Of a stretch of DNA of 30,445 nt, positions 1 through 30,445 are shown piece after piece. The stretch spans positions 1 to 30,445 of IMG/VR virus record IMGVR_UViG_3300010354_000376; one strand, given 5' to 3'. Origin of the DNA: a virus. The notes under the pieces are model-generated. The model saw only the letters and a list, made by a program, of their open reading frames with translations, had not been told where the DNA came from and made no database searches. A program made the translations under genes and the position numbers. Each line of letters opens with the position of its first letter. The stretch's first letter is position 1.

Positions 1-1
1 A

Positions 2-1171
2 GCTTTTGTTGCCCTTGCTGGCGCACAGACTGTCACTGGCGACAAGACGCTTAGTGGTGCTGTTGACCTCACTGGCACATTCAAGATTGGTGGTGTTGCT
101 GTAACTGCTGACGCTGCTGAGCTTAATAAGCTCGATGGCGTAACTGCTGGCACTGCAAGCGCTGGTAAGGCTCTTGTTGTTGATGCAAATAAGGATCTCT
201 CACTCGATGGCGGTGACCTTACTGTTCAAGACCTCACTGTTTCAGGAAACCTCACGGTCAATGGAACGACGACCACAATCAACAGCACTGTCGTTTCTGT
301 AGACGATAAGGCTCTTGAGCTCGGTGCTACTGCTTCTCCTTCAGACGCTACGGCTGATGGCGGCGGTATTATCCTTAAGGGAACCACAGACAAGACGATC
401 TTGTTCAACGATACTGGCGATAGCTGGGATCTCTCTGAACACGCTAACCTTGCTTCTGGCAAAGAGTTCAAGATCAATGGATCTTCTGTTCTCTCTTCAT
501 CTGCCCTTGGCTCTGGTGTAACTGGCTCTTCGCTCACAAGCGTTGGAACTATTTCGTCTGGAACATGGCAAGGTACTGCTGTTGGTATCTCTTACGGAGG
601 TACGGGGCAGACAACCGCTCAGGGAGCTATCAATGCTCTTTCGGGTGTATCAAGCGCGACCAATGAGTATGTTCTTACTAAGGACACTGCTTCTGGCAAC
701 GCTGTGTGGAAAGCGGCTCAAGGTGGAGCTTACGACAGCGACCCAGAGATTCAGGCACTCGCTGGCTTGACCTCTGCTGCTAACAAGGGAATCTACTTCA
801 CTGGAAGCGGGACTGCCTCTACCTACGATCTTTCGTCCTTCGGGCGAACGGTTGCTGGATTGGCTGATGCCGCTGCTTTGCGGTCGGAGCTCTCTCTTGT
901 TGTCGGAACGAATGTTCAGGCTTACGACGCGGAGCTTGCCGCTATCGCAGGTCTGACGAGTGCTGCTGACAAGGGCATTTACTTCACTGGAAGTGGAACA
1001 GCTTCAACATACGATCTCTCGTCCTTTGGACGCTCGCTCGTAGACGATGCTGATGCTTCTGCTGCTCGCTCAACTCTCGGACTTGGTTCGATTGCGACGC
1101 AAGCTGCTAGCAACGTGTCTATCACTGGTGGAACCATTGATGGCGTTGTCCTTGATGGCGGTTCTTACTAG
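2..1171 (+). CDS. Phage tail fibre / structural repeat protein, 5' end outside window
   Basis: The reading frame is open from base 2 and ends with TAG at 1169-1171, so 389 codons are visible and the start lies left of the window. The composition (Gly, Ser, Thr, Ala, Asp) and motifs are those of phage fibre and baseplate proteins: an LTVSGNLTVNGTTTTINSTV block near bases 235-300, GGTGQTTAQGAINAL near 597-640, and a 62-codon unit (AGLTSAANKGIYFTGSG...) starting at 761 and repeated from 947. Such repeats form extended beta-structured trimers that bind the host surface. Codons end in T or C much more than in the next gene (GCT, CTT, ACT, GGT dominate), suggesting high expression or a different origin. 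The exact family cannot be named because the N-terminal attachment domain is missing. Confidence 0.85.
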   Translation, partial: AFVALAGAQTVTGDKTLSGAVDLTGTFKIGGVAVTADAAELNKLDGVTAGTASAGKALVVDANKDLSLDGGDLTVQDLTVSGNLTVNGTTTTINSTVVSVDDKALELGATASPSDATADGGGIILKGTTDKTILFNDTGDSWDLSEHANLASGKEFKINGSSVLSSSALGSGVTGSSLTSVGTISSGTWQGTAVGISYGGTGQTTAQGAINALSGVSSATNEYVLTKDTASGNAVWKAAQGGAYDSDPEIQALAGLTSAANKGIYFTGSGTASTYDLSSFGRTVAGLADAAALRSELSLVVGTNVQAYDAELAAIAGLTSAADKGIYFTGSGTASTYDLSSFGRSLVDDADASAARSTLGLGSIATQAASNVSITGGTIDGVVLDGGSY

Positions 1172-1182
1172 GTAAGGTTGTG

Positions 1183-1210
1183 AGCGCCCCTCATATATAT
1201 GGGGGGCGCT
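1183..1210 (+). terminator. GC-rich hairpin between fibre genes
   Basis: AGCGCCCC at 1183-1190 pairs with GGGGCGCT at 1203-1210, extended by T-G and C-G pairs, around an ATATATAT loop. It sits 12 bases after the stop of the first fibre gene. The following bases are ATATAAATAA rather than a T-run, so this may be a weak terminator or an mRNA stabilising or processing hairpin rather than a full intrinsic terminator. Confidence 0.55.
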
Positions 1211-1244
1211 ATATAAATAACGCCTCATCGGAGGGTGATATAAA

Positions 1245-3224
1245 GTGTCCGTTACGCTTAAAGTCAAAAGAAGCTCTGTCGCAAGCAAGGCACCGACGAC
1301 CACCGACTTAGAACTCGGTGAGATTGCGGTAAACACCTACGACGGCAAGGTATACATAAAGAAAGACAACGGGACTGCTTCAATAGTCGAAGTCACTGGT
1401 GGTGGGGGAGGTGGCGCGTCCGACCTTAATGGGCTAAGCGACGTTACCATCACCAGCCCCTCCAATAATCAACTTCTCAAATACGACGGGACAGGTTGGG
1501 TCAATGCTACCGTAGCAAGCGGGGCAACCAACTTAGATGAGCTTTCAGACGTAGCGATTACATCAGCGGCCAAGGGCCATATCCTTGCTCACAACGGGAC
1601 TCAGTTCGTTAATACGCGCACCATTGAGGCTGACGCAGCCGCGACAGTTCCGCTCACGATTAAAGGTGCAACATCCCAAAGTGGCAATCTGCTAAACGTG
1701 CAGAATAGCTCGGCAACTAATCTTGTTACAGTGGACTCTAATGGTCGCGCCACATTCGCTGGCGGCGGGTGGAACTCTACGGCGCTTGCTGTCACTGGCT
1801 CCATGGCTAACAACCCAACCTTTGCCTCAGAGGGTTTATACGTTGGCGTTGACGGCGGTTATACAAAAATGCTTCTGACGGGCGGCAATACTGGCCTTAT
1901 CGATTTCTGTACCACGAACAACAATGCGAATTGGAGAAGCAGATTAGCGGGCGCGTACATTCTTACTATCGGCACGTCTAACGCAGCTAATACGGCCCGA
2001 GGTTACCCGGCGTGGTTTGGCGGTTACGAGACCGCATTTCCTGGCCTCACTGTTACATCGCTGGCAACCGGGTGTAAGACTTTAGTAGCAAAAGCGATGG
2101 CGTCTCAAACGGCGAACGTCTTTGAAGCTCAAAATTCATCTGGAAACCCGCTCTTTTCGGTAACCCCAGCGGGGAATGCGACTATTGCCGGTGACTTAAT
2201 AGTTAATGGCACAACGTTTACAATCAACTCTACTGTCACAACCGTTGACGACCCAATAATAACACTCGGTGGCGATACCGCTCCAGCAGTTGATGACAAC
2301 AAGGACCGAGGCGTTGAGTTCCGCTGGCACAATGGGGTGTCTGCAAAGACGGGATTCTTTGGTTTTGACGATAGTAGCGGGAAGTTCACGTTTGTACCCG
2401 ACGGCACAAACTCATCCGAGGTCTACTCTGGCACGGCGGGAGGGGCGGTATTTTCTACCCTTGAGTCAACCGTCACAACGGGTACAGCGCCTCTTACCGT
2501 CGCGTCAACCACAGTAGTGAGCAACTTAAACGCTGACACGGTTGATGGGTATCATGGCTCTGATTTATTAACACCCGCTGGGGCAATAGTGGCCTACGGG
2601 GGCGCGAGCGCTCCTAGCGGGTGGCTTTTGTGTGATGGAAGTGCTGTCAGCCGTTCGACGTATGCTGGTCTGTTCGCGGTGCTCTCGACAACGTATGGAG
2701 TTGGTGACGGCTCGACGACGTTTAACGTGCCAAATCTTCAGCAGCGGTTCCCGCTTGGTAAGGCTGCTTCGGGCACTGGGGCGACACTAGGCGGCACTGG
2801 TGGGGCGATTGACCACACCCACACAAACTACGCGCACTATCACGGGATGGGTACAGGTGCCACGGCAGCCGTTGATATATCTCATACACACGCGGCAAGT
2901 TCGGTGACTGGTACTGTTGGTGGAGCTGACGGAACCCACACCCACGGAATTGTTGCTCGGACCAGCTCTACCGCAAGCACAGCAGCATCTCTCATGCGGG
3001 CTTCCTCGACAGGAACGGTAGACAACGTAGACACAAATACTACTGGTTCAGGCCACGGTCACGCTCACAGCCTTACGGCAACAGGGCAGACACTTGCGAG
3101 CACAAGCAAGTCCGTCACGGGTGCAATCGGCCTTGTAACAGGCGGTGTCAACGGAAATACGGACCAAGCTACGAGCGCAAATAACCCTCCATATTTAGTC
3201 GTGAATTTCATCATAAAGGCCTAG
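1245..3224 (+). CDS. Tail fibre protein with C-terminal tail-collar domain
   Basis: 659 residues. GTG start at 1245 is supported by CGGAGGG at 1229-1235. The N-terminus (about residues 1-50, with LELGEIAVNTYDGKVYIKK) is a segment common at the start of phage fibres. Residues about 315-345 (GDLIVNGTTFTINSTVTTVDD) repeat a module also present in the upstream fibre. Residues about 443-520 (PAGAIVAYGG..APSGWLLCDG...FNVPNLQQRFPLG) are a phage tail-collar domain (Pfam PF07484 type), followed by a His-rich stretch with DHTHTNYAHYH and a terminal PPYLVVNFIIKA, the usual end of collar fibres. The role is adhesin or distal fibre. Codon use is richer in G/C-ending codons than the gene before it, hinting at separate acquisition. 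A plus-strand gene follows after 5 bases. Confidence 0.9.
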   Translation: MSVTLKVKRSSVASKAPTTTDLELGEIAVNTYDGKVYIKKDNGTASIVEVTGGGGGGASDLNGLSDVTITSPSNNQLLKYDGTGWVNATVASGATNLDELSDVAITSAAKGHILAHNGTQFVNTRTIEADAAATVPLTIKGATSQSGNLLNVQNSSATNLVTVDSNGRATFAGGGWNSTALAVTGSMANNPTFASEGLYVGVDGGYTKMLLTGGNTGLIDFCTTNNNANWRSRLAGAYILTIGTSNAANTARGYPAWFGGYETAFPGLTVTSLATGCKTLVAKAMASQTANVFEAQNSSGNPLFSVTPAGNATIAGDLIVNGTTFTINSTVTTVDDPIITLGGDTAPAVDDNKDRGVEFRWHNGVSAKTGFFGFDDSSGKFTFVPDGTNSSEVYSGTAGGAVFSTLESTVTTGTAPLTVASTTVVSNLNADTVDGYHGSDLLTPAGAIVAYGGASAPSGWLLCDGSAVSRSTYAGLFAVLSTTYGVGDGSTTFNVPNLQQRFPLGKAASGTGATLGGTGGAIDHTHTNYAHYHGMGTGATAAVDISHTHAASSVTGTVGGADGTHTHGIVARTSSTASTAASLMRASSTGTVDNVDTNTTGSGHGHAHSLTATGQTLASTSKSVTGAIGLVTGGVNGNTDQATSANNPPYLVVNFIIKA

Positions 3225-3229
3225 CTTCT

Positions 3230-3433
3230 ATGCAGACATTATTTTCCAAGGATGAAAGGGAGGTGCTGATAAGGATACTAAGTGACGTTAAGATCAACCC
3301 ACTAGATCCAAGCACGGTGACGCTTGTGACAATTATTCAGAGTATCGCCAAAAAGGTCGTGGCTGCCTCGTCTGATGGCGACGTAGAGATCTCTGAGCTT
3401 AGCAGGGCGTCTGGGCGAGGTGATCGCAAGTGA
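3230..3433 (+). CDS. Small hypothetical phage protein (67 aa)
   Basis: Starts at ATG 3230, five bases after the fibre stop, with only a weak purine stretch (AAAGG, near 3215) as ribosome site, so coupling to the fibre gene is likely. The N-terminal half is a charged helix (FSKDEREVLIRILSDV), the middle is hydrophobic (STVTLVTIIQSIAKKVVAA) but short for a membrane span, and the end is acidic then basic. No family recognised. Position just after a fibre suggests a fibre assembly helper or small virion protein, but that is only context. Its last codons carry a GAGGTGA ribosome site for the next micro-ORF. Confidence 0.6.
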   Translation: MQTLFSKDEREVLIRILSDVKINPLDPSTVTLVTIIQSIAKKVVAASSDGDVEISELSRASGRGDRK

Positions 3434-3489
3434 GCGTGGGCAAAACGAGTAAGGATTACATCGGGACAAAAGCTAGCTTTACTATTTAA
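3430..3489 (+). CDS. Possible 19-residue micro-ORF
   Basis: GTG at 3430 overlaps the previous stop (GTGA), ends TAA at 3487-3489, and the next ATG overlaps that stop (TAATG). It is preceded by GAGGTGA at 3417-3423, near-perfect complementarity to the 16S 3' end with six bases of spacing. The peptide would be MSVGKTSKDYIGTKASFTI. Either it is a real micropeptide or a translational relay delivering ribosomes to the next gene. No homology can be judged at this length. Confidence 0.35.
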   Translation: MSVGKTSKDYIGTKASFTI

Positions 3490-3500
3490 TGAGAGACCCT

Positions 3501-3689
3501 ATGGACACACAAAAACTACAAGAGCTTATGGATGTGCTTCAAAGTCTATTTAAGCAAGACGCCCCAAAGGAGACTCCGAAGGACAAGAAAGCGCACAGTA
3601 TCTCAGTGATGACTATTCAGACTGGCAAGGGAGTGAAATTAAAGAAGTCAAAAAAGCAACCGACTGAAGATAGCGTGGTGGGAGTTTAG
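3501..3689 (+). CDS. Small basic hypothetical protein (62-66 aa)
   Basis: Two starts are possible: ATG 3489, overlapping the preceding TAA, and ATG 3501, which has GAGAG five bases upstream; I list the latter. The first part is a predicted amphipathic helix (TQKLQELMDVLQSLFKQ) and the second is Lys-rich (KETPKDKKAH, KGVKLKKSKKQ). It precedes the next gene by 2 bases. No family recognised; a small nucleic-acid-binding or scaffold-like virion protein is possible but unproven. Confidence 0.6.
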   Translation: MDTQKLQELMDVLQSLFKQDAPKETPKDKKAHSISVMTIQTGKGVKLKKSKKQPTEDSVVGV

Positions 3690-3691
3690 TT

Positions 3692-4114
3692 ATGGCGAAG
3701 GATGTTTTTGCAGGTGGCAATCCGTATTTCGATGAGACTACGGGAAAAGTAAAGATCCCAAAGCTAGAAAGGCTTAGTCCTGGCGTATATCGCAACCCTC
3801 TTGGTCGGCTCGTTGATAAAAACAATAGGGCAATTCGTCGCCGTTCTCAGCCACAGTCACGGGCAGATAGGCAGGTTGGAAGAAATTTAGGCAATCTTAC
3901 TCCGCAGGATCGCGCTGCTGCTGGTATTGATCCCAGGGACCCCAATCAGTATTGGCGAGGACCAGACGGCAACATCTTCGGCACTCTGATGGGATGGTAC
4001 AAGGATCCCTCTCAGGTTGATCGGATGATTGCGGGCATTACCAAGCCCGCACCAGCACCAGCACAGAATGATCAGGCAATATCTGACCTTGTGCAAAGGC
4101 TAATGAAACGCTAG
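3692..4114 (+). CDS. Hypothetical virion-region protein (140 aa)
   Basis: Starts ATG 3692 two bases after the previous stop, within the run of plus-strand virion genes. Basic in the middle (NNRAIRRRSQPQSRADRQVGRN), then a turn-rich segment with LTPQDRAAAGIDPRDPNQYWRGPDGNIFGTL and an Ala/Pro linker (KPAPAPAQN) before a short C-terminal helix ending in MKR. No domain recognised. The linker and short terminal helix recall small virion assembly proteins. A GGAGAATTC ribosome site for the next gene begins right after its stop. Confidence 0.65.
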   Translation: MAKDVFAGGNPYFDETTGKVKIPKLERLSPGVYRNPLGRLVDKNNRAIRRRSQPQSRADRQVGRNLGNLTPQDRAAAGIDPRDPNQYWRGPDGNIFGTLMGWYKDPSQVDRMIAGITKPAPAPAQNDQAISDLVQRLMKR

Positions 4115-4122
4115 GAGAATTC

Positions 4123-4809
4123 ATGTTTGAGTGGATTGGAGATGCGGTTGATACGGTTGGTGGCTGGTTCGGAGGTGGATCTAGCTCATCTCCTATTGGT
4201 CAAAACATGGACGGAAGTTTCATATACGGCCCGTCCTCTAGTGGCGGGGGTGGATTCAGTTTTGATAATAGCTGGCTTGGAAGGAACTGGGACAACATCG
4301 GCAGGGCAGTAAACGCTGGTCGCGGTATTTACAACCTGTTCGACGCAAACAGTAATCGGCAAGGTGTCCGAAACGATCTTCTCGACGTGTATCAAAACTC
4401 AATGCTTGCTAATTCTGCCTATCAACAGCAAATGATGGCGTACAATCAAGCTGCTGCTGCGGCGGCTGCGGCGGCTAGAAGAAAGGAGGAGGAAGCCAGG
4501 CAGAAAGCTGCGAAGAAGGCACTTGCGATTCAGAAGAAGTACCTGACTCAGCTCGCAAAGGATTACAAGCCGTATGCGGACGCAGCAAAGATGCTTACTC
4601 CAAAAATGGCAGATAACTACAAGCAGTATCTTGACTCAACGGCGATGCTTAACGCCTACCTGTCTCCCAAGGTTATGGACCAGCTAAGCAAGCCGCCAAC
4701 GCCCTCGTACTCAATCAACATCCCGCAGTCAGCTTACTCGGCCCCTTCTGTTAAGTCTGAGAATGTGACTTTCCCGACTGTTGAAGAGATGCTGAACAGG
4801 AGGAAGTAA
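4123..4809 (+). CDS. Putative internal virion / ejection protein (228 aa)
   Basis: ATG 4123 follows AGGAGAATTC. The N-terminal 60 residues are Gly/Ser-rich (GGWFGGGSSSS, SSSGGGGFSFDN), then a helical region with YNQAAAAAAAAARRKEEEARQ around residues 105-125 that should form a long coiled coil, and a Pro/Ser-rich end. This low-complexity helical make-up, and its place before two larger Gln/Gly-rich proteins and a giant protein, fit proteins that leave the capsid with the DNA in short-tailed phages. No named family is certain. It abuts the next gene directly (TAA then GTG). Confidence 0.6.
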   Translation: MFEWIGDAVDTVGGWFGGGSSSSPIGQNMDGSFIYGPSSSGGGGFSFDNSWLGRNWDNIGRAVNAGRGIYNLFDANSNRQGVRNDLLDVYQNSMLANSAYQQQMMAYNQAAAAAAAAARRKEEEARQKAAKKALAIQKKYLTQLAKDYKPYADAAKMLTPKMADNYKQYLDSTAMLNAYLSPKVMDQLSKPPTPSYSINIPQSAYSAPSVKSENVTFPTVEEMLNRRK

Positions 4810-5967
4810 GTGCCTCAAGGAAATCCTGCCGACCAGAATCGGATGCTTCTTCTAATGTTGCTCCTTCAAGCGCAGCAGCAGCAGCAAGCACAGGCACGTT
4901 TTGGGCAGCAGCCAAAACCGAGCACTTTTGAGCAGATCGCCAACTATGCCCAAAAAGCTAAGGGCGCTTACGACGACGTAAATAATCTTTATAGTGCTGG
5001 GACTGGACTCTATTCACAGCTATTTGGGCCAACATACTCCCCTGCAACGCAAGCGCTATGGAATCAAGCGGCTGGTCAGGCGAGTCAAGCTGCGTGGAAC
5101 GCTGGGGCTGATGCTGCCACTAGAGCGGCGGGAGAGCAGGTAGCGAGCGATGCCGCATCTCAAGGTTTGGGCAACGTGCTAGGCGGCCTAGCAGGTGCGT
5201 ACATGGCCTACAAGGGAGGCGACACTGTCTTAAATGCAAATAAAATCGGCGGCGTTAAGGGGCGTCAAGCTGGTGGGTTTGGTGGACTGCAAGCAGGTCT
5301 TGGCGCTGGTCTAGCTATAAATGCTCTAGGTCTTGCGCTTGGTCCTATCGGATGGGCGGCGCTGCTTGGTGGCAGCCTTCTTGGCGGTGGTCTCCTTGGC
5401 TCTAGGCTTGGCGACAAGGACATGTGGAAAACTGAGGGCAAGCGACTTGGAAAGCTCTTAGATAGAGGGATCATCATTCCAGAGCAACTGCAAGGAGCTC
5501 GATGGTTAGGACAGGGGCGAAAGACTAAGGATCTTATCAATCCATATCTACCCAAAGACTTTGTAGGCGAGACACCTCAATACGGCTGGGTGAATAATAA
5601 GTTTGCAACGTCGCGCAACTCAGCAGATCTGACGGGCAAAGATATATGGGGATACTCAGCCTTCTTCGATAAGTTTGGAAACGATTGGCTTCAAAAGATG
5701 TCACCAGCGCAAAGGGAGGCTATCGCAAACAAAGCTCTTGAGCGGAAAGCGGTAAACGAGCATCACGGCACAATAGACATAAACTGGAACCCTCAGCTTG
5801 AGAGCGACGTAAATCAAATTCTAGGACGTGCCCCTGCCGCGCCTACTGGGATTGCTCCAAAGGCTCCTGCGCCGTTACCGCCATCTGTGGTTGGAGTGAC
5901 GCCCATTCCCGCTCCTGGTAAAACTTTAAGAAAGGGCTTCCTTAATAAATTACTGCCGACAGGATAG
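4810..5967 (+). CDS. Putative internal virion protein with Gly-rich membrane-like segment (385 aa)
   Basis: GTG 4810 follows the preceding TAA with no gap; the ribosome site AGGAGGAAGTAA lies in the end of the previous gene. The N-terminus is Gln-rich (LLLMLLLQAQQQQQAQ). Residues about 125-200 are Gly/Ala/Leu-rich (LGGLAGAYMAYKGG, GLGAGLAINALGLALGPIGWAALLGGSLLGGGLLGSRLG), a glycine-zipper-like region that could insert in a membrane, as expected for proteins that form a channel during DNA ejection. The C-terminal third is more globular and ends in a Pro/Ala linker plus a basic tail. Function is inferred from composition and neighbours. Confidence 0.65.
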   Translation: MPQGNPADQNRMLLLMLLLQAQQQQQAQARFGQQPKPSTFEQIANYAQKAKGAYDDVNNLYSAGTGLYSQLFGPTYSPATQALWNQAAGQASQAAWNAGADAATRAAGEQVASDAASQGLGNVLGGLAGAYMAYKGGDTVLNANKIGGVKGRQAGGFGGLQAGLGAGLAINALGLALGPIGWAALLGGSLLGGGLLGSRLGDKDMWKTEGKRLGKLLDRGIIIPEQLQGARWLGQGRKTKDLINPYLPKDFVGETPQYGWVNNKFATSRNSADLTGKDIWGYSAFFDKFGNDWLQKMSPAQREAIANKALERKAVNEHHGTIDINWNPQLESDVNQILGRAPAAPTGIAPKAPAPLPPSVVGVTPIPAPGKTLRKGFLNKLLPTG

Positions 5968-5973
5968 AACGCT

Positions 5974-7119
5974 ATGCCGACCTACAATGCCTTTAACACG
6001 CCTCCTAGCGGCACCGTGATGGCTCAGACGACCAAGCCCAGCACTACTCCTCCAAAGCCGCTCCCCTACACCACGTCTTTCAGAAACGCTGGCAGGGGAT
6101 TCTATCGTGGCGCAGACGGAAAGCTCATTAGCGGCAATCGGATGGATGTCTTCACCAAGAAATTCAATGAGTACGCCACGCGGTTTGGTCAGCTAAAGCC
6201 ACAGGACGCCTCCTACAATCGCATCGGCGAGCAGCTTAAAAACTGGGGCACCTCGTTTGGCCTCGACTACAATAAGGTTCTTGGAAAGAATTGGAAGCCA
6301 TACGCAGCACCAAAGCCAGCGCCCGTTGCGCCTGGTGGCCCTCCAACGTCAACCCCTCCAGAGGTACAGCCTCAACAGCAGCCATTACCAGGACCCGTAG
6401 CCCCAAACTTTCAAGACTATCAATCCCCAATGACTCAATCGCTTCTTAACGCCATGCGAGCTGGCACGAACACGATGGCAGCCTATGAGCCTAAGAACTT
6501 TGAGGGCTCTCCGCTGTACCAATTCCAAAAGCAAAAGGGCATGAGCGATCTTGAAAAGCTAATGGCGGCAAGAGGTCTCACTGGTTCTGGCGCTGAGGTG
6601 CAAGCAAACTCAGACTTCCTAAAAAACCTTAACGCCACTGAAGCCGAGAAGCAGCGTCAGTTCGCAGAGCAGGAAGCCAATCGCAATCAGTCTATGATGC
6701 AGTTTGTTGCTAACTACAACATGGGAGAGAACGAGGCTTTAAGGAATCAGTTCAATACCGACCTTGACCGCAGGATCGGACAGCAGCAATTTGAGGCTAA
6801 TCGTGGGGACGCTCGAAATACTCTCATGACAAACTTCCTGCAAAACATCTTGCAGATGCAGTCTGACAACAACATCGCTCAGCTTGGCTTGCAGGGCATG
6901 GGGCAACAGTCTCAGTATCAGCAAGCGCTCATGAACGCCTTGTCGCAATTTACAGCGGATAACTACAAGCGCTACTCAGGCGGTGGTGGAGGTGGCACTC
7001 CTCCTATGGCCCCTATGGGTCCAGAGATGGACATCATGAGGATTATGGCTAATTACGGAAATCAAGCTGGCAACAATGATCTATTCAACGGGCTATTAAG
7101 AACTTTATTCCCAGGTTAG
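5974..7119 (+). CDS. Putative DNA-ejection / internal virion protein (381 aa)
   Basis: ATG 5974, six bases after the previous stop. The N-terminal third is Pro/Gln-rich. The middle contains GSPLYQFQKQKGMSDLEKL followed by MAARGLTGSGAEVQANSDF, which matches a motif (PxYQFxxxxG...AARGxxxSG) that I know from many phage proteins annotated as DNA-transfer or tail-associated virion proteins. Then comes a charged coiled coil (NATEAEKQRQFAEQEANRN) and a Gly run (GGGGGG) before the C-terminus. It lies in the block of virion genes before the giant 1435-residue protein. Exact role unproven. Confidence 0.65.
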   Translation: MPTYNAFNTPPSGTVMAQTTKPSTTPPKPLPYTTSFRNAGRGFYRGADGKLISGNRMDVFTKKFNEYATRFGQLKPQDASYNRIGEQLKNWGTSFGLDYNKVLGKNWKPYAAPKPAPVAPGGPPTSTPPEVQPQQQPLPGPVAPNFQDYQSPMTQSLLNAMRAGTNTMAAYEPKNFEGSPLYQFQKQKGMSDLEKLMAARGLTGSGAEVQANSDFLKNLNATEAEKQRQFAEQEANRNQSMMQFVANYNMGENEALRNQFNTDLDRRIGQQQFEANRGDARNTLMTNFLQNILQMQSDNNIAQLGLQGMGQQSQYQQALMNALSQFTADNYKRYSGGGGGGTPPMAPMGPEMDIMRIMANYGNQAGNNDLFNGLLRTLFPG

Positions 7120-7121
7120 CT

Positions 7122-7991
7122 ATGGCACCTCGCTCAAGCATGTATGGCTCTATTGCGTCGATGGTTCCTGAGTGGGCGTTTGGGGGAGACTACGGTGACA
7201 TCTCCAACATGCTTAACAATAGGGAAATGTCTTTTGAGAATCTGCGCCGCGCTAATATCATAAATGACTCTAACGCTCTTGAGCTTGAGTCGATGCAGCG
7301 CAGGTCTCGTCTTAATGACGCGCTAGCTGAGCAGTTTCAAGGACAGCGACCAACGTCAATAAGGGACGCCTACTCTCAGATGCTCGGCACAGCCTTTGAT
7401 ATGGGCGATGTTGACACTGCGTTAAGCATCCAAAGTAAACTAGAAAACATTGATAAACTGGAAAGGCGGCAGCGAATATCGGACCTTCAGGATTCCGCTC
7501 GGTTCGCTGACGCTCTCGGCTATGAGCGAACAAAACAGCTATTCCCTGACTCCCCGCTTACACCAGAGGATGTAGCAGCGCTTAGAGCTGGTAGGGGCAG
7601 GGGAGCAGTCAGCGGCGGTAGTGGTGGTGGAGGGCCGAAAGAAAAAATGGTCGATGCCATAGATCCCTCAACGGGCTTTGTCTCTCAAGTCCCTTGGTCT
7701 CAGGCTTTGGTAGCTCAACAGCAGGGGCTTCTACTTGACCCAAGCAGCGCGGAGAAGGAGCGAATCAGACAGGAGGTGCAGGCCAAGATCGCACAACCAC
7801 CAGCTCAGGATGGACCTGGGATGCTTGATGGATTCTTTAGCTGGCTCGACAGCAAGCCAGGCGAAAAGCAGGAAGCGCAGCAAAAAGACATTGTGGATAA
7901 CATAAAGGGACAGGCCTCGCGCTATAGGACTTTTAGGAATAAGCGCACAGGGGAAGTTGTTACTCTTCCCGAAGGACAGACACCAAAATGA
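7122..7991 (+). CDS. Hypothetical virion protein (289 aa)
   Basis: ATG 7122, two bases after the previous stop, ending in an ATGA overlap with the next gene. Mostly helical and charged in residues 30-140 (LENIDKLERRQRISDLQDSA), then a Gly/Ser-rich linker (GRGRGAVSGGSGGGG, about residues 155-170) and a second region with a basic C-terminus (YRTFRNKRTGEVVTLPEGQ). A helix-linker-helix build next to the giant ejection-type protein suggests a partner in the same virion complex. No family recognised. Confidence 0.6.
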   Translation: MAPRSSMYGSIASMVPEWAFGGDYGDISNMLNNREMSFENLRRANIINDSNALELESMQRRSRLNDALAEQFQGQRPTSIRDAYSQMLGTAFDMGDVDTALSIQSKLENIDKLERRQRISDLQDSARFADALGYERTKQLFPDSPLTPEDVAALRAGRGRGAVSGGSGGGGPKEKMVDAIDPSTGFVSQVPWSQALVAQQQGLLLDPSSAEKERIRQEVQAKIAQPPAQDGPGMLDGFFSWLDSKPGEKQEAQQKDIVDNIKGQASRYRTFRNKRTGEVVTLPEGQTPK

Positions 7992-10900
7992 GCGATTGGG
8001 AGGATATTACTGACAGTGAGTGGGAGGAGATCCCCACGCCTGAAGCTAATCCAGGTGTCTTAGATTACGTTGCCGCTCCGTTTCAAAAGAGCTTTGCGAA
8101 CCTTGCCGACGCTTATGCTGGCTTGCAGATGTTTCGTAATGACTTGAAAGACTCCGTTGATGACACCCTAAGCGAGATCCCTGGAGCTAGGACCGCTTTC
8201 AATCTTACCCCGCTTGGTTTTGCTTTAGGTCTTGGAGCGAGTAAGGACACTGCCAAGGGGATACGGGACTGGGCTCAACAGCTAAACACAAGCGTAGATG
8301 CTGGTCTTAATCTGGACCCCGAAGGCTTTGGCAAAAGAGCTCTTGATGTTACCTCTGAGGTAGCTCCTGCCGCTATCTCCCTCCTTGGTGGCCCAGCAAC
8401 AGCAGCCGCGTACATAGGTACCAGTTCAGCGGGAAGAAAGTATGGGGCCCTCGATGAATTGCAGAATCCTGACGGCTCACCAGCACTAACACCTATTGAG
8501 AAGATGCTCGATGCTGGGCTTACAGGCGGCCTCAATGCTGCGATGTCTTACGTCCCTCTGTCGTTTCTTGGTCGCAGCACTGGGTCTCTTCCCACTAGGC
8601 TTCTTAAAGAGTCTTTCAAGGTAGGCAGCGCCAATGCCGCTCTTGCTCCTTTTCAGGTTACTGGCAACGCAGTAATCGACAGGGCTACAGCGGGACTCCC
8701 AACGTCTCGTGAGGATTTAGGCGGTCAGATCGGAACGGCGATTGGCGATTCATTTATCACAGCTCCTTTCTTTGGAGCGATGGGCGCTTTATCAGGACGG
8801 CCTGGGGTCAGACCACAAAGAGCGCAGAGCAAAGTAGATCCCATTGAGAGTGTGATTGATTCTCTTGCAGACCAGGGCGGTCCTGTTCAGCCACTAGCCC
8901 CAGAGGTTATGGCGCAGCCTGATCCGATTGCACCTTCCCAAGATCCAAACTTCTTCATCACCAACCCTGACCAGCTTCCTGTGCCAGTACAACCAGCGGG
9001 GCTTCCCGCTGAGTTTCCAATGAATGTCCCAGGACCTCGCTCAAATTGGCAGCCTCCTGCCCCTGAAGGTTTTAACAGAGGGGATGACTTTCTTTTCAAA
9101 GATCCTGCTCAGCCGCCAGCTCTACGCCCAGACGTGTCAGCGCCAGTCGTAGTTAATGATCCAACTATCGACCCAACCCAATACCAAGGCCCTAAGCAAG
9201 GCTTTGCTTTAGATGCTCAGCCACAAGACCCAGCAGCCCTGACTACCCCACCACTTGAAGAGCCTAGCGGCTATAGCTCCTCTCGCTCCCCGTATAGGCA
9301 GCAGAAAGCAACACAAGCGGTGCAAAGTGTAGAGGCTGACCTTGCCCGTACCCGACAAAGAATCGCTGACCAGGAGCGCGTAAACAGGACTAATGAGGCT
9401 GTGCGCGAATCTCCTCCGTCTCCGATTATTAAGGCTGAGCAGAGTGGGAATAGCTTTGATGATCCAATGGCTAGGATCGCTAGGGCAGCAGAGGAGGCAA
9501 AGTCAAAAGAACCTCCCCTTATTGCAACGCCTGACAACTCGCCTCTCACAGTTAGAGAGGTTCTGCTTAATACGGCTAGAACTATTTACAACGCCACTAA
9601 GACAAGTGAGCGAGGAGCTATCAGCAAAGACCTTCTAGGCTTGGGCAGAGTGAGCAAAGAGGTCAAAGATGCGACCAAGGGGGATCCTCGCTACACCAAG
9701 TATGAGCCTAAGCATATCCTTGCGGCTAGGAATTGGGTTGCTACCGACACCATTGGGCGGGATGTCCCAGAAGTTAAGCCCCTAGCTGATGCGATTCTGA
9801 ACCTTGCCGAAGATAACTCTCGCACCATCACATCGGTTGAGCCAGAGCTCATGGCTCTCTACAAGATGCAGGGCGACGAGTCGGTTAATGGCGTTATTTG
9901 GAAAGCAGAGGAGAAGGGAGCTGGGTTTCAGCTTACCCCTGAAAACATCGCTAAGCTCAATCTTTCTGATGAGCAGGTCGCTGCGATCCAGGCCTCAAAG
10001 AACTTGCAGCTTAAAGCTAGCGCGATGCTCCAACAGCATAGCAACGAACTTGCTAATCGTGAGTACAACTACACCGTCAAGAGGGCTAATCTTGAGGCCC
10101 CAGTTAAAAAGCGGGAGTTTGAGCAGAAGTATCAGGCCGACTTAGACCAACTACGCACAGAGGCGCTAGACCCGACAGACCCAAGAGTGCTTGAAGAGAC
10201 TAATCGACTACGAGAGAAGCTAGACGCTGACTTGCTTGGCGTTGACACTTGGCTCTCCGAGACCGTTAATCGCGCTGCAAACGAAAGGTACAACGCTCTT
10301 CGCGCAATCGAGCAACGTCACGCAACTTGGGATCAAACTAACTACGTCCCTCGCAATCGCTACGGCAAATTTAAGATGAAAGTCTTTGATGCTAACGGCG
10401 AGCTCTACGAGGATAGGCAAACTGACAGCAGGGCAGAGCTGACCAAGTGGAAGAAAGCCTATGAGGACGCGGGCTACGTCACCACTATCGACACTCTAAA
10501 GCAGAGAGCTCCGACTGAGCACTTTAATGGCGTAAGCGATGAGGTTGCGACCTCTGTTGATCCCGTAGGTGGATTTAAGAAGCACTTAATGAAGTCTCGT
10601 CGAGTCCCAGGCGCAGACATGGACCCAGTAAGAGCGTGGTCTGAATACTTCCGTGGCCTCTCCAAAAAGATGGCGCTTGATCGCATGGAGATGACCTGGA
10701 AAGAGGCGATGCTTGAGCTTCCTAGAGATCCAAAAGACCCTAGGCAGATTGACGTAAATCTTTCTCAAGCGGTAAACGCTTTGCAGCAACGCAAGGACGC
10801 TATTCTCGACACTAAGTCTGAGTCATGGCGCTACCTGTCAAAACTTACCGACCTAAGCAACCTAACGTTCCAGCTTAGAACTCCCATCTCTAACCTATTT

Positions 10901-12295
10901 GCTATCCCGCAGCGTCAATATCCTGAGCTCACTAAGTATGGTGCTCAGCCTGAGATGACAATCGCAAAAAGTTTTGGAATAAACCTCAACCGACTGCGAA
11001 TGGACGATGCTACATTTGCTAAGAAATATCCTGAGCTTGCTCAAGGCATCGCTACTGCTGAAGCAAACAAAGTCATCACCCCAACAGCAAAGTCAGCGGG
11101 CAAGTGGGGCAGCGTTAGGGCTCCTTTAGAGAAGCAGGTAAGCAGAATTGCAGACAACAAGAACAAGACGCTCTCTACTTTGGATGACGTTGCCTTCTTC
11201 TTGCAGTTTCACTCTGACAGGTTTGCGGAGACTAATGGCTTTATCACTGGCTGGGAGGCATACCCTCAAGCAGTTAAGCATTTTAGGAAAAACAATCTTG
11301 AGGTTCCTTCTCGACAACAGTTCGCTGAGCAATTCTCTAAGGACACTAAGGCAAACGTAAAGAGCGAGCTTCTCCCTCCTTGGATGCAGGGCGCAGCACA
11401 GTCAACAACTCTTAAGTATAAGACCTGGCAGTTTAGATACCTTGGCGCGCTGCTGGATGCGGCTGGCAAAGGCAACAAGGCCTACGTTGGAAGGGCGATG
11501 GCCGCAACATTGGCAAGCGCAGGGGTGAGAGGACTGCCATTCTACAAGACGCTTGTGGGCGCGATGACTGCTCTTGGCTTTAGCCCCGAAGATAGCTTGC
11601 AAAAAGTTCTCGATGAAAACCTTCCTGACGGCCTCTCCGAGCCAGCGATGCAGACTATAACTTACGGTCCTCTCTCCGCTGCAACAGGCATAAACTTCTC
11701 TGGCTCAACTGGGTTTGGAGATCCACTGCCTGATACAAGCAGAGGGTTTGAGGCTGCTATCGGCTCTCTCGTGGGTGGTCCAGCCGCATCATTGGGCAGG
11801 AAGATGATCGACTTCCCTGGCTACCTAAAGAGAGGGCAGACAGATAGGGCGCTTGAGAATCTTCCTGTAAGCATCCCCCTAATTACCAACCTTGCAAAAG
11901 CGTACCGATATGCAAGCGAGGGCGTAGTAACTAAGGGTGGGATTGGAATAGTCCCCAAAGGTGAAGTGACGGACAAGATGCTCTTGGCTCAACTCCTTGG
12001 CTACGGAGACCTTAAGACGGCTAGAGCCTATGACAAGTACCTGGCAGGGGAGAGAGCTGGCGCTGGGGCTCAAGACTCTATTTCATACCCGTCACTTATC
12101 GCTGAAGCCATCGTCAGAGGAGACATGGAGCGAGCTAGGGCGCTAGAGCTAGAGGCTATTAGGGCAGGTAAGCCGCCAAAGTTAAGCGACATAAATGAGA
12201 AGGTCGCTAAGAGGCGAGGGCAAGAGTCTGTGATTATAAAGAAGTATCCAAAGGCTACCCGAGACGATGCTGCGGCTGCGCGGGGTAGGTTCTAA
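7988..12295 (+). CDS. Giant internal virion / ejection-type protein (1435 aa)
   Basis: ATG 7988 overlaps the previous stop (ATGA). The N-terminus carries a doubled Trp/acidic motif (DWEDITDSEWEEI). Residues about 110-270 are Ala/Gly-rich with hydrophobic stretches (EVAPAAISLLGGPATAAAYI, GTAIGDSFITAPFFGAMGAL). About 285-437 is a Pro-rich linker. From about 440 on it is long charged helices. Near 1135-1200 a hydrophobic helical region (KTWQFRYLGALLDAAGKG...AATLASAGVRGLPFYKTLVG) resembles, to my reading, the LPD38 region of large polyvalent phage proteins; this is tentative. Size and position match the largest ejection protein of short-tailed phages, which enters the cell with the DNA. No peptidoglycan-cutting motif was recognised. 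Its stop shares bases with the stop of the opposing gene. Confidence 0.75.
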   Translation: MSDWEDITDSEWEEIPTPEANPGVLDYVAAPFQKSFANLADAYAGLQMFRNDLKDSVDDTLSEIPGARTAFNLTPLGFALGLGASKDTAKGIRDWAQQLNTSVDAGLNLDPEGFGKRALDVTSEVAPAAISLLGGPATAAAYIGTSSAGRKYGALDELQNPDGSPALTPIEKMLDAGLTGGLNAAMSYVPLSFLGRSTGSLPTRLLKESFKVGSANAALAPFQVTGNAVIDRATAGLPTSREDLGGQIGTAIGDSFITAPFFGAMGALSGRPGVRPQRAQSKVDPIESVIDSLADQGGPVQPLAPEVMAQPDPIAPSQDPNFFITNPDQLPVPVQPAGLPAEFPMNVPGPRSNWQPPAPEGFNRGDDFLFKDPAQPPALRPDVSAPVVVNDPTIDPTQYQGPKQGFALDAQPQDPAALTTPPLEEPSGYSSSRSPYRQQKATQAVQSVEADLARTRQRIADQERVNRTNEAVRESPPSPIIKAEQSGNSFDDPMARIARAAEEAKSKEPPLIATPDNSPLTVREVLLNTARTIYNATKTSERGAISKDLLGLGRVSKEVKDATKGDPRYTKYEPKHILAARNWVATDTIGRDVPEVKPLADAILNLAEDNSRTITSVEPELMALYKMQGDESVNGVIWKAEEKGAGFQLTPENIAKLNLSDEQVAAIQASKNLQLKASAMLQQHSNELANREYNYTVKRANLEAPVKKREFEQKYQADLDQLRTEALDPTDPRVLEETNRLREKLDADLLGVDTWLSETVNRAANERYNALRAIEQRHATWDQTNYVPRNRYGKFKMKVFDANGELYEDRQTDSRAELTKWKKAYEDAGYVTTIDTLKQRAPTEHFNGVSDEVATSVDPVGGFKKHLMKSRRVPGADMDPVRAWSEYFRGLSKKMALDRMEMTWKEAMLELPRDPKDPRQIDVNLSQAVNALQQRKDAILDTKSESWRYLSKLTDLSNLTFQLRTPISNLFAIPQRQYPELTKYGAQPEMTIAKSFGINLNRLRMDDATFAKKYPELAQGIATAEANKVITPTAKSAGKWGSVRAPLEKQVSRIADNKNKTLSTLDDVAFFLQFHSDRFAETNGFITGWEAYPQAVKHFRKNNLEVPSRQQFAEQFSKDTKANVKSELLPPWMQGAAQSTTLKYKTWQFRYLGALLDAAGKGNKAYVGRAMAATLASAGVRGLPFYKTLVGAMTALGFSPEDSLQKVLDENLPDGLSEPAMQTITYGPLSAATGINFSGSTGFGDPLPDTSRGFEAAIGSLVGGPAASLGRKMIDFPGYLKRGQTDRALENLPVSIPLITNLAKAYRYASEGVVTKGGIGIVPKGEVTDKMLLAQLLGYGDLKTARAYDKYLAGERAGAGAQDSISYPSLIAEAIVRGDMERARALELEAIRAGKPPKLSDINEKVAKRRGQESVIIKKYPKATRDDAAAARGRF

Positions 12296-12603
12296 AAGTC
12301 GTCAAAAAGGGGTCTGTTCCTTCTGCTGTTTCTTTCCTGCTGTTCAAGAGCTTCTTGGGCGATCCTATTGGACTCGCGCATCTCTTCTAGCACTTCTCTT
12401 TGGTAGCGACGCTCCCTCATAGCTTGATATTGAATCTCAGACTCTATCTGCCAGAGCTGTTGAGAGGGGGAGCCGTAAACTAGGTAGTCGTCTGAGCGCT
12501 TGTTGTAAGAGCTTGGCCCCACATCCCCATAGTCCCCCCACAAGCTATCAGCCCTAGCAGGTAGGGAAACCGCCAGCACTACAAAGAACAATAAGAGCCG
12601 CAT
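12292..12603 (-). CDS. Secreted small coiled-coil protein on opposite strand (103 aa)
   Basis: The only minus-strand gene within the virion-lysis arm. MRLLLFFVVLAVSLPARA is a clear signal peptide with an ALA-like cleavage site (PARA-DS). The mature part is Tyr/Asp-rich and then a charged coiled coil (RERRYQREVLEEMRESNRIAQEALEQQERNSRRN). Start is supported by GTGAGG five bases before ATG 12603. Its stop CTA (12292-12294) overlaps the TAA of the giant gene. It would act in the periplasm. Opposite orientation between late genes is typical of 'moron' genes expressed from the prophage, for example envelope modification or exclusion, or it could be a spanin-like part. No family recognised. Confidence 0.7.
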   Translation of the reverse strand: MRLLLFFVVLAVSLPARADSLWGDYGDVGPSSYNKRSDDYLVYGSPSQQLWQIESEIQYQAMRERRYQREVLEEMRESNRIAQEALEQQERNSRRNRPLFDDF

Positions 12604-12644
12604 AAAGCCTCACTATAGGTCGCTAGTCCTATCTCTAGGATAGT

Positions 12645-12673
12645 CTTACATGCCCCTTGAAAGCGAATATAAA
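12645..12673 (+). promoter_or_regulatory. Sigma70-like promoter for lysis cassette
   Basis: CTTACA (12645-12650, 4 of 6 to TTGACA) and TATAAA (12668-12673, 5 of 6 to TATAAT) are separated by exactly 17 bases, about 40 bases upstream of the first lysis gene at 12712. A small inverted repeat (TCCTA-TCTC-TAGGA) just upstream, near 12627-12640, could be a regulator site. A CTCACTATAGG stretch at 12610-12620 also resembles a T7-type promoter core (see findings). Confidence 0.5.
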
Positions 12674-12711
12674 ATGCTCCGAGAGGCTATTAGGGGGAGT
12701 TTGCATGTAGC

Positions 12712-13002
12712 ATGGATAAGTTAAACGGGCACTATGATCTACATCATCTTAAAGCCTCTCAAGAGCAAAGGTTTGAAAGCCTAGAGGCTGTATTAAAGCA
12801 AGGGTTTGAAGGGGTTACCAAAGAGCTCAAGCTCCTAAGAGAGCAGGGGTATGTCCCTGTGTCTGTAATGAAGCAGATAACCGAGCAGCAAAAGTCCCTT
12901 ATCCAGCCCATCATACGGGTTTTATCTATCAGCCTCCTTCTTATCCTCGCTTGGTTCACTGGTCTAAAGGCAATTCTGCCCCACATCTTTAACGTTCAAT
13001 GA
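12712..13002 (+). CDS. Holin-like / XhlA-like membrane protein (96 aa)
   Basis: ATG 12712 after a TTAGGGGGAG purine stretch. The N-terminal two thirds is a charged coiled coil (EQRFESLEAVLKQGFEGVTKELKLLREQG) and the C-terminus has one membrane span (IIRVLSISLLLILAWFTGL) with a short tail. It overlaps the transglycosylase start by ATGA. A coiled coil plus a C-terminal membrane helix next to the muralytic gene resembles haemolysin XhlA-type accessory holins. It might instead anchor or regulate the endolysin. The assignment rests on topology and position only. Confidence 0.6.
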   Translation: MDKLNGHYDLHHLKASQEQRFESLEAVLKQGFEGVTKELKLLREQGYVPVSVMKQITEQQKSLIQPIIRVLSISLLLILAWFTGLKAILPHIFNVQ

Positions 13003-13472
13003 GCTTAGCCCCCCTAATAGTTGAGCAAGCAAAACAAACGGGCATCTCTCCCATGCTTCTCTCGGCTGTTATCCACCAGGAGTCAGGGGGCAACATCTGG
13101 GCGGTTCGATATGAGCCAGGCTTTGAGAGAAAGTATCTCTCTGGCAAGACACGCTCCACTTTAGAGGGGTACGTTCCCAAGGCTTGCTCCCTAGACACGG
13201 AGATAAAACTTCGCTGCCACTCTTTTGGCCTCACTCAGCTTATGGGTCAGGTTGCCAGGGAGCGCGGCTTTCGAGGCGACTTCCTTACTGAGCTCCTAGA
13301 CCCAAAGGTCAACCTTAAATGGGGGGCCGAGTTCCTTCAGACACTTCTTCTCAAGCACCAGGACACTGAAAAAGCATTACTCCGTTGGAACGGAGGGGGT
13401 GATCCTGACTATGGTAAAAAGGTTCTTAAGCATATTGAGTCTGGCGCTTGTCACTACCTTTTGTGTAGCTAG
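12999..13472 (+). CDS. Lytic transglycosylase (SLT-type endolysin, 157 aa)
   Basis: ATG 12999 overlaps the previous stop. Residues 16-34 (ISPMLLSAVIHQESGGNIW) carry the catalytic glutamate E28 in the HQESGG motif of soluble lytic transglycosylases (PF01464). GLTQLM at residues 77-82 is the second conserved block (usually GLMQLM), and ALLRWNGGG near 127-135 is the third (AYNAG-like). It cleaves peptidoglycan between MurNAc and GlcNAc, giving 1,6-anhydro ends. There is no signal peptide, so release would need a holin. An insert between blocks one and two (about residues 37-72, with two Cys) is longer than in minimal SLT domains. Its 3' end overlaps the next gene by about 60 bases. Confidence 0.88.
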   Translation: MSLAPLIVEQAKQTGISPMLLSAVIHQESGGNIWAVRYEPGFERKYLSGKTRSTLEGYVPKACSLDTEIKLRCHSFGLTQLMGQVARERGFRGDFLTELLDPKVNLKWGAEFLQTLLLKHQDTEKALLRWNGGGDPDYGKKVLKHIESGACHYLLCS

Positions 13473-14223
13473 CGCTGAACCAGCCCTGTCTTATCTAGCC
13501 CTCTGTCAGAGGTCGTGGAGCTGTGACGCCTCGATTAAAGCCTTTGACGGTCAGCCAGTCATTAGAGTCGGATGGCTAGAGCAAACCTTTGGGGTAACCT
13601 GTCCCTGCGCTGACAGGCTTTTAAGCGACACTAGGCCAAAGATAGTGCGAGTCCACCTCTCTAATGGTCCCTGCCTGAGAAATAAGCGCTGCGGCCCGTA
13701 TGAGGTCTTTAGCGGGGAAACGGTGGCATCTGCCAATCGCAAGGTGAAGAGGGGAGACAGGGTGCTTTTGGCAAAGTTTGAAAGGGTCGCCATTCGGCTC
13801 AAGAACAGGCTAGCAAAAGCCAGGGGGGTTACATGCTACGTCTCCCCTATGCTCGAATCAGATTTGGATGAGCGAGCTAGAGAGATCTTACGCAACATTA
13901 CGAGTAGTCACCTGCCTGGCTGTCGTCTTGTCGATTCTCCTTATCGCCGCCCTTGCCTCAAAGGTTCTTACTGTGAAGGACACGGGCCAAGTCCAAGTAT
14001 TCGACGCCCCTGCATATCGGATCTCGATGGAGTGAGCGTGGAACAAGTCTCCGTTACCAACTTCCTACGGGCTACTAAACAGTGCGACATGCAGTTTATC
14101 TGGGCTCGTGGGTTTAACTGTCTAAAGCCAAGCGATGTGCCCTTTATCGACCCTCGTAGGCGCGACTGTCGCCGCTCTGAAGGGTTCTTTATGGGCATAG
14201 CAAGGCACCTAAACGGAGAATAA
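13411..14223 (+). CDS. Secreted Cys-rich protein of lysis region, possible glycan hydrolase (270 aa)
   Basis: I chose ATG 13411 because GGTGATC at 13398-13404 is an almost ideal ribosome site; a GTG at 13399 is in frame but lacks one. MVKRFLSILSLALVTTFCVASA is a signal peptide. The mature protein has many Cys in pairs (CQRSWSC, CPC, CLRNKRC, CLKGSYC), fitting disulphides in the periplasm. Segments such as KIVRVHLSNGPC, CYVSPMLESDLD, GCRLVDSP and FIWARGFNC look like alternating strands of a TIM-barrel, with a Glu at the end of the second; that suggests a glycan-cleaving enzyme but is inference. It overlaps the transglycosylase end, implying joint expression in lysis. Confidence 0.6.
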   Translation: MVKRFLSILSLALVTTFCVASAEPALSYLALCQRSWSCDASIKAFDGQPVIRVGWLEQTFGVTCPCADRLLSDTRPKIVRVHLSNGPCLRNKRCGPYEVFSGETVASANRKVKRGDRVLLAKFERVAIRLKNRLAKARGVTCYVSPMLESDLDERAREILRNITSSHLPGCRLVDSPYRRPCLKGSYCEGHGPSPSIRRPCISDLDGVSVEQVSVTNFLRATKQCDMQFIWARGFNCLKPSDVPFIDPRRRDCRRSEGFFMGIARHLNGE

Positions 14224-14233
14224 GGAGAAGCCT

Positions 14234-14404
14234 ATGTTTGAGTCTAAAGGTCTAAAGAGAAGCCTAGCTTCAGTGGTTGCTGTATTGGCTGCGGCTGCCC
14301 CATTTATCCCACCACTAATGCCGTTTCAGCATTTCCTTGTTGAGATAGCTGGTGCGCTGGGGGCCGTGGGTCTTGGTCATGCAGCCCTCACAAAATTCAA
14401 GTAA
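14234..14404 (+). CDS. Small two-helix membrane protein, holin candidate (56 aa)
   Basis: ATG 14234 follows AAGGAGAAG at 14222-14230, a strong ribosome site. A short basic N-terminus (MFESKGLKR) is followed by two hydrophobic stretches, about residues 11-30 (LASVVAVLAAAAPFIPPLMP) and 34-52 (FLVEIAGALGAVGLGHAAL), ending in KFK. Two membrane helices with a Pro-containing turn, small size and position after the transglycosylase fit a class II holin. Its 3' end overlaps the next gene start by 26 bases. With the single-span protein at 12712 there are two membrane candidates in the cassette. Confidence 0.7.
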   Translation: MFESKGLKRSLASVVAVLAAAAPFIPPLMPFQHFLVEIAGALGAVGLGHAALTKFK

Positions 14405-14930
14405 CCAGTTTGATGCGTTCCTAAAAGCCAGGCTGCCCAGGGTGCCGATTGCTCAGCTTCGGTTTCAGTCGGCCTCTGAGTATGCCTGTGCCAAACTCTT
14501 AGAAAAAAACTGTGGATGGGTAGCTCACCCAGGCGCGACTTTTCAGATACCTGTAGGTCGCTGCTTCTTCGACTTTCGCGTGGGTAACTGCCTTGTCGAG
14601 TACCATCCCATATCCCTTCGTAACGAGCTTTTAACGGGGCTACTCTCTGAACTACAGACGGCGACAAGAACTCTTAACAAAGAGCTAAAGAGCTCCCTTC
14701 TTGATGCGGTGGCAGCCGAACTAAAACTTCAGTACATAAAGAGACGGGGGCAGGTCGCTTCTGCTCACATGGCCTATAAAGACTTTGAGGTTGTGTGCTG
14801 CTTTGACCCTGAACACTTCATTGAAGCGGTCGTTCACCGCCATGCAGTAGGACCTATCGCGGCCACAGAGGATCTTTTGCTTGAGTTTCGGCAATATCAG
14901 CAGGAGGGGAAGAAGGTATGGCGAGCTTGA
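14379..14930 (+). CDS. Late-arm protein with possible PD-(D/E)XK nuclease fold (183 aa)
   Basis: ATG 14379 lies inside the end of the holin candidate; an in-frame GTG at 14352 would add nine residues, and neither has a strong ribosome site, so coupled translation is likely. After an N-terminal helix (SASEYACAKLLEKN) comes FQIPVGRCFFDFRVGNCLVEYHP, whose Asp and ExH spaced across a hairpin resemble the core of PD-(D/E)XK nucleases (E-x-H in place of E-x-K). The rest is helical. The fold is only suggested. The gene is convergent with, and overlaps by 77 bases, a minus-strand resolvase-like gene. Confidence 0.5.
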   Translation: MQPSQNSSNQFDAFLKARLPRVPIAQLRFQSASEYACAKLLEKNCGWVAHPGATFQIPVGRCFFDFRVGNCLVEYHPISLRNELLTGLLSELQTATRTLNKELKSSLLDAVAAELKLQYIKRRGQVASAHMAYKDFEVVCCFDPEHFIEAVVHRHAVGPIAATEDLLLEFRQYQQEGKKVWRA

Positions 14931-15222
14931 TGAAGTCCTCTAGGAACATGGTAGCTAGCCAGGGTGTCCCATTCTTTCGGTGGATTACTACAGGCGTTTT
15001 GTCTTTGCCGTCTTTAACCGCTTGAGAGATAGCTTGGTGCAGGTTTAGAGCCTGAACTCTTTTGCACTCTATATGGTAGGAGGAGAGCTCTTCGCATACC
15101 ACATCACTGTCACCATTAGCGCCGCAGAATTGCTGCCCCCTTCGGGCAGTGAGCCCTAGCTCCTTTAGCCTGTTGGCTAGTTCGCGCTCTCCCGCTGCGC
15201 CTTTGGCTCTACTATTCACCAT
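14854..15222 (-). CDS. Hjc-like Holliday-junction resolvase / PD-(D/E)XK nuclease (122 aa)
   Basis: Last gene of the leftward operon. Residues 6-15 (AKGAAGERELA) give the helix Glu (E12), DSDVV around 38-42 the Asp, and IECKR at 51-55 the E-x-K pair: the order E...D...ExK of archaeal-type Hjc and related phage resolvases. Length fits the family. It would resolve branched DNA from recombination or replication before packaging, cooperating with the RecE-type nuclease and SSB upstream. Start ATG 15222 lies inside the end of the DUF551 gene (11-base overlap). Its 3' end overlaps the plus-strand gene ending at 14930. Confidence 0.75.
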   Translation of the reverse strand: MVNSRAKGAAGERELANRLKELGLTARRGQQFCGANGDSDVVCEELSSYHIECKRVQALNLHQAISQAVKDGKDKTPVVIHRKNGTPWLATMFLEDFIKLAIPSSPPADIAETQAKDPLWPR

Positions 15223-15565
15223 TAACTTCCTCCTTCGGCGGCTGGGGTAGGGGCATCCAGTGGGTCACGCTTAATAGTGGCAACATCGGATAGACTGGAT
15301 GACGCCAATCACCGCCATAGCAAGCGATACTAACACCGCCACCAAAGGCTATCAGGACCTCGCTGACATCCTCCGGCAACCGATCCTTCACCGAGATCCA
15401 CTGCGGCTGTGCGGCTTGGTAGCCAGCGAGGAAGCCATATTTACACGCTCTATTTTGTAAACCATGCGCTCCTTGCGAAGGTTTAATCGGACCGTCTACA
15501 TAACGCTTCAATCGGTATAATCCACTATCTGCAAATTCCTCTGCTAACTCTTCAGGTGTTTTCAT
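15212..15565 (-). CDS. DUF551-domain protein (117 aa)
   Basis: The C-terminal half (WISVKDRLPEDVSEVLIAF...VTHWMPLPQPP) is a plain DUF551 domain (PF04448), common in phage early regions with unknown role. The N-terminal half (MKTPEELAEEFADS... CKYGFLAGYQAAQ) resembles the N-termini of the next two upstream proteins, so the three look like products of module duplication. ATG 15565; the start agrees with the paralogous MKT starts. Probably non-essential accessory protein. Confidence 0.8.
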   Translation of the reverse strand: MKTPEELAEEFADSGLYRLKRYVDGPIKPSQGAHGLQNRACKYGFLAGYQAAQPQWISVKDRLPEDVSEVLIAFGGGVSIACYGGDWRHPVYPMLPLLSVTHWMPLPQPPKEEVNGE

Positions 15566-15591
15566 TATTCCTCAACTCCGTCTTTTAACAA

Positions 15592-16059
15592 CTATCTGCT
15601 AGTATACTCGACAGGCTCTAACAGGTATCGGTATGCGTGTAGCATGTAGTCGGGCTGCTTACTGGGGATATCACGCTCGAACGTCTCTTTACTACGCCAA
15701 GATACGCCAAGATGACGGGCACCGTTAGCATAATACACGATAAGCAGCTCTTGCGACCAATCGGGATCGCCATCCTCAAAGTATCTCCATCCAAGATCCT
15801 TTTCCGCTTCCCTGTATCCAGCTTTGAAACCGTCACTAGCGTCTACCCAATCATGTTCTCCCATAGCATTGTCGTCTGCGAATTGTGCGGCTGCGTCGTC
15901 CAACTCTACCTCTGTTTTCATGCTTATTTTATCCTGCAAGTTATCATTAAACCCGCGGAGTATTTTAATAAACTCGATGCCGAACGATACTACTGTAATC
16001 ACCTGAACAACGATGACGACGATAACAAACTGTAGGACGGTTTTAAGATGACTATTCAT
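15592..16059 (-). CDS. Early membrane-anchored protein with shared FxxGY module (155 aa; internal start possible)
   Basis: Full-length start ATG 16059 overlaps the upstream gene by 8 bases. Residues 8-34 are strongly hydrophobic (TVLQFVIVVIVVQVITVVSFGI), one membrane span. From residue 47 the sequence reads MKTEVELDDAAAQFADDN...DGFKAGYREAEK, which lines up with the N-terminus of the DUF551 neighbour (MKTPEELAEEFADS...YGFLAGYQAAQ). AGGA lies 10-12 bases before that internal ATG (15921), so two products, one anchored and one soluble, are plausible. The C-terminal half (DWSQELLIVYYANGARHLGVSW) is not recognised. Confidence 0.65.
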   Translation of the reverse strand: MNSHLKTVLQFVIVVIVVQVITVVSFGIEFIKILRGFNDNLQDKISMKTEVELDDAAAQFADDNAMGEHDWVDASDGFKAGYREAEKDLGWRYFEDGDPDWSQELLIVYYANGARHLGVSWRSKETFERDIPSKQPDYMLHAYRYLLEPVEYTSR

Positions 16060-16243
16060 TTACCTCCTTTGCAGCTCTCCCCGCCGCGTAAGCCTCATCC
16101 CAAACATCCTTGCATCGCTCTACAGCGTTGGACCAACCAGAAAGGAAAGCCATCTTCATATCGGCTGAGGTAAACACGACGTTATCTCCCTTAATCATGG
16201 CGAACCAATGCGCGGCTATCTGTTCAGGCGTCTCGTTTTTCAT
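16052..16243 (-). CDS. Small early protein with FxxGW module (63 aa)
   Basis: MKNETPEQIAAHWFAMIKG followed by MKMAFLSGWSNAVE repeats in shorter form the module seen at the N-termini of the next two genes downstream: a helix with (F/W)A, then F-x-x-G-(Y/W)-x-x-A. It has no further domain, so it is the module alone. ATG 16243 is preceded by GAGGAAG. Function unknown; such small helical proteins in early operons often target host factors, which is context only. Confidence 0.65.
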   Translation of the reverse strand: MKNETPEQIAAHWFAMIKGDNVVFTSADMKMAFLSGWSNAVERCKDVWDEAYAAGRAAKEVNE

Positions 16244-16251
16244 TCTTCCTC

Positions 16252-16500
16252 CTACGGCCAGTTGTTATAAACCACCACACCACCAGAGTCCCAATCCAAG
16301 ACCTCAACAGCGGCGACACTTGGCAGGCCAGCTAGCTTTTTGGCCAGCTCAGCGGGAGGGTTGTCCTGATTAGCTTGAGCCATAGAGTGCAGGTCAGTGA
16401 AGAGCCCAGGCTTATGCTCATACTCATCGCCCTCATCTCGCCATACCCGCACCGTGTACTTCGGCAAGCTAATCTTAGTCATCGACTCAATCACTCTCAT
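16252..16500 (-). CDS. Hypothetical early protein (82 aa)
   Basis: I place the start at ATG 16500 because GGAGTGA lies about 8 bases upstream; an in-frame GTG at 16509 would add three residues. Predicted mixed strand/helix: TKISLPKYTVRVWRDEGDEY, then a helix, PAELAKKLAGLPSVAAVEVLDWDSGGVV. No family recognised. It overlaps the end of the 28-residue micro-ORF upstream. Confidence 0.6.
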   Translation of the reverse strand: MRVIESMTKISLPKYTVRVWRDEGDEYEHKPGLFTDLHSMAQANQDNPPAELAKKLAGLPSVAAVEVLDWDSGGVVVYNNWP

Positions 16501-16573
16501 GACATTCACTCCATAAACACCCTAAACAAAAGCCAACAAAGAAAGACCCCCACGCCCATGCCAAAGTTGTCAT
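16487..16573 (-). CDS. Membrane microprotein (28 aa)
   Basis: ATG 16573 overlaps the stop of the upstream gene (ATGA). The product MTTLAWAWGSFFVGFCLGCL plus eight residues is one hydrophobic span with a short acidic tail (SECHESD). It ends at TGA 16487-16489, inside the next gene. The stop-start overlap, TAGAGAT ribosome-site-like bases and membrane character favour a real product, but length gives no statistical support. Confidence 0.4.
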   Translation of the reverse strand: MTTLAWAWGSFFVGFCLGCLWSECHESD

Positions 16574-16815
16574 ATCTCTATTCGTATTCTCTTAAGTTCT
16601 TGCAGATACATCGTTGATCGAAACTCGTCGGTCTCCCTAATGCAGCGGATACAGAACAGCGCAAACCGATGCTTATGCCGATACCAAAGCTCAACCCTCT
16701 GCTCATAGGCATCCAGCGACTCTGAACCTGCCCGCTCCTTTGGACCCTCCCGCATCTGTGAGAGCGTGTACTCGATCGCTGACAGGATTCTTTGATACTG
16801 CGGCTTTATCGTCAT
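16570..16815 (-). CDS. Hypothetical helical early protein (81 aa)
   Basis: ATG 16815 overlaps the stop of the preceding gene (4 bases). Strongly charged and helical throughout (YQRILSAIEYTLSQMREGPKERAG, EQRVELWYRHKHRFALF, LQELKRIRIEI), with two Cys (CIRCIR). No membrane span and no recognised domain. Sits in the promoter-distal part of the leftward operon with other small unknowns. Confidence 0.6.
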   Translation of the reverse strand: MTIKPQYQRILSAIEYTLSQMREGPKERAGSESLDAYEQRVELWYRHKHRFALFCIRCIRETDEFRSTMYLQELKRIRIEI

Positions 16816-16982
16816 TTGATCCTTTTCACCCTGTCAACGTCATCGAGCTTGCCATTGATGTCGCTTAAGTTTCTGAGCATCCTTGTAATGTCCCTCTCCT
16901 GGCGATAGTGCTTTATCGCTTGAAAGAGATGATGCGTTGCCCAAAACACCGCTGAAAATCCTACCATATCTTGCCAGTCCAT
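16812..16982 (-). CDS. Small protein with one hydrophobic helix and coiled coil (56 aa)
   Basis: The frame stays open back to 17108, but AAGGAGGAG about 10 bases before ATG 16982 fixes the start there, leaving the upstream stretch as a structured leader. MDWQDMVGFSAVFWATHHLFQAI is a weak membrane or amphipathic helix, followed by a charged helix (KHYRQERDITRMLRNLSDINGKLDDVDRVKRIK). Layout resembles small membrane-linked phage early proteins. Function unknown. It is the first gene after the 163-base structured gap. Confidence 0.6.
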   Translation of the reverse strand: MDWQDMVGFSAVFWATHHLFQAIKHYRQERDITRMLRNLSDINGKLDDVDRVKRIK

Positions 16983-17074
16983 AGTTTTTATTCTCCTCCT
17001 TAAGACCGTTGGACTAGAAAGTTTCCTCGAAGGGACGGTAGGCTCCTCTTGTTTTTGTGTTACTGCCGAATAAG

Positions 17075-17159
17075 TGCTGTCTGATTGTCTCGTCACTATC
17101 CGAGACAACCTTCAAAGGGTGGACAGCACACCCCGACCAGCGGGACTAACTACCGCTGG
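17075..17159 (-). ncRNA. Structured intercistronic RNA, possible pseudoknot
   Basis: Reading the mRNA (minus) direction: hairpin CCAGCGG/CCGCTGG (17159-17153 with 17143-17137) overlaps the stop of the upstream gene. Next, GGGTG/CACCC (17133-17129 with 17121-17117) encloses a loop of exactly TGCTGTC. Then TTGTCTCG/CGAGACAA (17108-17101 with 17092-17085) forms an 8-bp stem. Three bases later GACAGCA (17081-17075) is fully complementary to the first loop. This is the arrangement of a pseudoknot, or of two alternative folds. It lies between the 17146 gene and the 56-residue gene. Confidence 0.45.
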
Positions 17160-17373
17160 CGCTTTTCTTCTCTAGCACCAAGTTCAGATCCTTTGTGGCG
17201 CTGCTCTGTGGTCGAGTAAGGGCTATTGTCTGGCTCATTACAGCTCGCCGACACGTTGCTAATACATCCGCAAACTTCTCCCCCTCATCCACCTGCGCTA
17301 CCACGCCGATAGTCTCTACCTCGTAGTTGCCAAGGTTAAACTTCCTCTCATAAACGATCTCCTTTAGCTTCAT
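17146..17373 (-). CDS. Hypothetical early protein next to SSB (75 aa)
   Basis: MKLKEIVYERKFNLGNYEVETIGVVAQVDEGEKFADVLATC: strand-rich start resembling small phage proteins often encoded beside single-strand binding or recombination genes, then a helix and a Lys/Ser tail. The ribosome site GGTGGTGAC precedes ATG 17373. Thirteen bases separate it from the SSB gene. No function can be assigned; a role with DNA recombination is guilt by association. Confidence 0.65.
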   Translation of the reverse strand: MKLKEIVYERKFNLGNYEVETIGVVAQVDEGEKFADVLATCRRAVMSQTIALTRPQSSATKDLNLVLEKKSASGS

Positions 17374-17385
17374 GTCACCACCAAC

Positions 17386-17832
17386 CTAAAACGGGATGTT
17401 GTCATCGCTAAACGTGAACGTCTCTAACTCCGCTTGAGGCTTTTCCTTAATGATGAGAGCTGACGTTATGTTGTTGTAGTTGTCATTCAGGCTAACTACG
17501 AGCGAGAACTGTCTGTTCACAAGCGACTGAACAAACTCCCACATCTTTTGCGGGTTATTCTGGATGTCAGCGGTAAACGATGAGCCACACGCAGCCTTCA
17601 AGAATTTTACAATCTGTGCCTTGTCGTTGAGCGAGGGGTTAAACCACGCGCTTATTTCCGTGTCCTCCTGCGGGACCGCAAACGCGAACACAATCTTTGT
17701 TTTCTTTTCTTGAGTTGTTTTGTCAGTAACTTGAACACTCTTCACCTCAACTAAACTGCCTTGGTAAATGCCAGCCTCAATCAACCTTTTCTCTTTTCTG
17801 CTTCGGGTCATCCCGCTAAATGGGTTCTCCAT
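17386..17832 (-). CDS. Single-stranded DNA-binding protein (SSB-like, 148 aa)
   Basis: The C-terminus is TFSDDNIPF, matching the acidic DD-x-IPF tail by which bacterial SSBs recruit partner proteins. The body (GIYQGSLVEVKSVQVTDK...TKIVFAFAV...AWFNPSLNDKAQIVKFLKAACG) is strand-rich as in an OB-fold. It would coat ssDNA during replication and RecE-type resection. ATG 17832 has AGGAGGAAACGT upstream and overlaps the nuclease gene end by 17 bases, so the two are translated together. The fold is inferred; the tail is the firm evidence. Confidence 0.75.
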   Translation of the reverse strand: MENPFSGMTRSRKEKRLIEAGIYQGSLVEVKSVQVTDKTTQEKKTKIVFAFAVPQEDTEISAWFNPSLNDKAQIVKFLKAACGSSFTADIQNNPQKMWEFVQSLVNRQFSLVVSLNDNYNNITSALIIKEKPQAELETFTFSDDNIPF

Positions 17833-18640
17833 ACGTTTCCTCCATGCTGTTTATTGCGTAGTCTGGTATCGAAATATCCTCGATGCCTTGTGTATATCCA
17901 GGCCAAGTGTCAGTTCGCTTACACTCTGCATAAATGCGTAATAGCTTTTCGTTCTCGGCCTTGGATAATCTGATGGTGTCGTCGCTAATGCGGTACACAC
18001 CCACTAGGAATGGTGGGGTCTTTTCTACCGCGATGAATACAAAGTGCTCTGCTGCCTCACCGTTTCTCTTAAGCGCCTCTAAGTACCAGGCGGCTTGCCT
18101 GTGGTAGCCATACTGCAAGAGCTTTTTAGGAAACCCTTGGGGCGATGCGTCAACGGTAGTCTTTAGGTCTACTACAATTCCAAGCTCTTCATTGTAAGCG
18201 TCAACCCTAGCCTTACATGCTACACCTGTAGCCTCGTCAACCCAGTCAAGGGTCAGCTCCGTGTGAGCGCCTTGAAGCAGGTAGTTTGCATGAGTGTTAA
18301 TTCTTACGGCTGCCGCCATCTCATGCGCTGCGTTAAAGTCGTCAGGCTTAACAGGTATCTTGTCAGCGTGAAGGGCAGTTAGCTCGGCGTATAGTTCCTT
18401 ACCCTTAGTGGTCCTGCGGTCTATCTCTGGAAGGCAGAAGTATCGGTCATTAAAACTATCAGGCTCTAAGACAAGCGAGTGAAACAACTGCCCCATATCC
18501 TGAGCTGGAGAGCTCTTTTCTTCAGCGTCCAAGATGTACTTAAACTTTGCGGGGCACTGCCTAAGAGCTCCCAGCTTTGACTGGTTAAGCCCAGGCTCTA
18601 AGACGTACTGCTCAAACGGAATGTTCTTTCTCATCATATC
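17816..18640 (-). CDS. RecE-type PD-(D/E)XK exonuclease (about 274 aa)
   Basis: The C-terminal nuclease domain of RecE / exonuclease VIII (PF12684-like) is readable: LNQSKLGALRQCPAKFKY, GQLFHSLVLEP with the conserved His, CKARVDAY, then VVDLKTT giving the D-x-K pair, and YHRQAAWYLEAL with the helix Gln. It degrades duplex DNA 5' to 3' to make recombinogenic tails, working with a single-strand annealing or binding partner, here the adjacent SSB. Starts at GTG 18649, ATG 18640 or ATG 18637 are possible; I list 18640 because it overlaps the preceding stop region and needs no rare start. A dedicated annealing protein (RecT/Erf) was not recognised. Confidence 0.82.
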   Translation of the reverse strand, partial: DMMRKNIPFEQYVLEPGLNQSKLGALRQCPAKFKYILDAEEKSSPAQDMGQLFHSLVLEPDSFNDRYFCLPEIDRRTTKGKELYAELTALHADKIPVKPDDFNAAHEMAAAVRINTHANYLLQGAHTELTLDWVDEATGVACKARVDAYNEELGIVVDLKTTVDASPQGFPKKLLQYGYHRQAAWYLEALKRNGEAAEHFVFIAVEKTPPFLVGVYRISDDTIRLSKAENEKLLRIYAECKRTDTWPGYTQGIEDISIPDYAINSMEETYGEPI

Positions 18641-19047
18641 ATGCACCACGGGCAGTTAGGCGTTTTGTTGTCGGTGCCAGGAGGGACGGGGACTTTGCCG
18701 CAGGTCTCGCACTCAGCCCACTCGGTAAAGGTTGGGGGGGTAAAGTTCTGCTCGCACATGAGCTTCTCAGCTAAGCGCACTATCAGTGTTTGCACTTGCT
18801 CGTCTGGCATTACCAACTCAAGCTCCTCCATCTCAGCCCGAATGATGCTTCTCGCCATGTCTTGAGCGATTACCCAGGCTTCGGCCCTCCGCTTCTTTCC
18901 TGCCCTTGTTAACTTTTTCATCGACGCCCCCCGATACCCTTCAACCTTAGCCATCATCCAGAGGTAGTCGTCAGTCGCCTTAAACGCTTGCCATTGATCA
19001 ATGGTCATCACCCCAGCTAGGTGATTAAGCACTCCTAGTGTGTCCAT
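18634..19047 (-). CDS. Hypothetical protein with C-terminal zinc-ribbon-like CxxC pairs (137 aa)
   Basis: Helical N-terminal two thirds (MTIDQWQAFKATDDYLWMM, KKLTRAGKKRRAEAWVIAQD, IIRAEMEELELVMPDE) and a C-terminal ECETCGKVPVPPG...PNCPWCMI, two CxxC pairs spaced like a small zinc ribbon. Such a protein could bind DNA or the replication complex, since it lies between the helicase and the RecE-type nuclease. It overlaps both neighbours. No family name can be given. Confidence 0.65.
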   Translation of the reverse strand: MDTLGVLNHLAGVMTIDQWQAFKATDDYLWMMAKVEGYRGASMKKLTRAGKKRRAEAWVIAQDMARSIIRAEMEELELVMPDEQVQTLIVRLAEKLMCEQNFTPPTFTEWAECETCGKVPVPPGTDNKTPNCPWCMI

Positions 19048-19262
19048 GACGTAGCCTCCACCTCTCTTGCCAACCGTCTCTCCGACTGAGACACAATCAG
19101 TTCACACTGTCTGCGAGTCCCCACGAATACAGGCACCCAGTCAAACATTGAGCTTGGCTTGTGCCAGAAGCGACGAGCGTTAGCCTCAACGGCTGACTCA
19201 AGCTCCTGAATATGAAAACTCTTTTGGCTCATGCTGTACTCAACAACGAATTGCTTTTTCAT
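19035..19262 (-). CDS. Hypothetical early protein (75 aa)
   Basis: ATG 19262 (MKKQFVVEYSM) is preceded by GGAGGA about 10 bases upstream, so I use it rather than a longer in-frame extension to 19286 that would run into the helicase gene. Strand then helix then strand (KSFHIQELESAVEANARRFW, MFDWVPVFVG), ending basic. It overlaps the next gene by 13 bases. No family recognised. Confidence 0.6.
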   Translation of the reverse strand: MKKQFVVEYSMSQKSFHIQELESAVEANARRFWHKPSSMFDWVPVFVGTRRQCELIVSQSERRLAREVEATSWTH

Positions 19263-19267
19263 AAATG

Positions 19268-20194
19268 CTAGTCCTCCATCTCCCACTGATAATTGACCTC
19301 TCGGTATGAGAGGCCCAACTGTTTTGCTACTTCCCGTCTGCTCATTCCTTCGGCCTTTAATTGCTTCACAACATTACGCCTGGAATCAGACAGCGGGCTC
19401 CACATCCAGCGCGAAACTCCGTCATCACCCTCGATGTACTCAACGTGCAAAGGTTGGGCATCGCAGCGCTTAACGTCTCGCGTCTTTCGGTAGTGGAGTT
19501 CAAACTCAGTGCCCCTCACTGGTCTCGATGTATCGGGAACTACGATTTGAATGTTCGTGTCCAGCCAATTTTCTTTTATTGAAGTGCCTAACTGCGTACC
19601 GCTCTTGCCAGTATGGTGAACCATTATGACGGTGCGCCCTGAGTCTCGAATCGCAAACAGCCACGGGATGATGCGCTCCCACTGCCTAACGTCGTCATCG
19701 TGTCGGTCTACAGGAAAGATGGCTGATAGCAGATTGTCGATAACGATTACGTCAGCGTCGCCGATGATAGTGTTGTATTTCTTTTGGTCTTGAAGGTTGG
19801 CTAGGTTAGGAAGTCGCCCGCCGCTATGGTCCTTAGAGAAGATGCGTAGGTAATCACCCTTGGGAGAGTAGGGGGCTTCAGCTTTTATCTGAAAGAAACG
19901 CTTCTTTGTTGCTGCTAACCCTAGCTCGCCCTCTATTAACAACCCCTTTCTTGGCTTTTTGCACTCGTGCTGTAGAAACTGCCCGCCACTTGTAATGGTC
20001 CAGAGAAGTTTATTTACAAACCTGGTTTTCCCTGAGCCCGTACTACCGAAAATCATCACAAGGTTGTGAGTGCAGATAGCTGGACCCCATATCTCTTCGG
20101 GGTGATCAAACTCCCTGTCAAAGAGCTGGTTTACGTTGTCGCCTGGCAGTGTCATCGGACCCCTGAAGAGCCTGTAAATTTTTCTATCAACCAT
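19268..20194 (-). CDS. RepA-like replicative helicase (RecA-fold ATPase, 308 aa)
   Basis: Walker A GSTGSGKT at residues 50-57, Walker B ADVIVIDN around 147-154, and a MVHHTGKSGTQLG block at 191-203 place it in the AAA_25 / RSF1010 RepA-type family of hexameric helicases. The C-terminal GMSRREVAKQLGLSYREVN is a helix-turn-helix, an addition seen in phage and plasmid members. It would unwind DNA at the phage origin. It overlaps the small protein upstream by 43 bases. ATG 20194 is used; MTLPGD at 20155 is an alternative. No DNA polymerase or primase is visible in the window, so host enzymes or genes outside are needed. Confidence 0.85.
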   Translation of the reverse strand: MVDRKIYRLFRGPMTLPGDNVNQLFDREFDHPEEIWGPAICTHNLVMIFGSTGSGKTRFVNKLLWTITSGGQFLQHECKKPRKGLLIEGELGLAATKKRFFQIKAEAPYSPKGDYLRIFSKDHSGGRLPNLANLQDQKKYNTIIGDADVIVIDNLLSAIFPVDRHDDDVRQWERIIPWLFAIRDSGRTVIMVHHTGKSGTQLGTSIKENWLDTNIQIVVPDTSRPVRGTEFELHYRKTRDVKRCDAQPLHVEYIEGDDGVSRWMWSPLSDSRRNVVKQLKAEGMSRREVAKQLGLSYREVNYQWEMED

Positions 20195-20475
20195 TTGCGG
20201 TAGTACCCTGGCCCGTGTTCGGGATGCTCAAAGAACTCATAGCCGTCACTCAGCTTTCGCTGGTGCCAGGTAAGAATTACTCGTGCGTGATTCTTGTAAG
20301 CCGCGAACTTCTTTGGGCTCTCTTCGGCGTAGCGCTCAAGCTGCTCGCACAGATGAAACACACAGGCTTCACCCAATCGCTCTAATAGCGAGGCAAACTC
20401 GGCTTGTGTTACCCAGATAGCGCCAGGCTCGTCGGGAAACGGGATGCTTATCTTTTTGTTCGTATCTTCAGGCAT
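20152..20475 (-). CDS. Small replication accessory protein (107 aa)
   Basis: Lies directly before and overlapping the RepA-like helicase, which suggests a loader or initiator role. The core (ESPKKFAAYKNHARVILTWHQRKL) resembles the YKDHxxxIxxW region of phage replisome-organiser and helicase-loader proteins; this similarity is from memory and modest. The N-terminus has ITQ-type acidic residues (WVTQAEFASLLERLGEACVF). No DNA-binding motif is certain. Start ATG 20475 is 174 bases from the integrase stop. Confidence 0.6.
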   Translation of the reverse strand: MPEDTNKKISIPFPDEPGAIWVTQAEFASLLERLGEACVFHLCEQLERYAEESPKKFAAYKNHARVILTWHQRKLSDGYEFFEHPEHGPGYYRKWLIEKFTGSSGVR

Positions 20476-20649
20476 TTGCTAGTCCTTGTAGGTCTAGCTT
20501 GCCGATCCATTATGTCGCCCGATGTCCCGATAACGTTACTTGTTATGGGAAAAAGTGCGATAACTTTCGGCTCGCTAGGGGTTCGTTAAGTTGATACTGC
20601 CTTAACTGTCGCCCGTTGTATCAGATGCCAAGGTTTTCGCAAGTGGGAA
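20476..20649 (-). other. Intergenic region after integrase, attP candidate
   Basis: 174 bases without a convincing gene. It holds CCCgATAAC-GTTACTT-GTTATGGG (about 20524-20548), GTTAAG-N10-CTTAAC (about 20584-20605), two CGATAAC copies and a TGGATCGGCAAG element like others between early genes. Position next to the integrase makes it the natural place to look for the attachment core and arm sites, but no core repeat can be proven from one sequence. Confidence 0.3.
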
Positions 20650-21810
20650 TCATTCAAACGAAAGCTCAGTCGATGTACTTTTGTCGTCGTCCTCGCGCTC
20701 CCGATCATATTTCTCAACCATCGCGACTGAGGCGTGGCGAGATAACTTCTTAACATCACGATGGGAGTAGCCTTGATCAAGTAGCCGTGTGATTGCCGTC
20801 ACACGACAGGCATGAGGAGTAAATGATTCGCTTAATCCTAGCTCATCTCGATAGCGACAAAAGATTCTGTAGACAAACTGGCTTGATAGGGGAGGAGTCC
20901 TCTTGCTTGTAGCTAAATATCGGACAAACAGGTGGTCGCTGTCTCTAGCCCCTTCGCGCTGCCGCTCCTTCTTAAAGGCTAACACAACCTTGCCCACCCA
21001 TTTAGCTAACGGTAGCTTCTGAACTTTCTGCGCCTTGGTTTGCCTTAGCTTAAGAATCACAGTTCCCTTTGGTGTCACCACCACATCACGCATCAGTAAA
21101 GTGATAGGCTCAGAGCGCCTTAGCGCCCCGCCAATAAGCAGAAATAGGAGAGCCTTGTCTCGCATCCCCTCCACCCCTTTGTCGAACCTATAATTGATTA
21201 TAGCCTTTATATCCTCGTCAGGGATTCGCTCGTAGGGAGACCTGTCACCTGTGACTGCGCCCTTTCTCTCATAGGCAGAGCGGGCAAACGGGTTGCTAGC
21301 TACTAGCCCCTTGTGTAGTAGGCAGTCGTAGAGACTCTTTAAGATCTTAGCCTTGTGCGCCACGGTAGCAGGGGAGACCTTACCATCCGGCGAGCTTTCT
21401 TCAGCCCGTCCACTCCTCGCCTTCTTCTTTGAGCACTGAGAAAGGAACTCTTCAGCCTGAGTGTAAGTCGCTTTTTTCCAGAGTGCTCCAGCGCGCTGCC
21501 GATCAAACTCAGAGCCTAAAAAAATACTCCACACTCTAGCGAGCCTTAAGTAACTGTCGCGTGTATTCTTTGGCCGAGTGTCCAGCCAGGAGGTGAGAGC
21601 CTGATAAACATCAGATGGATCTACTGGCTCTTCAGTGTCGTTAGGTTTTCTTTGTAGGTAAACAACTTTCCCCATAGTTTCCTTGCCTTTTGTGTTAAGC
21701 GCCTGGTACCCTATGAGAACACCTTCATTGGTGTCCTCACTGATTGCTAGTCGGTAGGTAGGGGGTATGAGACGAAAGTCCCATATCCCCTTTTTCTGTT
21801 TGATCGGCAT
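20650..21810 (-). CDS. int: Tyrosine-recombinase integrase (341-386 aa)
   Basis: All catalytic residues are present (numbering from the longest form): R231 in GGALRRSEP, K259 in RQTKAQK, H333 and R336 in TPHACRVTA, H359 in LSRHASVAMV and the nucleophile Y368 in EKYDR. An N-terminal core-binding domain (about 65-165) precedes. The long form starts at ATG 21810 without a ribosome site; ATG 21675 (MGKVVYLQ) has AAGGA four bases upstream and may be the true start. It joins phage attP to a host attB, implying lysogeny. Unusually it lies within the early replication operon. A large C-terminal acidic tail (REREDDDKSTSTE) follows Tyr. Confidence 0.92.
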   Translation of the reverse strand: MPIKQKKGIWDFRLIPPTYRLAISEDTNEGVLIGYQALNTKGKETMGKVVYLQRKPNDTEEPVDPSDVYQALTSWLDTRPKNTRDSYLRLARVWSIFLGSEFDRQRAGALWKKATYTQAEEFLSQCSKKKARSGRAEESSPDGKVSPATVAHKAKILKSLYDCLLHKGLVASNPFARSAYERKGAVTGDRSPYERIPDEDIKAIINYRFDKGVEGMRDKALLFLLIGGALRRSEPITLLMRDVVVTPKGTVILKLRQTKAQKVQKLPLAKWVGKVVLAFKKERQREGARDSDHLFVRYLATSKRTPPLSSQFVYRIFCRYRDELGLSESFTPHACRVTAITRLLDQGYSHRDVKKLSRHASVAMVEKYDREREDDDKSTSTELSFE

Positions 21811-21876
21811 ACGCCTGAAAAGGTTTCGTCCGTAAACGTAGCCGAAGAATCAGAAAAATTTTCCCCACCGATCCTG

Positions 21877-22161
21877 TTAGGCAGGAACCTTTCTTATTAA
21901 CGCCCACTTAACTACGGCTTTAACCTTTTCCGCTGGTACGCTGTAGCTAGAGAAGCTCACGGGATTAAAGTGTTGGATGGCTATAATAAACCGACCATCC
22001 TCTTTTGAGATAACCACGCAAGCCTTCATCGGAAGATCCCCCCAGAAGCAAGAGATCCCCCCTGGTATTCGCTTGACCTCAACCAAGTTGAGCCGCTTTA
22101 AGCCCGCCGATCCACCCAGTAGCCCTAGAATCTCGTCGCTTGCGTCATAACCTTTCACCAT
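21877..22161 (-). CDS. Hypothetical early protein (94 aa)
   Basis: Alpha/beta composition: VKGYDASDEILGLLGG, then strands (LNLVEVKRI, ISCFWGD, KACVVISK, GRFIIAIQHF) and a final basic helix (AEKVKAVVKWALIRK). It follows the 118-residue gene of a common mobile-element family and likely belongs to the same accessory group. Its TAA stop is followed at once by CAGGATCGG, the intergenic motif discussed in the findings. GAGAGG precedes ATG 22161. No family recognised. Confidence 0.6.
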   Translation of the reverse strand: MVKGYDASDEILGLLGGSAGLKRLNLVEVKRIPGGISCFWGDLPMKACVVISKEDGRFIIAIQHFNPVSFSSYSVPAEKVKAVVKWALIRKVPA

Positions 22162-22170
22162 AACAACCTC

Positions 22171-22269
22171 TCAGAAACGGGTAACATCACCCGATAGATC
22201 GCCCCCAAACTGCGAGGCGATCAGGCGAGTGGTCTTGCCGATCCTTTTGTTGGTGTGGCTACCAGTCAC
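22171..22269 (-). CDS. Possible basic micro-ORF (32 aa)
   Basis: GTG 22269 overlaps the end of the 118-residue gene and ends TGA at 22171-22173. It would encode a basic peptide with NKRIGKTTRLIASQFGGD. There is no clear ribosome site and the segment carries the recurring GGATCGGCAAG sequence, so it may be only an untranslated spacer. Confidence 0.2.
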   Translation of the reverse strand: MTGSHTNKRIGKTTRLIASQFGGDLSGDVTRF

Positions 22270-22615
22270 CCGTTCCAACCAAGATGGCTGGCATCCTGAG
22301 GGTGAGCCCTGTTGTATCCTCAAATAGACTCATGAGCTGGTCACAATAGACCCCGCGATAGGCTTTGATCTCTTTTAGCTTGAGACTTCTCTCGCGCAGG
22401 AACTCCATGTCGTATTCATCCGCTGGGGTAAGGGTGACGCGAATCACGTTGATAGAATCACGGGCAAAATTCTTGCCTGGTATCCTAAACTGTAGACCGT
22501 TGGGGATAGCTACAAAGTCGCGAGCCCCGACCATTATCTCAAGGCGTCGAACGCCTCCCATTTGTTCGGCTATAGTGTTGGCTATCTCTTGATCTTTTTT
22601 TGAATTAGTTTCCAT
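22259..22615 (-). CDS. Conserved mobile-element protein (118 aa)
   Basis: ANTIAEQMGGVRRLEIMVGA followed by LQFRIPG..., VIRVTLTPADEYDMEF and VYCDQLMSLFEDTTGL form a pattern I know from small proteins found on many plasmids, ICEs and phages next to antirestriction and RadC genes; its biochemical role is unknown. AAGGAGATCGCAAT gives a strong ribosome site before ATG 22615. It follows radC by 16 bases, and with ArdC upstream completes a plasmid-like accessory set. Confidence 0.7.
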   Translation of the reverse strand: METNSKKDQEIANTIAEQMGGVRRLEIMVGARDFVAIPNGLQFRIPGKNFARDSINVIRVTLTPADEYDMEFLRERSLKLKEIKAYRGVYCDQLMSLFEDTTGLTLRMPAILVGTGDW

Positions 22616-22631
22616 ATTGCGATCTCCTTAA

Positions 22632-23081
22632 TTACAAAAGCCCCATTTCATTGAACGAATAGTAGGAATCATCCGTGAAGATGACGTGGTCCAATAGCTT
22701 GATCCCGACTACCTTTCCCGCGTCTCTTAATTGTTCGGTGACCTTCCGATCCTCCCCGCTCGGCTCTATGCTGTCGCTGGGATGATTATGGGCAACGATT
22801 ACCGAATAAGAGCCGAGTAACAGCGCCCTTTGGTAGACCTCTCGCGGGTGCACTGGGCATGAAGTAAGCAACCCAGAACTCACCACTGAATAACCAATAG
22901 GGTCGTGCGATGCGCTCAAATAGACGGCTATGAAATGTTCTTGAGAATTATTCGGGGCGATGGTTCTAAGGAACTTGGCAACGTCACCAGCCCCCTTGAA
23001 TCTTGGCTGCTTGCGCTTGCGCCCGTAGCTTATATCTATTTCACGGAAACAAACTTCAGTGTTAGTGTCTTGCGAACTCAT
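22632..23081 (-). CDS. RadC-like JAB/MPN-domain protein (149 aa)
   Basis: The JAMM metal site is readable: E48 in EHFIAVYLS, H98-N-H100-P-S in AHNHPSD, and D111 in PSGEDRKVTEQL; LKLLDHVIF near the end is also typical of RadC (PF04002). It lacks the N-terminal helix-hairpin-helix region of chromosomal RadC, as mobile-element versions do. The family's function is unresolved; it is often found beside antirestriction genes. ATG 23081 has GAGGAGGTAATCG upstream. The 130-base gap before it holds two strong hairpins. Confidence 0.88.
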   Translation of the reverse strand: MSSQDTNTEVCFREIDISYGRKRKQPRFKGAGDVAKFLRTIAPNNSQEHFIAVYLSASHDPIGYSVVSSGLLTSCPVHPREVYQRALLLGSYSVIVAHNHPSDSIEPSGEDRKVTEQLRDAGKVVGIKLLDHVIFTDDSYYSFNEMGLL

Positions 23082-23118
23082 ACGATTACCTCCTCAGTAG
23101 GTAGTTGTTTGGGACGTG

Positions 23119-23157
23119 CCCCCCTCGGTATTCCAGCACCTTGGGGGGTTTTTATTT
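23119..23157 (+). terminator. Intrinsic terminator on plus strand, antisense to early operon
   Basis: CCCCCC (23119-23124) pairs with GGGGGG (23143-23148); inside, GGT (23127-23129) pairs with ACC (23138-23140). It is followed by TTTTTATTTT (23149-23158). This is a textbook Rho-independent terminator for rightward transcription, while all genes from 14854 to 25489 run leftward. Confidence 0.65.
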
Positions 23158-23180
23158 TGAGAGCCTTTCAGCACTCACCC

Positions 23181-23200
23181 GATCCCCTCGTGAGGGAATC
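23181..23200 (-). other. mRNA-sense hairpin after 73-residue gene
   Basis: GATTCCCTCACGAGGGGATC in minus sense folds into an 8-bp stem with a CACG loop. One pair is U-G in the minus transcript but C-A in the plus transcript, so the fold favours the early mRNA. It lies about 10 bases after the stop of the 73-residue gene and may protect or separate cistrons. Confidence 0.45.
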
Positions 23201-23211
23201 AGGGTCAGGGC

Positions 23212-23433
23212 TTAATCAGTAACCACGATCTCAGACATAAGAATATCTTCGTACTGGCGCGCTAACTCGTCGTTAGACATATCTTCAAACCCTACATATC
23301 CAAACCGTAGACACTCGGTAAGGAAGGTGCTTAACACCGCGGGGTCGTCGGCTAGGCTTTCCCATAGCGCTTCAGTCAGCTCGTCGATTACTTCCTTTCT
23401 TGTCACTTTTTCGATGGGTCTTTTACTGTTCAT
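23212..23433 (-). CDS. Small acidic early protein (73 aa)
   Basis: Acidic, helical (VIDELTEALWESLADDPAVLSTF, MSNDELARQYEDILMSEIVVTD) after a short basic start (MNSKRPIEKVTRKE). GAGGTG lies before ATG 23433. Between ArdC/clamp and RadC, in the stretch where small anti-host or anti-defence proteins would be expected; no homologue recognised and no function claimed. Confidence 0.6.
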   Translation of the reverse strand: MNSKRPIEKVTRKEVIDELTEALWESLADDPAVLSTFLTECLRFGYVGFEDMSNDELARQYEDILMSEIVVTD

Positions 23434-23472
23434 GCTTCACCTCATTAGTCAGATTAGTCGCTGCCGATCCTG

Positions 23473-23712
23473 TTAGTCGTCAGTGTCTATAATGTCGCCG
23501 TTTTCGTCTCTTGGCCGAGGGTCGACGTTGCAGATACGCTCATGGGCATAAGTCAGATTGAAGCTCGGGTCATCTATGAAGTCATAGCAAGCCTTGTAAA
23601 GCTCAATCCGATCCGATTCTGCGGCGCTGTTCACTTGCTCAATCAAGAAAGCGGCAACCATCTCGGCTACTCGCTGAACCCTGGCATCTTTTAATTGTCT
23701 ATAGTTGGGCAT
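23473..23712 (-). CDS. Small acidic early protein (79 aa)
   Basis: Helical N-terminus (KDARVQRVAEMVAAFLIEQV), acidic C-terminus (CNVDPRPRDENGDIIDTDD). GTGAGGA before ATG 23712 is a fair ribosome site. Flanked on both sides by copies of the same intergenic sequence (ACAGGATCGGCAGCGACTAA), which makes this gene look like an exchangeable cassette. Function unknown. Confidence 0.6.
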   Translation of the reverse strand: MPNYRQLKDARVQRVAEMVAAFLIEQVNSAAESDRIELYKACYDFIDDPSFNLTYAHERICNVDPRPRDENGDIIDTDD

Positions 23713-23750
23713 ATATCCTCACGGTTAATTAGTCGCTGCCGATCCTGTCA

Positions 23751-23852
23751 CTACCCCCACCGTACCCATGAGACTCGGAACAAATAGCCCCACGTCACTA
23801 TGAATACGGCGTTGATCAATAGGTCGATAGTTTGAGCGGTTGGGGTGGTCAT
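23751..23852 (-). CDS. Membrane microprotein (33 aa)
   Basis: ATG 23852 lies two bases after the clamp stop, with a GGGGGGG run about 9 bases upstream as ribosome site. The product starts MTTPTAQT and continues with LLINAVFIVTWGYLF, one membrane span, then a basic Trp-rich tail (RVSWVRWG). It fills most of a gap of 142 bases between two early genes. Its stop TAG is followed two bases later by ACAGGATCGG. Confidence 0.45.
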   Translation of the reverse strand: MTTPTAQTIDLLINAVFIVTWGYLFRVSWVRWG

Positions 23853-23854
23853 AG

Positions 23855-24496
23855 TTACGCCCCCCCTTTCAAGATACGGTCGATCCTCAGGGGCATTATC
23901 ACGCCGATATAGGCTTGCGGCATGTCATACCTGATAACTAGCGGTTTTGTGCTACCGTCCTGGCTAGGCCCTTCAGTCTCAAGGGTAAATGGTGGCGTGA
24001 TGTAGTCGCTCAGTAGGGCCTCAACTAAATACCTGAAGTTAAGCCCCATCTTGAAAGGCTTAAGCCCATCGGCAGGTATTCTAACCACGAACTCACCGTT
24101 AAGTGCCTCGCAATCGGTTACATGATAGCCGCGTATTACAAGAACACTGTTCTCGCAGTCCGATTCCACGATACAGTCGCAGTCCTTTCGCTTGTATGTT
24201 TTAACCAGTCGCTTCAGGTGCTCAGTTTGCTTTTTATTGAGCTGTACCGTTGCAACCGTTGTCAGCTTGCTGCGTTGAGGTAAGACGGCTTCGTAGTTAG
24301 GGAATTGGCAGACTCGCCCATCGAGAAAGCCCTTACCCATATCAGGCAAGCCCTCGACAAGATGAAGTCGGTGCCCATCTGTTGCGACCAGTCGGCTACC
24401 ATCACGATACGCCCCTGTCATGTTATAGCGAGTCTCGTCTATTGAGATCGCTCGCGCGCAATAGTCTATTGGTGTCAGTGTATTTGCCTTTGTCAT
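23855..24496 (-). CDS. DnaN-like sliding-clamp homologue, shortened (213 aa)
   Basis: ATDGHRL at residues 38-44, FPNYEAVLP at 65-73, NFRYLVEAL at 153-161 and VIMPLRI at 199-205 match, in order, hallmarks of bacterial DNA polymerase III beta clamp domains 2 and 3 (ATDGHRL, FPDYRRVLP, N-x-x-Y-x-x-D-x-L, VMPMRL). The usual domain 1 (about 120 residues) is absent, and the segment between the first two motifs is short. It could form a ring with a different subunit number or act as a decoy binding host clamp partners. GTGAGGT precedes ATG 24496. Confidence 0.72.
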   Translation of the reverse strand: MTKANTLTPIDYCARAISIDETRYNMTGAYRDGSRLVATDGHRLHLVEGLPDMGKGFLDGRVCQFPNYEAVLPQRSKLTTVATVQLNKKQTEHLKRLVKTYKRKDCDCIVESDCENSVLVIRGYHVTDCEALNGEFVVRIPADGLKPFKMGLNFRYLVEALLSDYITPPFTLETEGPSQDGSTKPLVIRYDMPQAYIGVIMPLRIDRILKGGA

Positions 24497-24610
24497 ATTA
24501 CCTCACGTTGCTTACTCGGTTAGTTTGCTAGTCGGACACCTCTCAACGAGAGATGCCTATCCCGTAGCCCCTTAGAGCTACGGTGTAGGGAACTAGCGTT
24601 CCCGATCCTG
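24497..24610 (-). ncRNA. Three-hairpin leader between ArdC gene and clamp gene
   Basis: In mRNA sense: GGGAAC-GCTA-GTTCCC (24603-24588), CCGTAGC-TCTAAGGG-GCTACGG (24583-24562), and CATCTCTC-GTT-GAGAGGTG (24555-24537). The third stem has a U-G pair that exists only in the minus transcript. The gap opens with the recurring CAGGATCGG right after the ArdC stop. A leader, processing site or small RNA is possible. Confidence 0.45.
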
Positions 24611-25489
24611 TTACTCCTCTCCCTGCTCCTCATGAGTCACGCCGATAATAAAGTCGGCGGCCTTTTGAGCTTGCGCGGCGGCGTGTACCAGTAGCTTTGG
24701 ATCCTTCTTCAGAGCCTCTAACCAGCCTTGAATATAGGCTACCGTTTGATCCTCCTGAGTCGCTTGGATCCCTGCGATACCTGAAAGGTAAGATGCGCCC
24801 AATTCTGCGACTAACTCTTCTTTAGCGTAGGGCTCAGACCCATAACGAGCGAGGAGAGCGGTACCCTTAAGCCTACCTAGCCGCGACTCGTGACCCGTTG
24901 AGTGAGTCAGCTCATGAAATAATGTGTGATAGTAGCTAGGGGCATCGCGAAAAGAGTCCTTGCGCGGCATGTTCACTATATCGCGGGTAGGGCTATAATA
25001 GGCTTGAGCCTCCTTATGCTCTAAGCGAGGGGCTTTAGGCATCGCGCCGACTATACGGTCGCACTCACCAATAGACTGAACGGTGTTGATTGGCTTTTCG
25101 GTTAAGTCAGGGATCTCGATGTCCTCACACTGCTCAACATTGAAAACAGTGTAGTATTTGAGAACAGGGATCTGCTCTTTCTTGCCAGTGTCCTTGTTCT
25201 CCTTCTTAAACCAGATCCAGTAAACAACAGGCCACCCCTTCTCGCCCTTGCGTACTGTCCCGCCTAGCTCTTTAGCTTGCTTGAACGTGAGCCAAAACGG
25301 AGAAGAGTAACCAGCTGCCAACAGAATCCAAACGTTGGATCCTCTGTAGGGCTTTTTACTGACAAGATTCTGAGGGGCACCATTGTGGGAGAGGTAATTT
25401 TTCCAAGGCTTGCGCCAAGGTAGTTTACCCTCTTTTTCAATACGCTCGATGATTCTGTTAGTAACGATCTCATAGACAACATTTGACAT
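24611..25489 (-). CDS. ArdC-type antirestriction protein with zincin domain (292 aa)
   Basis: First gene of the leftward operon. The N-terminal part (about 1-130: ITNRIIERIEKEG-like start, LPWRKPW, SKKPYRGSNVWIL, WLTFKQAKELGG, VRKGEKG) is the ArdC ssDNA-binding domain (PF08401). The C-terminal half is a metallopeptidase-like domain with HELTHSTGH at 192-200 (HExxHxxxH) and EELVAELGA near 225-233. ArdC proteins guard incoming DNA from type I/II restriction. First position means it is made soonest after entry. ATG 25489 has GTGAGGA upstream. Similar genes occur on conjugative plasmids, so it may be acquired from one. Confidence 0.9.
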   Translation of the reverse strand: MSNVVYEIVTNRIIERIEKEGKLPWRKPWKNYLSHNGAPQNLVSKKPYRGSNVWILLAAGYSSPFWLTFKQAKELGGTVRKGEKGWPVVYWIWFKKENKDTGKKEQIPVLKYYTVFNVEQCEDIEIPDLTEKPINTVQSIGECDRIVGAMPKAPRLEHKEAQAYYSPTRDIVNMPRKDSFRDAPSYYHTLFHELTHSTGHESRLGRLKGTALLARYGSEPYAKEELVAELGASYLSGIAGIQATQEDQTVAYIQGWLEALKKDPKLLVHAAAQAQKAADFIIGVTHEEQGEE

Positions 25490-25534
25490 AGTATCCTCAC
25501 TGTTTTGGTTTACCGTTTTGCTAGTCGGCTATGA

Positions 25535-25552
25535 GGTAAAGATATCTTTACC
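25535..25552. promoter_or_regulatory. Operator-like perfect palindrome 1
   Basis: GGTAAAGATATCTTTACC is an 18-base perfect palindrome in the divergent region between the leftward early operon and the rightward regulator gene. Its arms GTAAAG/CTTTAC match those of a second site 68 bases away. Likely binds the HTH protein encoded at 25651 or a host factor. A half-site GGTTTACC lies near 25508-25515. Confidence 0.55.
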
Positions 25553-25602
25553 CCCTCCTTACAGTTATCGCTCAAAGGGGGCTATTAGTGCAAGCTCTTT
25601 TC

Positions 25603-25620
25603 TGTAAAAATACTTTTACC
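25603..25620. promoter_or_regulatory. Operator-like palindrome 2
   Basis: TGTAAAAATACTTTTACC carries arms GTAAAA/TTTTAC around ATAC, the same design as the site at 25535-25552. It is about 30 bases before the regulator's start, where binding would block that gene's promoter (TATGTT near 25633-25638 is a possible -10 box) and thus give autoregulation. Confidence 0.5.
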
Positions 25621-25650
25621 CTTTCGCCTCAGTATGTTAGGCTAGAGACT

Positions 25651-25887
25651 ATGAGCGTGAGAGACTTGATCAAAACAATCCTAGAGCGAAAACAGTGGTC
25701 GGCTAACAGGCTAGCCAAGGAGTCAGGGGTATCGAAACAGATGGTATCCCTCTGGACTAGGAAAGGCGCATCGAGCGTAGTCATTAAACACTTGGTCGCT
25801 ATTAAGCGAGCGAGCGGGCTCTCATGGTCGGCTATCGGCAAGATGCTTGAGCAGATTGACACTGACAAGGGAGATCAATCACGCTAG
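25651..25887 (+). CDS. Cro/CI-like HTH regulator (78 aa)
   Basis: SVRDLIKTILERKQWSANRL, AKESGVSKQMVSLWTRKG and IKHLVAIKRASGLSWSAIGK form an XRE/Cro-family helix-turn-helix fold, with the recognition helix at about residues 26-36. ATG 25651 is preferred to an in-frame earlier start at 25588, which would run through palindrome 2. It has no peptidase domain, so it is Cro-like rather than a LexA-type CI. It faces the early operon across paired palindromes, its likely operators. As the only XRE-type regulator in the window it may control lysis-lysogeny choice. Confidence 0.8.
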   Translation: MSVRDLIKTILERKQWSANRLAKESGVSKQMVSLWTRKGASSVVIKHLVAIKRASGLSWSAIGKMLEQIDTDKGDQSR

Positions 25888-25891
25888 CAAT

Positions 25892-26341
25892 ATGACGGAT
25901 GAAGTATTAGGGCCGACAAGAAAACGCGGAAGACCCAAGGGGCAAAAGAACTCTAAGCCCGTGGAGGTGAGAAGAAAGGTAAGCAAGGTTTTAGACCTTA
26001 GAGCGCGAGGGTTATCAATCTCAGAGATTGCGAAAGTAACCGACCTAGGAATGACGCGCACAAAAGATATTCTGCGCGAGTTTAGGCCCGTGTTCAATTC
26101 GTTGGACAATGTTGAGCAGTATCAGCACGTTCGGCGCGATCTCTTGAGCGCAACAGAATTGGAGTTGCTTAAATCACTAAATGACTCTGAGAAAATATCG
26201 AAAAGTACGCTCAACGGCGCAGCATACGCTTTCAAGCAAGTGTTCGATGCGCGTAGGCTCGAAAGTAATCTCAGCACTTCCAACGTTGCCAGTCAGACTA
26301 CCGTGAAGATGTCGATCTCCTCAGATTACAACGAACAATAA
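25892..26341 (+). CDS. HTH protein resembling small terminase subunit (149 aa)
   Basis: An AT-hook-like stretch (TRKRGRPKGQKNSK, residues 9-22) precedes a helix-turn-helix (LSISEIAKVTDLGMTRTKDI, 41-60), a helical region (RRDLLSATELELLKSLNDSE, KISKSTLNGAAYAFKQVFD) and RRLESNLSTSNV. The last pattern (RLExxxSTxNV after an A/L-rich helix) is common in phage HTH proteins encoded before terminase genes, hence a TerS-like call. ATG 25892 lies 4 bases after the regulator's stop; an in-frame TTG at 25847 would overlap that gene. A late-gene activator is the main alternative. Confidence 0.6.
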   Translation: MTDEVLGPTRKRGRPKGQKNSKPVEVRRKVSKVLDLRARGLSISEIAKVTDLGMTRTKDILREFRPVFNSLDNVEQYQHVRRDLLSATELELLKSLNDSEKISKSTLNGAAYAFKQVFDARRLESNLSTSNVASQTTVKMSISSDYNEQ

Positions 26342-27287
26342 CAACAGTTATCGCTCATAGTATTGTAACCCCGCTTAACCGTTGGCCCCTTTCCACTGGT
26401 ATCCGTTCCCTTGCCTGGTAACTAGGCTATGTCCCACCCACTATGCCCGTGTTCTCCCCCACAAATGAGGCGAGAGGGAGAGAGGTACAGCGCGAGAGTG
26501 TGAGCGGGTGATGTAGGTAGGACAGGGTGGGGGGAGTAGGGGGTGGGGGTTTTTGTCAGTCACCTCATATAATAATTAAGACCCATGAATAAGTCCGTCT
26601 AATTTTCTAAGGGCCCTCGGTCAAATTTCGGGAAAGGGACTATTGTCAGGCGTCATATCTATAAGCCCTATTGTCTCGGCGCTACAGAGCGACTTCACCT
26701 GTCGGTTCAGCCCCTCTTTCGCTTGTCTCATTGTTTATCATTGGCATCAAAACTAGAGCGCTATTGGCCCCTGTAACTGAAGTTACGTCGTTAGGCTGGA
26801 TTGAAGGGATACCCGATTCCATCGGGCCATACGACTTGATCCCCGACCTTGCAACGAGGCAAGCAGGGTAAGCCGTGTAGTTTCATGCGTCACATAAGTA
26901 TGCCGCACGACTGGAATTGCGCCTGGTGCAGAGAATCGATCACTGTCATCTCTCGTCAGGTGAGAAGGGTTACTCGCCTCCTCGTTTAACGCAGCTTGAT
27001 AGGGGTGGACCTTCACGCGCCAGCGCCAGTCTCCTTCCTACGTTCGCATGTCCCTTTAGCCATCCCAGCGACTAGAGGATGCGGGGGGTGGGCCAAGTTT
27101 GCAAACCCACAGTTTTGACCTCTCACGTTTGTGAAAGCTACTTCCTTAGCTTTACTCGGTGAGCCCCTTTGGTTGTCGGATGATGCGTATGTTCCGTACT
27201 CCGACCCGATACGGCGCATTTTCTTAGACAGATTAACGCAGGTTTGGTGCTGGATGGAAGTCTTAAGTGCTATGATAGTTTTTCTAC
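26342..27287. other. Long structured region without convincing genes, possible packaging or control region
   Basis: About 950 bases in which open frames lack ribosome sites and protein-like features. It contains a C-run cluster (26428-26458), a purine-rich stretch ending in a G-quadruplex motif, and hairpins: GTAACT-GA-AGTTAC (26773-26786), CCCGAT-TCC-ATCGGG (26812-26826), CTTGC-AACGAG-GCAAG (near 26849-26864), AGGTGAG/CTCGCCT (near 26959-26980) and AAAGCTA-CTTCCT-TAGCTTT (27134-27153). TATGAT at 27271-27276 may be a -10 box for the terminase operon. A pac/cos site or a noncoding RNA would suit the place. Confidence 0.4.
26525..26554 (+). terminator. G-quadruplex motif followed by T-run
   Basis: Runs GGG, GGGGGG, GGGGG and GGGGG separated by T, AGTA and T (26525-26549), followed by TTTTT. 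Upstream CTCCCCCAC (26453-26461) can alternatively pair with GTGGGGGGAG (26528-26536) with one bulge. Either fold could end transcription from the regulator genes or mark a packaging or replication site. Confidence 0.5.
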
Positions 27288-27620
27288 ATGCGAAGAATAG
27301 TCGATGGTGAGGCGCGATTGTCTGAGACTTTTCCAATCCCAGTGGGGGATGAGGTGTTAAGGCAGCCTGAAGCTCGGATGTGGGCGGTGTGTTTGTCTCA
27401 GGGCATTTGTGGGGCGATAGGGTTGGTGAGGTGTCATGCTGTTAGGAACTACCGCTCACGGGACAGGTATTGGCTGTTTAGGGACAAGAGGGAGACGGTT
27501 GGCAGTTGCCAGTGGATTTGTGACCTCCTTGAGATTGACAGGAAGGAGCTTCTTACCTTCGTATGGAGGAATCGGTGGGTGTTAAAGCGGGAGCCTTACC
27601 GTCTTAGGAGTATTAGTTGA
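27288..27620 (+). CDS. Small protein upstream of large terminase (110 aa)
   Basis: ATG 27288 lies only about 12 bases after a TATGAT box, so the message may be nearly leaderless; downstream GTG/ATG codons are alternatives. The core AVRNYRSRDRYWLFRDKRET...GSCQWICDLLEIDRKELLTFVW matches a pattern familiar from small phage proteins (A..W.F.......SF.W.C..L.ID...R) of unknown role. It ends with TTGA, overlapping the terminase start, and carries that gene's TTAGGAG ribosome site. A terminase accessory or regulator role is inferred from position. Confidence 0.6.
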   Translation: MRRIVDGEARLSETFPIPVGDEVLRQPEARMWAVCLSQGICGAIGLVRCHAVRNYRSRDRYWLFRDKRETVGSCQWICDLLEIDRKELLTFVWRNRWVLKREPYRLRSIS

Positions 27621-29245
27621 CCCAAGAACAAGAGACCTACGACCTTGAGATTGACGGGATAAAGTGGAAGAAGGTCCCTGGGCTTAAATACGGCGTTGAT
27701 TTCATTAGGTACTTAAGGGACGCAAAAGAGGCTGGGATGTCAGACAATGACGCCTTAGCTGAGTGCTTTAGGAAGTCCCTTTGGTTTCTGCTTTACTTTG
27801 GGATGCGGGTTTCTATAGCGAACCACCCTCACTGGGTTAAGTGTTGTCTTGATGTGCAGAATGGTCCTGAGAGTCATACCCTAGACCTCTGGGCGAGAGA
27901 ACATGGAAAGACAACAGTTATTACCCAAGGGGAGACGATTAGGCGAATCCTTAACGACCCTGAGCAGACAATCGGGATCTTCTCTTATTCAAGACCAGCG
28001 GCGCTCTCTATCCTTCGTGGGATAAAGCAGATCCTAGAGAACTCATCCCTTCTTAAAGCCTGTTTCCCAGACATTCTCTACCAGGACCCAAGGCAGGAGT
28101 CGGACAAGTGGAGTGAGAACGATGGTCTTATTGTAAGGCGTAAGGGGTTTTTCAAAGAGTCTACGGTTGAGGCTTGGGGCTTAATTGAGGGTATGCCTAC
28201 TGGAAAGCATTTCAGTGGGCGGGTTTATGATGACGTCGAGACGGCTGACTTGGTGACGAGTCCTGAGATGATGGCGAAGCTGAAAGATGCTTTTGATATG
28301 AGCCAAAACTTAGGAACGATTCACGGCTGGCATAAGGTTATTGGGACGACCTATCACCATGAGGGGCTGCTTAATACGCTAAGGCATCGGGCTACTAGCG
28401 AGGGAAGGCTGGTTTATACAACGAGGGTAAAGGCTGCAACGATTGACGGAACTCCAAACGGGCCGAGTGCGTACTTGCCAGAGGAGAGGTTAGCTGAGCT
28501 TAGGATTAACCGTCAGATGTTCTATAGCCAGCAGCTCTTAGACCCAACGCCTCAAGGGACTCAGAAGCTAGATAGTTCAATGTTGGTTGAGGTCAATCCT
28601 GGGGAGCTGCCAAAGAACTTATTTAAGTTCATGGCCGTAGACCCTGCGGGAGAGAGGAAGAGTGATAAGCGCCAAGGGGATAGTTGGGCGTTGGTTGTGA
28701 TTGGTGTGGAGCCCTATCGGGATGACCTTGGCATGAGCCGAGTGTTTATCTTGGACATGATGATTGAGCCAATGACTGAGGCTGAAGCTCTAACCAACAT
28801 TGTAAACATGTTCGTCAGGAACAATCCAAGACAGTTGGGGGTGGAAAAAGTTGGTATTTCTACCGCCGAGGTTCATATTGCCAAGGTATTACATGCCCGT
28901 GGGAGATCCATTAGTGTGGAAAACGGTAGCTTAGTTGTGCTTAGGCCAGGTGGTAGATCAAAGGCTCAGCGTATTGAAGCTGCATTACAGTACCCTTTAC
29001 TGCATAGAAAGCTCCATTTGTGTACGTCTGTGCCTGTTGCGTATCGAGAAAGGTTGAAACTAGAGATGCAGCGCTTCCCTTATTATCACGACGACGGATT
29101 GGATGCCGTGGCGTATGCGTATGACATGCTGCGTGATTACAGGTTTGGGCAGCAAAGTGTCTCTGCTCATGGTGAAGATGTGTGGTCACGGCGCTCTCGG
29201 TATCGAAGCGACGACAAGCCTAAAGACTCTTGGTTGTATGTATGA
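27617..29245 (+). CDS. terL: Large terminase subunit (TerL, 542 aa)
   Basis: TTG start at 27617 overlaps the preceding stop and is fixed by TTAGGAG six bases upstream. ATPase domain: Walker-A-like WAREHGKTT at 92-100, YSRPAA at 124-129, Walker B RVYDDVE at 202-208 and VIGTTYHHEG at 241-250. Nuclease domain: VDPAG with D342, GVEKVG with E410, and HDDGLDAVAYAYD with D493/D496, the RNase-H-like acidic triad. It translocates DNA into the prohead and cuts the concatemer. Ends in ATGA overlap with the portal gene. Length is normal for the family. Confidence 0.95.
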   Translation: MTQEQETYDLEIDGIKWKKVPGLKYGVDFIRYLRDAKEAGMSDNDALAECFRKSLWFLLYFGMRVSIANHPHWVKCCLDVQNGPESHTLDLWAREHGKTTVITQGETIRRILNDPEQTIGIFSYSRPAALSILRGIKQILENSSLLKACFPDILYQDPRQESDKWSENDGLIVRRKGFFKESTVEAWGLIEGMPTGKHFSGRVYDDVETADLVTSPEMMAKLKDAFDMSQNLGTIHGWHKVIGTTYHHEGLLNTLRHRATSEGRLVYTTRVKAATIDGTPNGPSAYLPEERLAELRINRQMFYSQQLLDPTPQGTQKLDSSMLVEVNPGELPKNLFKFMAVDPAGERKSDKRQGDSWALVVIGVEPYRDDLGMSRVFILDMMIEPMTEAEALTNIVNMFVRNNPRQLGVEKVGISTAEVHIAKVLHARGRSISVENGSLVVLRPGGRSKAQRIEAALQYPLLHRKLHLCTSVPVAYRERLKLEMQRFPYYHDDGLDAVAYAYDMLRDYRFGQQSVSAHGEDVWSRRSRYRSDDKPKDSWLYV

Positions 29246-30445
29246 AGTCTCTTAAGAAGCTCTCTCGTGTTGGCGTAGGTCGTGGAACTCACCACCATAT
29301 CGTTTACATTAACGAGGAGGCTGGTATTGGCTTGTGCTCGATGGACGCTGGGCACACGCATGAGGTTTTCTTTCAACCTCCTCAGCCTGAGCAGCTTGAT
29401 CAGTTTGGGATGGTGATTGCTCCCGCTACTCCTGGTGGCTGGGTGGTGAGCCCTGGCATGGACGGGCATGTTCACTCGATTGAGGAGTACGTTGTAAGGC
29501 CGTCCAAAAGAAAAGAGGATGAGGCTGTTGTTCTTTCAGAGGTACGCGAGCTGTTTAAGACGGCAAGGGAGCTTGAGCGTGAAAGTTTCACCAAAGCAAA
29601 AGAGTCGGAAGATATGTACCGTGGTGAGCACTGGGACAACACGGAAAAGATGCGCCTCCAAGACCTCTCTCGCGCCGCTGTTACTGTTAACAAGATTGAA
29701 AAGAATGTTGACTCGGTTTGTGGCATACAGCGCCAAGAGAGGACGGATATTAAGTATATCCCTCAAGAGGGCGGTGATGCGAAGGTAGCCGACCTTCTTA
29801 ACCACGCAAGCAAGCATATCCTTAACCGCTGCTACTTCCCAAGAGAGGAGAGCGCTGCGTTTGAGGATGCGACCATTACAGGTCGAGGCAACCTGAACCT
29901 GTATGTAAAATTTGATAACGACCTTAGAGGCGAGATCATCTGTGAGAAGTTTCCGTGGGAGAATGTTACCTACGGGCCTCATGAGAAGTATGACCTCTCT
30001 GACTGTGAGTATTTGATCAAGCATCGCTGGTTCTCTAAGGCAAAGATTGAACAGCTCTGGCCTGATAAGGCTGATGACATTGAGAAAGACTTTGATGATT
30101 ACTTGTTAGAGCCCTCTACCACCTACGCTGGGGATGATTACTTCAAAGGGGGAGGCAAGCAGCTTTTAGGCGCTGACCCGATGGTAAACATTGGGAAGAA
30201 AGAGTATCGAGTGCTTGAGTGTTGGAGGCGCGTCTATGAGACGGGTGCTGTTGCCGCTAACGCTAGTGATGACTTCTACCTTAACCTTTATGGTTGGGAG
30301 GGGAGGGACATCGCTAAGGTAAGAACTATCCCAGGGTTTTTCGTAGTCTCTCAAAACATTACCAAGATTCGTATCACCAAAGTCGCTGGTGGGGTTCTCC
30401 TCTCTGATGAGTACCCTGCTGAGCTCCCAGCGGATGACTTCTTCA
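29242..30445 (+). CDS. P22-type portal protein with N-terminal His-rich domain, 3' end outside window
   Basis: ATG 29242 overlaps the terL stop. From about residue 95 the sequence (EVRELFKTARELERES...DMYRGEHWDN...LSRAAVTVNKIEKNVDSVCG, then QRQERTDIKYIP) matches the start of P22-like portal proteins, the dodecameric DNA gate at one capsid vertex. Before it, residues 1-90 carry HHH at 17-19, GHTH at 37-40 and GHVH at 75-78 within a strand-rich stretch (HIVYINEEAGIGLCSMDAG, GGWVVSPGMDG), an extension I do not associate with canonical portals. 401 codons are visible without a stop to the window's end. Confidence 0.82.
   Translation, partial: MKSLKKLSRVGVGRGTHHHIVYINEEAGIGLCSMDAGHTHEVFFQPPQPEQLDQFGMVIAPATPGGWVVSPGMDGHVHSIEEYVVRPSKRKEDEAVVLSEVRELFKTARELERESFTKAKESEDMYRGEHWDNTEKMRLQDLSRAAVTVNKIEKNVDSVCGIQRQERTDIKYIPQEGGDAKVADLLNHASKHILNRCYFPREESAAFEDATITGRGNLNLYVKFDNDLRGEIICEKFPWENVTYGPHEKYDLSDCEYLIKHRWFSKAKIEQLWPDKADDIEKDFDDYLLEPSTTYAGDDYFKGGGKQLLGADPMVNIGKKEYRVLECWRRVYETGAVAANASDDFYLNLYGWEGRDIAKVRTIPGFFVVSQNITKIRITKVAGGVLLSDEYPAELPADDFF

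Follow-up and report, generated by a model that had tools for sequence, protein, structure and literature searches.

A conserved pseudoknot RNA in the leader of a small early gene of an uncultured phage group

On the minus strand of an IMG/VR virus record of 30,445 bases, the whole of which was analyzed here (the window), a run of early genes encodes a tyrosine recombinase, an AAA ATPase, a RecE-like exonuclease, a 148-aa protein, a 75-aa ORF and, after a gap of 163 bases, a 56-aa ORF that begins with MDWQ. An earlier note on this DNA proposed a pseudoknot RNA in the gap, and the locus thus raises the question of whether the pairings that can be drawn there reflect a functional RNA and, if so, what that RNA does. 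The parts named are all found on the minus strand: a hairpin GGGTG/CACCC with the loop TGCTGTC (17133-17117), an 8-bp hairpin TTGTCTCG/CGAGACAA (17108-17085), the loop partner GACAGCA downstream (17081-17075) and a hairpin CCAGCGG/CCGCTGG (17159-17137) around the stop codon TAG (17148-17146); the ATG of the next gene is at 16982 and leaves the 163-base gap. Three stems and the loop partner do lie within 85 bases, as had been claimed, but this extent was too short, as a linker and a further domain (domain II, 17039-17005) carry the element to the ribosome-binding site. The features of the locus are as follows.

17386..17832, minus strand: SSB-like protein (DUF669-like) with a predicted OB-fold, a candidate RNA binder judging from its AlphaFold model and Foldseek matches
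17146..17373, minus strand: upstream 75-aa ORF, a conserved partner of the SSB-like gene, with 58-81% identity in relatives
16980-17159, minus strand: whole structured element, comprising pseudoknot, linker and domain II up to the Shine-Dalgarno region
17137..17159, minus strand: P0, the 7-bp hairpin CCAGCGG/CCGCTGG with the stop codon of the 75-aa ORF in its loop
17116..17134, minus strand: pseudoknot stem 1, GGGGUG (17134-17129) with CACCCU (17121-17116)
17076..17127, minus strand: pseudoknot stem 2, GCUGUC (17127-17122) with GACAGC (17081-17076)
17085..17108, minus strand: loop-3 hairpin, variable and dispensable
17043..17075, minus strand: conserved linker ACUUA...GGCAGUAMCMCA...GAGGAG (RRGGAG across copies), defined by invariant alignment columns
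17005..17039, minus strand: domain II, a covarying stem domain with the loop CCCUUCGA, ending at the Shine-Dalgarno region
16980..17001, minus strand: ribosome-binding region AAGGAGGAG...ATG, with the start codon at 16982-16980
16812..16982, minus strand: downstream gene for the 56-aa MDWQ protein, the presumed target, placed by alignment of orthologues

Within one sequence the pairings are at chance level, and their significance comes from the relatives. The window contains one 5-bp hairpin whose 7-base loop is entirely complementary to a stretch no more than 80 bases away, and shuffled windows contain 0.77 on average (three at most), so the earlier statement that the pattern exceeds chance fails for the single sequence. 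When these gaps are shuffled, 22-24% of the shuffles contain a looser H-type pseudoknot, and nothing about the nested fold of the gap is out of the ordinary (z = -0.66).

A search with the terminase identified four related IMG/VR phages with terminases 72-73% identical to that of the window, labeled L102 (G003), L104 (G001), L103 (G013) and L105 (G033). All four have the genes in the same order and a gap of about the same length, giving five copies of the element in the same place. Each copy is flanked by the 75-aa ORF downstream of the SSB-like gene and by a small ORF that starts with ATGGACTGGCAA; these 12 bases (16971-16982, minus strand), the first four codons of the MDWQ gene, are identical at the DNA level in all five phages. 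MDWQ itself is invariant, while the window protein as a whole is 32-45% identical to its relatives. The leader measures 169 bases in the window and about 150 in the relatives, and stem 1 begins 2-13 bases past the stop codon of the 75-aa ORF in every copy. Searches of the element region for promoter- and terminator-like sites found none, and the element therefore probably lies within a polycistronic message.

The pairing of 21 base pairs was tested on a MAFFT alignment that had been built without structure, against 500 shuffles. Standard pairs made up 94.1% of cells, compared to 78.7% in the shuffles, and both-side changes occurred at 11 of the 21 pairs, compared to 4.9; neither value was reached in any of the 500 shuffles, counts that are not to be read as probabilities given that the five sequences fall into three lineages. 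When pairing partners were slid by 1-3 columns, pairing dropped to 34-54%. Independent of the shuffles are a held-out search, the strongest test of the fold, and a contrast with codon positions. A covariance model built from the window, L102 and L104 found L105 (20.3 bits, E 0.0015) and L103 (19.8 bits, E 0.0021) at the exact orthologous spot, the next match in 254 kb having an E of 4.2, while the same alignment without structure found nothing up to E 10. Between the window and L102, 69% of positions in the element are identical, compared to 34% of the third codon positions in adjacent genes; the corresponding values are 95 and 66% for L102/L104 and 80 and 67% for L103/L105. The comparison of the five copies demonstrates, at the level of sequence, that the leader of the MDWQ gene contains a conserved, structured and non-coding RNA of the minus strand, which is almost certainly a working RNA. 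The pseudoknot RNA between early genes is therefore real, as the relatives keep the paired substitutions that the earlier note had itself proposed as a test.

The conserved tract also contains a peptide-like stretch, LFGSxTxTRGxYRPFE (17029-17073, minus strand), common to the window and two relatives. Its frame relative to the upstream ORF is 0, -1 and +1 in the three, it is broken in L103 and L105, and the tract is therefore taken as RNA conservation; a coding reading was rejected, as the frame is not kept across copies and stops occur in L103, and the region is thus non-coding. A recoding signal where the 75-aa ORF ends, for frameshifting or for reading through the stop, would fit a pseudoknot that starts so soon past the stop codon and a peptide stretch common to three copies. 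However, the differing frames, the varying spacing to the stop and the lack of any slippery heptamer seen before stem 1 led to the rejection of this candidate, which we regard as highly improbable. Equally remote is a DNA element (an origin, a priming site or a recombination site) or a set of chance inverted repeats, in spite of the genes for the SSB-like protein, RecE-like exonuclease and AAA ATPase nearby and of a single-sequence pattern at chance level. Double changes are spread over four helices, the held-out structure model finds the relatives, and the hand alignment has nine G-U cells and no A-C cells, which indicates an RNA structured on the mRNA (minus) strand and argues against a DNA element, including the replication or priming site suggested previously.

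The pseudoknot is composed of a stem 1 of 5-6 bp, a stem 2 of 5-6 bp and a loop 3 that often holds an extra hairpin. Stem 1 is GGGGUG:CACCCU in the window, L102 and L104, AGGGUG:CAUCCU in L103 and AAGGUA:AACCUU in L105, with A-U in place of G-C or G-U at the outer pairs; six of six pairs are standard in four copies and five of six in L105. Stem 2 is GCUGUC:GACAGC in the window, GCCGUU:AACGGC in L103, GCCGCU:GGCGGC in L105 and GGGGG:CCCCU in L102 and L104, and changes on both sides are seen at four of its six pairs. L1 is one pyrimidine in all five copies (17128 in the window), and L2 is 0 in the window and 0 or 1 overall. A one-base L1 combined with an L2 of 0-1 is the usual geometry of a compact H-type pseudoknot. 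The 8-bp middle hairpin of the window, correctly described before, is a variable part of the fold: it has 4 bp in three relatives (GGUC/GACU, GGUC/GAUC and GCUG/CAGC) and is absent from L103. By eye, P0 is formed by seven of seven pairs in L102 (CCGCUGG/CCAGUGG, two compensated pairs) and six of seven in L104; L103 and L105 lack it. RNAalifold proposes a competitor of stem 1, in which GGUGY pairs with GUACC of the conserved linker. The competitor shows no double changes and is mismatched in the window copy, whereas in stem 1 one pair changes clearly on both sides (G-C to A-U) and one wobble becomes a standard pair. The two pairings may form in turn.

Domain II has an outer stem ACCGU/ACGGU (17039-17035 with 17009-17005) and an inner stem GGA/UCC (17026-17024 with 17013-17011). 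The outer stem is 100% paired and contains A-U to G-C and U-A to C-G changes (ACCGU/ACGGU in the window, ACCGC/GCGGU in L102 and L104, GCCGU/GCGGC in L103 and L105); the inner hairpin covaries as well (GGA/UCC in the window; GGUC/GACC, GAGUC/GACUC and GGGUU/AACCC in relatives). We noticed that domain II resembles the pseudoknot in sequence and in the order of its parts, most clearly in L103. Comparing the pseudoknot (module I) and domain II (module II) within single copies, the likeness has a p of 0.0015 in L103, is marginal in G001 and G003 (p about 0.04) and is not significant in the window; pooled at the family level, the score is 532.5 vs. 413 ± 25, and none of 400 column shuffles is as high. 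MAFFT alignments of the modules alone were poor and were not used. One hypothesis is that domain II is a second copy of the pseudoknot module that arose by tandem duplication. For its conserved CCCYUY loop there are two potential partners, the RGGRG tract upstream and the Shine-Dalgarno sequence, though neither pairing shows up consistently in nested partition functions. It is doubtful that the two modules represent a new class of phage regulatory RNA, in which a pair of consecutive H-type pseudoknots, alike in topology, would respond to a phage protein or metabolite and, via the CCCYUY loop, toggle the ribosome-binding site.

Among the neighboring proteins, the 148-aa protein has no sequence family match, and a sequence search of the PDB yielded spurious ubiquitin matches only. 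Its AlphaFold model (pLDDT 74) is matched by Foldseek to the OB-fold ssDNA-binding proteins PrgE and RPA (best E 1.4e-3) and, with E values as low as 8e-6, to DUF669 proteins of phages, which makes the label SSB a reasonable one. The 75-aa protein has no match in Pfam or PHROG, nor the 56-aa MDWQ protein in Pfam. Elsewhere on the same strand, ORFs were assigned by eye to an ArdC-like protein (24611-25489), with an ssDNA-binding N-terminal part and the zinc-peptidase motif FHELTHSTGH, possibly an antirestriction protein, and to a protein resembling a RadC/JAB domain with the motif AHNHPSDS (22632-23081).

The place of the element is fixed, in that all five copies end at the ribosome-binding site of one orthologous gene. 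Consistent with this, the best reading of the element, and one that the earlier note had listed, is a regulatory leader: an intercistronic RNA with a cis-acting effect on the start of translation of the MDWQ gene, to which we assign a probability of about 0.5. The leader probably serves to switch translation of the gene that follows. By the mechanism that we infer, it would act on initiation at the MDWQ gene and the genes behind it through a balance between a folded and an open state, as in T4 gene 32. A bound phage product would shift this balance, the first candidate being the OB-fold SSB-like protein encoded two genes upstream; alternatively, a ribosome terminating on the 75-aa ORF might do so, which is plausible because of the short distance from the stop codon to stem 1 in all five copies. 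Hiding of the ribosome-binding site by nested folding is inconsistent among copies, the site being open in the window and closed in L105.

Another possible, if unlikely, role is that of an mRNA processing or stability element, in which the pseudoknot would mark or protect the end that arises when cleavage separates the SSB-like/75-aa part of the early message from the MDWQ part. The intercistronic position adjoining the upstream stop codon in all five copies and the stable stems, including the 8-bp middle hairpin of the window, are what such an element might have, but the unpaired linker bases are conserved beyond the need of a simple barrier, the longest stem is variable and absent in one relative, and conservation continues to the ribosome-binding site. 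Conserved unpaired positions among varying stems are in turn suggestive of a metabolite riboswitch, an H-type aptamer, possibly tandem, that controls the small downstream gene; the likeness of the two modules beyond column shuffles points the same way, and the riboswitches already known include H-type pseudoknots that enclose a stem-loop (PMC11262651). We consider this quite unlikely, given that Rfam has no match in the element even at E 5, that the element is restricted to one phage clade and that no metabolic gene lies downstream. Slightly less probable still is a trans-acting small RNA or decoy, antitoxin- or CRISPR-repeat-like, cut from the early message. Pseudoknot RNAs from repeat arrays do serve as type III antitoxins (ToxI, PMC3475682), and the modules may be in tandem; however, there are only two, diverged modules rather than exact repeats, no recognized toxin gene is found beside the element, and in each of the five copies its end is coupled to the start codon of the gene that follows.

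The preferred reading of a cis-acting leader has its nearest parallel in the gene 32 operator of phages T4 and RB69, in which a pseudoknot ahead of the ribosome-binding site nucleates binding of the SSB (PMC535899), and by analogy the element may work like it. Both have an H-type pseudoknot in a phage intercistronic leader 5' of the ribosome-binding site, with an SSB-type gene nearby among early replication genes. The T4 operator, however, precedes the SSB gene itself, whereas the element lies behind the SSB-like gene with the 75-aa ORF in between, and it is therefore not a member of the gene 32-type class of SSB autoregulatory operators. In place of the unstructured UUAAA-rich tract of T4/RB69 there is a second structured domain; no sequence relation is seen, and SSB binding is here a candidate activity only. 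With H-type riboswitches that embed a stem-loop, such as preQ1-II and the three-stemmed pseudoknots (PMC11262651), the element shares the order of stem 1, stem 2, stem 1', loop-3 hairpin and stem 2', but it differs in lacking an Rfam match, in its optional loop-3 hairpin and in having no known ligand or metabolic target. With ToxI and pseudo-ToxI (PMC3475682) it shares short, possibly repeated pseudoknots in phage or bacterial RNA, but neither near-identical 36-nt repeats nor a recognized ToxN-like gene beside it.

The distribution of the element appears to be narrow. The Rfam 15 covariance models gave no match inside it at gathering thresholds or at E 5; one sub-threshold, snoRNA-type match outside the element (15.3 bits vs. 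a cut-off of 45) is attributed to chance. No match was found in GenBank phages by blastn and tblastn with the region, the 75-aa ORF and the SSB-like protein, in bacterial genomes with the terminase and ORF profiles, or in more distant terminase relatives with the full covariance model, and a pattern search with the 3' end and the MDWQ start returned the known copies plus three chance matches. G006, with 52% terminase identity, holds the neighboring genes but has no covariance model match, and its next gene overlaps the stop of the homologous 75-aa ORF. That homologue (20828-20974) keeps its position behind the SSB-like gene where the RNA element is absent.

As a phage mRNA pseudoknot the element is of a known kind, but it represents a new RNA family, seen so far in one phage group only, which is uncultured and absent from the GenBank phage set. 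Phage mRNA pseudoknots proven by comparison are few, T4 gene 32 being the classic one, and the present case is supported by four divergent stem-2 sequences, the held-out model and a clear excess of conservation. It also demonstrates that pattern spotting in one sequence, though at chance level, can lead to real RNAs via relatives. The result is a small, testable RNA of about 150-170 nt, and it directs attention to a previously undescribed early protein of 56 aa as the target.
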